The translations under genes and the position numbers were made by a program. The notes below the pieces were generated by a model. It searched no databases. It saw only the letters and a list, made by a program, of their open reading frames with translations, and was not told the origin of the DNA. A DNA stretch of 48,812 nucleotides from Candidatus Altarchaeota archaeon (GTDB taxonomy: Archaea; Altiarchaeota; Altiarchaeia; IMC4; QMZM01), in the NCBI GenBank assembly GCA_016931955.1, contig JAFGDV010000031.1, positions 1 through 48,812 of the forward strand, read 5' to 3'. The first letter of the stretch is position 1, and each line of letters begins with the position of its first letter. Below are positions 1 through 48,812 of the stretch, piece after piece.

Positions 1-2
1 CG

Positions 3-1613
3 GAATACTGGAACGCCGTGACAATAAAAGCCCTGAGCAAACGCACTACACCGCAAAAAATACACACAGTAATAACAAACTACTGGACAACACCCGCCGC
101 CGTCGTCCAGCCGGAAGAGAAGGCGGCGATGCCTGAGTGGGGGAAGGTCTGCCCATTCAGGGTGACTCCAATAGGGGATAAAGAGATTCCTGTAGAAGAC
201 CTCATCGCAGTCGACTTCGGACCAGAATACATGAACCTCTTTTTCATAGAAAAAAACGCCCTCGAATACATAAAGAATTCAGAGAAAGCTTATAGAATTA
301 ATACAAGCTGCGACGCACCGCCCTACATAACTTCAGTAGAACCCTCAAACCCAGACACACAACCTACTAAAACAGATTTCGCAGTCATAATCGATGAATC
401 AAGAATCTACGCAGTAAACCGGCAACAGATAGATGGAACAAAAGAGGAAAGCAAACATCCAATAATCTACGTAAGCAGGCAGCAGATGGATGGAACAAAG
501 AATGGAGGTGTCTGCGGCCCGATAATAGTCTACTTAGACGAAGAAACACAAATGCTTTCTGTCAACGGCGGCTGGGGCCGCAGCGAAAGCGGATACATAA
601 ACCCTGACAAAGGAGCCCTGCTGTTGAAGACCGCAGCATTCAGAACAGACGAATTCGCAGAAAGAGCCAGCAGATTACTGCAAGACCACTACCTCTACTA
701 TCCTAACGTATTCAATCCAAGCGTAGAGAAAGCGATAAAATCAATCCCCGAAAACGAGGACAAAGAATCGAAAATAAAAAGGATAATAGAAATCAAAGAA
801 AACCTCTTAAATAGATGGCTGACAACCGAAGAAACCAAAGCCGCCATGCCTTCTGAAGTTGGCGGTGTTGAGAGAGCCTCTTTGCTGCAGGAGATGGGTA
901 AGCCAGAAGTAATGGATGATATTATGGGAATTAAAGGACTGCCTAACACACCAGAAGAGGTCGTAGGCATACTGGAAGAACTATTTCGGGGTGAGGAAAC
1001 CACTACAACGTCCTCAAATCTTTCAAAGATTAACTCAGACATGGAACTGCTGATGGTCCTAAAAAAACACGGCATAATAGACGTAATCGAGATAGTATAC
1101 ACCTCAGATGGAGAAAAAATAGAGCTGAAGAAACTAGAAGCCCTAATAGATGAAGGAAGCAGGATAAACCCAAAGGTCGCAGTCACAGTCAAATTCAACA
1201 ACAAACTCAAAAAAACAGCCGCCATGCCCATAGAGAAGCCTGTTGATGTGGGTTTGCCGTTGGATGGTGGGGTGGATCAGGTTTCGGGGTTCACATATGC
1301 TGATGCTTACAGGTGGTTTATGAAGTCCTACAATTACAATAACATAAATCAGGTCCAGATACTAGAAGCACTAAACAAACTCGCGGCGTTAGGTCTTCTG
1401 ACCAAAGAAGACAATGGAGGGCATCAGAAGATCTACAAGCTACCAGAAGACTACATGGAACAGCTGAAGAAAGCAACAAACTACCTGATGGAGCCACTAG
1501 AAAAAGAAGTGCTCACCATCATAATCCAACAATCCAAGAAGATCATGCCGCCCGGTTTCCTGGACGGAAATGAATGGGCTGTTATGAGGGGGGTGAACGG
1601 CTGGAGAATGTGA
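3..1613 (+). CDS. Hypothetical protein, 5' end cut by the window edge
   Basis: The frame is open to the left edge; a GTG at position 18 could be a start but codons before it also read through, so the gene is probably truncated by the window. I do not recognise the family. The C-terminal part (about residues 435-500 counted from the GTG) looks like a winged-helix segment (QVQILEALNKLAALGLLTKE). A near-tandem repeat, RQQIDGTK / RQQMDGTK, lies around residues 135-160. Three segments beginning with AAMP (near bases 124, 843 and 1222) are followed by G/T-rich codons unlike the A/C-ending codons of the rest, as if extra DNA had been inserted in frame. An AT-rich gap with a repeated TTTAATTAATAAA (near 1637 and 1700) follows. 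Function unknown. Confidence 0.6.
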   Translation, partial: EYWNAVTIKALSKRTTPQKIHTVITNYWTTPAAVVQPEEKAAMPEWGKVCPFRVTPIGDKEIPVEDLIAVDFGPEYMNLFFIEKNALEYIKNSEKAYRINTSCDAPPYITSVEPSNPDTQPTKTDFAVIIDESRIYAVNRQQIDGTKEESKHPIIYVSRQQMDGTKNGGVCGPIIVYLDEETQMLSVNGGWGRSESGYINPDKGALLLKTAAFRTDEFAERASRLLQDHYLYYPNVFNPSVEKAIKSIPENEDKESKIKRIIEIKENLLNRWLTTEETKAAMPSEVGGVERASLLQEMGKPEVMDDIMGIKGLPNTPEEVVGILEELFRGEETTTTSSNLSKINSDMELLMVLKKHGIIDVIEIVYTSDGEKIELKKLEALIDEGSRINPKVAVTVKFNNKLKKTAAMPIEKPVDVGLPLDGGVDQVSGFTYADAYRWFMKSYNYNNINQVQILEALNKLAALGLLTKEDNGGHQKIYKLPEDYMEQLKKATNYLMEPLEKEVLTIIIQQSKKIMPPGFLDGNEWAVMRGVNGWRM

Positions 1614-1771
1614 AATATATTCACTTTAGGGGGTATTTAATTAATAAAAGTATAATATTTAATCCAGGGATACGATATTATGTTCAATTACGTGAGATTT
1701 AATTAATAAATGCACAATAATAACATACAACAAAAGAATACTTAATAAAACAAAAGACGTAATGATTAACG

Positions 1772-2980
1772 ATGGCACTAATACCAGTAGAGGAAACCGG
1801 GGTGGAAAAAAGCATACTAGAAGAAGCAGAAAGACCGATCGGATTCAGATGGGTCGACCTAGGATACATAATAATATTTGGCATACTGATCATACTATTC
1901 ATATCCCCACCGCAAGACTACAAAACAATAACCATAGAAAACTACGAGATAAGCACCCGACTACTGATACTGCTGGCGATGGTCATATTGTACATACAAA
2001 GAGCCGTCGTAAAACTGGACGAATACCAGAGAGCCGTAGTCAGAAGACTAGGAAAATACAAGGGAGTGTATGGACCCGGCTGGGCCCTCGTGTTCCCGCT
2101 ACTGGAAAATGCAGACACAGTAGATTTAAGGCTGCGTGTATACGCGATAGAACCCCAAGAAGTCGTGACCAGAGACAAAGTAAGGTTTCTGGTATCACCA
2201 GAAGTGTTCATGTACGTCTCAAACCCAAAAGATGCTATACTGAACGTGCAAAACTTCAGGAGAGCCGTCCTAAAATACGTCAATTCCGCGTTAACGCACA
2301 CCTGCGGGAACTCGCCGTCAGACTACATAGTATCGCACATGGACGAGATAACCCACAAACTGGAGGAATCAATACACCACATATCCACTCTACCAGGGAA
2401 AGAATGGGGTATCACGGTGCCCAAGATCGAAATAACTTTCATCAGGTTCCCGGAAAAGGTACAGGACGCAATGCACGAGAAGGTGGCTGCAGAACAGCTG
2501 AAGCTGGCGGCCCACGAAAAAGCGGAAGCCACGAAGATAGAGATAAACGCGATAAGGGAAGCTGGTTCCAAGCTGACAGACCCCGCGATAACATACATGT
2601 ACCTGGAAGCGCTGGATAAGGTAGCCAGGGGAAGGGCGACAAAAATCGTATTACCGTTGGAGGTGTCGAAGATCGCTGAAACCATAACCAGGAGGACCGG
2701 AAAACAGATCGGGGAAATACCTGCAATAAACATACCCCCGGAATTGATCGAAAAATACACTGAATCAATAGACAACTACGAGAAGAGGATAAAAAGCATA
2801 GAAAACCGGCTCAACGTAGGAGGCGACAGAAAACAGTTAACAGAGAAGATAGAAGACTACGAGAAAGAGATAGAACAAAAACCAGAGAAGGAGTTAAGCG
2901 AGTCGGAGAAAGAAAAATACCGGCAAAGAATAAAGGAAATAAAAAATAGGCTGGGGGTTAAAAACAAACAGGGGGATTAA
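1772..2980 (+). CDS. SPFH/Band 7 (stomatin-like) membrane protein
   Basis: 402 residues. Two hydrophobic segments lie near the N-terminus (about 31-46 and 64-80). They are followed by a Band 7 domain beginning DEYQRAVVRRLGKYKGVYGPGW, with the family features VDLR, TRDKVRF and a helical AAEQLKLAAHEKAEATK stretch (about 78-310). The last 90 residues are charged and coiled-coil-like. SPFH proteins oligomerise on membranes and scaffold proteases or other partners. The ATG at 1772 is chosen because the domain is intact from there; a longer frame from 1762 is out of register and has no recognisable content. It is followed after one base by the HxsD-like gene, so the two are probably co-transcribed. 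Specific partner unknown. Confidence 0.85.
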   Translation: MALIPVEETGVEKSILEEAERPIGFRWVDLGYIIIFGILIILFISPPQDYKTITIENYEISTRLLILLAMVILYIQRAVVKLDEYQRAVVRRLGKYKGVYGPGWALVFPLLENADTVDLRLRVYAIEPQEVVTRDKVRFLVSPEVFMYVSNPKDAILNVQNFRRAVLKYVNSALTHTCGNSPSDYIVSHMDEITHKLEESIHHISTLPGKEWGITVPKIEITFIRFPEKVQDAMHEKVAAEQLKLAAHEKAEATKIEINAIREAGSKLTDPAITYMYLEALDKVARGRATKIVLPLEVSKIAETITRRTGKQIGEIPAINIPPELIEKYTESIDNYEKRIKSIENRLNVGGDRKQLTEKIEDYEKEIEQKPEKELSESEKEKYRQRIKEIKNRLGVKNKQGD

Positions 2981-2981
2981 G

Positions 2982-3269
2982 ATGGCAGACGAAGACATAG
3001 ACACCCACAACATCTACGTGGACAAGAACGGTAGATTTGTTTGCATCCGCGTAAACCCGAAGCTCTACAGGAAAGACGTCATAATGAGAGCCGCCGACGA
3101 CCTACTGCACAGAGAAAAACCTGAGCTAGACGCGATCATCGACGGCGACCCGGAGACTGAGATATTGGCCAAGTTCATACCAAGGGGTGGGAAAACAAGC
3201 GAAGAAGAACTGCTTAAGATAGCTCACAGATTCAACAGCCTGCTCGTGGCCAGCTGCGGAAAGGGCTGA
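2982..3269 (+). CDS. HxsD-like small protein
   Basis: 95 residues. The core VNPKLYRKDVIMRAADDLL, the following IIDGDPETEILAKFIPR and a C-terminal helix with FNSLLVAS resemble HxsD, a small component of His-Xaa-Ser peptide maturation systems that is also found alone in archaea. The usual hxsB/hxsC radical SAM genes and a His-Xaa-Ser repeat peptide are not seen nearby. Lying one base after the SPFH gene and 20 bases before the Mrr-like/PAP2 gene, it probably works with them. The family assignment comes from pattern memory and is tentative; the biochemical role is unknown. Confidence 0.5.
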   Translation: MADEDIDTHNIYVDKNGRFVCIRVNPKLYRKDVIMRAADDLLHREKPELDAIIDGDPETEILAKFIPRGGKTSEEELLKIAHRFNSLLVASCGKG

Positions 3270-3289
3270 ATTCTATCGACGCATAGAGG

Positions 3290-5062
3290 ATGGACGGATT
3301 CCCCAGTTTTTTTAAGAAAGACGAAGAATGGAGCAAGCTTGGGATAGAGTCTCAGGAACTAGAGAGAATAGTGTCAGAGCTTCTCAAAGAATTCAACGTC
3401 CAATTAAAGGAACTGGAGACCTCGATTGAAACAGATGACATAACAGCAGTCTGCGTCAACGCCTTAGGGGAGGAGACTAAATCACTTGTCAGGGTGAGGT
3501 CATACCGGATCGGTCTAACAGACGAGGACGTCGAAGACCTCTATGAGGATATGCTGGAGACTAAAGCAACCTCTGCGTTATTCATAACGGACTCTCACTT
3601 CACCAAAGAAGCTAAAAAGTTCGCCAAACACGTGCCCATAAGGCTGATGGACGGCGTAGAGCTAGGTAAGGTATTATCTGCGCAGGCACCAGCGAAGGCG
3701 GAATTCTCATTCCTAACAGCGTTTTCAGAAGATGAAGTCGTCAGATACTTCAAGAAATACAGGCTTAAGAAGTTCCTTAGGATAATAGGCACGCACGAAG
3801 GGATAGAGGAAATAGACAAGAGATACATGCCAGTCGGCCACTTCGCAGTCAAGAAGGTGACTAGGGACGTTGAAAAAACAAAGAACATATACGTTGACCT
3901 TTCCAGCGGGAACATCTTCAACATAAGAGGGAACCGGGTAGAGGAGAACAACTTCTTCAAGAAGATACTGGATCTGCCAGAGGAGTCACAGGAACACCTC
4001 CTCGACCTGATAAAGTATGGGAAGCTGAGGCGTAAATACATCGAAGGCAAACCAGTCAACATACTGGAGAAAGAGAATCTGGTTAACGTCGAAGAAAGAG
4101 GCAGGGTCCCAAGTACATTGGATATTATAATGGACGAGATAACGAGCACGGTAAAAATCACCACAAGCGAGGTATCGACGTTAAAACACAAAACACCGGA
4201 AGAAGAGAAAATAAATGTAGAGACGCATGGATACGTAAAGGAGATACTGAATAAGCCAGTAATAGACACATCATATGATCTGAAGCGTTTCATAGAATCT
4301 AGCATAGAAACAAACACTGAATTCGACCCAGACCCAGTGCACTACAACCCAGAGAAGGTGGCCTACGTCTTAGACAACATATACCCTGGAGAAGACATAT
4401 CCTTCGTGGAGATGGCCTATCTACCGTATTACAGATGCAAGTACGTGAGCGAATACGGCGCAGTCAGATTCAAGAAACTATTCACGCCCAGATTTAAGAG
4501 ATTCGTCCCCACATATTCTCCATCCACCTGGATCTATCAGTTCATAGACACCTTCCCGGCAATACCCTACCTGCTCATCGCATTGGCTTATCTCTTGCTG
4601 AACTTGGACAAATGGGATGAAGTGATCCATATACTAGCCGTAGCATTCATATTCATCACAGTTGCTGTGCTAGTGGGGGTCCTGTTGAAGGTCATCTTCA
4701 GGACAGAGAGGAGGATGCCCAGATACGGGAACACCATCATAAGATACGGTTTCCCGTCAATACACGCCCTCACATCCTCTGGAGCAGTGGCTTTCGCCTA
4801 CTTCGTAGACCCGCTTCTGGCGCTGCTTTTGGTACCAATAAGCCTGTTATATATCTACTCCAGACTGAAACTAGGGGTCCACAGCGAAACAGACATCATA
4901 GGGGGATTGATTGTTGGGGTCAGCCTTGGAATACTGTTCGGATTGTATGTGATAGACAAGATCCAACTACCAGACGACTTAAAGATAGTGGAAACAATAC
5001 TGGCGGCCTTATTCTTCATCGTGCCACTGATAGTGACTGTATTCGAGACACAGTACAGGTAA
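3290..5062 (+). CDS. Mrr-like nuclease-fold domain fused to PAP2 membrane phosphatase
   Basis: 590 residues. The N-terminal third resembles Mrr/restriction-endonuclease-like domains: ALFITDSHFTKEAKKFA (about 96-112) followed by RLMDGVELGKVL. At the usual QxK catalytic position it reads R68-V-R70, so nuclease activity may be lost. A middle region of unknown fold (about 145-405) follows. The C-terminus has several membrane helices and a PAP2 acid-phosphatase signature: P489-S-I-H492 and an exact SRxxxxxHxxxD (S524, R525, H531, D535). PAP2 enzymes dephosphorylate lipid phosphates at the membrane. I know of no standard family with this architecture. It is third in a likely operon with the SPFH and HxsD-like genes. 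The stop codon abuts the convergent chorismate synthase gene. Confidence 0.75.
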   Translation: MDGFPSFFKKDEEWSKLGIESQELERIVSELLKEFNVQLKELETSIETDDITAVCVNALGEETKSLVRVRSYRIGLTDEDVEDLYEDMLETKATSALFITDSHFTKEAKKFAKHVPIRLMDGVELGKVLSAQAPAKAEFSFLTAFSEDEVVRYFKKYRLKKFLRIIGTHEGIEEIDKRYMPVGHFAVKKVTRDVEKTKNIYVDLSSGNIFNIRGNRVEENNFFKKILDLPEESQEHLLDLIKYGKLRRKYIEGKPVNILEKENLVNVEERGRVPSTLDIIMDEITSTVKITTSEVSTLKHKTPEEEKINVETHGYVKEILNKPVIDTSYDLKRFIESSIETNTEFDPDPVHYNPEKVAYVLDNIYPGEDISFVEMAYLPYYRCKYVSEYGAVRFKKLFTPRFKRFVPTYSPSTWIYQFIDTFPAIPYLLIALAYLLLNLDKWDEVIHILAVAFIFITVAVLVGVLLKVIFRTERRMPRYGNTIIRYGFPSIHALTSSGAVAFAYFVDPLLALLLVPISLLYIYSRLKLGVHSETDIIGGLIVGVSLGILFGLYVIDKIQLPDDLKIVETILAALFFIVPLIVTVFETQYR

Positions 5063-6148
5063 CTACAGCTTCCTTGGGATTAAGCCAGAAACCAGTGAGT
5101 GATCAGCTAACACAATAGAGAGCATTGCTTCCACTACTGGGACAGCTCGGGGAACAATGCAGGGGTCATGTCTGCCCCCCACCTCTAATACAGTTTCTTT
5201 CATCTTTTCTAGGTCGACTGAAGCCTGCTTTTTACCGATAGAAGAAGTGGGTTTGACCGCGGCTCTGACGACAAGCTGCATACCATTGGATATCCCTCCA
5301 AGAAAGCCACCGCATCTGTTCGTCTCAGTCTGAACCCTGCCGTCCCTCAGAATGAAGGCATCATTCGCCTCAGAGCCCCTCATCCTGGAAAAACCGAAGC
5401 CTGCCCCGAATTCGACGCCCTTCACAGAGGGGATAGACAGCAAGGCCTTCGCAATATCTGCATCCAGTTTATCGAAGACAGGCTCGCCTAAACCAGGAGG
5501 TACGCCGAATGCAACAGCCTCTATTATGCCGCCAACTGAGTCTTTCTCCTGCTTAGCTGCGAGAATTGCTTCCAGCATGTCCTCGCCCCTGGCGGGGGCC
5601 TTGACGGGGCTTGAATCGATCAACTTCCTTAATTTCCCAGGATTGTCTGCTTTGAAGCCTTCTGCCTTGATTCCAGCGATCTCCTTAGAGTAGGCTACTA
5701 CTTCGATCCCGTATTTACTTAAAAGCTTCTTAGCGACTGCGCCGGCTGCGACCCTGGAGGCGGTCTCTCTGCCGCTGGCTCTCCCGCCTCCTCGGAGGTC
5801 GACCCAGCCGAACTTCATCCTCCACGTGTAGTCCGCATGCCCCGGCCTTGGAGTATTCTTCAAGGCCTCATATTTGCTCGAATCCACATCCACGTTTCTG
5901 ATAAGCAGGGATATTGGTGTGCCAGTCGTCCTGCCCTCGAAGACCCCTGAGAGGACTTCCACCCTATCTTCTTCCCTTCTCTCCGAGGCTGTGGGGCTCT
6001 GACCTGGCCTCCTCTTGTCGAGTTCAACCTGTATGTCTTCCCTGGACAACGCTAAGCCCGAGGGGCAGCCGTCTACTACGCAGCCTATTCCGTAGCCGTG
6101 TGATTCCCCAAAGGATGTGACCCTGAAGAATCTACCATATGAGTTCAT
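5063..6148 (-). CDS. aroC: Chorismate synthase
   Basis: 361 residues, normal length. It converts 5-enolpyruvylshikimate-3-phosphate to chorismate using reduced FMN, the last shikimate step. Seen: N-terminal GESHG, the RRPGQ segment, GRTTGTPISLLIRN, RPGHADYTWRMKFG, GGGRASGRETASRVAAGA and a C-terminal GGRHDPCIVPRAVPVVEAM. The start at 6148 lies about 27 bases downstream of a TATA-like AATATATT on the minus strand, consistent with a leaderless message. EPSP synthase (aroA), which makes its substrate, is about 7 kb away at 13468-14748; chorismate mutase and PheA are near 36-37 kb. Confidence 0.97.
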   Translation of the reverse strand: MNSYGRFFRVTSFGESHGYGIGCVVDGCPSGLALSREDIQVELDKRRPGQSPTASERREEDRVEVLSGVFEGRTTGTPISLLIRNVDVDSSKYEALKNTPRPGHADYTWRMKFGWVDLRGGGRASGRETASRVAAGAVAKKLLSKYGIEVVAYSKEIAGIKAEGFKADNPGKLRKLIDSSPVKAPARGEDMLEAILAAKQEKDSVGGIIEAVAFGVPPGLGEPVFDKLDADIAKALLSIPSVKGVEFGAGFGFSRMRGSEANDAFILRDGRVQTETNRCGGFLGGISNGMQLVVRAAVKPTSSIGKKQASVDLEKMKETVLEVGGRHDPCIVPRAVPVVEAMLSIVLADHSLVSGLIPRKL

Positions 6149-6154
6149 TTCCTG

Positions 6155-6180
6155 TTAAATATTCGATTCAAATATATTAA
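6155..6180. promoter_or_regulatory. Interlocked divergent promoters of aroC and fumA
   Basis: TTAAATATT at 6155-6163 lies about 26 bases before the fumA ATG, and AATATATTAA at 6171-6180 lies about 27 bases (minus strand) before the aroC ATG. Each TATA-like box lies within the putative upstream region of the other gene. Inferred from spacing only. Confidence 0.5.
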
Positions 6181-6184
6181 CGAC

Positions 6185-7051
6185 ATGATTTCAGAGGATG
6201 CTATAGTGAAAGCAGTGGTCGAACTCATTAGGAAGGCCGAGACCTCGCTTCCAGAAGACGTCGAAAGGGCATTAAAGAAGGCATATGAGAGAGAAGAGAA
6301 TGAATTGGCTAGGATACAGTTGAGGGAGATCCTCAAGAACATAGAATATGCGAGAAAGCACGCTATTACAATATGCCAGGACACCGGCTTGCTGAACTTC
6401 TACGTCAAGATTGGGAATAGGTCCGACATCAGCCAAGAGGCCGTCAGAGACGCTATAATAAAGGCCACAAAGGTCGCGACTGAAGTAATCCCGTTGAGGC
6501 CGAACGTCGTCCACCCTTTAACGAGAGAGAACTCAGGAAATAATACTGGATCAGGAATACCGGAGATAGAATTCGAGGCTATAGGAGGAAACTGCTTGGA
6601 GGTCTCTGTTCTCGTGAAGGGCGCCGGCTCCGAGAACATGTCTAAGTTGAGGATGCTGAATCCCTCGGACGGATTAAGAGGGATAAAGAGGTTCGTCTTG
6701 GAGTCTGTGGCCGAGGCCGGCGGCAATCCCTGTCCTCCAGGGGTTGTCGGCGTAGGTATTGGAGGCTCCTCTAATCTAGCAACTAAGATGGCTAAGAAGG
6801 CTTTACTGCGGAAGGTTGGGGAACGAAATAAAGATATAGTGATTGCTGAACTGGAGACTGAATTGGAGGAGAAGATCAACCGGCTCGGGATTGGAGCCAT
6901 GGGCTTAGGCGGCACGGTAAGCTGTTTAGGAGTTAACATAGAATCCGCCTACTGTCACACTGGAAGCCTCCCAGTGGCAGTGAATCTCGGATGCTGGGCG
7001 ACGAGAAGAGCAATGGTCAATATCACAGAATCAGGGTTTAAACTATCTTAA
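6185..7051 (+). CDS. fumA: Class I fumarate hydratase, alpha (N-terminal) subunit
   Basis: 288 residues, the size of the split archaeal/TtdA-type alpha subunit. With the beta subunit it interconverts fumarate and malate using a [4Fe-4S] cluster. The three expected cluster cysteines are C64 (ITICQDTG), C183 (GNPCPPGVVGVG) and C257 (AYCHTG). The beta subunit is not adjacent: it lies on the same strand at 10266-10835, beyond a three-gene cassette in the opposite orientation. The last four bases overlap the convergent DUF1667 gene. Confidence 0.93.
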   Translation: MISEDAIVKAVVELIRKAETSLPEDVERALKKAYEREENELARIQLREILKNIEYARKHAITICQDTGLLNFYVKIGNRSDISQEAVRDAIIKATKVATEVIPLRPNVVHPLTRENSGNNTGSGIPEIEFEAIGGNCLEVSVLVKGAGSENMSKLRMLNPSDGLRGIKRFVLESVAEAGGNPCPPGVVGVGIGGSSNLATKMAKKALLRKVGERNKDIVIAELETELEEKINRLGIGAMGLGGTVSCLGVNIESAYCHTGSLPVAVNLGCWATRRAMVNITESGFKLS

Positions 7052-7413
7052 CCTCTTCGGTCGACGTTCTTTGTAGCCATAATGTCTGCTCCAGTTTTCA
7101 GTATGTTTTTCAATACAACGTCTCCTATCTTTATGGGCGCGTCGACTTCTATGTCTGCGATAGCATCCATTACATCAAAGATTCTGTCTTTTGGGATCGG
7201 CTTCGAGGTCTTGACGCTGACCAAAGGCAGGACGCCGTTCCTGACCGATATGAGGGAGGTCAAGCCTCGCTCAGGCGAAAAAAGCTCCCCGCGGACGTAT
7301 TCCATGCCTTGATCGCAGAGGTTTCCATAAATCTCTACAATCTTATCTCCTTCATATTCGACTTCTATCTCGCAGCCGTTAGGGCAGATAATGCATACGA
7401 ATTTCTTCTTCAT
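7048..7413 (-). CDS. DUF1667 cysteine-rich protein of the GlpA-like cassette
   Basis: 121 residues beginning MKKKFVCIICPNGCEIEV, with a CxxCxxxC N-terminus and a fourth Cys (NLCDQG) that could bind a metal or Fe-S cluster. DUF1667 proteins commonly accompany a GlpA-like dehydrogenase and an FAD/NAD oxidoreductase, as here (8766-10229 and 7537-8769), and probably form an electron-transfer complex with them. Its first 43 bases are duplicated upstream at 7498-7540, with a cluster of hairpins between the copies. The original copy, now truncated, retains the ATGA overlap with the oxidoreductase gene, so the intact reading frame has been displaced about 127 bases downstream. Confidence 0.85.
   Translation of the reverse strand: MKKKFVCIICPNGCEIEVEYEGDKIVEIYGNLCDQGMEYVRGELFSPERGLTSLISVRNGVLPLVSVKTSKPIPKDRIFDVMDAIADIEVDAPIKIGDVVLKNILKTGADIMATKNVDRRG
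7371..7413 (-). repeat. 43-base direct repeat, copy 1 (start of DUF1667 gene)
   Basis: Matches 7498-7540 at 38 of 43 positions by eye. It begins at the ATG of the intact gene and extends 43 bases into the coding region. Differences are mostly at third codon positions, which suggests that both copies were once under coding selection or that one was acquired from a diverged copy. Confidence 0.85.
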
Positions 7414-7420
7414 TCTTCTA

Positions 7421-7494
7421 CTCTGATAATGCGTTCAGAGGGGTCAGTAGACCCCTCAATACCCGTTGTGGGTGTATGAGGCCTATAGCCTCAT
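7421..7494. repeat. Cluster of four tandem hairpins
   Basis: Consecutive, partly overlapping inverted repeats: CTCTGA/TCAGAG (7421-7440, loop 8), GAGGGGTC/GACCCCTC (7438-7457, loop AGTA), ATACCC/GGGTgTAT with one bulge (7459-7477), and ATGAGGC/GCCTCAT (7476-7494, loop CTATA). Stem sequences are unrelated to one another. The cluster occupies almost exactly the DNA between the duplicated gene starts. Confidence 0.8.
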
Positions 7495-7497
7495 TTT

Positions 7498-7540
7498 CGC
7501 AGCCATTCGGGCAAATAATGCAGATGAATTTCTTCTTCAT
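7498..7540 (-). repeat. 43-base direct repeat, copy 2 (truncated gene start)
   Basis: The partner of 7371-7413. The two copies bracket the hairpin insert at 7414-7497. This copy keeps the translational overlap with the upstream oxidoreductase gene. Confidence 0.85.
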
Positions 7541-8769
7541 TCTACTTCGACCCTCAATTCTTTAATGCCCCCCAAGTCCTTGCTCTTCAGGGATAAACGG
7601 ATCATCTCAGACGGCACAGCCCTCGTCTTCAGGATTTTTTTCACGACCTTGCCGCCGTCTTTCACTATGATCTTCTTGTCTCTGCCTGGACAGAATACGC
7701 GAAGAGACAAGGTAACATCTTTTTCTCCGCTGATCCTTTGAGGGAGAACATAGCGGACGCCGTCTCCGGGAATCACGCTGATTTTGCTTTCAGGAAAGCT
7801 TACGCCTTTAGCGTATTCTGCAGCAGATTTTCCGGCGAGCTCGCTCTCCAACGTAACCCAGTCCACTACGTCGTGAACGTGTAAAACGTTGCCGGAGGCG
7901 AATATTCCGGGAACAGAGGTCTGCAGGTATTCGTCCACTACTGCGCCAGCCGTCACAGGATGCAGTTCTATACCGGCTTGCCGAGAAAGCTCGTTCTCCG
8001 GTATCAAGCCAACTGAGAGCAGAAGAGTGTCGCATTCCATCCTTTTCTCGGTTCCAGGTATGGGATTCCATTGTTCGTCGACTTGAGCTATTGTAATAGA
8101 TTCAACCCTCCGCTCTCCCTTGATGTCGACGACGGTATGGCTTAAGTACAGAGGGATATTATAGTCTTCAAGGCATTGAACTATGTTCCTTGAAAGACCG
8201 CTGCTGTAAGGCAGGATTTCTATGACAGCTAGAACACTGGCGCCCTCCAGGGTCAGCCTCCTCGCCATGATCAAGCCAATGTCTCCTGAACCAAGGATTA
8301 CAACCTTTCTTCCGACCATATAGTTCCTCAGATTTATCAGGTTTTGAGCGCATCCTGCAGTGTAGATTCCAGCTGGTCTGTCGCCTGGGACACAGATGTT
8401 CCCTCTAGTGCGTTCGCGACAGCCCATTGCTAGTACGACAGACTTAGCCTTCACCCTCAAAAAGCCCTGAGGACTGCAGACGATAAGCCTTTTATCGTTC
8501 ACTGAGAGGACCATGCTGTTGAGCATGTATGGGATCTTGAGGTTTTCCACTTCATCGATGAAGCGTTGCATGTATTCTGGGCCGGTAAGAGCCTCCTTGA
8601 ATAATTCTATGCCAAAGCCTTCGTGGATGCATTGATTCAATATTCCCCCAAGGCTTTCGTTTCTCTCTATGAGGAGAACATCTACGCCATTCTTTTTCGC
8701 AGACAAGGCCGCTGAAAGCCCGGCTGGTCCACCCCCGATCACCGCTACGTCAACACTTCTCTCATTCAT
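7537..8769 (-). CDS. FAD/NAD(P)-dependent oxidoreductase of the GlpA-like cassette
   Basis: 410 residues. It has an N-terminal FAD Rossmann motif (VIGGGPAGLSAALSA, about 10-24), a CxxC-free GGILNQCIHEGFG segment, a second NAD-binding GSGDIGLIMARR (about 159-170) and a C-terminal flavin motif GIFASGNV. It resembles the oxidoreductase paired with GlpA-like dehydrogenases and DUF1667 proteins in Thermotoga and clostridia, where it is thought to pass electrons between the dehydrogenase and NAD(P). It overlaps the GlpA-like gene by four bases upstream, so translation is probably coupled. Natural substrate and acceptor are inferred, not shown. Confidence 0.85.
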   Translation of the reverse strand: MNERSVDVAVIGGGPAGLSAALSAKKNGVDVLLIERNESLGGILNQCIHEGFGIELFKEALTGPEYMQRFIDEVENLKIPYMLNSMVLSVNDKRLIVCSPQGFLRVKAKSVVLAMGCRERTRGNICVPGDRPAGIYTAGCAQNLINLRNYMVGRKVVILGSGDIGLIMARRLTLEGASVLAVIEILPYSSGLSRNIVQCLEDYNIPLYLSHTVVDIKGERRVESITIAQVDEQWNPIPGTEKRMECDTLLLSVGLIPENELSRQAGIELHPVTAGAVVDEYLQTSVPGIFASGNVLHVHDVVDWVTLESELAGKSAAEYAKGVSFPESKISVIPGDGVRYVLPQRISGEKDVTLSLRVFCPGRDKKIIVKDGGKVVKKILKTRAVPSEMIRLSLKSKDLGGIKELRVEVE

Positions 8770-10229
8770 TTTCTCCTCAGATCCTTCGCCCTTCCAATGA
8801 AGAGCTCAGAGCCCTCACAGTTAAGCCGCAGATCCTTCTCAGTCATACTGTGATGCTCCTCCATGATCTCCACAATCTTCGGCAGACAAAAACCACTTTG
8901 ACATCTGCCCATGCCGGCGCGGCACCTTCTTTTTATTGCATCGATGTTCCTGACCTTGAAGGGATTATCTAAGGCATCCAATACCTCCCTCTCGGTGACA
9001 GACTCACACCTGCAAACGATACGGCCATATGCTGGGTCTTCTTTGATGAGTCTTGCTTTCTCTTCATCTGGGAGCTGATTGAACCCTATTTTGGGCTTCC
9101 TCCTGGGATTGAATTCTTCTTTGGACCTCAGTTCAGTTGAATCACCTACCATAGCGGCGACTTTCTCTGCGATAGCCGGCGCCGCAGTAAGCCCCGGCGA
9201 CTCTATACCTATTAGATTGATGAATCCAGGGGTTTGTGGATCTTCCTCTATGACGAAGTCTGCTGCTTTAGTTGAGCCTGCTGGGGTCAGTTTAGGGCGA
9301 ACTCCGGAGAAGCTTCTGATGAAGTCCATTCTGCTGATCTCTGGTAGAAGCTCCCTTGCTTCATTGTAGAGCTGATCCATCACCTCGCAGGTTGTGGATA
9401 CCTCTGGTTCACATATGTATTCAGCAGAGGGTCCAAGCATTATGTTTCCATGGATTGTAGGTGTTATGTGGACACCTAATCCTCCGACGTCCTTCGGAGG
9501 GACAGGGTATACAAGGTGTTTTATCAGATTCCGTCTATTTTTGTCCAGGATGTGGTATTCACCCCTGCAGGGGTATATCCTGTACTTATCGATACCTACC
9601 ATAGCAGCTATCTTATCAGAGTATAGACCAGCACTGTTAACCACAATCTTTGATCTATAGCTAACTTTGTTCGTCTTCACTGTGAAGTTGTCTTTTTTCT
9701 TTTTTATATCCTCAACCTTGGTTGACAGGATGATTCTCACACCATTGCTGAGGGCGTTTTCCGCCAGAGCAATTGTCAGATCGAAGGGGTCTAGGATCGC
9801 TGAGGATGGGGAGTATAAAGCTGCGAATGCCCGTATGTTGGGCTCTAATCCCTTCACCTCCTCCCCGTCTATTATTTCAAGCCCATGGGTCCCGTTTCGG
9901 TCTCCTGTCTCCTTCAGCTTCCTTAGGTAGGGGATTTCTTCAGCTTTTTTGGCTACAACGAGTTTGCCTACTTCTTCATAGGGAACACCCAGTTCGCTGC
10001 ATAGGGAGGGCAACATACGGTGTCCTTTCACGTTCAATTCAGCCTTCAGGGTTCCGGACTGAACGTAGAAGCCTGCGTGCGCTACGCCAGAGTTTCTGCC
10101 CGAAGTACCCATGCAGACATCGCATTCCTTTTCGAGGAGTATCGTCTTTAGCTCGTATTTTGAGAGCTCCCTTGCAATAGCGCATCCAACAACGCCTCCC
10201 CCTATTATGAGAATATCACACTCCCTCAT
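8766..10229 (-). CDS. GlpA-like FAD-dependent glycerol-3-phosphate dehydrogenase family protein
   Basis: 487 residues. It has an N-terminal FAD motif (ILIIGGGVVGCAIAREL), a DAO fold with the TSGRNSGVAHAGFY segment, and a C-terminal BFD-like [2Fe-2S] domain (CRCESVTE...RRCRAGMGRCQSGFC, about 408-460). This matches bacterial and archaeal GlpA-type dehydrogenases that carry a BFD-like tail; alternative substrates such as L-2-hydroxy acids are possible because no glycerol kinase or glpF is nearby. First gene of the three-gene minus-strand cassette. The start at 10229 is preceded by a TATA-like box shared with the divergent fumB gene. Confidence 0.82.
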   Translation of the reverse strand: MRECDILIIGGGVVGCAIARELSKYELKTILLEKECDVCMGTSGRNSGVAHAGFYVQSGTLKAELNVKGHRMLPSLCSELGVPYEEVGKLVVAKKAEEIPYLRKLKETGDRNGTHGLEIIDGEEVKGLEPNIRAFAALYSPSSAILDPFDLTIALAENALSNGVRIILSTKVEDIKKKKDNFTVKTNKVSYRSKIVVNSAGLYSDKIAAMVGIDKYRIYPCRGEYHILDKNRRNLIKHLVYPVPPKDVGGLGVHITPTIHGNIMLGPSAEYICEPEVSTTCEVMDQLYNEARELLPEISRMDFIRSFSGVRPKLTPAGSTKAADFVIEEDPQTPGFINLIGIESPGLTAAPAIAEKVAAMVGDSTELRSKEEFNPRRKPKIGFNQLPDEEKARLIKEDPAYGRIVCRCESVTEREVLDALDNPFKVRNIDAIKRRCRAGMGRCQSGFCLPKIVEIMEEHHSMTEKDLRLNCEGSELFIGRAKDLRRK

Positions 10230-10245
10230 TTTTTGTCAAAGAAGG

Positions 10246-10257
10246 ATAATATAATTA
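10246..10257. promoter_or_regulatory. Shared TATA-like box between the GlpA-like gene and fumB
   Basis: ATAATATAATTA lies about 22 bases from the GlpA-like ATG (minus) and about 29 bases before the fumB ATG at 10281 (plus). It may serve both directions. Confidence 0.45.
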
Positions 10258-10265
10258 GGCTTTGA

Positions 10266-10835
10266 ATGATATATTGGAAAATGATCACCTTGAAGACGCC
10301 ATTATCTGAATCAGACATAGAGGGACTGAATGCTGGAGACATCATCCACGTCTCTGGTTTAATCTGCACCGCCAGGGATAAGGCGCACCAGAAAGCCCTC
10401 AAGGAAGATGTTTTCCCGGTCAAAATTGAAGGAGGCATTATATTCCATTCTGGCCCAGTGGTGGAGAGAGAAAACGATAGTTGGAGGATTATCGCGATCG
10501 GGCCTACAACGAGTTCAAGGATGAACGTCCTTGAACCAGAATTCATTGAGAGGTTCAAGGTTAGGGCGATAATCGGCAAAGGAGGCATGAACGAAGAAGT
10601 AAGAGACTCTCTGAAGAAGAACAAAGCAGTCTATCTATCAATGACTGGAGGATGCGCCGCCTCTGCAGCGGAAAAAATCAAGGAGATCACGGGGGTATAT
10701 TGGCTTGAGCTTGGGATCCCAGAGGCTGTGTGGGTCCTACGCGTGGAACACCTCGGTCCGCTGATTGTTTCCATCGACTCGAAAGGCAACAGCCTCTACG
10801 AGAAGGTTGCTGAGAGGGTTAGGAGAAACCTATGA
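10266..10835 (+). CDS. fumB: Class I fumarate hydratase, beta (C-terminal) subunit
   Basis: 189 residues from the first ATG; the ATG at 10281 (MITLKTPLS) is an equally likely start because the TATA-like box then lies at leaderless distance. Family signatures are GDIIHVSGLICTARDKAHQKA, IIFHSGPVV, IGPTTSSRMN and AIIGKGGM. It pairs with FumA at 6185-7051 to form the archaeal two-subunit fumarase. The two genes run in the same direction but are separated by the GlpA-like cassette on the other strand. Confidence 0.9.
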   Translation: MIYWKMITLKTPLSESDIEGLNAGDIIHVSGLICTARDKAHQKALKEDVFPVKIEGGIIFHSGPVVERENDSWRIIAIGPTTSSRMNVLEPEFIERFKVRAIIGKGGMNEEVRDSLKKNKAVYLSMTGGCAASAAEKIKEITGVYWLELGIPEAVWVLRVEHLGPLIVSIDSKGNSLYEKVAERVRRNL

Positions 10836-10901
10836 AGTAGCTACGTCTTCTGCAGGTATATTTTAATAGCCTACAATAATATCTTAGTCGGGTTGATTTC
10901 C

Positions 10902-12112
10902 ATGATTGATGTAATATTCTTTGCCATTGGGTTGATAATCATCCTCGGCTTCTTCAGCTATCTGTTCTTCGAGAAGACAAAGATACCTGATGTATTGATA
11001 CTCATGTTTGCAGGTATACTTTTAAACCAATCCGTAAGTGCCCTAAGACCAGAGTTATTCATCGAATTCGCGCCGTACTTCGGTGCCCTCGCCCTTCTCA
11101 TAATACTCTTCGACGGCGGGATAAACCTGAGGTTGAAGCAGGTCTTGGAGGAGTTGCCTAAGGCTACAGCTTTCACGTTGTCTGTATTCACCCTGACAGC
11201 TTTTTCTATAATGCTTGTAATAAATCTCTTTTTCGGCTGGAGTATGCTCCACGGTCTCCTCCTTGGTTCGGTAGTCGCTGGGACGAGTTCTGCTATTGTG
11301 ATATCCCTTGTATCAAAGATGCACGTGAGCGAAGATGCAAGGATAGTCCTGACGCTGGAATCGACGCTGACTGACGTATTATGCATTATCTCCACGATAG
11401 CCATAGTCGGCATACCTCCACGGGCTCTGCAGACCTGAGGACTGTAGCCAACAATCTCTTAGGCGCCTTCTCTATCGCTACTCTTGTCGCATTCGTATTT
11501 GGCATAGTATGGATAAGAATCCTTGCAAGATTCCACGATATGCCTTTCGGCTATCTGCTCACTGTAGCAATAACGTTCATGCTCTACGCTACCGTTGAGT
11601 TCACGGGCGGAAATGGTGCAATATCCTCCTTCGTCTTCGGTCTTATACTTGGAAACTTTAGGTACATTGCAAGATTCCTGAGGATAGAAAGCAGCCACAT
11701 CCCAGAAGAGAGAATCCAATCATTTAATAAAGAGGTCTCCTTCTTCGTGAGAACATTCTTCTTCTTATATCTTGGGCTTATATTCGACCCAAGCATCCTA
11801 GATGGGCCAACAATATTCATATCTTTAGCCGTTTTGACTGCGGCGGTTTGTGCACGGCTCTTATCCGTGGCATTTATATCAAGAACACAGGGCCTTGAAA
11901 ACTGCAGCATATTGCTTGTGGCAATGATGCCAAGAGGCCTTGCAGCTGCTGTTTTGGCTTCTTCACTGGAGATAACAGATAGCATAACAGACGTGGATCC
12001 TAAAGTCTTCAGTGCCATAGTCATCATGATCATATTGTTCACCAATGTCATTGCCACTGTAGGATCATTCTCATACGAGAGGAGAAGGCAGAAAAGCTGT
12101 GGTACATCCTAG
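10902..12112 (+). pseudogene. CPA1-type Na+/H+ antiporter broken by a frameshift
   Basis: Two adjacent frames together make one NhaP/CPA1-like antiporter of about 400 residues. The first, from the ATG at 10902 (a TTG at 10893 is also open), covers about five helices including FDGGINLRLKQVLEELPKAT and ESTLTDVLCIISTIAIVGIP, and stops at 11438. The second is open from 11381 and continues naturally with ADLRTVANNLLGAFSIATL, then a GNGAISSFVFGLILGN helix and MMPRGLAAAVLASS. The switch (to the -1 frame) falls around 11400-11435. No long homopolymer is present, so a real mutation, a sequencing error or recoding cannot be separated here. Function, if intact, would be sodium or potassium/proton exchange. 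Confidence 0.8.
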
Positions 12113-12254
12113 AGGGAAGGGAAACAACAAGCTAAAAAAATCTATTCTGTGACAGTTCATCAGCAAGGATGGGAATGCTACGCAGAAATGGTATCCCCTA
12201 ACTGGCTATCCTTCGGCAGACCTCTTAGTGTTATCGTGTTCAGAAGTGGATCCA
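12113..12254. other. Intergenic region without a recognised feature
   Basis: 142 bases between the 3' ends of the antiporter and the exchanger gene. I see no convincing reading frame, RNA gene or clean hairpin here, only a weak long-range pairing of AGGAT with ATCCT. Confidence 0.4.
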
Positions 12255-13349
12255 TTATGTTGAGAGAAGCCATGCGAGGAAACCCCCATACAGCAGGATG
12301 AGGAACAATCCTTCAAGCCTAGTTACCTGCCATCTACTTCTCACGAGAACTACGCATAGTATGGAGACGAACACCATGAAGGGAATTATGTTTTCTATGA
12401 TTAGTTTTTGTATCTCGGGTGTTTTTCCAACGCTCAGGGGGTTTATCACCGCCGCCACTCCAATTATCAGGGTCGTGTTTGTTATGCAGCTTCCTATGGC
12501 GTTCCCTATGACCATCTGGCTTAGGCGTTTCCTTGAAGCCTGCAGGGCCACGGATAGTTCCGGCATGGTCGTGCCGAAGCTGACTATGGTTATGCCTACG
12601 ATGCTCGACCCAATACCCAGGATATCTGCTATGTCGACCGCTCCTTCCACGAACCAGTTCGCGCCAAAGTAGATAAGTACGCCGCTGACCGCCATTATGG
12701 CGAATTCGTGCAATTTCGCCGCGTGTTCTCTGAGATTTCTTGCTCTTCTCAGTTCTTCGTTGACCCTGTTAAGCCGCCCTCTTGATTTCAGCACCTTCAT
12801 AGGAAAAAGGCTGACATTCCTCCCCACCTTGATGACGCCCCAGATTATTTCCGCCATTATAGCCAGGCTCCTCTGGGGGGAATCCGGGCTTACCCCCCTC
12901 GTGGATTCCATGACGAAGACGCTGTATAGGAAGGATAGTAGGAGCAGGAGAATTCCCTCAATGAGTTCTATGCTACCGTCTACTGCGAAGTAGTAGAAAA
13001 GTAGTACATAGACTATGAGGGTGAGGCCGTCTCTGTAGATGATGTCTTTCTGCGTGGGGATCGCCACAAAGAAAGAGGCTATACCCAAAAGCAGGGTCAG
13101 ATTTAGTATGTTGCTTCCGAGGACGTTTCCTACGACTATCTGCGTATTCCCTGTGTAGGAGGAGACCATGCCTGTGAACAGTTCGGGCAGCGATGTGCCT
13201 ACGGCAACCAGTGTGAGCCCGATGATAAGCTCTGAGACCCCTAGTATCCTCGCTATTTTTGCAGCAGATTCTACGAACATGTCTGAGCCCTTTACTAGTA
13301 CTACAAGGCCGATGACGAATATCACCGACGACGTAAGCAGTTCTGGCAT
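12255..13349 (-). CDS. CaCA-family sodium/calcium exchanger-like transporter (YrbG type)
   Basis: 364 residues with about ten predicted membrane helices. The two inverted alpha repeats of the CaCA superfamily are clear: GTSLPELFTGMVSSYTG then VVGNVLGSNILN in the first half, and GTTMPELSVALQASRKR then MVIGNAIGSCITNTT in the second. The central hydrophilic loop (about 145-205, TRGVSPDS to EELRRARN) is typical. It likely exports Ca2+ in exchange for Na+ or H+; ion specificity cannot be read from sequence. It faces the frameshifted Na+/H+ antiporter tail to tail. Confidence 0.9.
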   Translation of the reverse strand: MPELLTSSVIFVIGLVVLVKGSDMFVESAAKIARILGVSELIIGLTLVAVGTSLPELFTGMVSSYTGNTQIVVGNVLGSNILNLTLLLGIASFFVAIPTQKDIIYRDGLTLIVYVLLFYYFAVDGSIELIEGILLLLLSFLYSVFVMESTRGVSPDSPQRSLAIMAEIIWGVIKVGRNVSLFPMKVLKSRGRLNRVNEELRRARNLREHAAKLHEFAIMAVSGVLIYFGANWFVEGAVDIADILGIGSSIVGITIVSFGTTMPELSVALQASRKRLSQMVIGNAIGSCITNTTLIIGVAAVINPLSVGKTPEIQKLIIENIIPFMVFVSILCVVLVRSRWQVTRLEGLFLILLYGGFLAWLLST

Positions 13350-13467
13350 GTTAAGTTATTTGGACGTGGTAAATTAAAAGAGATTCGAGGGAGAAATACT
13401 CCGAAAACTTTTCTAGAAGATATTCCTAGATTTCTTATAGATTATTTCTGAGTAATAAAAATCCTCT

Positions 13468-14748
13468 TTAGTTCCTAACAAAGCAGACATCCGCTCCAAG
13501 TCCTTCCATAACCGAAACGAAACCAGGGAAAGAAACATCCATGGACTCCGCTGAATCAATTGTTGTTTCACCCTCAGCGCGTAAGCCGGCGACGGCCAGC
13601 GACATTACTATCCTGTGATCATTCCAGCCAGAGACCTTCGCCCCCTTCAGAGAATCCACCCCATCAATCACTAAACCATCTTTTTTCTCCTGGATTCTGG
13701 CGCCCATCTTCGCAAGCTCAGAAGCTACCGCACGAAGCCTATCGGATTCCTTGAAGCGCAGGTGTGCTACATTCTGTATCAGAGTCCTGCCTTCTGCGAG
13801 CGCGCCGAGAACGGCTGTTATCGGCACAAGGTCTGGTGTGTCCCCCATGTCAAGCTCGACCCCTCTGAGCCCTGATCCAGACAAGACCTTCACCTTATCC
13901 GCTCTGAGGGATATTTCAGCCCCCATCCTCTCAAGGACGTCAATGATGGCCCTGTCTCCCTGCAATGAATCCGATGAAAGGCCTTTTACCGTGACCTCCG
14001 AGCCTGTGAGCGCCGCAGCGGCCAAGATGAATGCAGCAGACGAGTAGTCGCCTTCTATTACATGATCTCTAGCACTGTATCTTTGACCACTGGGGATAAA
14101 GAATCCATCCGCTTCTTTCTCTACAAGGACACCTGATTTCTTCATGCCGTCGACCGTCAGATCAATGTAGGGCTTCGATATGGGGGGTGTGGAAAGCTTT
14201 ACCCGGACGTCTTCTTCTGCAAGGGGTGCTACTATAAGCAGGCCCGAGATGAACTGCGAGCTAACGTCGCCTCTGATACGGCAGACGCCGCCCTTCAGGG
14301 GGCCTTCCACTGTTATAGGCGGCTTGCCTTCCGCTGAAGATGTTTTCACTCCCAGCTCACTGAGTGCGGTGAGCAGCGGCTGCATGGGTCTTTTTCGGAT
14401 GGACTCATCCCCTGTCAAGGTTACTGCGCCAGAACAGAGGGACACTACAGCAGACATGATCCTCAGAGTGGTACCTGAATTTCCAACGTCTATTGTCTTC
14501 TCCGGCAGCCGGGGTCTGCCGCCGACGCCTTCTACACTAAGTTTATTGCCTTCAACTCTAATCCTTGAACCAATGACTTTGCAGGCTTCCACGCTCGCCA
14601 AGGTGTCAGCCGCTATCAGGGCGTTGTCTATCCTAGACCGACCCCCAGCCAGAGACGCCACAATAACAGCCCTATGGGTGAGGCTCTTGCTTGGAGGAGC
14701 AGACACTACACCCCTCAGAACCCCAGCGGGTTTAACCTTCAACTTCAT
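13468..14748 (-). CDS. aroA: 3-phosphoshikimate 1-carboxyvinyltransferase (EPSP synthase)
   Basis: 426 residues from MKLKVKPAG. A longer frame reaches 15090 but its extra 114 residues lack family similarity and overlap the divergent PH-SHOCT gene, so it is rejected. Motifs: APPSKSLTHRA (PEP and S3P binding Lys near residue 21), VGNSGTTLRIM, TGDESIRKRPM, GDYSSAAFI, a TPDLVPITAVLGAL region and the C-terminal DHRIVMSLAVAGL. It joins shikimate-3-phosphate to PEP; AroC at 5063-6148 takes the product. A TATA-like box on the minus strand near 14772-14781 lies about 28 bases before this ATG, supporting the chosen start. Confidence 0.95.
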   Translation of the reverse strand: MKLKVKPAGVLRGVVSAPPSKSLTHRAVIVASLAGGRSRIDNALIAADTLASVEACKVIGSRIRVEGNKLSVEGVGGRPRLPEKTIDVGNSGTTLRIMSAVVSLCSGAVTLTGDESIRKRPMQPLLTALSELGVKTSSAEGKPPITVEGPLKGGVCRIRGDVSSQFISGLLIVAPLAEEDVRVKLSTPPISKPYIDLTVDGMKKSGVLVEKEADGFFIPSGQRYSARDHVIEGDYSSAAFILAAAALTGSEVTVKGLSSDSLQGDRAIIDVLERMGAEISLRADKVKVLSGSGLRGVELDMGDTPDLVPITAVLGALAEGRTLIQNVAHLRFKESDRLRAVASELAKMGARIQEKKDGLVIDGVDSLKGAKVSGWNDHRIVMSLAVAGLRAEGETTIDSAESMDVSFPGFVSVMEGLGADVCFVRN

Positions 14749-14760
14749 CTTATTTATTCC

Positions 14761-14781
14761 CATATAATAAGTATTATATCT
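14761..14781. promoter_or_regulatory. Interlocked divergent promoters of aroA and the PH-SHOCT gene
   Basis: CATATAATAAG (14761-14771) is about 28 bases before the plus-strand ATG at 14794. On the minus strand GATATAATAC (14772-14781) is about 28 bases before the aroA ATG at 14748. The regular spacing supports both start choices. Confidence 0.5.
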
Positions 14782-14793
14782 GTACAGGATAAG

Positions 14794-15342
14794 ATGGGTT
14801 TGATGGAGAGTATCTTCTTCGGGAAAAAGATAGAGGTACCAGAGGACGTTAAGAGGGAGTTGATCCCAGGAGAGCAGATCCTCCACTCTGTGAGGCAGGC
14901 GAGGATAGATCAACCGATCACGCCAGACAGCATCATCATCACAACTGAGAGGGTCATGATCCGCCGACCAGACTGGTTCGGGCTTACCGCACGCAACAGA
15001 GACTATCGTTATGATGACATGGGGAATGTAACAGTCCACAGGGGTATCCTGAACGCTACAATCGACGTCAAGATGCGGTTTCTCTCTCACGACCTTGTCC
15101 TGAGTTCTATACCCAAGGAGGAGGCTCCTAAGATAGCCAGCACCATCCAGGAGGGCATAGACGGCAGATTCGAAGGCATAGGTGGGGGAAAGGTTAGGAC
15201 TCGTGAGAGCCCGGATGAAGGTGTTTCAGTGAGCGAAAAAAACGTCGACGAAAAGCTGCTGAGCATCCTCAAATATAGATATGTTAAGGGCGAGATAACC
15301 CGGGAAGAATATGATAGGATGAAGAGGGATATCACTGGGTGA
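14794..15342 (+). CDS. PH-domain protein with C-terminal SHOCT domain
   Basis: 182 residues. The start MGLMESIFFG at 14794 is preferred over a frame extending to 14674, which would overlap aroA and ignores the TATA-like box. The middle (about 28-120) resembles bacterial/archaeal pleckstrin-like domains (DSIIITTERVMIRRP, YRYDDMGNVTVHRGI). Residues about 150-180 are a SHOCT motif (LLSILKYRYVKGEITREEYDRM). Such proteins are often membrane-associated, though no clear membrane helix is seen here. Function unknown. Its last 11 bases overlap the convergent TrpRS gene. Confidence 0.75.
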   Translation: MGLMESIFFGKKIEVPEDVKRELIPGEQILHSVRQARIDQPITPDSIIITTERVMIRRPDWFGLTARNRDYRYDDMGNVTVHRGILNATIDVKMRFLSHDLVLSSIPKEEAPKIASTIQEGIDGRFEGIGGGKVRTRESPDEGVSVSEKNVDEKLLSILKYRYVKGEITREEYDRMKRDITG

Positions 15343-16432
15343 CCTTTTTCTCCAGTATTCTTTCGACGACGGCTTTCGCTTTTTCCCTTTTCTTCTGGTG
15401 TTCTCTCAGGAAGTCAACAACGAGTTCGGCGCATTTTTTCTTGCATTCCCCGCATATCAGTGAACCGGATCTGCAGTCTCCGTACACCTTTTCCAGTTCA
15501 GAGTCATCATCTATGAGGTGGTACAGCAGGAGATCATAGACCATGCAATCTTCTGGCACGCCGCCCATCTTTTTCTGTTCTTCGGCGGTGGCTCTGCCGC
15601 CGGTCTTAGCCCTCATAACCTTCTCCTTGGCTTCCATAGGCTCGTCTGTGAGCGCGATATATGATCTTGGGTCTGAAGAGCTCATCTTCCCGCCTTGTAG
15701 ACCTCTCATGAATTTATGGTATGTTGAGGATGGAAGAACGAACTTGAATTCTGCCTGGAATCTGGAAGCCAGGTCTCTTGTCAGCCTCAGATGTGGGTCC
15801 TGGTCTGCGCCTACTGGAACAACAGTCGCCCTAGGCCCTCCAAAGGAGAGCAGTTGTGGATGCAGGATGTCTGCTGCCTGCGTTAATACCGAGAGTATTT
15901 TCCCAGTAGAGAGTTCGCCGTATATCCCCTTTAGTTCGTTGAAGGTCACCTTCGCAGAGAGCATGTCCCTCAGCTGATAGTATGGGAGGACGTAGTCTGT
16001 CTGATACCAGAAGTTCACCTCATCGGTCAGACCCAATGCAACATAGTTGGTCAGGTATTCCTCGAGCGCTATCCTCCTCGAGTCCTGGGGGCTTATGCCT
16101 CGCATAAGGTATGCTTCAAGGTCTGCGCTGCATAGGAAGATCTCGGCTCCGAGTTTTTGGTAGTAGATGATCTGTTCCGCGACCATCTTGTGACCGAAGT
16201 GGAATCTTCCGGAAGGCATGAGTCCAGTCATCATCGCAAAGCGTTTCTTTTCTTCTATGGACTGCATGATTCTGCCGAAGTCCCTGTGTCCGAATACGAT
16301 GCCCCTCCGAATGTATCTGTTGTCTGAGAGCTTCTCTCTGAATCTTTCGAATGATTCGATGCCGAATTCATCGAAGAGGTTCCTGTAGTCCTCTACCTCA
16401 TCCAATCCCCAGGGATCGATTCTCTTCTCCAT
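15332..16432 (-). CDS. trpS: Tryptophanyl-tRNA synthetase
   Basis: 366 residues, the archaeal/eukaryotic type. It charges tRNA-Trp with tryptophan. The class I HIGH-equivalent is PSGRFHFGHK (about 69-78) and the signature KMSSS (about 251-255) lies in GGKMSSSDPRSYI. The C-terminal part has a cysteine pair set (CRSGSLICGECKKKC) often present in archaeal members. The start at 16432 lies about 28 bases from a minus-strand TATA-like TTAAATATTACC. Confidence 0.95.
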   Translation of the reverse strand: MEKRIDPWGLDEVEDYRNLFDEFGIESFERFREKLSDNRYIRRGIVFGHRDFGRIMQSIEEKKRFAMMTGLMPSGRFHFGHKMVAEQIIYYQKLGAEIFLCSADLEAYLMRGISPQDSRRIALEEYLTNYVALGLTDEVNFWYQTDYVLPYYQLRDMLSAKVTFNELKGIYGELSTGKILSVLTQAADILHPQLLSFGGPRATVVPVGADQDPHLRLTRDLASRFQAEFKFVLPSSTYHKFMRGLQGGKMSSSDPRSYIALTDEPMEAKEKVMRAKTGGRATAEEQKKMGGVPEDCMVYDLLLYHLIDDDSELEKVYGDCRSGSLICGECKKKCAELVVDFLREHQKKREKAKAVVERILEKKVTQ

Positions 16433-16436
16433 GGTA

Positions 16437-16465
16437 GAATATTACGAACGATAGGTAATATTTAA
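16437..16465. promoter_or_regulatory. Interlocked divergent promoters of trpS and the RNase HIII gene
   Basis: GAATATTACG (16437-16446) is about 28 bases before the plus-strand ATG at 16470. The minus-strand box at 16454-16465 is about 28 bases before the trpS ATG at 16432. Confidence 0.5.
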
Positions 16466-16469
16466 TGAC

Positions 16470-17291
16470 ATGCCGGCTTCGATTACTCTGAGCGGGGAGG
16501 AGATTAGGAAACTGAGGAAGTATGTAGGAGAACACAGCCTGAAGGAGGTTCCAGTGAAGAGCGAACACGAGCTCTTCAGGGTGAAAGATAAGGGTGTGGA
16601 ATTAATACTCTACAGGTCGGGGAAGCTGGTATATGAAGACAACAAGGAGACAATAAGGGTATTGGATGAAATAATGGAGACCGAAGACTACGACTTTCTA
16701 CTGGGAACGGATGAAGCTGGAAAAGGCGAATGGTACGGTCCGCTCGTGGTGGAATGCGTTGCTTTGAAGCCGTCTGAGGTATCTGCTCTAAGGAAGCTTG
16801 GGGTGAGGGACAGCAAGAAACTGACTAAGAACAAGATACTGGAATTGGGTGAAAAAATTAAGGAACTTGGACTTACAACCAAGCCGCTGATCTTGATGCC
16901 CGAAACCTACAACCAGATCTATGAGAGATTCAAGGCTGAGGGTAAGACATTGAATGACTTGATGGCTTGGGCGCACGCCAGAGCCATAAAGGATCTGCTC
17001 TCCGCTTTGGAATACGACAGGGCTAAGGTGGTCATAGACAGGTTCGACGCCAAGAGGACTGAGTTCAGATTGGGTGGCTTGAACCAAGATAAACTGGACA
17101 TAATACAGAAGACTGGGGGTGAATCAGAGATTCCTGTGGCGGCTGCGAGCGTTTTGGCGAAGTACATCTTCGAGAGAGAGGTTGATTCATTGAACAGAAG
17201 GTTTGGAATAGACCTGCGGAAGATGGAGCCGAAAGAGATTCCAAGGGAGGTTCTGCCCAAGGTCGCAAAGCTCCACTTCAAGAACGTTTAA
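16470..17291 (+). CDS. rnhC: Ribonuclease HIII
   Basis: 273 residues. It degrades the RNA strand of RNA-DNA hybrids. The N-terminal 70 or so residues match the TBP-like domain of RNase HIII (LILYRSGKLVYEDNKETI). The catalytic domain opens with GTDEAGKGEWYGPLVV (the DEAGKG form, about 78-93) and contains VRDSKKL and VIDRFDAKR, with DEDE-type acidic residues. HIII is widespread in Firmicutes and comparatively rare in archaea, which usually rely on RNase HII; the domain order here argues for HIII. It converges on the MazG-like gene with a four-base overlap. Confidence 0.85.
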   Translation: MPASITLSGEEIRKLRKYVGEHSLKEVPVKSEHELFRVKDKGVELILYRSGKLVYEDNKETIRVLDEIMETEDYDFLLGTDEAGKGEWYGPLVVECVALKPSEVSALRKLGVRDSKKLTKNKILELGEKIKELGLTTKPLILMPETYNQIYERFKAEGKTLNDLMAWAHARAIKDLLSALEYDRAKVVIDRFDAKRTEFRLGGLNQDKLDIIQKTGGESEIPVAAASVLAKYIFEREVDSLNRRFGIDLRKMEPKEIPREVLPKVAKLHFKNV

Positions 17292-17587
17292 CGTCTGCTC
17301 GTCTTCTTCTCATAGCGACTCCACATGGAATCCCATTCCTCGTCCAAGCCTATATTGAACTTGTTCGCAAGCTTAAGTAGCAGATAGAGTAGATCCGTTA
17401 ATTCCTCAGCCAGCTCCTTCCTGTCAAAGCGTTCGTTCTTGTAGCCCTCATAGCGGAGGATTCTCCTGGATATTTCCCCAAGTTCTTCATTCATGTGCAA
17501 TGCTATGTGTGCTGTAGCATCATCAGCCCAGCCGTATTTTTCATCATAGGCGTTTACCTGCTTCTGCAGCTCAGTTAAAGGTTTCAT
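17288..17587 (-). CDS. MazG-like nucleotide pyrophosphohydrolase
   Basis: 99 residues. A single alpha-helical MazG-like domain with acidic metal-binding motifs: MNEELGEISRR followed by EELTDLLYLLLKLAN (an EExxE then ExxD arrangement). Such enzymes hydrolyse non-canonical or excess (d)NTPs to monophosphates and pyrophosphate. The substrate cannot be told from sequence. Start ATG at 17587. Confidence 0.8.
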   Translation of the reverse strand: MKPLTELQKQVNAYDEKYGWADDATAHIALHMNEELGEISRRILRYEGYKNERFDRKELAEELTDLLYLLLKLANKFNIGLDEEWDSMWSRYEKKTSRR

Positions 17588-17606
17588 AGTGGTAATTATT
17601 TAAGAA

Positions 17607-18821
17607 ATGGGTGAGATAAAACCCCCCAAGCTTGAATCCCTTATTGGGATGAACACCTACAGGTCGAAGACGCCGGGTATAGGTGGGGTAATAAAGCAGC
17701 TGCCGGAGGACTTCATCGTGGAGGAGATAACCCCTGAAGGCCGGGTTTTGGAGTTGGACAAGGACTTGGGTTTCGAGGCTGGGGAGAGAAAGGAGTACCT
17801 CCACTTCACCCTCCAGAAGTATAACTGGGATACTCTGAGGGCTGTGAAGGTGCTATCAAATAGACTGCATACCAGTCGGAAGAGGTTCGGCTTCGCCGGA
17901 ACAAAGGATAAGAGGGCATTGACTGCTCAGAGGGTCTCGGTCTGGGATACCACCGTAGAGCAGATGCGCGAGATAAACCTGAAAGACGTGACCTTGAAGG
18001 ATTACTGTTATTGTGATGAGCGCATAAACCTTGGAGGCCTACAAGGCAACCGGTTCACCATCGTGATAAGACGGCTTGGTTTAGGCGAAAAAGAAGTGGA
18101 GGACAGGATTAGATCCATCACAGAAGAACTCAATCAGAGAATACCGAACTACTTTGGAGTGCAGAGGTTCGGCACCGTGAGGCCTATAACCCACCGCGTA
18201 GGTGAGATGATCTTGAGAAGAAACTTCAAAAAAGCGGTGATGGTCTACCTCTCAGAGGTCTATGAGGGGGAAAGCCCGGAAAGCAGTAAAGCCCGGGATT
18301 TTCTGGCGAAGACTGATGATTTCAAGGAAGCCTTGAAGGTGTTCCCCAAACACCTGGGCTACGAGAATTCCATGCTGAATCACCTCGCCAGGACTCCGAC
18401 GGACTATATTGGAGCATTGAGGAGGCTCCCCAAGAAACTCAGATGGATGTTCATTCACGCCTATCAAGCGTACATATTCAATCTAGCACTAAGTGAATAC
18501 ATCAGAGAAGGGACTGAGGTGGAAAGTCTGCCGCTTCCAGGTTACGGGATAGTGTTAGACCAGACCACTGCAGACATCCTCAAGGGAAAAAACATCTCAC
18601 AGGAGGACTTCAATATAAAGGAGATGCCAGAGCTGAGCTCCGAGGGTCTACTAAGGGAGTCGTTCATGGAGGTAAGGGATCTAGAGATACTCTACGCTGG
18701 AGACGACGAACTGAACGATGGATTGAAGAAAGCAGCCATCAGGCTCTCGCTCTCGAAGGGAAGCTACGCTACCTCCGTCTTAAGGGAGATTATGAAGAAC
18801 GAGTACTGGAAAACCAGATGA
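17607..18821 (+). CDS. truD: tRNA pseudouridine(13) synthase
   Basis: 404 residues, normal archaeal length. It isomerises U13 of tRNA to pseudouridine. The catalytic Asp is D101 in FAGTKDKRALTAQ; other family motifs are NYFGVQRFGTVRPITHRVG and the MFIHAYQAYIFNLALS helix. The start is the ATG at 17607, with a TATA-like TAATTATTTA just upstream. Confidence 0.95.
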   Translation: MGEIKPPKLESLIGMNTYRSKTPGIGGVIKQLPEDFIVEEITPEGRVLELDKDLGFEAGERKEYLHFTLQKYNWDTLRAVKVLSNRLHTSRKRFGFAGTKDKRALTAQRVSVWDTTVEQMREINLKDVTLKDYCYCDERINLGGLQGNRFTIVIRRLGLGEKEVEDRIRSITEELNQRIPNYFGVQRFGTVRPITHRVGEMILRRNFKKAVMVYLSEVYEGESPESSKARDFLAKTDDFKEALKVFPKHLGYENSMLNHLARTPTDYIGALRRLPKKLRWMFIHAYQAYIFNLALSEYIREGTEVESLPLPGYGIVLDQTTADILKGKNISQEDFNIKEMPELSSEGLLRESFMEVRDLEILYAGDDELNDGLKKAAIRLSLSKGSYATSVLREIMKNEYWKTR

Positions 18822-18865
18822 TGAAATTTATTTAATGCCTTCCCAATTCTATACATAGAAAAAAA

Positions 18866-21040
18866 ATGACTGATAAAAAAGGGCTTGAACTGAAGGTCGC
18901 TGAGGCGCTCCAGAATGACGTTGGTAGGGGCATTGTTAGAATAGACGAGTATTCTATGAGGGCTCTTGAGATCACCTCAGGCGACATCATAGAGATAGAG
19001 GGTGAAAAGAAGACCGCTGCAATAGTCTGGCCCTCGCACATACAGGATAGCAGATTGGGCATCATCAGGATGGACGGGATCCTGAGGCAGAATTCCAGTT
19101 CTTCTCTCGGAGACCGGGTCATGGTGAGAAAGGCCGAGGTCCAAGGCGCTAAGAGGATAATAATGGCGCCTACCAGGCACGAGATAAAATTCGGGGGCGA
19201 CTTCGGAACCCACCTAAGGCAGAGGCTCCTCGGCAGACCGCTGGTTGTGGGGGACACCCTGTCCATAGGCGTCTTGGGCGAAGCCATCCCATTCATGGTG
19301 ATTAAGACCGACCCGAAGGGCGTCGTACAGGTAAGGGATTTCACCGACTTCGAGATAAAGGAGAAGCCGACCATCGTCACAGAGGCCCCAGCTATTAGGT
19401 ACGAAGACATCGGAGGCCTGCGGGAGGAGATTGCGAGGGTAAGGGAGATGGTGGAACTCCCCATGAAGCACCCTGAATTGTTCGAGAAACTGGGCATCAA
19501 GCCCCCTAAGGGCGTTCTGCTCTACGGCCCCCCTGGAACAGGTAAGACGCTTCTGGCTAGGGCTGTAGCAAGCGAGAGCAACGCCTACTTTATTCCGTTG
19601 AACGGTCCAGAGATAATGGATAAATACTACGGCGAATCAGAGAGGAAGCTCAGGGAGATATTCAAGGAGGGGGAAGAGAACGCCCCATCTATCATATTCA
19701 TAGACGAGATAGATTCAATCGCCCCTAAGAGGGAGGACGTCCGAGGCGAGGTTGAGAGGCGTGTTGTAGCACAACTGCTAGCGTTGATGGACGGCCTCGT
19801 CGGCAGAGGCAATGTTATCGTCATCGGCGCAACGAACCGGGAAGACTCCATAGACCCGGCACTCAGACGCCCTGGAAGATTCGACAGAGAGATAGAGATA
19901 GGCGTCCCGGACAGGGAGGGGAGGAAGGAAATCCTCCAGATACACACACGCGGCATGCCCCTCGCAAAAGACGTTAAACTGGATGAGATCTCGAATATCA
20001 CCCACGGCTTCGTGGGCGCGGACCTGGAGGCTTTGACTAGAGAGGCTGCTATGAACGCATTAAAACGTATCCTGCCAAAAATCGACCTGGAGAAGGAAGA
20101 AATACCAGTAGAGATCCTCGAAAGCCTGCGAGTGGAGCGGAGTGACTTCATGAATGCCTTGAAGAGCATCAGCCCGTCGGCGCTTCGCGAGGTCATGGTT
20201 GAGGTCCCAGACGTCAAATGGGGGGACATAGGCGGCTTAGAGAGAATGAAGCAAGAGCTCAGAGAGGCTGTTGAATGGCCTCTGAAGTATCCTGAAGCAT
20301 TCCAGAGGATGGGCATAAGGCCGTCGAAGGCCGTCCTGCTCTACGGGCCTTCAGGATGCGGTAAGACGCTTCTTGCTAAGGCAGCCGCAACGGAATCGGA
20401 AGCAAATCTGATCGCGGTTAAAGGGCCTGAGCTGCTCTCCATGTGGGTCGGTGAATCGGAGAAGGGCGTCAGGGAGATATTCAAGAAGGCCAAACAGACC
20501 GCGCCAACCATCATATTGTTCGATGAAATCGACGCCCTAGCGCCTAGAAGGAGGGGTGACGTGTCTGCAGGATCGCATGTAACCGAGACTGTTGTAAACC
20601 AGATACTTACGGAGATGGACGGCTTAGAAGTCCTGGAAAACGTGATAATCATCGGGGCGACGAACAGGCCCGACATACTCGATCCTTCGCTCCTGAGGCC
20701 GGGCAGATTCGACAGCAAGGTCTTGGTCACCGCCCCAGATAGGGCAGCACGACTGGAGATATTTAGGATACACACTAAGAATATGCCCCTTAAGGGTGTC
20801 GACTTGGAGAATCTTGCAGACAAGTCAGAGGGCTACAGCGGGGCAGACATCGAAGCAGTGTGCAGGGAAGCGGCGCTCATCGCGTTAAGGGATGACATAA
20901 AAGCCGACGAGGTCACTGAAGAACACTTCAGAAACGCCATCAAAAAGATCAAGCCTTCTGTTTCTAAGGAAGACATCAAGAGATATGATGAAGGGATCAT
21001 CACTGAAAAAGAGATGGTTATGTCTCCAGCATACGGCTGA
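18866..21040 (+). CDS. cdc48: Cdc48/p97-type double-AAA ATPase
   Basis: 724 residues. N-domain (about 1-180), D1 with Walker A GPPGTGKT (221-228) and Walker [13 protein letters not shown], and D2 with GPSGCGKT (494-501) and [12 protein letters not shown]. Arginine fingers are present in RRPGRFD and LRPGRFD. This hexameric unfoldase extracts and unfolds proteins for degradation. The last residues are Ala-Tyr-Gly, a weak match to the HbYX motif that docks such ATPases on the 20S proteasome; that reading is inference. A TATA-like AAATTTATTTAATG lies near 18825-18838. Nnr follows after only five bases, suggesting co-transcription. Confidence 0.96.
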
Positions 21041-21045
21041 AAAAA

Positions 21046-22428
21046 ATGGACCCCACCGAGCTGAGCAAAGCCGTTGACATGAACTCCTCCTATCTAGGGG
21101 TTGATCGTCTGATGTTGATGGAGAACGCCGGCCGGGAGGTGGCAATACACGGCAGAGAATTCAATTCTATCGCAGTATTCGCTGGCTTGGGGAATAATGG
21201 CGGCGACGGTCTGGTCGCTGCCAGACACCTATCCGGGTTGGGGAAGAGGGTTAAGATCTACACCCTTTCCGGTAACCGGAGCAGGGAATGCCAGAAGAAC
21301 TTCGACATAGTAAAGCGAATAGATTCCATCGAAGTCGAGGTTGTAAGGGACTCCCAAGACTGCGGAAAGATCAGCTTGAGTGGATTCGACCTCGTCGTTG
21401 ATTCATTGCTCGGTGTCGGCGTAAGAGGCGAACTCCGGGAACCCATAAAAAGCCTTGTCGACATTATCAACAAAACCAAGGCTCACAAGATCGCAGTAGA
21501 CTGCCCCACCCCCGGAGTGAAAGCAGACCTGACGCTTTCCTTCCATGTCGCGAAAACACCTAACTCCAAGGTAGTCGACATAGGCATCCCCCAGGAGGCG
21601 GAATATTGCTGCGGCCCAGGGGATGTTTTCCTCGCATTGCCTGAAAGACATGGAAGCGAACATAAGGGCGACTTCGGTCGTTTACTGGTTGTGGGGGGCA
21701 GCAAAGACTTTGTGGGAACGCCCACGTTGGTTGGAGAAGCCGCCTTAAGAACTGGGGCTGACCTCGCAGTAATATGCTGTCCCTCCTATGTCGCAGCCAG
21801 GATGCCCTTCAACCCTGACCTGATCATTCATCCACTTGATTCCGAATTATATCTGCAGAAACATGACGTAGACCGTATTCTGGGATTAGACTTCGACTGC
21901 CTTGTTGTTGGAAACGGCCTTGGAACGGAGGAAGAGACCTATTATGCCCTAAAGAAGCTGCTTAAGGGAGTCGATAAACCCATTGTCTTGGATGCTGACG
22001 CATTGAAGCTGATGAAGACTAAACACTTGAAAGAGAACTTTATCCTCACACCCCATGCCAGAGAATTCGAGTTACTCTTCGGCGTGTATCCGGAGGATAG
22101 GAAAGCCGTTGTTGAGGAGTGTGCGAAAAAAACCGGATGCGTGATCCTGCTTAAGGGAGCCGTGGACGTTATATCGGATGGTAGGGAAACGAAACTTAAC
22201 CGTACCGGTAACGCCGGGATGACCGTCGGCGGTACAGGGGACGTGTTAGCCGGCATAGTCGGCGCCTTGGCCTGTAAGGCGGAATCTTTCAGGGCTGCTT
22301 GCGCTGGAGCTTTCCTTTCCGGGCTCTCCGGTGACCTGGCCTATAGGAAACTGGATTACTCATTCACTGCCACGGACTGCATTGAGAGGATTCCTTATGC
22401 GATAAAATTCTGCAGGAGATTCATGTGA
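21046..22428 (+). CDS. nnr: Bifunctional NAD(P)H-hydrate epimerase / ADP-dependent dehydratase
   Basis: 460 residues with both halves of the repair enzyme for damaged NAD(P)H. The N-terminal YjeF_N domain has VFAGLGNNGGDGLVAARHL (about 45-64) and LVVDSLLGVGVRG. The C-terminal ribokinase-like domain has LLVVGGSKDFVGTP and the signature GNAGMTVGGTGDVLAG. It repairs hydrated cofactors in the cytoplasm. The unknown gene 22425-22838 starts with a GTGA overlap. Confidence 0.94.
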   Translation: MDPTELSKAVDMNSSYLGVDRLMLMENAGREVAIHGREFNSIAVFAGLGNNGGDGLVAARHLSGLGKRVKIYTLSGNRSRECQKNFDIVKRIDSIEVEVVRDSQDCGKISLSGFDLVVDSLLGVGVRGELREPIKSLVDIINKTKAHKIAVDCPTPGVKADLTLSFHVAKTPNSKVVDIGIPQEAEYCCGPGDVFLALPERHGSEHKGDFGRLLVVGGSKDFVGTPTLVGEAALRTGADLAVICCPSYVAARMPFNPDLIIHPLDSELYLQKHDVDRILGLDFDCLVVGNGLGTEEETYYALKKLLKGVDKPIVLDADALKLMKTKHLKENFILTPHAREFELLFGVYPEDRKAVVEECAKKTGCVILLKGAVDVISDGRETKLNRTGNAGMTVGGTGDVLAGIVGALACKAESFRAACAGAFLSGLSGDLAYRKLDYSFTATDCIERIPYAIKFCRRFM

Positions 22429-22838
22429 GAGACAATATCGCGGACTTTGAGGGATTGGCGGAGCACGTGGAGAAGTCTGGGTTGAATTACAGGGAGGCTA
22501 TTTTGGACTTCTATAAGAATCTGGGGGAGAAGAGCGGCTTCACTGTGAGAAGGGATTCTTCCATAATCAGGTATGGCTTGAATCTGGGTAGGATGGATTT
22601 GATCTGGATCGAGCCTAACATAACATTCACGATAGAGTTCGGCAGCCTTGACGAGATACTGAAGCATCTTTGGCGTATCCTGGAGTTCTCTCCTTCCCTG
22701 GCTGTCCTGTTGTTGAGCTCGAAGTCCGGCTGCAAAGCAACTGATGTGCTGAAATTGATAAACAGCTCCCCACTCCTAGAACCGATGAAGAAAAAATTCC
22801 TCATACTCGACCTAACAGAAGAAGAAATAGTGGAATAG
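22425..22838 (+). CDS. Hypothetical protein, possible nuclease-like fold
   Basis: 137 residues starting at a GTG that overlaps the nnr stop (GTGA), so translation is probably coupled. The segment GRMDLIWIEPNITFTIEFG (about 57-75) has the spacing of a PD-(D/E)xK-type core (Asp, then Glu), but the final Lys is replaced by Gly, so activity is doubtful. A helix (LDEILKHLWRILEFSP) and a beta strand (LAVLLLSS) follow. I do not recognise a named family. Confidence 0.55.
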   Translation: MRDNIADFEGLAEHVEKSGLNYREAILDFYKNLGEKSGFTVRRDSSIIRYGLNLGRMDLIWIEPNITFTIEFGSLDEILKHLWRILEFSPSLAVLLLSSKSGCKATDVLKLINSSPLLEPMKKKFLILDLTEEEIVE

Positions 22839-22868
22839 ATTTATAGCCAAAGAGGGGAATAATGTAAC

Positions 22869-23588
22869 ATGAAACAAACATGTTTCTCTTCTCTATTGTT
22901 TCTGGTCTTGATTCTATGCACTACTGTAGTCGCCCAGGAGACTGTTACCAGCAGCTGCAATTGCCTTATAACTCAGTTACTTGAAGTTTTAACTGGTGCC
23001 GTTATCCTGCTTTCGTCGGCGTTTGTTGTATGGCATCTGCTCTCTTTTTATGTTAACCGTAAAAAAGGAGTTGCTGGTGGGACTTCCTTACTAAAGAAAC
23101 TCTTCCTGTATCTGTTGATTACTTTTTTCGTCACCTTAATTGTTTTCGGCATAGTTGGGATTTATATTGGAATAGGCATTGTTCTTCTTGTTGTGGTGAT
23201 TCATCTGGTGCTAATGTTTATATCGGCCCTTATCCCCCTCATATTGCCAATAATATTTGTTTTCATTATTTCCCTGTTGGTTCACAGGTTTATGGGTGAA
23301 AAAGCTTCCAAGATCATGTCTCCATTCCTGATGACGGCTTTTTTACCCCAGCTTATGTTTACATACATCCTCTTACTCTCCTGGGCAGTAACGGGAGAGC
23401 CTTCTCCTTCATTGATCGGGCTTTCGCTAACGCCTGCTTTAATTCAATTCCTGATCCTGAGGATTATGTTGAAGCGAAATACAGAGAACAAACCTGTAAG
23501 TCATCTGATGGCAGTGGCAAGCCTGATTCCAGTCATCACCGGCCTGATATTGATAAACTCAGGAATCTTCGAATGCGTCTGCTTATAG
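22869..23588 (+). CDS. Hypothetical polytopic membrane protein
   Basis: 239 residues. The N-terminus looks like a signal peptide (SLLFLVLILCTTVVAQ), followed by about six membrane helices. Cysteine pairs occur at both ends (SCNCL near residue 31 and CVCL at the C-terminus), which could be a disulfide or metal site outside the cell. A TATA-like GATTTATAG lies about 30 bases before the ATG. Codons are more T-ending than in neighbours. Function unknown. Confidence 0.65.
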   Translation: MKQTCFSSLLFLVLILCTTVVAQETVTSSCNCLITQLLEVLTGAVILLSSAFVVWHLLSFYVNRKKGVAGGTSLLKKLFLYLLITFFVTLIVFGIVGIYIGIGIVLLVVVIHLVLMFISALIPLILPIIFVFIISLLVHRFMGEKASKIMSPFLMTAFLPQLMFTYILLLSWAVTGEPSPSLIGLSLTPALIQFLILRIMLKRNTENKPVSHLMAVASLIPVITGLILINSGIFECVCL

Positions 23589-23651
23589 GGATACATCTAG
23601 GGATGAGAATGTGTTAGAATGAAGTGGAATCTATAAGACTGATTTAATAGC

Positions 23652-24209
23652 TCAGATTACCCTGACTTGTTCTATTTCTACTCTTCGTATGGGTGCTATT
23701 TTCTTGATTTCTCGGTATATTTCTGTTCCGAGTTTGCCGAAGAGTGTTGACTGCACGAATTCGTCGAGTTTCGTGTTCTTGTATCTGTCCAGGATCTCTG
23801 TTATCTTAGCCCTCATGTCTTTATCCCGTGAGGTCTGCACTGTCTCATGTGTTACTGCCACGACCTTAATCTGGATCCTCTTGTTTGGTTCGATTTCCAT
23901 CCTCTTCACGTAGTCGATTTTGGTGGAGCCCTTACGGACCTTGGATCTCAGATAGCCAGGATTCACGTTGAATTCCTTGAATCCTGTGTGGGCTTTGTTT
24001 CCTTTAACCTCCTTTATCTCGAATACCAGTTTGAGGTGTTGTTTCGTCTTGTCACCTGTAAGATCCTTCAACGAAACATCTATTGTTCTGCCAATAAGGC
24101 TTTCAGAATCCTTGGAGAAGGTTTCGCCAAGCTCATGGAGGTCGAAGTTCTCCGGTGCGACGATCATGTACTTCTGTTTCTGCTTCCATGCGCTTATTTT
24201 TTTCGCCAT
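23652..24209 (-). CDS. rps3ae: Small ribosomal subunit protein eS1 (S3Ae)
   Basis: 185 residues. Family signatures are the basic N-terminus MAKKISAWKQKQKYMIVAPENF, IGRTIDVSLKDLTGD, and the C-terminal GTEIYREIKKIAPIRRVEIEQV. Present only in archaea and eukaryotes. It is third in an operon after uS15 and Pcc1, with a three-base gap, an arrangement widely conserved in Euryarchaeota. Confidence 0.96.
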   Translation of the reverse strand: MAKKISAWKQKQKYMIVAPENFDLHELGETFSKDSESLIGRTIDVSLKDLTGDKTKQHLKLVFEIKEVKGNKAHTGFKEFNVNPGYLRSKVRKGSTKIDYVKRMEIEPNKRIQIKVVAVTHETVQTSRDKDMRAKITEILDRYKNTKLDEFVQSTLFGKLGTEIYREIKKIAPIRRVEIEQVRVI

Positions 24210-24212
24210 CTT

Positions 24213-24437
24213 TTATCTTACGATCTTCTCTGCCATCATCTGGCAGCATATTAAGTCATCGAGTGTATTGATTAACGTGTTAATGCTGTTTGATTCTACT
24301 CTTGTGAGTACCTTGTCTTTCTCTTTTTCTGTCCTGATTCTAAGCTCTGGCAGGCTGACGTTGTCGGCGTCGAGTGCTGCTGCAACATTTCCAGCATCCT
24401 TTGATTCGGTCTTCAATACCGCTGTTATCTTCATCAC
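24213..24437 (-). CDS. pcc1: KEOPS complex subunit Pcc1
   Basis: 74 residues. A small alpha/beta protein with the Pcc1 pattern: [29 protein letters not shown] followed by a helix ([15 protein letters not shown]). Pcc1 is the dimerisation subunit of KEOPS, which makes t6A37 in tRNA. Its start overlaps the uS15 stop (ATGA), and eS1 follows immediately. Confidence 0.85.
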
Positions 24438-24886
24438 ACCATCAACCTCGCCTTCCCCGGCTCATAGCGCCAGTCTTGAGGCAGTCTGCCTTCCACCTTA
24501 TAGTATTTCACAAGCCTTTTGATCTTTGACTCGATTAATTGTAGACCCCTCCTGTTGTGTTTGTCTTTTTTGTGTTGCTCTAGGTGTTTTTGCAGTTTAA
24601 CCGCCTTCTTGATAAGGTTCTGCACGTCTTCCGGTATGTCTGATGCTAGCTTATTTTTGTGCAGAAAATAGGCCACCTTCTTTCCAGTCACATCCTTCAC
24701 ACTGGGTATGCCGTATTGGTCCCTGAGGATTAAACCTACTTTGCTCTGAGAGTTCCCGTCCTTGAAGAGCTTTATTATCAACTCCTCTATCTCTTTTGTG
24801 TCGTAGGTTACCCAGTCAGGCTTCGCCGTTCTATGGGGGTGGGTTGGACCTGATTTACCCTTCCTGCGAGTATGCATTCGAGCCAT
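24434..24886 (-). CDS. rps15: Small ribosomal subunit protein uS15
   Basis: 150 residues, the archaeal form with an N-terminal extension ([19 protein letters not shown]). Core motifs are [19 protein letters not shown] and the C-terminal [23 protein letters not shown]. First gene of the uS15-Pcc1-eS1 operon. A hairpin in its leader (24914-24939) may be regulatory. Confidence 0.97.
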
Positions 24887-24913
24887 TTTATATTACGACA
24901 GTTGTATCTTGGC

Positions 24914-24939
24914 ATGGAGGAGACCTGAGTCCGCTCCAT
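24914..24939 (-). promoter_or_regulatory. Leader hairpin upstream of uS15
   Basis: ATGGAG (24914-24919) pairs with CTCCAT (24934-24939), with an inner GAC/GTC stem and CTGA loop. The nearest TATA-like element (TTTATTTACG, minus strand, near 24970-24980) would give a leader of roughly 65 bases containing it, longer than at most genes here. Autoregulation by uS15 is known in bacteria; here it is only a possibility. Confidence 0.4.
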
Positions 24940-24983
24940 CCAGAACGAGTATAGTATAATCTATGCGAATTCGTAAATAAAAG

Positions 24984-26369
24984 TCAGTTCTTCAGCTGCT
25001 TTTCAAAGATCTCGTCCACACACCTTAGAAATTCGTCTCTCCGGTCTCTTGGGACGCGAGCTCCTGCGGCTATGTCGTGACCTCCCCCGTCTCCGCCGAA
25101 GGGCTTGCTGCATTCCCTCATCGCGTTTCCTAGGTGTATTCCTCTCCTCACAAGGGACCAGTTCGCCCTAGCAGAAACCTTCAGAAAGCTCGGATCATCC
25201 CGGTCTTCTGCGAACGCCAGCACTGGCTTCCTGGGATCCAGAATCCTTGCACCGTATGCCATACCAGCCACCACCCCTATGATGTTCTCCGTTATAGCCC
25301 CCCTCGAATCGAAGTAGTCGAAATTCCGCATTCTTTCCGTACCCATCCCCTTCAGGTACTCTATGCCCTCCCTGAGCATCCTCCTGTGGTCTTGGAGTAT
25401 GCCTCTCGCCGTCCTCCAGTATTCGTCTCTATCACCCAAGCAGACTTCTACGCCTATCTCCGGCTGCTCCTGTCTGCCGCAGGCATTCAATACCGTTGCG
25501 AACTCTTTGCCGTCCCTCAACTCGGTGCCCTTTTCTTCTTTTAGCAAGGTGTAGACTTCACCTACCATGTCTTGTATAACGAACTCGGGGACATTAGCAT
25601 CCAATAGGAGTATGTATAGGGCCGTTGCAAGCTTCTTCCTCTCCTTGAATGTCAGGTCCACATAGGATTTAAGGTCTCCTTTTTCCCTCGTTAATTCCAT
25701 GCCAAGGTTCTGTAAAAAGGCTATGCAGTTTTCTGGGTTCCCCGTCAGCCCCGGTAGGAATGGGTCTGAGGCGTAAGCCAACATATGGTTTAGCGGCCTG
25801 GATTGTCTCCCGAACAGCCGGAGATCGTGTTTCACCTTCAATGTTCCCTGAGTTACTCCGTCGTCTAGTATAATCCTGTTCAGTGAGTGAAGTCTCCCTT
25901 CAGAGTCCTGCATGTCGCCTACGGCCCCAACTAAGGCGATGTGTGCGTTTTCTTCGTGGCCTAAGGCTTTTGCGACAAAGTACGTCATTCCTGCGCCGCT
26001 CACATCCCGTCCGCCGTCGTATCCATAAAAGTGGGGATTAATCTGTCGTTCGTGTTTTTCCTCTGGTGGATGGTGGTCTATCACATAGAAATCCTCTATC
26101 TCGTTCTCCTTCAGGAGGGTGAGCTGCCCGGAACCCATGTCAGTGAACACTATGGTCTTGTCTGCGTCCACGATTTTTCCTATCGTGGTGGAATCCAATT
26201 GTTTCAGAACGAGGAAGTCGACCTCCTTCCCAAGCTTATGGAATAGGTCCACCATTATCGCGCACGCAGTTATGCCGTCTGCGTCATGGTGGCTGACTAC
26301 GAGGAGATCATCCTCCCTGGAAAGATCCCCTGAAAATCTCTTTATCCGATCCCAAAACGCCTTCTTCAT
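24984..26369 (-). CDS. DHH-family phosphoesterase, archaeal RecJ/GAN type
   Basis: 461 residues. Motifs are VSHHDADGITACAI (about 25-38), the DMGSG motif, VIDHHPP (DHH motif), and a C-terminal DHHA1-like FGGDGGGHDIAAGARV. Archaeal members are 5'-3' exonucleases that associate with GINS at replication forks or act in RNA turnover. Its position beside uS15 and Pcc1 is a conserved euryarchaeal neighbourhood. The start at 26369 gives MKKAFWDRIKRFSGDLS. Confidence 0.9.
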   Translation of the reverse strand: MKKAFWDRIKRFSGDLSREDDLLVVSHHDADGITACAIMVDLFHKLGKEVDFLVLKQLDSTTIGKIVDADKTIVFTDMGSGQLTLLKENEIEDFYVIDHHPPEEKHERQINPHFYGYDGGRDVSGAGMTYFVAKALGHEENAHIALVGAVGDMQDSEGRLHSLNRIILDDGVTQGTLKVKHDLRLFGRQSRPLNHMLAYASDPFLPGLTGNPENCIAFLQNLGMELTREKGDLKSYVDLTFKERKKLATALYILLLDANVPEFVIQDMVGEVYTLLKEEKGTELRDGKEFATVLNACGRQEQPEIGVEVCLGDRDEYWRTARGILQDHRRMLREGIEYLKGMGTERMRNFDYFDSRGAITENIIGVVAGMAYGARILDPRKPVLAFAEDRDDPSFLKVSARANWSLVRRGIHLGNAMRECSKPFGGDGGGHDIAAGARVPRDRRDEFLRCVDEIFEKQLKN

Positions 26370-26471
26370 CCTGAAACATTAGATATTGTAATATGTGCTT
26401 ATAACTTGCCTCGGCTAGAATCAGTATTTTATTCTAATCTGCTTTATAGTAGTATAAATATATATGTGTAT

Positions 26472-26915
26472 ATGAAGGGTCAGTCCGCTTCATTCGACAT
26501 GGTGCTCGTGCTTCTAACAATCTCTTTAGCACTGGCTTTTATCTCAGGATTCCTCAACAACTCAGCAGAAGAAACACAAACGCTGAGGGTAAGAGATGAT
26601 TACACTCACAGCCTGCTTGTGAGCATGCTCCGTTGCACAATAAACTCGTCACAGAAGACCTTCTCCGATCTTACGGTAGAGTTCTTCCAGAACGCGTCCC
26701 TGAACCAGACCCTCGGCGGGGAGATAACACAACACATGAACCTTTACGCAGAGGACAGGAAACTTGACTGGGTTGTCTACGCTAATGGAACAAGCCTGCT
26801 CTGGGTCCCTTGGGAGAAGACACTCTCTGGGAAGAAGATCACTTCATCCAGCACTGAATTGCTTTTACCAGACAACGATACTGTAAGGCTTTATTTGTTC
26901 ATCAAATGGGGTTGA
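26472..26915 (+). CDS. Pilin-like protein with class III signal peptide
   Basis: 147 residues from the ATG at 26472; the open frame extends to 26406 but the signal sequence is complete from here and TATA-like DNA lies just upstream. It begins MKGQSASFDMVLVLLTISL: a short basic head, Gly then Gln at +1, and a hydrophobic helix, as in archaeal class III pilins cleaved by EppA-type peptidases. The outside domain carries several N-glycosylation-type Asn-X-Ser/Thr sites. The prepilin peptidase follows after one base, supporting the assignment. Confidence 0.7.
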   Translation: MKGQSASFDMVLVLLTISLALAFISGFLNNSAEETQTLRVRDDYTHSLLVSMLRCTINSSQKTFSDLTVEFFQNASLNQTLGGEITQHMNLYAEDRKLDWVVYANGTSLLWVPWEKTLSGKKITSSSTELLLPDNDTVRLYLFIKWG

Positions 26916-26916
26916 A

Positions 26917-27774
26917 ATGCTAGGGGTGACGGCTGCAATTACGGGAACACTTACAGCAGTATGCTTTGACCTGAGATACCAGAGGATCCCGAACATGCTT
27001 CTCGGACTCATGTTCTTCTTCTCGTTGCCTGTCGCATTACTTGGGGGTAATATGGTTCCATGGGCTTTAAACGTTACCCTCGCATTCATCCTCTTCTATG
27101 CATTCTGGGCTCTTAGGGTGTGGGCTGCAGGGGACTCAAAGCTATTGATCGCGTTAGCGGCTTTGATACCACAGTACCCGGAAACGGCTTTTCTCCCAAA
27201 ACCCCAATACAGTGGATTCTTCTTCTTGACGGTGGTTATGAATCTCCTCGTAGTCTATCTTGCATACGCATCCGTCTTACTCATAGTGAGGTCTCCGGGA
27301 AAGGCGGCTAGAAACATCACGGTGCCGCTTGCCTTGTCTGCTGTGATCCTATGCCCGGTTCCCAGCATATCAAGGTACTCGTCTTTCTTATTCATAGTCC
27401 TCTCCCTCTACGTCTACCATGAGGCGTCCAGGCTGAGGCTCACGAAGAGGGTAAGAATCACTGAGCTAAAGATAGGAGACAACCTTGCAGAGCGTGTAAT
27501 AGAAAAAGGGGGAATAATTATGAGGGAAAGAGAGGAGCGGGCTTCTTTAACATCACTTCTGAAAGAACTTTTCAGGGGGGAAACAGAGGCTGTGGTGAAA
27601 CCCTCCGCCGCGGGAATTACTGAAGAGGAGAGGGGAAGACTTGTTGGGCTCGTAATAGCTGGGGGTATAGGAGATGAGATAGAGATCTACTCTGGAACAA
27701 TGATGAGTCCCTTGATTCTAATCGCGCTGCTTTTTTCGGTCTTTGCCGGGGACCTGTTTTCTGTCATCCTCTGA
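26917..27774 (+). CDS. Archaeal prepilin peptidase (A24 family, EppA-like)
   Basis: 285 residues. An aspartyl membrane protease that removes type IV pilin leader peptides. Catalytic aspartates appear to be D18 (CFDLRYQRIPN) and D73 (AAGDSKLL, the GxGD-type motif). A cytoplasmic insert (about 175-255) with ITELKIGDNLAERVI is typical of the long archaeal forms, and a last membrane helix precedes FAGDLF. One base separates it from the pilin-like gene, its likely substrate. Confidence 0.85.
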   Translation: MLGVTAAITGTLTAVCFDLRYQRIPNMLLGLMFFFSLPVALLGGNMVPWALNVTLAFILFYAFWALRVWAAGDSKLLIALAALIPQYPETAFLPKPQYSGFFFLTVVMNLLVVYLAYASVLLIVRSPGKAARNITVPLALSAVILCPVPSISRYSSFLFIVLSLYVYHEASRLRLTKRVRITELKIGDNLAERVIEKGGIIMREREERASLTSLLKELFRGETEAVVKPSAAGITEEERGRLVGLVIAGGIGDEIEIYSGTMMSPLILIALLFSVFAGDLFSVIL

Positions 27775-28090
27775 AGTCACTGCGTGTTAATGGCTTTATA
27801 TTCCGCTCTTTTCCTATGGGGCTGAGTTTGTCTTTCTCCAGTTTTCTTCCGACTGAAGCCTGAAGCTGTTTAATTCCCTCCCTTCTCTTCTCTATTTCCG
27901 CATCCAGCGAATCTATCTCCCCTTTCATCCTCTGCAGCTCATCATCTAAGAGGATCCTTACCTCCTCTCTTATCTTGTTGTCTATGTATCTGAGCAGGGA
28001 ATCCCAGAACATGGGCAGCACTGTGAGTGAGTAGGAGACTATAAGTGCTATGAATACTATACCACCCGTGAGTAGAAGGACTTCTATCAT
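27764..28090 (-). CDS. Hypothetical protein with one membrane helix and coiled coil
   Basis: 108 residues. An N-terminal membrane segment (LLLTGGIVFIALIVSYSL) is followed by a charged helical coiled coil (about 35-85, LDDELQRMKGEIDSLDAEIEKRREGIKQLQ is its core). It overlaps the prepilin peptidase tail by 11 bases and has TATA-like DNA at 28110-28160 upstream. Family unknown. Confidence 0.6.
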   Translation of the reverse strand: MIEVLLLTGGIVFIALIVSYSLTVLPMFWDSLLRYIDNKIREEVRILLDDELQRMKGEIDSLDAEIEKRREGIKQLQASVGRKLEKDKLSPIGKERNIKPLTRSDFRG

Positions 28091-28179
28091 TCCTATGGGG
28101 TTCTAAAAATCCCACCCAGTTATATATTACTATAAAGAAATATATAAATCACTATAAATAGTTGTTAAAGAAAGAAGGA

Positions 28180-28896
28180 TTAACCCAAGGCTAACGCCTC
28201 CCTTAAATCAATCCCACCAACATAGAGGGCCTTACCCAAGACAACACCCCATGCACCTGTTTCCTTGATTTTTTCAAGGTCTGCGATGCTTGAGATTCCA
28301 CCAGATACGATGACTGGCATCGCCGTCGATTCCACAACGCACCTTATCCGCTCAAGATTGATACCTTGCATTCTACCCTCTACATCCACATCAGTATAGA
28401 GGAAACCCCACACAAGACCCTCAAGCCTTTCCACAAACTCAGTGGCCTTCAATTCAGTCAACTTCTGCCAGCCGTCTACGACGATCCTGCCCCCCCTAGA
28501 ATCCAACGCCACAATCAACCCATGGGTACCGAATTCCTCACCCAGCCTCCGGATGTTGAAGAAATCCGCCCTATAGTCGTCGAATGCCATCGTCCCCAGA
28601 ATGATCCGATCAATCCCGGAGTCCAGGAGATACTGAGCCCTTTCATAGTCTCGGATGCCCCCACCAAAGTGGACAGGCAGCTTCGTCGTCCTGCAGATCC
28701 TCAAAACAGTATCCAGGTTATCGCCTGTGCCGAGGGCAGCATCCAGGTCGATGACGTGAAGCATCTCGGCTCCAGCCTGCACCCACTCCATCGCTATCTC
28801 CACCGGGTCGCCGAAGAATTCCTCAGTTCCAGGCTCCCCACCAATCAACTGAACACAGTGGTCGTCCATTATATCTATAGCAGGTATGACCTTCAT
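28180..28896 (-). CDS. hisA: HisA: ProFAR isomerase of histidine synthesis
   Basis: 238 residues, a single (beta/alpha)8 barrel. It isomerises the ProFAR aminoaldose to the ketose. Motifs are MKVIPAIDIMD (first catalytic Asp), VHFGGGIRD, IILGTMAF, DVDVEGRMQG (second Asp) and VIVSGGISSIADL. A strong AAAGGAGG ribosome site lies upstream, inside a short decoy frame that ends in an ATGA overlap with this start. The bases around its start codon are duplicated at 28971-28989. Confidence 0.93.
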   Translation of the reverse strand: MKVIPAIDIMDDHCVQLIGGEPGTEEFFGDPVEIAMEWVQAGAEMLHVIDLDAALGTGDNLDTVLRICRTTKLPVHFGGGIRDYERAQYLLDSGIDRIILGTMAFDDYRADFFNIRRLGEEFGTHGLIVALDSRGGRIVVDGWQKLTELKATEFVERLEGLVWGFLYTDVDVEGRMQGINLERIRCVVESTAMPVIVSGGISSIADLEKIKETGAWGVVLGKALYVGGIDLREALALG

Positions 28897-28903
28897 CTCA
28901 TCC
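28885..28903 (-). repeat. 19-base direct repeat, copy at the true hisA start
   Basis: Matches 28971-28989 at 18 of 19 bases and includes the hisA ATG and first codons. The copies are 86 bases apart, with two hairpins between them. Confidence 0.75.
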
Positions 28904-28982
28904 TCCCTCCTTTGATGAGCAAGACGCTTAGCGTCTTTTTGATCAACCTTTTACGAAAAGGTTGCGCGGATATGACCTTCAT
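28893..28982 (-). other. 29-codon frame starting in a duplicated hisA start
   Basis: The frame opens with MKVI from the duplicated hisA start, reads through two hairpins (ISAQPFRKRLIKKTLSVLL) and the hisA ribosome site, and stops with TGA overlapping the true hisA ATG. The arrangement parallels 7418-7540 at the DUF1667 gene. It could act as a coupled leader frame or be a by-product of the insertion. Confidence 0.55.
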
Positions 28983-29063
28983 CTTATCCCTGTTGAATTT
29001 GCCTTAAGGCGAATTCCTCTTTCTTTTCCGTCAACGCTTTTCTTTCGGTAAAGAAAAGGGTTG
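28921..29063. repeat. Cluster of four hairpins upstream of hisA
   Basis: AAGACGC/GCGTCTT (28921-28937, loop TTA), CAACCTTTT/AAAAGGTTG (28944-28964, loop ACG), GAATTtGCC/GGCgAATTC (28995-29016, loop TTAA) and a 13-pair stem with one g-g mismatch, CAACgCTTTTCTTT against AAAGAAAAGgGTTG (29032-29063, loop CGGT). The last one and the adjoining bases to 29018 are homologous to parts of the array at 48.6 kb. Confidence 0.8.
28971..28989 (-). repeat. 19-base direct repeat, displaced copy of the hisA start
   Basis: Upstream copy of the hisA start context. It lies between two pairs of hairpins. Confidence 0.75.
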
Positions 29064-29066
29064 CTG

Positions 29067-29819
29067 TTACTCTAATTTAACATAATTCCTTAAAACGCTG
29101 ATGTCTTCGATTTCTATCTCAACAACATCCCCTTCCACAAGAGGGCCGACGCCGGGAACGGTTCCAGTAGCTATGAGGTCTCCTCTTTCAAGCCTCATGA
29201 ATTGGCTGACGAAGCTCACCAGTTTTTCTGGTTTATAGATCATCAACGAGGTCTTGGCGTTCTGCCTGAGTTCGCCGTTGACCTTGCACGTTATCTGCAG
29301 ATCGGATGGGTCAACGTCTGTTTCAATGCATGGGCCGACTGGGCAGAAGGTTGGGAAGCTCTTCGACGCACTCCATTGGATCATCTCTTTTTCTATGTCG
29401 CGAGCTGTTACGTCGTTGACTATGGTGTATCCGAGGATATGTTCCTCTGGCTTTATTATTCTATAGCCTTCTTTCTTGATAACGATTCCGAGTTCGGCTT
29501 CGTGTTCTACCTGGTTTGAATTTTTCGGCAGGATTATGGCCTGTTCGTGAGCCAGTATGGAGTTCCGAGCCTTCAATGTGATAGTGGGTTTCTTGGTGGC
29601 GATCTCCTTCAGTTCGCCCATGTGTGCCCTGTAGTTGAAGCCGACGCAGACTATTTTCTCAGGGTAAACCGGTGGATGAAAGATTATCTCTTCCATGTTG
29701 TAGATTCCTCCAGTCTCTCTCCCAGGATTGAATATGTCTCCTGTGATCTCTTTCACTCCCGCATCATCCAGGATCCCCAGTTTCTCCCCCCCATAAGATT
29801 CAAATCTCACCAATTTCAT
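29067..29819 (-). CDS. Fumarylacetoacetate hydrolase (FAH) family protein
   Basis: 250 residues. Conserved features are VGFNYRAHMGEL, the metal-binding VEHEAELGIVIKKEG (two Glu), VNDVTARDIE, and the C-terminal DLIATGTVPGVGPLVEGD. FAH-family enzymes hydrolyse or decarboxylate beta-keto acids; many archaeal members have unknown substrates (candidates include oxaloacetate or acylpyruvates). The 5' end overlaps the RaSEA gene by 20 bases, so both are in one operon. A hairpin cluster begins three bases after its stop. Confidence 0.85.
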   Translation of the reverse strand: MKLVRFESYGGEKLGILDDAGVKEITGDIFNPGRETGGIYNMEEIIFHPPVYPEKIVCVGFNYRAHMGELKEIATKKPTITLKARNSILAHEQAIILPKNSNQVEHEAELGIVIKKEGYRIIKPEEHILGYTIVNDVTARDIEKEMIQWSASKSFPTFCPVGPCIETDVDPSDLQITCKVNGELRQNAKTSLMIYKPEKLVSFVSQFMRLERGDLIATGTVPGVGPLVEGDVVEIEIEDISVLRNYVKLE

Positions 29820-31107
29820 CCTTCAACGCCTCAGATAGACTAGACAAAGCCTCCTCGCCCTGGAGGGGCTTCTTTTGTTTTTTGATTTTCTCGTATATTT
29901 CCATCCTCAGGAGGTTTCTGAACTCCAGATCGAGTTCATGGCATGCCTTATTCAATGCCTTATATGATTCTGAGTCGTATTTCAGGAAACACAGGATTCC
30001 ATCATAGCTGTGAGCCTTCACGTATTCCCTGATCCTCTCCGCCGTCACCTCAATGTATCTTTTTTTTATCTCCTCCGTCTCAAGGCCCTCATCCCAGTCA
30101 TAGGCGTTGAAGGGATACATGTCTTCGAACTCCCTCGGAACAACTCCGGCATTGCTGAGCATGACCTCGTGGATTCTATCCCTGACCTTCAACCTGTTCA
30201 GTTTCTCTATTATCTTTTTATGCGTTTCCGACTCAGAGTACGGCTTCCTATGAGAGCATGGGAGAAACAATATTATCTCCTTGCCCTTCGGGACCTCATA
30301 CCATCTGACAAGATAGTCCTGCCAGACATCAAAATGCGGATGCGTCAAATACTCTTCACCCACACCAGACAATTTCTCCCTTAACTCGGACGGGAACTTG
30401 GGGACAAACCTGAAGGTTTCCACATCAACCCCTATCCTCGGGTCATTCATCCACTTCCCCACTATGTCATAGAACTCGTCCTTGGAGAGGAAACTCCATT
30501 CACCCCTCACCCACATCTTCATAAGCCTGGACATATAGTGAGGTAAGAGGTTTATCAAAACAATGGAATCAGAATACTTTAGTGTGTATTTAACTGAGCT
30601 GTCAAGGCTCTCCTGTACGTCGTCGACGAAAGGGAGATTCACCAGGAGATAGGTTCTAGGCTTCACATCCTTCGACCGCAGCACTTCAACAGCTCGTTCA
30701 AAATCCCTCAGATGAAACCCTTTATTGATTTTATCCAGAATACGGTCGTCGGCAACCTCCAAGCCAATGGCGACCTCAAGCTGCATATCAGAGAACTCCC
30801 CCAATACCCCTGGTGTGATGAATTCCGGGCGCGACTCTACCATCAGCTTCCTTATCCCGGCTTGCCTGCACCTCTCTATGAAGTATCTCCTACCCTCAGC
30901 AGGCATCTGTTGTTCGTCAAAGAAGCTCCCCGAGCCGAAAACCTTTATATGATCAATTTCAGGTTCCAATGTATCGAAAAACAGGTCAAAATAGCGTTTC
31001 ATGTTTTCGGATTCCGGTTTCCTACCCTCTGAGGCACCGTAGCCACAGAATAGACACTTAGACCACTTGCAGCGGCCGAACTTCAGCAGGAATATCTTTT
31101 CCGGCAT
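29800..31107 (-). CDS. RaSEA-type archaeosine radical SAM protein fused to an ArcS-like domain
   Basis: 435 residues. The N-terminal part is radical SAM with cluster cysteines C13, C18 and C21 (CKWSKCLFC), FGSGSFFDE and VAIGLEVADDRILDKINKG, as in RaSEA, which turns the ArcS lysine adduct on G15 of tRNA into archaeosine. About residues 279-292 read LPCSHRKPYSESETH, an exact PCSxxKPYxxSxxH motif of archaeosine synthase ArcS, followed by VMLSNAGVVPREFEDMYPFNAYDW. RaSEA proteins are usually about 310 residues, so this looks like RaSEA plus the ArcS lysine-transfer domain in one chain. TGT and PUA domains are absent. Confidence 0.8.
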   Translation of the reverse strand: MPEKIFLLKFGRCKWSKCLFCGYGASEGRKPESENMKRYFDLFFDTLEPEIDHIKVFGSGSFFDEQQMPAEGRRYFIERCRQAGIRKLMVESRPEFITPGVLGEFSDMQLEVAIGLEVADDRILDKINKGFHLRDFERAVEVLRSKDVKPRTYLLVNLPFVDDVQESLDSSVKYTLKYSDSIVLINLLPHYMSRLMKMWVRGEWSFLSKDEFYDIVGKWMNDPRIGVDVETFRFVPKFPSELREKLSGVGEEYLTHPHFDVWQDYLVRWYEVPKGKEIILFLPCSHRKPYSESETHKKIIEKLNRLKVRDRIHEVMLSNAGVVPREFEDMYPFNAYDWDEGLETEEIKKRYIEVTAERIREYVKAHSYDGILCFLKYDSESYKALNKACHELDLEFRNLLRMEIYEKIKKQKKPLQGEEALSSLSEALKDEIGEI

Positions 31108-31129
31108 TTTATAAAAAAAAGGGTCAAGC

Positions 31130-33145
31130 CTACTCCCTCACCAGCTTATCTTCTTCTCTAAGGCGCTTAAGTTCTCTCCTAAGAAGCTCTGCCTTCTCCA
31201 TCTCATCAAAATCCTTCATCTTCTTTAAGGCGTCACTCGTCAACGAAAGCTCGACACCGCCCAGAAATTTTGAGTTTACCTTGATGATGCCCTCCTTTTC
31301 CAGCTTCTTAGACCACTGCTTCAGGGTTTCTAGGTCAACGCCCAACTTCTCAGACGCCTTGGCTGCATTGATTTTTTTAACCTTAGTTATCAACGTCTTC
31401 AAATCCTCGGCAGATGGTTTCTTCACTGCAGAAGATTTTTGGGTTATAGGTTCTTCAACAACAGGCTCCTCCTCAACAGGCTCAACAACAGGCTCCTCCT
31501 CAACAGGCTCAACAACAGGCTCCTCCTCAACAGGCTCAACAACAGGCTCCTCGATCTTGGGGAACTTGGGGGTTTCCATTGGAGGCGTTAAACGGGTATC
31601 TTCCCTTTTCTCAAGCTCTTCACTATCCAGTCTCTCCCTTATCTTCCTCAAGTCGGCTTCTTTACGCTCCCTCTCCACTAACTCCCGTTCTCTTCTGGCT
31701 AATTCCTGCTCTCTTTCCGCAAGCTGCAGAGCCATTTCCTTTAACCTCTCCTCACCTTCAACCTCCTTGCCCCACTTAGAGAGTAATTCCTCAACCCTTG
31801 CAGCCTTCTTATCCGCTATCTCCTTCTGCTTAGTAAGATGTTCTTCTCTGCTAGCAAGCGCTTCCTTCTCTGTTTTTATCCGCTGGTCGAGCATTGAAAG
31901 CTCCTTTTCCCGCTCATTAAATATCCTCTCCTTTTCCATCACAGCCTCAACTTCCTTTTGTATATTTCCGCCCCTACTCTGTAGTTCCTCCTTGATCCTG
32001 TTTATCCTCTCCTCTCTGCTATCCAATTCTGGTCTTCTCTGCTCTAGCTCCTCCTTCTCCTTCAAGACCCTTTCTTCCATCTCATAGACTTTTTCTTCCC
32101 TACTCTTAAACTCATCATACTTTTTCTCTATTTTCTTTTCTCTCTCATTCATCTCGCTCTCCCTTTCTGTCAGGATAATGTCACGGCTCTTGATGTCATC
32201 CATCTTCTTTCTCAGAGTTGCTTCCATGCTCCTCAGACGATCCTCGATGGCCTTAAAACTGTTATTTTTTTCCTTCAATTCTCTGGCGCCACTTAAGATT
32301 GTTTCTTGTTTTACGGAAAGTTCTTCCTGTAATGATTTGATTTTTTCCTCCTCAGATAGGAGATTAGATTCCCTCCCCCAGATCTTCTTCTCCATGCTTT
32401 CGAGTTCGAGAATCTTTTGCTCCGAATCCCTTATCTTCTTGCTCCTTTCCTTGAGTTCGGTCTCGGCTGCCTTCAATCTCTTTTCTATATTCATCAACTC
32501 AGATTCTCTGCTGTCAAGCGCCTCCTTTTTAGCCATCAATTTCCCGCTTTCTTCCCTGAGCGCTGCAATATCCTTCTCGGCTTGCTGAATCTTCACCTCT
32601 CTTGCAACCAAACTCTGATGCGCATTTTTCAGGCGCTCCTCAGTCTTCTCCAATTCCTGTTTTTTCTTGATGAACTCATCCTGCCTTCTCTTCAAATCAG
32701 AACTCATAGACTGCAGTTCTGTGTTGAAATTCCGCAGTTCATTCTCCTTTTCGTTGAGCTTTTTTTCTCTAGCATCAAGTTCCAGAACCCTTTTCTCTGA
32801 GTTCTCTATCCTCCTTTTTCTCTCAACTAATTCAGCCTCGGCTGCCTTCAGTTTCTCCTCGAAGTCTTTAAATTCCGCTTCTTTAGTTTCTAGTCTTTTA
32901 TTTCTTTCAAGAAAATTCTTTTCTTTTTCCACCAGTTTGGCTTCCATTTCCTTCAGTATTTCCTTTATCTTCTCTAGTTTCTCTTCTTTCACCCTCAGTT
33001 TGCTCTCAACATCCTTTAAACCGATTTCCTCGCTAAAGAAAAACTGAAGGTCTTCTTCCTTGTCCTTTAACTCTTTCTCCCACTGCTCTAATTCGCTCTG
33101 CCTTCTCTTCAATTCCTCCTGGGTCAGGATTGGTCCACTAGCCAT
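31130..33145 (-). CDS. Large coiled-coil protein with a C-terminal winged-helix domain
   Basis: 671 residues. Residues about 5-500 are almost unbroken heptad-rich coiled coil with internal similarity (repeats of LxxREKxLxxRExEL type). An acidic linker follows, with a 9-residue repeat VVEPVEEEP (about 532-565). The last part has a helix-turn-helix or winged-helix pattern (INAAKASEKLGVDLETLKQWSKKL, then EGIIKV). No ATPase motif is present, so it is not an SMC. It lies 62 bases after Hef on the same strand. A structural or DNA-tethering role is plausible; the family is not recognised. Confidence 0.75.
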   Translation of the reverse strand: MASGPILTQEELKRRQSELEQWEKELKDKEEDLQFFFSEEIGLKDVESKLRVKEEKLEKIKEILKEMEAKLVEKEKNFLERNKRLETKEAEFKDFEEKLKAAEAELVERKRRIENSEKRVLELDAREKKLNEKENELRNFNTELQSMSSDLKRRQDEFIKKKQELEKTEERLKNAHQSLVAREVKIQQAEKDIAALREESGKLMAKKEALDSRESELMNIEKRLKAAETELKERSKKIRDSEQKILELESMEKKIWGRESNLLSEEEKIKSLQEELSVKQETILSGARELKEKNNSFKAIEDRLRSMEATLRKKMDDIKSRDIILTERESEMNEREKKIEKKYDEFKSREEKVYEMEERVLKEKEELEQRRPELDSREERINRIKEELQSRGGNIQKEVEAVMEKERIFNEREKELSMLDQRIKTEKEALASREEHLTKQKEIADKKAARVEELLSKWGKEVEGEERLKEMALQLAEREQELARRERELVERERKEADLRKIRERLDSEELEKREDTRLTPPMETPKFPKIEEPVVEPVEEEPVVEPVEEEPVVEPVEEEPVVEEPITQKSSAVKKPSAEDLKTLITKVKKINAAKASEKLGVDLETLKQWSKKLEKEGIIKVNSKFLGGVELSLTSDALKKMKDFDEMEKAELLRRELKRLREEDKLVRE
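31456..31552 (-). repeat. 27-base tandem repeat inside the coiled-coil gene
   Basis: About three and a half nearly identical copies of a 27-base unit, encoding VVEPVEEEP. The near identity at the DNA level points to recent expansion. Confidence 0.85.
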
Positions 33146-33207
33146 CTTTTATAAGTATAAGGTATCTATTTTTCTGCTTTGGTTATATATTACTTCTAGG
33201 CAATTAA

Positions 33208-35406
33208 TTATTTCTTGTATTTGCTTTTAATGGTCTCCCTTATATTGGCTGCCTTTTTCTCGCCTATGCCCTCAACGTTCATCAGATCCTTCTTCGGTGC
33301 GTTGATGACGTCGACTACGCTGCCGAATTCCTCAAGCAATCTTTTTGCGAGAACTGCGGAAACGTTCGGCAGAGACTCTATGACGTATCTCTGCCTCTCC
33401 TGCAGGGTTATGGGTTTCTTTTCGCCCCTCAATGGTATCTCCTTTTCCTCGGGCAGCTGCTCCCTCTTCGCGATCAAATACAATATGTGAACTGTGTCGT
33501 ATTCGTCTCTGGAGCGCAGCACATGGATTCCGAAGCTTAATGGCAGCGTTATCAGTGCCCCGCGTATGGCGTTCGCGTGTATGTCTCTCAGGTAATAGAG
33601 GTTTTCCACACCCTCAATTATCATTATGGGTATCTCGAAATTTCTGGCCAGCTCGTTTGCCTGCGACAGCAGACGCTTGTCTATGATCGACTGCAGGAAG
33701 TCCTCTGTTGTCTTCCTTTCAACACACACCCTGTTGCTTAATATGAAGTCTCCGACAGGCAGCTGCCTTATCTCTATTTTTGCCTTCTCCCTGAGGGCCT
33801 TCAGCAGATTGGTACTTCTCTCCCTAGCATCCACGTATATCTTTATTTCCTTCTCTTCGTGGCTGACTGGGGGGCTGTATTTTATGAGGCTCTGCTGTCC
33901 GACGTCTCCCTCAAAGTTGTCCCCCATCTTCTTCACCATGGTCTTCATCTTCCTCTCCTTATGCACGGAGGCCCAATAGTATGCCTCATCCCTGGTCTCC
34001 TTCGCCATGAGCACAATAACCTTGCCCGCGGTGCTTCTCCCGGTTCTGCCTCTCCGCTGTATCGACCTTATCTCTGACGGAATCGGCTCATAGAATACAA
34101 CGACGTCGACCTTTGGTATGTCTATGCCCTCCTCTGCCACGGAAGTGGCGACCAAGGCGGTATATTTTCCGGCCTTGAAGTTTTCCAGGACGCTTATCTG
34201 CTCCTTTTGAGTCATCCCTTTTCTACCGTCCTTGGACGCCTGCCCAATGAATTCCCTGGCAAGGATGTCGCTTTGATTCAGTTTGTTGATTATTTCCTCG
34301 ACGGTATCCCTGTACTGAGTGAACACTATCACCTTCTCCCCCCGGTGTTCTTCCACTATTTCAGCTAGCTTATCCAGTTTTGGGTGTTCAACGCCCTTCA
34401 GATTCAGTTCATGAACACTCTGTGTCAGATAATTCATCCTCGAATCAGAGAAAAGCCGGTCTATGGCCTTAGACTTCTGTTTTCTAAGGCGCTGCAGATA
34501 GTTGTCCAATGACCCTATTCCTTGGGTTTCCAGCAGCTCGAGGGCGTGGCTTATCTTCAGGGCTGACGCAACCAGTGAAGCATTGTTGAATGATTTCTCG
34601 CCTTCAGCTATTTCTTTCCTGATCTCGGACTGCATCTGTAGGAGTGTTTTCTTATTCACTTTCTCTATGCTCGCGCTCTTTAAGTAGCCATTCTTCTTCA
34701 GCTGCCTTAGATCGTCCCTTAGTACAGATTCAATGACCTTCTTCACCTTCTTGAATTCCTCTGGAAGCTCGACCTTCACCCACTCGGTCCTGACCTTCTG
34801 GATGTATGGTCTGACGTCGGCGTCCTCCTCTGTTTTTGCTTCAACCCTCTGTATGAAGAGGCTCTTACATATCTCTTTTACTGTTTCACTGTCCGAGCTC
34901 GGCGAAGCCGTTAAACCCAGTATTAGGGGGTTCTCTGCGGTCTTCATGTATTCTTCAGCGATGTTCACGTATGAGTAGTTCCCAACTGAGCGATGGCATT
35001 CATCCACTATCAGGAGGGAGACGTTCTTCAGTTCCAATCCGCGGAAGATGTCGTTTTCTATCGTCTGCGGGGTCGCGAATATCATCTGACTTTTATTCCA
35101 TAGATCTTTTCTATCCTTGACGGGGTCCATGCCGGTAAGCACTACCGTGTCTTCCACTTTTAGTATTTCGCTGAACTTGCGGTGGTGTTGCACCGCCAGA
35201 GGCCTTGTCGGCGCCAGAAACAGTATCTTCGATTTCTGGAATTCATTCAGGCGGTGTGCTGCTATCATGGCCGCGATGATGGTCTTCCCTAAGCCCGTGG
35301 GTAAGACGATGAGGGTGTTCACATCCAATGCCCTTGAAACAACAGCCTCCTGGTACTTCCTAAGGCTCACGGTCTGCGGTTTAATCAGGGGATGGCTTAC
35401 ATACAT
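33208..35406 (-). CDS. hef: Hef: helicase fused to XPF-type nuclease
   Basis: 732 residues. The N-terminal SF2 helicase has Walker A LPTGLGKT (about 36-43), DECH box VDECHRS, LGLTASPS and the C-terminal RRGRTGR. The nuclease core is VGDFILSNRVCVERKTTEDF (the ERKxxxD motif, about 570-590). The protein ends in a tandem helix-hairpin-helix domain (LPNVSAVLAKRLLEEFGS). Hef processes stalled replication forks and is a euryarchaeal FANCM/XPF relative. A TATA-like TATATATTTATAT lies just upstream of the ATG at 35406. Confidence 0.95.
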   Translation of the reverse strand: MYVSHPLIKPQTVSLRKYQEAVVSRALDVNTLIVLPTGLGKTIIAAMIAAHRLNEFQKSKILFLAPTRPLAVQHHRKFSEILKVEDTVVLTGMDPVKDRKDLWNKSQMIFATPQTIENDIFRGLELKNVSLLIVDECHRSVGNYSYVNIAEEYMKTAENPLILGLTASPSSDSETVKEICKSLFIQRVEAKTEEDADVRPYIQKVRTEWVKVELPEEFKKVKKVIESVLRDDLRQLKKNGYLKSASIEKVNKKTLLQMQSEIRKEIAEGEKSFNNASLVASALKISHALELLETQGIGSLDNYLQRLRKQKSKAIDRLFSDSRMNYLTQSVHELNLKGVEHPKLDKLAEIVEEHRGEKVIVFTQYRDTVEEIINKLNQSDILAREFIGQASKDGRKGMTQKEQISVLENFKAGKYTALVATSVAEEGIDIPKVDVVVFYEPIPSEIRSIQRRGRTGRSTAGKVIVLMAKETRDEAYYWASVHKERKMKTMVKKMGDNFEGDVGQQSLIKYSPPVSHEEKEIKIYVDARERSTNLLKALREKAKIEIRQLPVGDFILSNRVCVERKTTEDFLQSIIDKRLLSQANELARNFEIPIMIIEGVENLYYLRDIHANAIRGALITLPLSFGIHVLRSRDEYDTVHILYLIAKREQLPEEKEIPLRGEKKPITLQERQRYVIESLPNVSAVLAKRLLEEFGSVVDVINAPKKDLMNVEGIGEKKAANIRETIKSKYKK

Positions 35407-35451
35407 CTTATATATTTATATATGGAGACAACAATAGATTAATTGCAGAAG

Positions 35452-35964
35452 ATGAAGCTTGCGGAGAAAAACCTGGGCTACTACGCAAGTAACATAAAGC
35501 TGCCCCTGCTCTACTATATTATAGCAGTTATATTAGCCTTCATCGTGGCTTATATCCTCCCCCTCGATTTGGCGTGGCTTTTAGTCCTAGCAGTTTTATT
35601 GTTTGGGCCGATTCTTCTTCCAACATATATCGGATGGTCTACTGTCAGGAAGAGAGGAGGTGCCCTCACCCATGCTGCATTATCTGGTGCATTGCTGGGA
35701 GTGGTCCTATGCTCTATTTTCCTTATACTGATCATCTTATTTGCAGGGATTAGTTTCACTCTTTTTTCTGGGCAATCTGACACGACTGGATTGAGTCCGG
35801 AAACTGCTGAAGTCGTATTCTTGATCGATCAACTGATATACAGGGTCAGCATGGTTATGTTGGGTATCGCTGTTATTGGATTCCCGTTCTATGCTGGAGC
35901 GTACACTGCAATCTCTGTGACATGCGCAGCTCTTGGGGGTTTGATAGCAAAGAAAACGATGTAG
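35452..35964 (+). CDS. Hypothetical four-helix membrane protein
   Basis: 170 residues from MKLAEKNLGYY. Four hydrophobic segments (about 18-38, 40-62, 80-105 and 128-165) and few charged residues. A non-ATG start three codons upstream is possible. It is divergent from hef and convergent with pheA. Family not recognised. Confidence 0.6.
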   Translation: MKLAEKNLGYYASNIKLPLLYYIIAVILAFIVAYILPLDLAWLLVLAVLLFGPILLPTYIGWSTVRKRGGALTHAALSGALLGVVLCSIFLILIILFAGISFTLFSGQSDTTGLSPETAEVVFLIDQLIYRVSMVMLGIAVIGFPFYAGAYTAISVTCAALGGLIAKKTM

Positions 35965-35967
35965 TCT

Positions 35968-36759
35968 TCAGTAGCTTCCTAGTATCTTGAGGTAGGTTGT
36001 TTTTTCTTTCACTGCGTTCATTACCTTCCCTACTTTTTCGTCTTTGAGCGAGCCTTCGAAGTCAACAAAGAACAGGTATTCTCCGAGTTTTTTCTTTGAG
36101 GGCCTTGATTCTATCTTCGTCAGATTTATTCCGTCGTCTGCGAACTCCTTCAGTGTCTTATATAAGGCTCCGGGCTCGTCCCTTAAGGCGAATATTATCG
36201 AGGTCTTATTCCCTGAACCCTCCCCCTTTGAGATCACGATGAAACGGGTCTGGCTCCTTGCGTCTTCGATGTTCTCTCTCAGGAGCCTTAAGCTGTAGAT
36301 TTCCGCGGCCTCCTTGGGACCGATTGCCGCAGAGTTCCTGAGATTCCTTACCTCCGCCATGGCGGCTGCGGTGCTCTCATGCCTCTGCAGTCTAGCCTCC
36401 GGGAAATTTTCGGATAGAAAACGCTTGCACTGAGCCAGGGCATGTGGGTGCGATATTATCGTCTTAACATCCTTAAAATTCGTGCCCGCTGGGCCTACCA
36501 GACACAATCTTATGTCCATTATCAGTTCCTTCACTATCTTCAAGTCGTATTCTATGAGGGAGTCCATGGTCGTGTTGACGCTTCCCTCAAGGGAGTTCTC
36601 AATCGCCACAACGCCGTATTCTGTTCCAGAATCCACTAGATCGAAGACCTCGTCCACGGTACTGCAGTAGGTGAATTCAGCCTCCTTGAATACCTTTCTT
36701 GCGGCGATCTCGGTGAAGGTCCCCATCGGACCTAAGACACAAACCCTAGTTTTGTTCAT
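35968..36759 (-). CDS. pheA: Prephenate dehydratase with ACT domain
   Basis: 263 residues. It converts prephenate to phenylpyruvate. The catalytic domain begins VLGPMGTFTEIAARKVF and contains VVAIENSLEGSVNTTMD and the TRFIV segment. The C-terminal ACT domain (ALRDEPGALYKTLKEFADDGINLTKIESRPSK) gives allosteric control by phenylalanine in this family. It overlaps the chorismate mutase gene by 14 bases; together they form the phenylalanine branch. Confidence 0.95.
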   Translation of the reverse strand: MNKTRVCVLGPMGTFTEIAARKVFKEAEFTYCSTVDEVFDLVDSGTEYGVVAIENSLEGSVNTTMDSLIEYDLKIVKELIMDIRLCLVGPAGTNFKDVKTIISHPHALAQCKRFLSENFPEARLQRHESTAAAMAEVRNLRNSAAIGPKEAAEIYSLRLLRENIEDARSQTRFIVISKGEGSGNKTSIIFALRDEPGALYKTLKEFADDGINLTKIESRPSKKKLGEYLFFVDFEGSLKDEKVGKVMNAVKEKTTYLKILGSY

Positions 36760-37009
36760 TTCTACAGTATCTGATTACCTGCTCGAATATGCTCCTGATG
36801 AATCCTCTGTTGAGTTCAGTCGATTCCGTGATCTTGTCCAAGACCTGTTTTTCCCTTCCTAGGTCAGGTATGTCTTTACCCAGTTTCTTCTTTTCTTTCC
36901 CTATCTTCTTCGCTATGTTGACCCGTTCCTCGATAAGCCTCAATATTTCGTTGTCTATTTCATCTATTCTCCTCCTGTGTTCTTCTAGTCCGGGCATTTT
37001 CTGCTCCAT
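36746..37009 (-). CDS. aroQ: Chorismate mutase, AroQ type
   Basis: 87 residues. An all-helical AroQ domain with RRIDEIDNEILRLIEERVNIAKKIGKEK and a later REKQVLDKI helix, the usual Arg/Lys/Glu layout of the active site. It converts chorismate to prephenate for PheA, which follows with an overlap. It also overlaps the end of herA by 25 bases, an odd pairing of a repair helicase with amino acid synthesis in one operon. Confidence 0.9.
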   Translation of the reverse strand: MEQKMPGLEEHRRRIDEIDNEILRLIEERVNIAKKIGKEKKKLGKDIPDLGREKQVLDKITESTELNRGFIRSIFEQVIRYCRNEQN

Positions 37010-38505
37010 TGCTCTACGACGTCGATGTCTTCCCCTCCAACGGCGGTGACTCTCTCCCTGATCTTGACCGTCACTGGCAGCTTTGTTGCTGCCCCCGCAA
37101 TAATGGCTTCTCCGCGGGAGAGGCTTGGCAGGTCCCTCACAATATCCTCTGTGACGCTCTCAACTGACTGGCGGATGTATTCCTGGTCTGCAGGATTCAC
37201 TATCTTCAGTATTATTTGAGTGTTGCACTGGGATAAGACGTCTGCGTCAAGTCTGCTCGGCCGCTGGCTTACGATACATAAGCCGACGCCGAATTTCCTG
37301 CCCTCTCTGGCGATCTTCTTCAGGATGGACCTTGATAGGATCTTTCTGTCCTCTGAGGTCCGGGGGGCGAAGTTGTGCGCTTCCTCCACTATGAGGAAGG
37401 CCGGCACATCGAATCTGCCTTCGCCGTCTTTCACGTAAGCCTTCCTTGCTTCAAAGATCCTCCTGGTGATCGCTGCTATTATCGTCTCCGACAGTCTTTC
37501 ATCAGCATCTGATAGATCTATCACCGTGAGCTGGTTTCCTGCGACAATGTCTTCTATGGGCGTCCCCTTGAGCTCGAATATCGCCAACCTGTTAAGTCTC
37601 TCGATCTTCCTTATCGTGGAACCTATCGTGGTTAAACCAACCCTCTTGGATAGCTCCTTTATGTCGCCTTCGGATATGTTTTCAGCGAGGATGTCTCTGC
37701 CCTCTTTCGCGTCATAGATCAGTCCCATAACATCCTTTATTATGTTGAGATCGTATCTGTCGTAGAATTTTCTTGCAAGCGTTATCACAGCATCTATGAG
37801 GTCCCTCTGCGCCTCCGTCAGGTCCGGTACAAGGTTTATGAAGTCTATCGACCTGAGGGAGGAGGTCTCTATCTTGATCTTGCTGTCCCCTTTCACTCCG
37901 TAGACCTTCGTCTTCGCGTTGCCCATGCTTATGCCCTTGTATTCCCCATGGGGGTCGAATACGACTACTGCGCCCTTCTTCTTCAATAGTTCCTCTATAA
38001 CGACCCCAACGGTATAGCTTTTCCCGGACCCTGTCATCGCAAGAATCGCGCAATGCCTCGAAATCAGGTCATTAACTGAGATGTATACTGGAACGCTCTC
38101 TCTGGTGGATAGTGTTCCTACACAAGCGGCCTTCTTCTCTTCCTGGCGGAGGATTCTCTTCACTATGTCGTCATCCGCGAGGTACACGCTGGAGCCGGGT
38201 TTTATCCCATACCGGGGCATCTCCAAACCGTTGCTGCCCTCGTATCCAAGGACCTTGACTGTTGGGACTGGGTACTCGCCCTCATTCAACAGTATGTCCC
38301 CTAAACGTAGGTCTCGGCCGAATTCGTCCGGAAGCAGTTCATTGGAGATTATGATGTCTTTTATGATCCCCAGGATCTTGTTGCCTGTGACGGATTCATT
38401 GACGACGACGAACTCATCCCTCTTCACGTTTTTTTCCATGCCGTTCTTTATGACGAACCTGAAGCCTCTGAGCGTTGTCGAACCGATAACCTGCCCTATC
38501 TCCAT
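36985..38505 (-). CDS. herA: HerA bipolar DNA translocase/helicase
   Basis: 506 residues from MEIGQVIGSTT. A further ATG at 38541 is open, but the TATA-like TTTATGAAAC (38528-38537, minus strand) sits about 28 bases before 38505, favouring that start. It has an N-terminal HAS barrel, Walker A MTGSGKSY, VVVFDPHGEY, Walker B FLIVEEAHNFAP and a C-terminal SRGEAIIAG. HerA works with nuclease NurA in end resection beside Mre11-Rad50; none of these is next to it here. Confidence 0.92.
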   Translation of the reverse strand: MEIGQVIGSTTLRGFRFVIKNGMEKNVKRDEFVVVNESVTGNKILGIIKDIIISNELLPDEFGRDLRLGDILLNEGEYPVPTVKVLGYEGSNGLEMPRYGIKPGSSVYLADDDIVKRILRQEEKKAACVGTLSTRESVPVYISVNDLISRHCAILAMTGSGKSYTVGVVIEELLKKKGAVVVFDPHGEYKGISMGNAKTKVYGVKGDSKIKIETSSLRSIDFINLVPDLTEAQRDLIDAVITLARKFYDRYDLNIIKDVMGLIYDAKEGRDILAENISEGDIKELSKRVGLTTIGSTIRKIERLNRLAIFELKGTPIEDIVAGNQLTVIDLSDADERLSETIIAAITRRIFEARKAYVKDGEGRFDVPAFLIVEEAHNFAPRTSEDRKILSRSILKKIAREGRKFGVGLCIVSQRPSRLDADVLSQCNTQIILKIVNPADQEYIRQSVESVTEDIVRDLPSLSRGEAIIAGAATKLPVTVKIRERVTAVGGEDIDVVEQWSRKCPD

Positions 38506-38510
38506 GATCT

Positions 38511-38537
38511 TATAGATATAAGGCTTTGTTTCATAAA
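38511..38537. promoter_or_regulatory. Interlocked divergent promoters of herA and nadM
   Basis: TATAGATATAAGG at 38511-38523 is about 28 bases before the nadM ATG (38545). The minus-strand TTTATGAAAC at 38528-38537 is about 28 bases before the herA ATG at 38505. Confidence 0.5.
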
Positions 38538-38544
38538 TCATATT

Positions 38545-39054
38545 ATGCCAGAGGTCACCGCTCTCTTAGTGGGTAGGTTTCAGCCCTTCCACAATGGACA
38601 TATGAAGCTCATAGAGCATGTCGCGAATGAGGTCGACTATTTGTTGATAGCCATAGGCAGCTCCCAGGAAAGCCATACCTGGGAGAACCCGTTCTCTGCC
38701 GAAGAGAGGAAGATGATGGTCCAGAAATCGCTCAGGGTATTCAAACGCTATGAGATCTATGAGATACCGGACGTCAACAACGACAGGATCTGGGTTTCTC
38801 ACGTGAAGAGGATTCTTCCGGAATTCGATGTAGTTTATGCTAACAGCGACCGCGAAATCCGCCTGTTCGGGGAAGCCGGCTTCGAGGTCAAATCCACTCC
38901 GTTGTTCAGCAGAGACCTCTACTCTGGGACAGAGATCAGGAGGAGGATCGCCATGGACGAGAAATGGGAGCGACTCGTCCCTCAGGGAACCATAGACGTG
39001 ATTAGGAGCGTGGACGGCATCAGGAGGATCAAGGAGCTGAGCCTTATTTTATAA
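38545..39054 (+). CDS. nadM: Nicotinamide-nucleotide adenylyltransferase, archaeal type
   Basis: 169 residues, the normal archaeal length. It makes NAD from NMN and ATP. Motifs are VGRFQPFHNGHMKLI (the HxGH nucleotidyltransferase motif), IGSSQESHTWENPFSAEER and the C-terminal SGTEIRRRIAMDEKWERLVP, containing the ISxTxxR-like site. Probably transcribed from a leaderless promoter. Confidence 0.95.
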   Translation: MPEVTALLVGRFQPFHNGHMKLIEHVANEVDYLLIAIGSSQESHTWENPFSAEERKMMVQKSLRVFKRYEIYEIPDVNNDRIWVSHVKRILPEFDVVYANSDREIRLFGEAGFEVKSTPLFSRDLYSGTEIRRRIAMDEKWERLVPQGTIDVIRSVDGIRRIKELSLIL

Positions 39055-39072
39055 TCCATATCATAATATAAC

Positions 39073-39327
39073 ATGGCCGAAAAACAAAAAGTCGGTGAGG
39101 TCTTCACCTACTTCGCAAAGGCCGGTGTCGCAGGTATAACGTTGACCGACGGCTCTCTTAGTGTTGGAGACAACATACTTTTTTTGGGTAATACCACGAA
39201 TTTTCAGCAGACCGTTGAATCCATGCAGATAGAACACAACTCTGTTCATAAGGCGGACCCCGGTCAGTCCATAGGAATGAAGGTGAGGGACAGAGTTAGG
39301 CCTCACGACGCAGTCTACACGGTCTGA
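39073..39327 (+). CDS. Small EF-Tu domain 2-like protein
   Basis: 84 residues that look like a stand-alone translation-factor beta barrel (domain 2): VGEVFTYFAKAGVAGITLTDGSLSVGDNILFLG and ADPGQSIGMKVRDRVRPHDAVY. There is no GTPase domain. Such proteins occur in archaea and bacteria without an established function. It ends 10 bases before the membrane protease gene. Confidence 0.8.
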   Translation: MAEKQKVGEVFTYFAKAGVAGITLTDGSLSVGDNILFLGNTTNFQQTVESMQIEHNSVHKADPGQSIGMKVRDRVRPHDAVYTV

Positions 39328-39337
39328 ACTCCGAGAA

Positions 39338-40297
39338 ATGGAAGACAACAGAAGGCTTTGGGTGTGCATAGCATTGCTGGCAGTCCTTAACGTATCCACC
39401 CTCGTCTATCTCCTTCAGTCGCATAGTGCAACAAACAGCGTGCTGGATTCCATCAAGGCTAACATATCCTCACAGGATGACGCCTTTAAATCCTACCGGA
39501 GTCAGCAGAGCGCCGAGATGGACTCACTTGAAGCCAGCATAAGTAATGCCTCCAAGTCCTTAGACGCCAGGGTTTCTGCCTTGGATAGTAGATTTAATCT
39601 CTTCGTGAACGACTTGGATTCTCGAGTGGAGGGTCTTTCTTCGAGGGTTGATTCCTTGGGTGAGGAATCTGAGGAAAAATACGAGTCCTTGACGGGTAAG
39701 ATATCTGGGTTGGAGGATTTGACGAAGGGCGTCGACGTCGAGCAGTTGAAGTATTCCGTCGTCATCGTTATGGTAAACAACGACGTCGTCGCAAGCGGCA
39801 CGATCGTTGACCCTGACGGCTTCGTCGTCACAAACAAGCATGTTGTGGAGGCCATCGGCAGCGAAGACATTATCCGCGTTGAACTCTACAATGGCCGAAA
39901 GTATAGGGCCTCTGTTGTGGCTGAGAGCTCTACGAAGATTGATCTAGCGCTTCTCCGAATCCAGGGCAGCGACCTTGGTCTCTCCTTCCTCGAATTCGAA
40001 GACGTCAGCAACATCAAGACAGGCGATAAGGTCTACGCTATAGGTAACCCATTGGGGCAGGACTTGACGAAGTTCACTGTAACCAATGGCATCATCAGCG
40101 GCTTCCGGGAGGAGAAGAGCGTCTACTATATTCAAACTGATGCAGCCCTTAATCCTGGGAACTCCGGCGGACCCCTAATCAACAACAACGGCAAAGTTGT
40201 AGGCATAGTCAACATGGGCTACATCTATGCTGAAGGATTGAGCTTCGCTATCAGATCAGACATCGTACAACAATTCCTACTAGAAGAAATGCACTAG
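39338..40297 (+). CDS. Membrane-anchored trypsin-like (HtrA/DegP-type) serine protease
   Basis: 319 residues. One N-terminal membrane helix (LWVCIALLAVLNVSTLVYLL), then a coiled coil (about 38-135), then a chymotrypsin-fold protease with triad H168 (VTNKHVV), D202 (KIDLALLRI) and S276 (GNSGGPLI). The PDZ domain usual in HtrA is missing, and the coiled coil may take its place in trimerisation or substrate selection. The protease probably faces outward and handles damaged surface proteins. Confidence 0.88.
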   Translation: MEDNRRLWVCIALLAVLNVSTLVYLLQSHSATNSVLDSIKANISSQDDAFKSYRSQQSAEMDSLEASISNASKSLDARVSALDSRFNLFVNDLDSRVEGLSSRVDSLGEESEEKYESLTGKISGLEDLTKGVDVEQLKYSVVIVMVNNDVVASGTIVDPDGFVVTNKHVVEAIGSEDIIRVELYNGRKYRASVVAESSTKIDLALLRIQGSDLGLSFLEFEDVSNIKTGDKVYAIGNPLGQDLTKFTVTNGIISGFREEKSVYYIQTDAALNPGNSGGPLINNNGKVVGIVNMGYIYAEGLSFAIRSDIVQQFLLEEMH

Positions 40298-40318
40298 AAG
40301 TATTCTCTGAGTCTTTTT

Positions 40319-40834
40319 TTAGGCCCCCAGGTAGACTATTTTTCTGCCAACCATTCTGGCTTCGGGTGTCATCTTGTGCGGTTGGCTGCGTCCGGGTCCC
40401 AAGATGTGTTCCACATCTATTTTACGCGCAGTTAATGCATCTGATATCAGGGAGCGGTGACAGCGCCAGGGAATGGCTTCGGCGCACATCAGAGCAAGTT
40501 TTTTCTTTTTCGCAAGCTCCGGCAGCGTATTCAAGCTTTCTTCGAATTCCTTTGACTGCATGTGGTCTGCGTAGCCGCGAAAAGACGCATTCGTCAAACC
40601 CACATTCACGGAGTCCTTCCTCGCCTTCCGCAACCCACCCAAACCGGCCATATGGAGGTAGTCTACGCCTTTTTCTTTCAGAGCCCTGGGTAATGTTTCC
40701 CTGTTGAACTGGGGATTGTGGCGCGACCACGGGATGCTGCGTACATCAATCACTTCGTCTATTCCGTATTCTTTAAGCAGGCCGATGAAATCTTCTAATG
40801 ACCTGGTCGAATGCCCTATGGTGAATAGTTTCAT
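40319..40834 (-). CDS. DUF488 family protein
   Basis: 171 residues. Family signatures are LFTIGHSTRSLEDFIGLLKEYGIDEVIDVRSIP at the N-terminus, YLHMAGLGGLRK, and LALMCAEAIPWRCHRSLISDAL with paired cysteines. DUF488 proteins have no firm function; some sit beside DNA repair genes. Last gene of a six-gene minus-strand operon from 43914. Confidence 0.88.
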   Translation of the reverse strand: MKLFTIGHSTRSLEDFIGLLKEYGIDEVIDVRSIPWSRHNPQFNRETLPRALKEKGVDYLHMAGLGGLRKARKDSVNVGLTNASFRGYADHMQSKEFEESLNTLPELAKKKKLALMCAEAIPWRCHRSLISDALTARKIDVEHILGPGRSQPHKMTPEARMVGRKIVYLGA

Positions 40835-40835
40835 C

Positions 40836-41906
40836 TTATAAAAAGTCTCTGAGTCTTTTTATTGCGTATAGTTTTTCTTTCTGGTCTATTCTGGCGGCGT
40901 CTACTGCCTCCTGCAGCGTATTTATCGTGTGGTCGTATGTTTTCCTGTCCACTGGGTAGGGGAAGCCGTCTTTTCCGCCGTGGGCGAAGCTGAACCTTGC
41001 CGGATCCTTCCAGCTTGGTTCGGCTCCGTAGACTATCTCGGATACGAGGGCTAATGCCCTCACCCTCTTGGGGCCTATGCCCTTCAACGCTATGAGTTCC
41101 TCGTAGTTTTGGGGCTGTATCTCGTACGCCTTCCGCAGGACTTCGAAGCCGCCTCTGCCGACGTCTACTTCCAGCACCGGGTGATGGGAGGGCATTATGA
41201 GGGTCTTCTGTTTGCCTTCCCTTAGGTACTGGAGCAGATGCCCTGGGTTATCATTAACTAAGTCGACGCTTGTCTTCCGGGCTTCCTCGCTCTTCCTTGA
41301 GGTCATGTCCAGTGTTTTTTTCTCCAGTCTATCAGAGCATATCCCGGAGTGGGGTTCCTCTACGAAGGATTCCACGTTGTCTGAAAGCCAGTGGTATCTT
41401 CTAGCATAATTCTCATTCATCCCCTGCTGTACTACCGCCCACTCGCCTTCCTCAGTCAGGAAGAAGCTGTGGTGGTACAGTTGGTAGGAGTCCTGGATGC
41501 ATGTATTGTCTACCTTCGCCGAAATCCTGCTCGCATACTTCAGCTCTTCTATCTCCTTTGTAGACAAAGGAAAGACTTCGGCGGCTTTTTCTATCTCTGC
41601 CGGGGTCTTACGAGAAGCAGCTCCTTTGCCGCCTGCTACAATGATCCCTGTTTCTGGGGTGATTGCCATCTTCAGGGCGCCGCAGGCTGTCGTCGTTGTC
41701 CCGGAAGAATGCCAGTCGAAGCCTATCACGCACGTGAAGGCCTGGAACCAATGGGGGTCAGCTATCCTCAGAAGAAATTCCTTTTGACCGTATTCTTGGA
41801 CGATTACTTCAGTGATCGCGGAGGAAAGCCTCACCATCCTGTTGAACAGCCATCTGGGAGCGCGTCCTCCATGCAGTGGCAGATCAGCTGTCCCGGTCTT
41901 CTTCAT
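40836..41906 (-). CDS. DUF763 family protein
   Basis: 356 residues. N-terminal MKKTGTADLPLHGGRAPRWLF and DWHSSGTTTTACGALKMAI match DUF763, a family found in archaea and thermophiles. A helix-hairpin-helix-like stretch (ELIALKGIGPKRVRALALV, about 270-290) suggests nucleic acid binding, and the conserved acidic and His residues would fit a nuclease. Biochemical role not established. It lies one base from the DUF488 gene and overlaps the HAD gene by four. Confidence 0.88.
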   Translation of the reverse strand: MKKTGTADLPLHGGRAPRWLFNRMVRLSSAITEVIVQEYGQKEFLLRIADPHWFQAFTCVIGFDWHSSGTTTTACGALKMAITPETGIIVAGGKGAASRKTPAEIEKAAEVFPLSTKEIEELKYASRISAKVDNTCIQDSYQLYHHSFFLTEEGEWAVVQQGMNENYARRYHWLSDNVESFVEEPHSGICSDRLEKKTLDMTSRKSEEARKTSVDLVNDNPGHLLQYLREGKQKTLIMPSHHPVLEVDVGRGGFEVLRKAYEIQPQNYEELIALKGIGPKRVRALALVSEIVYGAEPSWKDPARFSFAHGGKDGFPYPVDRKTYDHTINTLQEAVDAARIDQKEKLYAIKRLRDFL

Positions 41907-42574
41907 CTTACAATGTCGAACAGTTCATTTATATCATCTATTTCATGGTCTGCGTTTGATTTTATTGATCTGCCATTGTAACCGTATCTTGCGAAGCAGG
42001 TCTTCATCCCGATCTTTTTAGCGCCTTCGATGTCCCTCTCCAGGTGGTCTCCTATGAAGAGGCATTCCTCCGCCTTCATATCCAGTTCCTCCAGTGCCTT
42101 CTTGAATGGCTCAAGGTTGGGTTTCTTCTTTCCAGTGTCGCTGGATGTTATCACCACGTCAAGTAGGTGGCCTATTTCTAGGGCGGAGATTCTCAACCAG
42201 GCCTGCATCTTCTCGGCGTCTGTCACTATGGCAAGCTTTATCCCCTTCTTGGCGAGTTCTGTTAGCGTCGAGACCACGTGGGGGTAGGGTTTCAGGTAGG
42301 ATATCTTGGTCTTACGGTAGGAGTTTATCCCCGCAGCCATGATGCGGTAGTCCTCTCTACCTAGAACCCTTCTGCTGAATTCCTGGAAGACCTCCTGGTA
42401 TTCTATTCCCTGATCAGAGTATATGTTGAATAATGTCTTTATGGCTTCCTCTTTTTTCATCTCTAAGCCAGAATCGATCATGGCGTCAACTGCATTCTCC
42501 ACGCACATCCGCTTCAACTTCATGAAGTCGATCAAGGTGTTGTCTAAGTCGAAGAGGACTGCTTTGATTGGCAT
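41903..42574 (-). CDS. HAD-superfamily hydrolase
   Basis: 223 residues. Motif I FDLDNTLIDF (nucleophile Asp in the first strand), a helical cap, motif II in IVTDAEKMQ, Lys in SSDTGKKKPNLEPF and motif IV GDHLERDIEGAKKIG. Likely a small-molecule phosphatase; the substrate cannot be inferred. It overlaps DUF763 by four bases and follows the aIF6 gene closely. Confidence 0.9.
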   Translation of the reverse strand: MPIKAVLFDLDNTLIDFMKLKRMCVENAVDAMIDSGLEMKKEEAIKTLFNIYSDQGIEYQEVFQEFSRRVLGREDYRIMAAGINSYRKTKISYLKPYPHVVSTLTELAKKGIKLAIVTDAEKMQAWLRISALEIGHLLDVVITSSDTGKKKPNLEPFKKALEELDMKAEECLFIGDHLERDIEGAKKIGMKTCFARYGYNGRSIKSNADHEIDDINELFDIVR

Positions 42575-42575
42575 T

Positions 42576-43235
42576 TTAGTCCATGAAACCCAGTGCTTCG
42601 TCTATTCTTCCGAGTTCTATTCCCGTTGTGCGTGAGCCTGTCACATATCCGTTAGAGTTCGCTATGAGCCCGGATTTCACGAACGGGAAGCCGAAGTTAA
42701 CTGAGCCGGTCAGGCCTTCTACCCTGAATATGCTCGCCAATTCCATCAGTTCGCTTCCGGCGTCCGGGTGAACCAGGAAGCCCTTGTTTGTTGCAACACA
42801 GCAGGCTCCGACTTCTTCATGGCCTGCTATTCCTCCCTGGACGACCTCGACCCCTAAGATATCCCTCACACCCTTTATGTCTGATATCATGGGGCTCACT
42901 AAGGCTGCTTTGTCGTTGCACGCTATGAGGTTCCCAAGGGCTGTGCTCTTGTCCTTGAGCCTGCCTATTGTAGTATCTACATCATTTTCCTTTAGCTTCT
43001 TCTCCAGGAGGGTGGCTTCTTCGTCGGAGATGAAATAGGGTAGGAGGAGACTATTTGAGTTCCCGGCACAGAATAAGCCTATGAGGTTTGTGCCGTAGAG
43101 TGTCGTCTTTATTACTGGAGTGTCTAAGGCCTCGATCTTCGGGAACTTTTTGGATAGTATGGCGTATCTGTCGGAGCACATCCCAAGGAGGCCTATGAAG
43201 TCCTCTCCCTGAACAGAAGTCTGCTGCACATGCAT
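42576..43235 (-). CDS. eif6: Translation initiation factor aIF6
   Basis: 219 residues, the pentein fold of IF6, which binds the large ribosomal subunit and prevents premature joining. Recognisable parts: GEDFIGLLGMCSDRYAILS, TNLIGLFCAGNSNSLLLP, NLIACNDKAALVSPM and FGFPFVKSGLIANSNGYVTG. Directly after eL31, the standard archaeal arrangement. Confidence 0.95.
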   Translation of the reverse strand: MHVQQTSVQGEDFIGLLGMCSDRYAILSKKFPKIEALDTPVIKTTLYGTNLIGLFCAGNSNSLLLPYFISDEEATLLEKKLKENDVDTTIGRLKDKSTALGNLIACNDKAALVSPMISDIKGVRDILGVEVVQGGIAGHEEVGACCVATNKGFLVHPDAGSELMELASIFRVEGLTGSVNFGFPFVKSGLIANSNGYVTGSRTTGIELGRIDEALGFMD

Positions 43236-43238
43236 TTG

Positions 43239-43481
43239 CTACTCAACCAAGGATGCGATCACCTTATCCTCTTCTTTTATTATCTTGATCCTTATCCTGC
43301 GGGGTGGTTTTTTCACGCCCTTCACCCACAGGGCCTCGTTGATGGAGGGATCAACTCTGACATTGGACAGCTTCAGCTTCCCTGTCAGATACTCCTTGAT
43401 GGTTTTTGTCGCACTGCTGGCTCTCTTCGTCTTCGAGACCCTGAACGCCTCCCTTAGGGGTATGGTGTAGACTTCTTCCAT
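43239..43481 (-). CDS. rpl31e: Large ribosomal subunit protein eL31
   Basis: 80 residues. EEVYTIPLREAFRVSKTKRASSATKTIKEY at the N-terminus and VDPSINEALWVKGVKKPPRRIRIKI match eL31. In many euryarchaea eL39 precedes this gene; here there is no room for it, and a 143-residue protein is upstream instead. Confidence 0.95.
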   Translation of the reverse strand: MEEVYTIPLREAFRVSKTKRASSATKTIKEYLTGKLKLSNVRVDPSINEALWVKGVKKPPRRIRIKIIKEEDKVIASLVE

Positions 43482-43482
43482 T

Positions 43483-43914
43483 TTATCTTATGTAGTTTCC
43501 AGTGTCTTCTTTCTCCTTGTTTTTGTCCTTCATCGCCACCTTAGGCATCGGTATGGGAGACGGCAGCTGTATCTCCCTCGCCAGTATTACTGTCTCAGTG
43601 ACGCAGTTGAATATTATGAAGTTGTGGATTTCCTCCGCCATATCCAGGGGCAGGTTTTTTTGGCCGCTTTTATCCCATTCTTTGACGGCCTTCTCCATTT
43701 TTTCCTCTGAGTCCTCGACGATCGTTTTCCCTGTGATTTTGACCTCGCCTATGTCTGGCTCGTATTTGCTCTTGAACGTGAATCCTATGGAGAGCCTGCC
43801 TTCAACCCGCTCTACGTCCGTTATGGTGCTGTTGTTGTTGACGGTTATGTAGCCTTGGGGTTCATTGAACTTGTTCGCCTCTATGCTATCGTACCTTACG
43901 CTGATTTTAATCAT
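43483..43914 (-). CDS. Conserved-looking hypothetical protein, possibly SecB-like
   Basis: 143 residues. Mostly beta strands with one long helix (LPLDMAEEIHNFIIFNCVTETVILA) and a proline-rich end (LPSPIPMPKVAMK). This layout, with strands, a helix and a final PIPxP segment, recalls archaeal SecB-like proteins, but similarity is only by pattern. First gene of the operon with eL31 and aIF6, so a role around translation or chaperoning is plausible. A TATA-like box shared with ribL lies upstream. Confidence 0.55.
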   Translation of the reverse strand: MIKISVRYDSIEANKFNEPQGYITVNNNSTITDVERVEGRLSIGFTFKSKYEPDIGEVKITGKTIVEDSEEKMEKAVKEWDKSGQKNLPLDMAEEIHNFIIFNCVTETVILAREIQLPSPIPMPKVAMKDKNKEKEDTGNYIR

Positions 43915-43931
43915 GTTTTTACCCCAGACTC

Positions 43932-43941
43932 AATTATAATA
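43932..43941. promoter_or_regulatory. Shared TATA-like box between ribL and the eL31 operon
   Basis: AATTATAATAG-type sequence about 22 bases from the minus-strand ATG (43914) and about 31 bases before the ribL ATG (43968). Confidence 0.4.
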
Positions 43942-43967
43942 GATAGATTTAGACTTAATAACTAAAG

Positions 43968-44402
43968 ATGACGACTGTGGTCGCAACCGGGGTCTTCACA
44001 ATACTCCATCCAGGGCATGTACTCTACCTGGAGGAGGCCAGGAAGCTTGGCGATAAACTTATCGTGATAGTGGCTAGAGACAGCATGGTTGAGAAGAAGA
44101 AAAACCAGCGGTTTGTCTCGGAGAAGCAGAGGCTCGCCGTCGTTAAAGCGCTGAAGACAGTCGACTCCGCTGTTCTTGGAGACGAGGAAGACATTTTCAA
44201 GCCCATAGAGGAGATCAAACCGGACATCATCGCCCTGGGAAAAGACCAGGACTTCGATGTAGAAGCCCTAGAGAAGGGGCTGCGGGATAGGGGCCTCAAA
44301 GCCAAGATTGTCAGGATCGAGAAATACTGGGATGAGGGCTTGCACAGCTCAAGGCACATAATAGCCAAGATCAAGGAACAGGAGAATGCATCTCAGGGTT
44401 AG
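43968..44402 (+). CDS. ribL: FAD synthetase, archaeal RibL type
   Basis: 144 residues. A nucleotidyltransferase that makes FAD from FMN. It has TGVFTILHPGHVLYLEEARKLGD with the HxGH motif (H-P-G-H), MVEKKKNQRFVSEKQRLAVV, IALGKDQDFD and the C-terminal SSRHIIAKIKE (the ISSxxI-like site). The related glycerol-3-phosphate cytidylyltransferase is the main alternative. Trm5 starts 17 bases before its end. Confidence 0.88.
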   Translation: MTTVVATGVFTILHPGHVLYLEEARKLGDKLIVIVARDSMVEKKKNQRFVSEKQRLAVVKALKTVDSAVLGDEEDIFKPIEEIKPDIIALGKDQDFDVEALEKGLRDRGLKAKIVRIEKYWDEGLHSSRHIIAKIKEQENASQG

Positions 44403-45384
44403 GAGGGAACAAGGTGAGGAAATCCGGAGAAAACTTATTGAGTTGGATTTTTTCGACTACAACAGGCGGATTCTGTCTGAGGGTGGCTTTTTGTTGATCC
44501 CTGTCACCGGAGTTGTTGAGTTAGAGGATTCTGAGTTAGTAGATGTTGTAGGTGAGAAGGTAGCTAGGAGGACCAGATCTCTGAGGGAATCCCTGGAGGG
44601 TAGACTAAACCCTGATGGACTAGGTCTGCTGCCCAGGGCCTTCGACGTTATAGGAGACATAGCAGTCCTGGAACTGCCTGATGAGTTACTGGATAAGAAG
44701 GATGTTGTTTGTGAGGCATTGCTTGAAACGTTCAAGAACATCAAAGTGGTTGCCGTAAAGAAGACCAGGGTTGGAACCGAGTTCCGTACCAGAAGCCTTG
44801 AGATCGCAGCCGGCGAAAACAGGTTGGAGACAATCCATAAGGAACATGGATGCCTTTATAGGTTGAACATTGAATCCGCCTATTTTTCTCCTCGCCTCGG
44901 CTCTGAGAGGCTGAGGGTCGCTTCCCAGGTAAAGGACGGTGAGCGTGTCCTTGTCATGTTCGCAGGAGTCGGGCCTTACCCGATCCTGATAGCTAAGAGA
45001 TCAAATCCTAGGGAAGTGGTTGCTGTAGAGTTGAATCCCAGCGCTTTTGATTATATGAGGGAAAACATCGCCTTGAATAACGTCGACGTCACCCCTATTT
45101 TAGGGGACGCTCGAAATGAAACACAGAAGCTGGGTAAATTCGACAGGATCGTTATGCCTTTACCTAAGGACGCAGGCAGTTTTCTGGATACGGCGCTGCC
45201 TGCGTTAAATAGGAATGGCGTGATACACTTCTACGACTTCTCCTCTGGGGAGCAGGAATCCTCTAGGGGGGTAGAGGAGATTTGCGGAAACCTTGGCTAC
45301 AGGATCAGGGTACTGGATGCCGTGAAATGCGGCTCATACTCTCCTGAACTCTACAGGGTCTGCATCGACTTCCGTGTTGTCTGA
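44386..45384 (+). CDS. trm5: tRNA (guanine-N1)-methyltransferase Trm5
   Basis: 332 residues. It methylates N1 of G37 in tRNA using SAM, protecting the reading frame. The D2 region holds DVIGDIAVLELPDELLD and AYFSPRLGSERLRVAS; the Rossmann SAM site is VLVMFAGVGPYPILIAKRS and VVAVELNPSAFDYM; IVMPLPKDAGSFLD is the NPP-like motif (here MPLP). Its 5' end overlaps ribL. Confidence 0.93.
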   Translation: MHLRVRREQGEEIRRKLIELDFFDYNRRILSEGGFLLIPVTGVVELEDSELVDVVGEKVARRTRSLRESLEGRLNPDGLGLLPRAFDVIGDIAVLELPDELLDKKDVVCEALLETFKNIKVVAVKKTRVGTEFRTRSLEIAAGENRLETIHKEHGCLYRLNIESAYFSPRLGSERLRVASQVKDGERVLVMFAGVGPYPILIAKRSNPREVVAVELNPSAFDYMRENIALNNVDVTPILGDARNETQKLGKFDRIVMPLPKDAGSFLDTALPALNRNGVIHFYDFSSGEQESSRGVEEICGNLGYRIRVLDAVKCGSYSPELYRVCIDFRVV

Positions 45385-45386
45385 CA

Positions 45387-45396
45387 TTTATATATA
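45387..45396 (+). promoter_or_regulatory. TATA box of the toxin-antitoxin operon
   Basis: TTTATATATA centred about 26 bases before the ATG at 45418, so the transcript is probably leaderless. Confidence 0.55.
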
Positions 45397-45401
45397 CATT
45401 G

Positions 45402-45418
45402 TTATAATAATATTATAA
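45402..45418. promoter_or_regulatory. Palindromic operator at the start of the toxin-antitoxin operon
   Basis: TTATAATA-a-TATTATAA is a perfect 8-base inverted repeat with a one-base centre. It lies just after the TATA box and touches the first base of the toxin ATG, an ideal place for autorepression by the AbrB-like antitoxin. The role is inferred. Confidence 0.5.
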
Positions 45419-45708
45419 TGATCAAAAACCTCTCAGGGAGGAGAATAGTCTGGACAAAACACGCTGCCAAAGAGGTTCTGGAGGATAACTTCAATCCGGC
45501 TCTGATAGAAAAATGCTTGGATAGGATTGCTAAATTCCCAGAATTCAACGAAAACAAAAACAGGGGAGTCACCAAACTGGATGGCAGATATTGCACTCTC
45601 ATCTATGTCAAGATGAAGCTTGGTTTGAAGGTTGTAACTTGCTGGGAAAGCAGCCAAAACGAAATAAAGGAGTACAGAAGGGCTGTTAGAGGATACAAGA
45701 ATAAATGA
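45418..45708 (+). CDS. Putative type II toxin, DUF4258-like
   Basis: 96 residues. The start IVWTKHAAKEVLEDNF, a TLIYVKMKLGLKVVTC strand pair and the end EIKEYRRAVRG resemble DUF4258 / RelE-fold small proteins that act as mRNA interferase-type toxins. The antitoxin follows with a one-base gap. A TATA box and palindrome lie directly upstream. Activity is inferred from the family and pairing. Confidence 0.7.
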   Translation: MIKNLSGRRIVWTKHAAKEVLEDNFNPALIEKCLDRIAKFPEFNENKNRGVTKLDGRYCTLIYVKMKLGLKVVTCWESSQNEIKEYRRAVRGYKNK

Positions 45709-45709
45709 G

Positions 45710-46063
45710 ATGAAAAAAATGGAAAAACTAAAGTGTGTTTGCGGGGCGAAAGCAGAGAAACTAAAGACTGATTTGGAGTTATTCGATGGAACCATATTGT
45801 TGAAGGATGTGGACGCTTATTACTGCCCAGAATGTAAGGAAGAGATATTAACTACGGATCAGCTGTCTTCGGTCAGGGAGAAATTACGTGGAATTTTGCC
45901 AAATTTTGAAGCCTTCAGCCTCAGGAAGAAGGTAACCCAGCTTGGGAACTCCCTGTCGATCCCCCTCTCCAAAGAGATAACAGAATTCATGCATCTACAA
46001 AAAGGTGGGGAAGTAAAAATCACGGTCAAAAACAGACAACGGCTGATAATCGACGTCTGCTGA
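45710..46063 (+). CDS. Putative antitoxin: YgiT-type zinc finger plus AbrB-like domain
   Basis: 117 residues. The N-terminus has a zinc site made of CVCG (about 9-12) and CPEC (about 38-41), as in MqsA/YgiT proteins. The C-terminus (about 72-117), LRKKVTQLGNSLSIPLSKEI then GGEVKITVKNRQRLIIDV, is a SpoVT-AbrB DNA-binding swapped hairpin. It would neutralise the toxin and bind the palindrome at 45402-45418. Confidence 0.75.
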   Translation: MKKMEKLKCVCGAKAEKLKTDLELFDGTILLKDVDAYYCPECKEEILTTDQLSSVREKLRGILPNFEAFSLRKKVTQLGNSLSIPLSKEITEFMHLQKGGEVKITVKNRQRLIIDVC

Positions 46064-46072
46064 TTGAGGATA

Positions 46073-46088
46073 AAGTCTGCGTAGACTT
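46073..46088. terminator. Hairpin between convergent genes
   Basis: AAGTCT/AGACTT with loop GCGT lies between the antitoxin stop (46063) and the ABCE1 stop (46098). It may help end transcription, or be a single member of the hairpin family seen elsewhere in the window. Confidence 0.4.
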
Positions 46089-46097
46089 CCAGCTTCT

Positions 46098-47819
46098 CTA
46101 GCCGATGTAGTAGTATTCTCCGCTCTTCTTTTGTTCTCTATCCTTAACTGAGCCTTCCTTGTTGGCTCTTGGTCTGCCCGTTTCCGGATCGCGTCTGAAT
46201 GTGACGTTCATCTTTTTCAGGAATTGGTTCATCCCTGCCCTCGGGCTAAGGGGCTCTGAAGCCTTTCCGTTAACGCCGGAAACGCCTTCGAAGACCATCA
46301 ATTCATCTGATAGGTAGTCAATCAATAGGATGTCGTGTTCCACTATGAGGACTGAGACCTCGTTGTCTATTGCGAACTTCTTCAGGTATTTACCGAGGGC
46401 CAGCCTCTCTTCGACGTCCAAGTAGGCTGAAGGCTCATCCAGGAGGTATAGGTCTGCTTCCCTTGAAAGACAGTCAACGATAGCCACCTTCTGGAGTTCG
46501 CCGCCGCTTAGCTCATCAACTTTCCTATCAATCATGTGCGTCAGATTGAATCTCTGAACCAGCTCAGGCTTCAGTTTCAACGAGTTCACGGTTACGGGCT
46601 GAGGTCTAATGTACTGCGGCTTATAGGATATCTTCGCCTTCAACCCTACGTCCAAGTTATCCGCTTCTATGTCGCCTGCCAGCATCCTGACGAAGGTCGT
46701 CTTACCTGTGGCGTTAGGCCCCAGTATTCCGAGGATTTCAGGAGCATATAACACACCTGAGTTAATGGACAGCCTGAATCCGTCGTATTCCTTCACCAAA
46801 TCGGGGTAGGATAGTATCTCGTTTAGTTCCTTTTTCTCACTCGGCGGCCTTACCTCAAACCGGATTTCGTCCCTGAATCTGGTGTTCTCCGATCTAAGAA
46901 ATCCGTCAAGGTACTCGTTTATGCCGACTCGGACGCTTTTTATGTTCGATATTATCCCATATGCGCCGGGTTTCCCGTAGATTACGTGCACGTAGTCTGA
47001 CAGGTAATCTAAGACTATCAGGTCATGTTCTACCACGAAAACGTATCTGTCCTTTATTCCTCTGACGGCTTTTGCAACATTCAACCTCTCCCTGACGTCT
47101 AGGTAGCTCGAAGGCTCATCTAGGAGATAGATGCTAGCATCCTTTGTAAGGCATGCTGCTATCGCAAACCTCTGCAGTTCGCCGCCGCTTAACTCGTTAA
47201 CTTCCTTGCCTAAGGCGTTCCTCAGGTTCAGTGTTTCTATGATCTCCTCTAAGTTGCCTAATTCATCACCCTTTTCTAATACACCCCGAACAACGCCTCC
47301 AACGTGTTTAGGAATCGAGTCAACATATTGTGGCTTGTAGACTGCCCTGACCTCCTTGTTCCTCAGCTTCTCCACATAGGATTGTACCTCTTTCCCGCGG
47401 AAGCGCTCGATTATTTCCTCCCAGCCTGCCTCAGCCCCCAGATTCGGCTTCAGTTCGCCTGAGAGGATCTTCATGACTGTGGTCTTACCTATGCCGTTGG
47501 CTCCGACGATGCCAACGACGCCCTCCCGCGGAGTCGGCAGATTATAGAGCCTGAAACCGTTCACACCATACTGGTGTACTGGTCGACCGACTTCTTCTGG
47601 GAGATTGATTATGGTTATAGCACCGAATGGGCATTTTTTCACGCATATGCCGCATCCAGAACACAAGTCCTCAGCGATTACAGGCTTATTCGTTTCCTCG
47701 TCCACTACTATGGTCTCATCGCCGGTCTTAACCCTCGGACATATCCTCACACAGAGGAAGTTGCATTCCTTCGGCTTACAGCGGTCCTTGTTTAAGACTG
47801 CGATCCTCATCTCATCCAA
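46098..47819 (-). CDS. abce1: ABCE1/Rli1 ribosome recycling ATPase
   Basis: 573 residues. N-terminal Fe-S domain with two cysteine clusters (CKPKECNFLCVRICP and CSGCGICVKKCP) and two ABC ATPase domains: Walker A GANGIGKTT and GPNATGKTT, signatures LSGGELQR and LSGGELQK, and switch histidines in VEHD. It splits ribosomal subunits after termination. It overlaps the hydrolase gene by eight bases. Confidence 0.97.
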   Translation of the reverse strand: MDEMRIAVLNKDRCKPKECNFLCVRICPRVKTGDETIVVDEETNKPVIAEDLCSGCGICVKKCPFGAITIINLPEEVGRPVHQYGVNGFRLYNLPTPREGVVGIVGANGIGKTTVMKILSGELKPNLGAEAGWEEIIERFRGKEVQSYVEKLRNKEVRAVYKPQYVDSIPKHVGGVVRGVLEKGDELGNLEEIIETLNLRNALGKEVNELSGGELQRFAIAACLTKDASIYLLDEPSSYLDVRERLNVAKAVRGIKDRYVFVVEHDLIVLDYLSDYVHVIYGKPGAYGIISNIKSVRVGINEYLDGFLRSENTRFRDEIRFEVRPPSEKKELNEILSYPDLVKEYDGFRLSINSGVLYAPEILGILGPNATGKTTFVRMLAGDIEADNLDVGLKAKISYKPQYIRPQPVTVNSLKLKPELVQRFNLTHMIDRKVDELSGGELQKVAIVDCLSREADLYLLDEPSAYLDVEERLALGKYLKKFAIDNEVSVLIVEHDILLIDYLSDELMVFEGVSGVNGKASEPLSPRAGMNQFLKKMNVTFRRDPETGRPRANKEGSVKDREQKKSGEYYYIG

Positions 47820-48441
47820 AGAACATATTATATGCTTTCTCTATATCGTCCCCCGAACCTATGGAGCCATGACCAGGATAAAGCACATCTATCCCCTCCC
47901 TCCTATGCAAGTCCAAGATCCTTAGAAGCGACTTCTCCAATTCACTCATACTCCCGCCGGAGAGATCGACCCTCCCTATTCCGTCGGCGAAGACCGTATC
48001 CCCAGAAAACAGTGACTTGGATTCTGGCTCATACAGGCAGATGCCTTCTATTGTATGCCCAGGGGTATGCATAATCTCCAACGTCGTTTTTCCCAGATCC
48101 ATCCTCTGTCCGTCAACAAGCCTCACATCTACCTTCATCTTAGGGGCCTCAGCAGAAAACCAATGAGCGAGAAGCCTTTCCTTGTCTCCCTTCTCCAGGA
48201 ATTCAACGCCGAGTTCGTGAACACACAACCTTGCTTTGGTTCTCTCCAAGATCCTCTTATTCCCGCCGACGTGGTCGAAGTGACAGTGCGTGTTTATCAG
48301 AAAATCGACTCCAACACCCAGTTCATCAATCCTCTGTAGGACTGGCCCCGGATTAATGCCTGAATCAATAACCGCTGTTTTCTCCCCAACAACGATATAG
48401 CAGTTGGAGTCGAAGGACTCGCTCAATACGGGATAAATCAT
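47812..48441 (-). CDS. Metallo-beta-lactamase-fold hydrolase (glyoxalase II-like)
   Basis: 209 residues. Zinc ligands are visible in THCHFDHVGG (HxHxDH), HTPGHT, SGDTVFADGIG and YPGHGS. It resembles glyoxalase II and related thioesterase-like hydrolases; the substrate is unknown. Upstream of abce1 in the same direction with an eight-base overlap. The ATG at 48441 is preceded by a repeated TTAAGGATTAAGGA-like leader. Confidence 0.88.
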   Translation of the reverse strand: MIYPVLSESFDSNCYIVVGEKTAVIDSGINPGPVLQRIDELGVGVDFLINTHCHFDHVGGNKRILERTKARLCVHELGVEFLEKGDKERLLAHWFSAEAPKMKVDVRLVDGQRMDLGKTTLEIMHTPGHTIEGICLYEPESKSLFSGDTVFADGIGRVDLSGGSMSELEKSLLRILDLHRREGIDVLYPGHGSIGSGDDIEKAYNMFFG

Positions 48442-48540
48442 GTTAAGGATTAAGGATTCAGGCGATTTAACTTAGCTGAATCACATAGTACTTACAGCAG
48501 CTCTTTCAGTCATAACACCATTACATCACGCCGAGGTTGA

Positions 48541-48812
48541 AGCGACATTCGTCGCTAGCCCTCGCCTTAAACCAAATACCCAACATGCCGAGGTGGCAGA
48601 GCCGTGGGCACCCTTTTCTTAGCAAGAAAAGCGTGCATCAGCAAGACAGCGTTGCTGTCTTGTCTGACTCGAGACCGAAGGTCTCGCTCACGGAAAAGAA
48701 AGATCGCCGCTTAGCGTCGACAGATAAATCAACAACCACACCCTAAAGGGTGTGGTATGAACTTACAAAGTCGGCAAGTATGAGGCATTCATCTGCGACT
48801 TCAAAGTCGCAG
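48541..48812. repeat. Array of at least seven tandem hairpins
   Basis: AGCGAC/GTCGCT (48541-48556); GCACcCTTTTCTT/AAGAAAAGcGTGC (48608-48636, loop AGC); CAAGACAGC/GCTGTCTTG (48642-48662, loop GTT); CGAGACC/GGTCTCG (48670-48686, loop GAA); TCGcCGC/GCGtCGA (48704-48720, loop TTA); ACCACACCCT/AGGGTGTGGT (48735-48756, loop AA); CTGCGACTT/AAGTCGCAG (48793-48812, loop CA). Stems differ from one another, loops are two to four bases, and the array continues past the edge. It shares modules with 29018-29063. Confidence 0.85.
48587..48603 (+). other. Possible 5' fragment of a class II tRNA
   Basis: GCCGAGG-TG-GCA-GAG-CC fits the acceptor arm, positions 8-9 and start of the D arm of an archaeal tRNA-Leu or tRNA-Ser. 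No matching 3' half (CCTCGGC) follows in the window. GCCGAGGT also occurs at 48530-48537. Given the duplicated gene starts at the other hairpin sites, this may be a duplicated tRNA start, with the intact tRNA beyond the edge. Confidence 0.35.

Follow-up and report, generated by a model that had tools for sequence, protein, structure and literature searches.

A dispersed hairpin element of an archaeal phylum and the gene edges duplicated beside some of its copies

The DNA considered here is a stretch of 48,812 nucleotides of a Candidatus Altarchaeota archaeon (assembly GCA_016931955.1, contig JAFGDV010000031.1, positions 1 to 48,812), referred to as the window. In it, a gene for an FAD/NAD oxidoreductase and a DUF1667 gene are separated by a short hairpin insert that is bracketed by two copies of the DUF1667 gene start, the minus-strand order being oxidoreductase, outer gene start, hairpin insert, inner gene start and DUF1667 gene. 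The features, with their coordinates in the window, are the following:

7537..8769, minus strand: upstream FAD/NAD oxidoreductase gene (Pyr_redox_2), the stop of which overlaps the outer ATG
7497..7546, minus strand: outer (5'-side) target copy, with the DUF1667 start and its ATG at 7540; protein match E 7e-5
7418..7540, minus strand: 40-codon frame translated from the outer ATG through the element, with its stop 4 nt before the inner ATG
7425..7494, minus strand: hairpin element core, recurring in relatives (67.3 bits with covariance model R1, whose training set includes the window copy)
7476..7494, minus strand: hairpin A, type 2 (ATGAGGC TATAG GCCTCAT), of the same type as in L149, L150 and L309
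7461..7473, minus strand: conserved CACAACGGGT part, a weak 4-bp stem in the fold, from fold and alignment
7438..7457, minus strand: hairpin B (GAGGGGTC TACT GACCCCTC), the stem letters of which vary with compensation in relatives
7426..7436, minus strand: conserved 3' tag GAACGCATTAT, from the alignment
7370..7419, minus strand: inner target copy, a repeat of the outer copy, from which the intact gene starts (ATG at 7413)
7048..7413, minus strand: intact DUF1667 gene of 121 aa (Pfam PF07892, E 2.2e-31)

A repeat search found one direct repeat family in 7200-7700, formed by 7370-7419 and 7497-7546, with a spacing of 127 nt and 77 nt between the two 50-nt copies. The outer copy was matched independently, at 7490-7540, by a DUF1667 protein search of the whole genome. 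An earlier note on this DNA had claimed a duplication of the gene start, which is confirmed by identity at 44 of 50 positions in all and at 39 of 44 counted from the ATG. It was equally right that the outer copy keeps the overlap with the oxidoreductase, outer ATG and oxidoreductase stop being joined as ATGA, that the inner copy drives the intact gene, which begins at the inner ATG, and that the copies differ mainly at silent positions, four of the five differences being at third codon positions and the fifth contributing to a V/I exchange, the only difference between the two encoded peptides. Of its further proposal, that the event is not brand new or that one copy came from a diverged source, the first part fits the mostly silent differences; a foreign source is needless, because wherever the two copies disagree, either one agrees with certain relatives. 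The 40-codon frame shows no evidence of importance. Since its stop lies so close to the inner ATG, translational coupling could persist; the frame stops at once within hairpin A in L149 and L150, so that it is not a shared feature.

With a folding energy of -32.7 kcal/mol, the 83-nt insert outdoes all 200 shuffles (z -4.65). The four hairpins of the earlier note are not all firm: three stems of 8, 4 and 8 bp are found, and a weak fourth in the centroid only. In a hairpin density scan at 84 nt, four other places in the window rank above the insert and its fold alone is, therefore, unremarkable; it is the recurrence in other genomes that makes the insert more than chance. Rfam 15 gave zero covariance-model matches at the DUF1667 locus up to E 1, and across 15 element loci the sole match at the gathering level, in L165, was to a tRNA and not to the element itself.

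The DNA of the locus matches hairpin cores in the genomes G009, G004, G007 and G001, with the common order hairpin A, short linker, CACAACGRGTAT, hairpin B and GAACGCATTAT. For hairpin A, the variants CAACCTTCAGAAAGGTTG, GAAACTTCAGAAAGTTTC, CAACCTGCAGACAGGTTG and others occur, all keeping the pairing, as does a second type (TGAGGCTATAGRCCTCA or near), carried by the window copy, L149, L150 and L309. In the alignment made for R1 from 12 of 25 listed compact elements, 87.2% of the cells are paired and changes on both sides are seen at 9 of 13 pairs (22 cells), a figure that none of 500 shuffles attains; 49 of 500 shuffles equal the alignment in the measure of additional pair types, and every slid structure scores lower. 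In the three type 2 rows, whose stem has one base more, three or four of the seven pairs drawn for hairpin A are lost for that reason.

R1, the E-values of which are rough, matched 13 of the 29 genomes of the phylum at E<=0.01, nine of these being among the 13 genomes of the host's family and four in two other families of the same order, and had no match in the five genomes from outside the order. Its scores at the window, L149 and L150 are not independent, since these copies are in the training set. The matches per genome amount to 14 in G007, eight in G008 and two in the window's own genome (G000) and, outside the host's family, to 12 in G013, four in G020, three in G021 and one, weak, in G018. 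Used as a query in its own genome, the window insert finds just itself, and R1 adds one copy. There is also a decayed third copy in G000:C29 (L273, 20.1 bits), which shares with L265 of G002 a neighbouring gene ending in YITGRFG and one beginning with MPRKALDR, which look like PstB and PhoU; an older insertion is, thus, present at orthologous places in two genera. The sequences all come from metagenome assemblies, most of them incomplete and in many contigs. The insert is, thus, one copy of a family of hairpin elements dispersed in this archaeal phylum. Such a family was not among the literature matches listed, subscription papers and preprints being outside the scope of that search.

Besides the compact element, other forms and repeats were encountered. 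A long form (L152, L153, L155, L156, L163 and L271, in G001, G003 and G007) has an extra conserved arm of ~80 nt ending in CTTTATAATACAATAAAA, which resembles an archaeal TATA box, before the next gene. Many copies in G008 and G002 (L226, L227, L233, L260-L266) have extra hairpins nested in the linker or in hairpin B, as if elements land in elements, and a 90-nt form is found in tandem at contig ends of G007 (L243, L245, L246, L247, L251, L252, L254, L259), several copies of this genome lying at the 3' end of genes that end in EDVVNLINAWAG, which look like dockerin ends. A different repeat of ~110 nt, ending in GCCATTGCTTTAGA or GTCATTGCTTTAGA, sits inside the duplicated stretch at L149, upstream of galU, and at L235 (G009, G003), so that two repeat families meet there. 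Finally, at the contig end, positions 48630-48812 of the window hold a hairpin cluster, and its hairpin ACCACACCCTAAAGGGTGTGGT with flanks recurs almost letter for letter beside L308 (G000:C42), which makes a further hairpin repeat family likely in this genome.

Relatives of the host show the sites without the element. The gap between the oxidoreductase and DUF1667 genes is 126 nt here versus -1 to 25 nt in all eight host-family genomes in which the two genes are adjacent. In the 250 nt upstream of DUF1667, a second gene start is absent from 13 of 13 relatives' loci, with best scores of 6.0 to 11.5 versus 31.5 in the window. The alignment with relatives lacking the insert, which the earlier note had suggested as a check, thus gives a single gene start and no insert at 13 of 13 loci, and bears out its reading of the locus as an insertion. 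G001, of the same genus, is uninformative as to the empty site because its contig starts at DUF1667 codon 3; this break (L003, G001:C64, 1-60) may itself mark the same duplication or a repeat. A second case is that of galU, the gene behind L149, which was found in 13 of 13 host-family genomes. A second galU start is absent upstream in 12 of 12 L149 orthologues (330 nt in each, but 57 nt in L336), with scores of 4.0 to 8.5 versus 23.5 at L149, and in G002, of the same genus, the upstream gene end is 33 nt from galU.

Duplications flanking the element are found at other copies as well. When left and right flanks were compared by a fixed rule, a score of at least 14 was reached by 15 of 53 elements, by 6 of 236 shifted positions and by 0 of 159 swapped flanks; at a score of at least 20, the figures were 11 of 53, 4 of 236 and 0 of 159, respectively. 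The 53 elements exclude pattern matches with more than two mismatches from every named variant and copies whose flank falls short of 150 nt on the left or 330 nt on the right, and the 15 include L269, which is A-rich and of low complexity. In local alignments of the flanks, the duplications are direct, measure from 14 to about 140 nt and abut the 5' end of the element at the base of hairpin A. Some are perfect (100% identical), namely those of L236 (35 nt), L238 (43 nt) and L250 (48 nt); others are those of L223 (58 nt), L224 (113 nt), L220 (23 nt), L150 (14 nt) and L149 (about 138 nt). At L229, a perfect duplication of 100 nt is nested, about its first half being the sequence of a neighbouring element, and part of a neighbouring element is likewise included in the duplicated stretches of L315. 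Among 21 further matches to the model, 10 have abutting repeats (L309, L315 twice, L316, L319, L320, L321, L323, L325 and L326), that of L309 being of 55 nt with an ATG in sense and that of L320 of 132 nt. The claim that the gene is displaced and not destroyed is, therefore, upheld by the intact 121-aa DUF1667 gene and by the same element lying between duplicated targets elsewhere.

The earlier note had also named what would speak for unrelated events, that is, hairpins without duplication or duplication without hairpins in relatives. The former are seen: 38 of the 53 elements score below 14, among them long-form copies read in G001 and G007, and 11 of the 21 further matches have no abutting repeat, including L308, the strong second copy of the window's own genome. 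The latter is not seen at the 13 relatives' DUF1667 loci. Copies with no visible duplication may reflect decay or another form of the element and need not prove unrelated events. Across unrelated targets, the 5' end of the element is constant at the base of hairpin A and the 3' end is loose. The A+T content is 63% at the 3' side versus 57% at the 5' side of 28 sites, a difference (Wilcoxon p 0.056) too slight to carry an argument.

A gene start or stop was called, by a greedy reading-frame procedure that is error-prone on short stretches, inside 21 of 29 duplicated stretches versus 392 of 4509 (8.7%) random windows of like size; as the 29 were hand-picked for abutting the element, 21 of 29 is the share of chosen cases. 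L260 and L269 (weak or of low complexity), L222 and L243 (at contig edges) and, in the L315 array, the second element were left out of the 29, of which 28 served for the A+T comparison. Starts are duplicated in sense in the window, L149, L150, L229 and L238 according to the greedy call and in L309, L158 and L250 by eye. The proposal that gene starts are the target does not survive: stops of genes on the other strand are duplicated too (e.g. L220, L224, L225, L230, L265 and L320), as are a gene 3' end at L236 and the end of a tRNA-Met, identified by ARAGORN within the left copy of L325; L323 resembles a tRNA end by eye, yet ARAGORN detects none. Specificity for gene starts is thereby rejected. 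The same diversity of settings, from the starts and stops of genes to the end of a tRNA, fits neither an integron attC site nor a CRISPR or TnpB guide RNA nor a C/D box RNA, and these candidates, for which the comparison extended to Rfam, with no match to the element, were set aside.

The whole gene lies at the 3' side of the element only in 17 of the 29 stretches, at the 5' side only in two and at both sides in two (the window and L236), no edge being called in eight. Neither a simple offset cut predicts this polarity of 17 versus 2 nor does selection alone account for it.

The best explanation of the locus draws on what is observed, namely recurrence, compensatory changes in the stems, empty sites and duplications that abut the 5' end and often hold a gene edge: the insert probably arrived as a non-coding mobile element whose insertion duplicated about 50 target bases. 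In such an event, the two strands would be cut at offset places at a gene edge, the 5' end of the element would be joined inside the gene and the 3' end just outside it, and fill-in would copy the stretch between the cuts, 14 to 140 nt. The neighbouring genes would be kept whole through the copied stretch, and gene-breaking insertions would be lost. Insertions that spare the adjoining gene in this way could survive in dense genomes; a long and variable duplication would, thus, let the element enter genomes with almost no intergenic space. More tentatively, and with less confidence than in the insertion itself, a putative insertion machine of this archaeal order may be envisaged, which would bring a folded non-coding strand with its exact 5' end into a gene edge and its 3' end outside, copying 14 to 140 target bases each time and keeping the entered gene whole, with neither a Y1 transposase nor a reverse transcriptase.

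A serious rival, though in our judgement a rather unlikely one, is template switching in replication, by which a strand would exit a gene edge, copy an element elsewhere from the hairpin base and re-enter 14 to 140 nt upstream, recopying the target with no dedicated transposase. It accounts for the wide spread of duplication lengths and fits the existence of nested and tandem elements and the outcome of the search for helper enzymes, which covered RVT_1 and Y1_Tnp and identified no helper, but chance switching is not expected to enter unrelated targets at one fixed point, the base of hairpin A. Short eukaryotic retroelements combine an exact 5' end, a loose 3' end and a duplication of variable length, all of which are matched here, so that a hairpin transcript copied back by target-primed reverse transcription was weighed as well. 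RVT_1 (PF00078), however, is found in 0 of 13 host-family genomes, which are incomplete, versus 3 of 14 named genomes in the control, and this route is consequently disfavoured and held to be improbable; divergent enzymes or genes in genome gaps could escape such a search. As to enzymes of the REP-associated (RAYT) kind, Y1_Tnp is present in 5 of the 29 genomes, only two of which bear copies (G008 and G006), and is missing from 11 of the 13 copy-bearing genomes, including the two copy-richest, G007 and G013; this distribution, together with the larger duplications, disfavours a RAYT route. A viral or plasmid source is unsupported: viral contigs gave 0 matches to the type 1 pattern and to the core pattern that fits the window copy, and phages and plasmids gave no blastn match with the long-form relative L152 as the query.

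That the start duplication and the hairpins together form a regulatory RNA leader, retained because it controls the downstream gene, agrees with the compensatory stem changes and with a start codon duplicated in sense in all four window-type copies (the window, L149, L150 and L309), but elsewhere the element is found beside the stops of genes of either strand and beside the end of a tRNA, and every relative examined lacks the insert at the DUF1667 locus, which makes this reading very improbable. An assembly artefact, or a tandem duplication and chance hairpins as unrelated events, is the least credible account, for while the sequences are all metagenome assemblies and several G007 elements stand at contig ends, the same core lies between duplications in several genera, the start copies diverge by 12%, unlike a chimera, and the swapped-flank control gave 0 of 159.

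Taken as a mobile element, the insert may be compared with several known systems. Prokaryotic MITEs have terminal inverted repeats and flanking direct repeats (PMC10969869). The element resembles them in being short, non-coding and dispersed and in that some copies carry direct repeats, which wane with age (PMC10969869); flanking direct repeats of this type are indeed present, at the counts given above. Unlike MITEs, it has internal hairpins, duplications from 14 to about 140 nt and no end-to-end inverted repeats: as aligned and modelled here, hairpin A folds back on itself and the GAACGCATTAT tag is unpaired with the 5' end. To REP and BIME sequences, moved by RAYT, it is likened by dispersed palindromes with stems held by complementary changes; the IS200/IS605-like enzymes with which REP elements are associated produce no larger duplication of the target (PMC2817692), which sets this system apart from an element with duplications of this length and from genomes mostly lacking Y1_Tnp.

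The double-hairpin and repetitive hairpin-forming elements of mitochondria (Allomyces, sponges) are similarly gene-less mobile hairpins, nested or in tandem, and those of Allomyces are cited as being without flanking duplications (PMC2800124); they are organellar, whereas the present element is archaeal and has duplications. The fungal mitochondrial mobile ORFs (Allomyces atp6; Glomus atp6, atp9, cox2 and nad3) likewise leave a second copy of a gene end, a surviving gene and mostly silent differences, and bring with them an endonuclease gene as well as a gene end of foreign origin (PMC3630166). The element differs from them in being non-coding, no endonuclease gene being found in the insert, with its 77 nt, and in that the duplicate can be 100% identical (L236, L238, L250). 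Finally, Rickettsia palindromic elements likewise form hairpins and encounter coding sequence in the small genomes that hold them (PMC10969869); they integrate in frame inside protein genes, while those described here are mostly at gene edges with a duplicated stretch. Since a defining feature of each compared system is missing, the element is filed as a variant of miniature elements: it acts like a miniature mobile element, and its insertion step is possibly new.

Where genes abut or overlap, an insertion should in most cases disrupt one of them. An element able to copy the edge into which it inserts would avoid this cost, would show how repeats build up in very compact genomes, and leads one to expect spurious short reading frames and uncertain gene starts beside such elements. 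It also raises the question of which enzyme produces target duplications of 14 to 140 bases, for which the polarity of the duplications, with the extra copy mostly 5' of the element (17 to 2), offers a testable handle on the mechanism.
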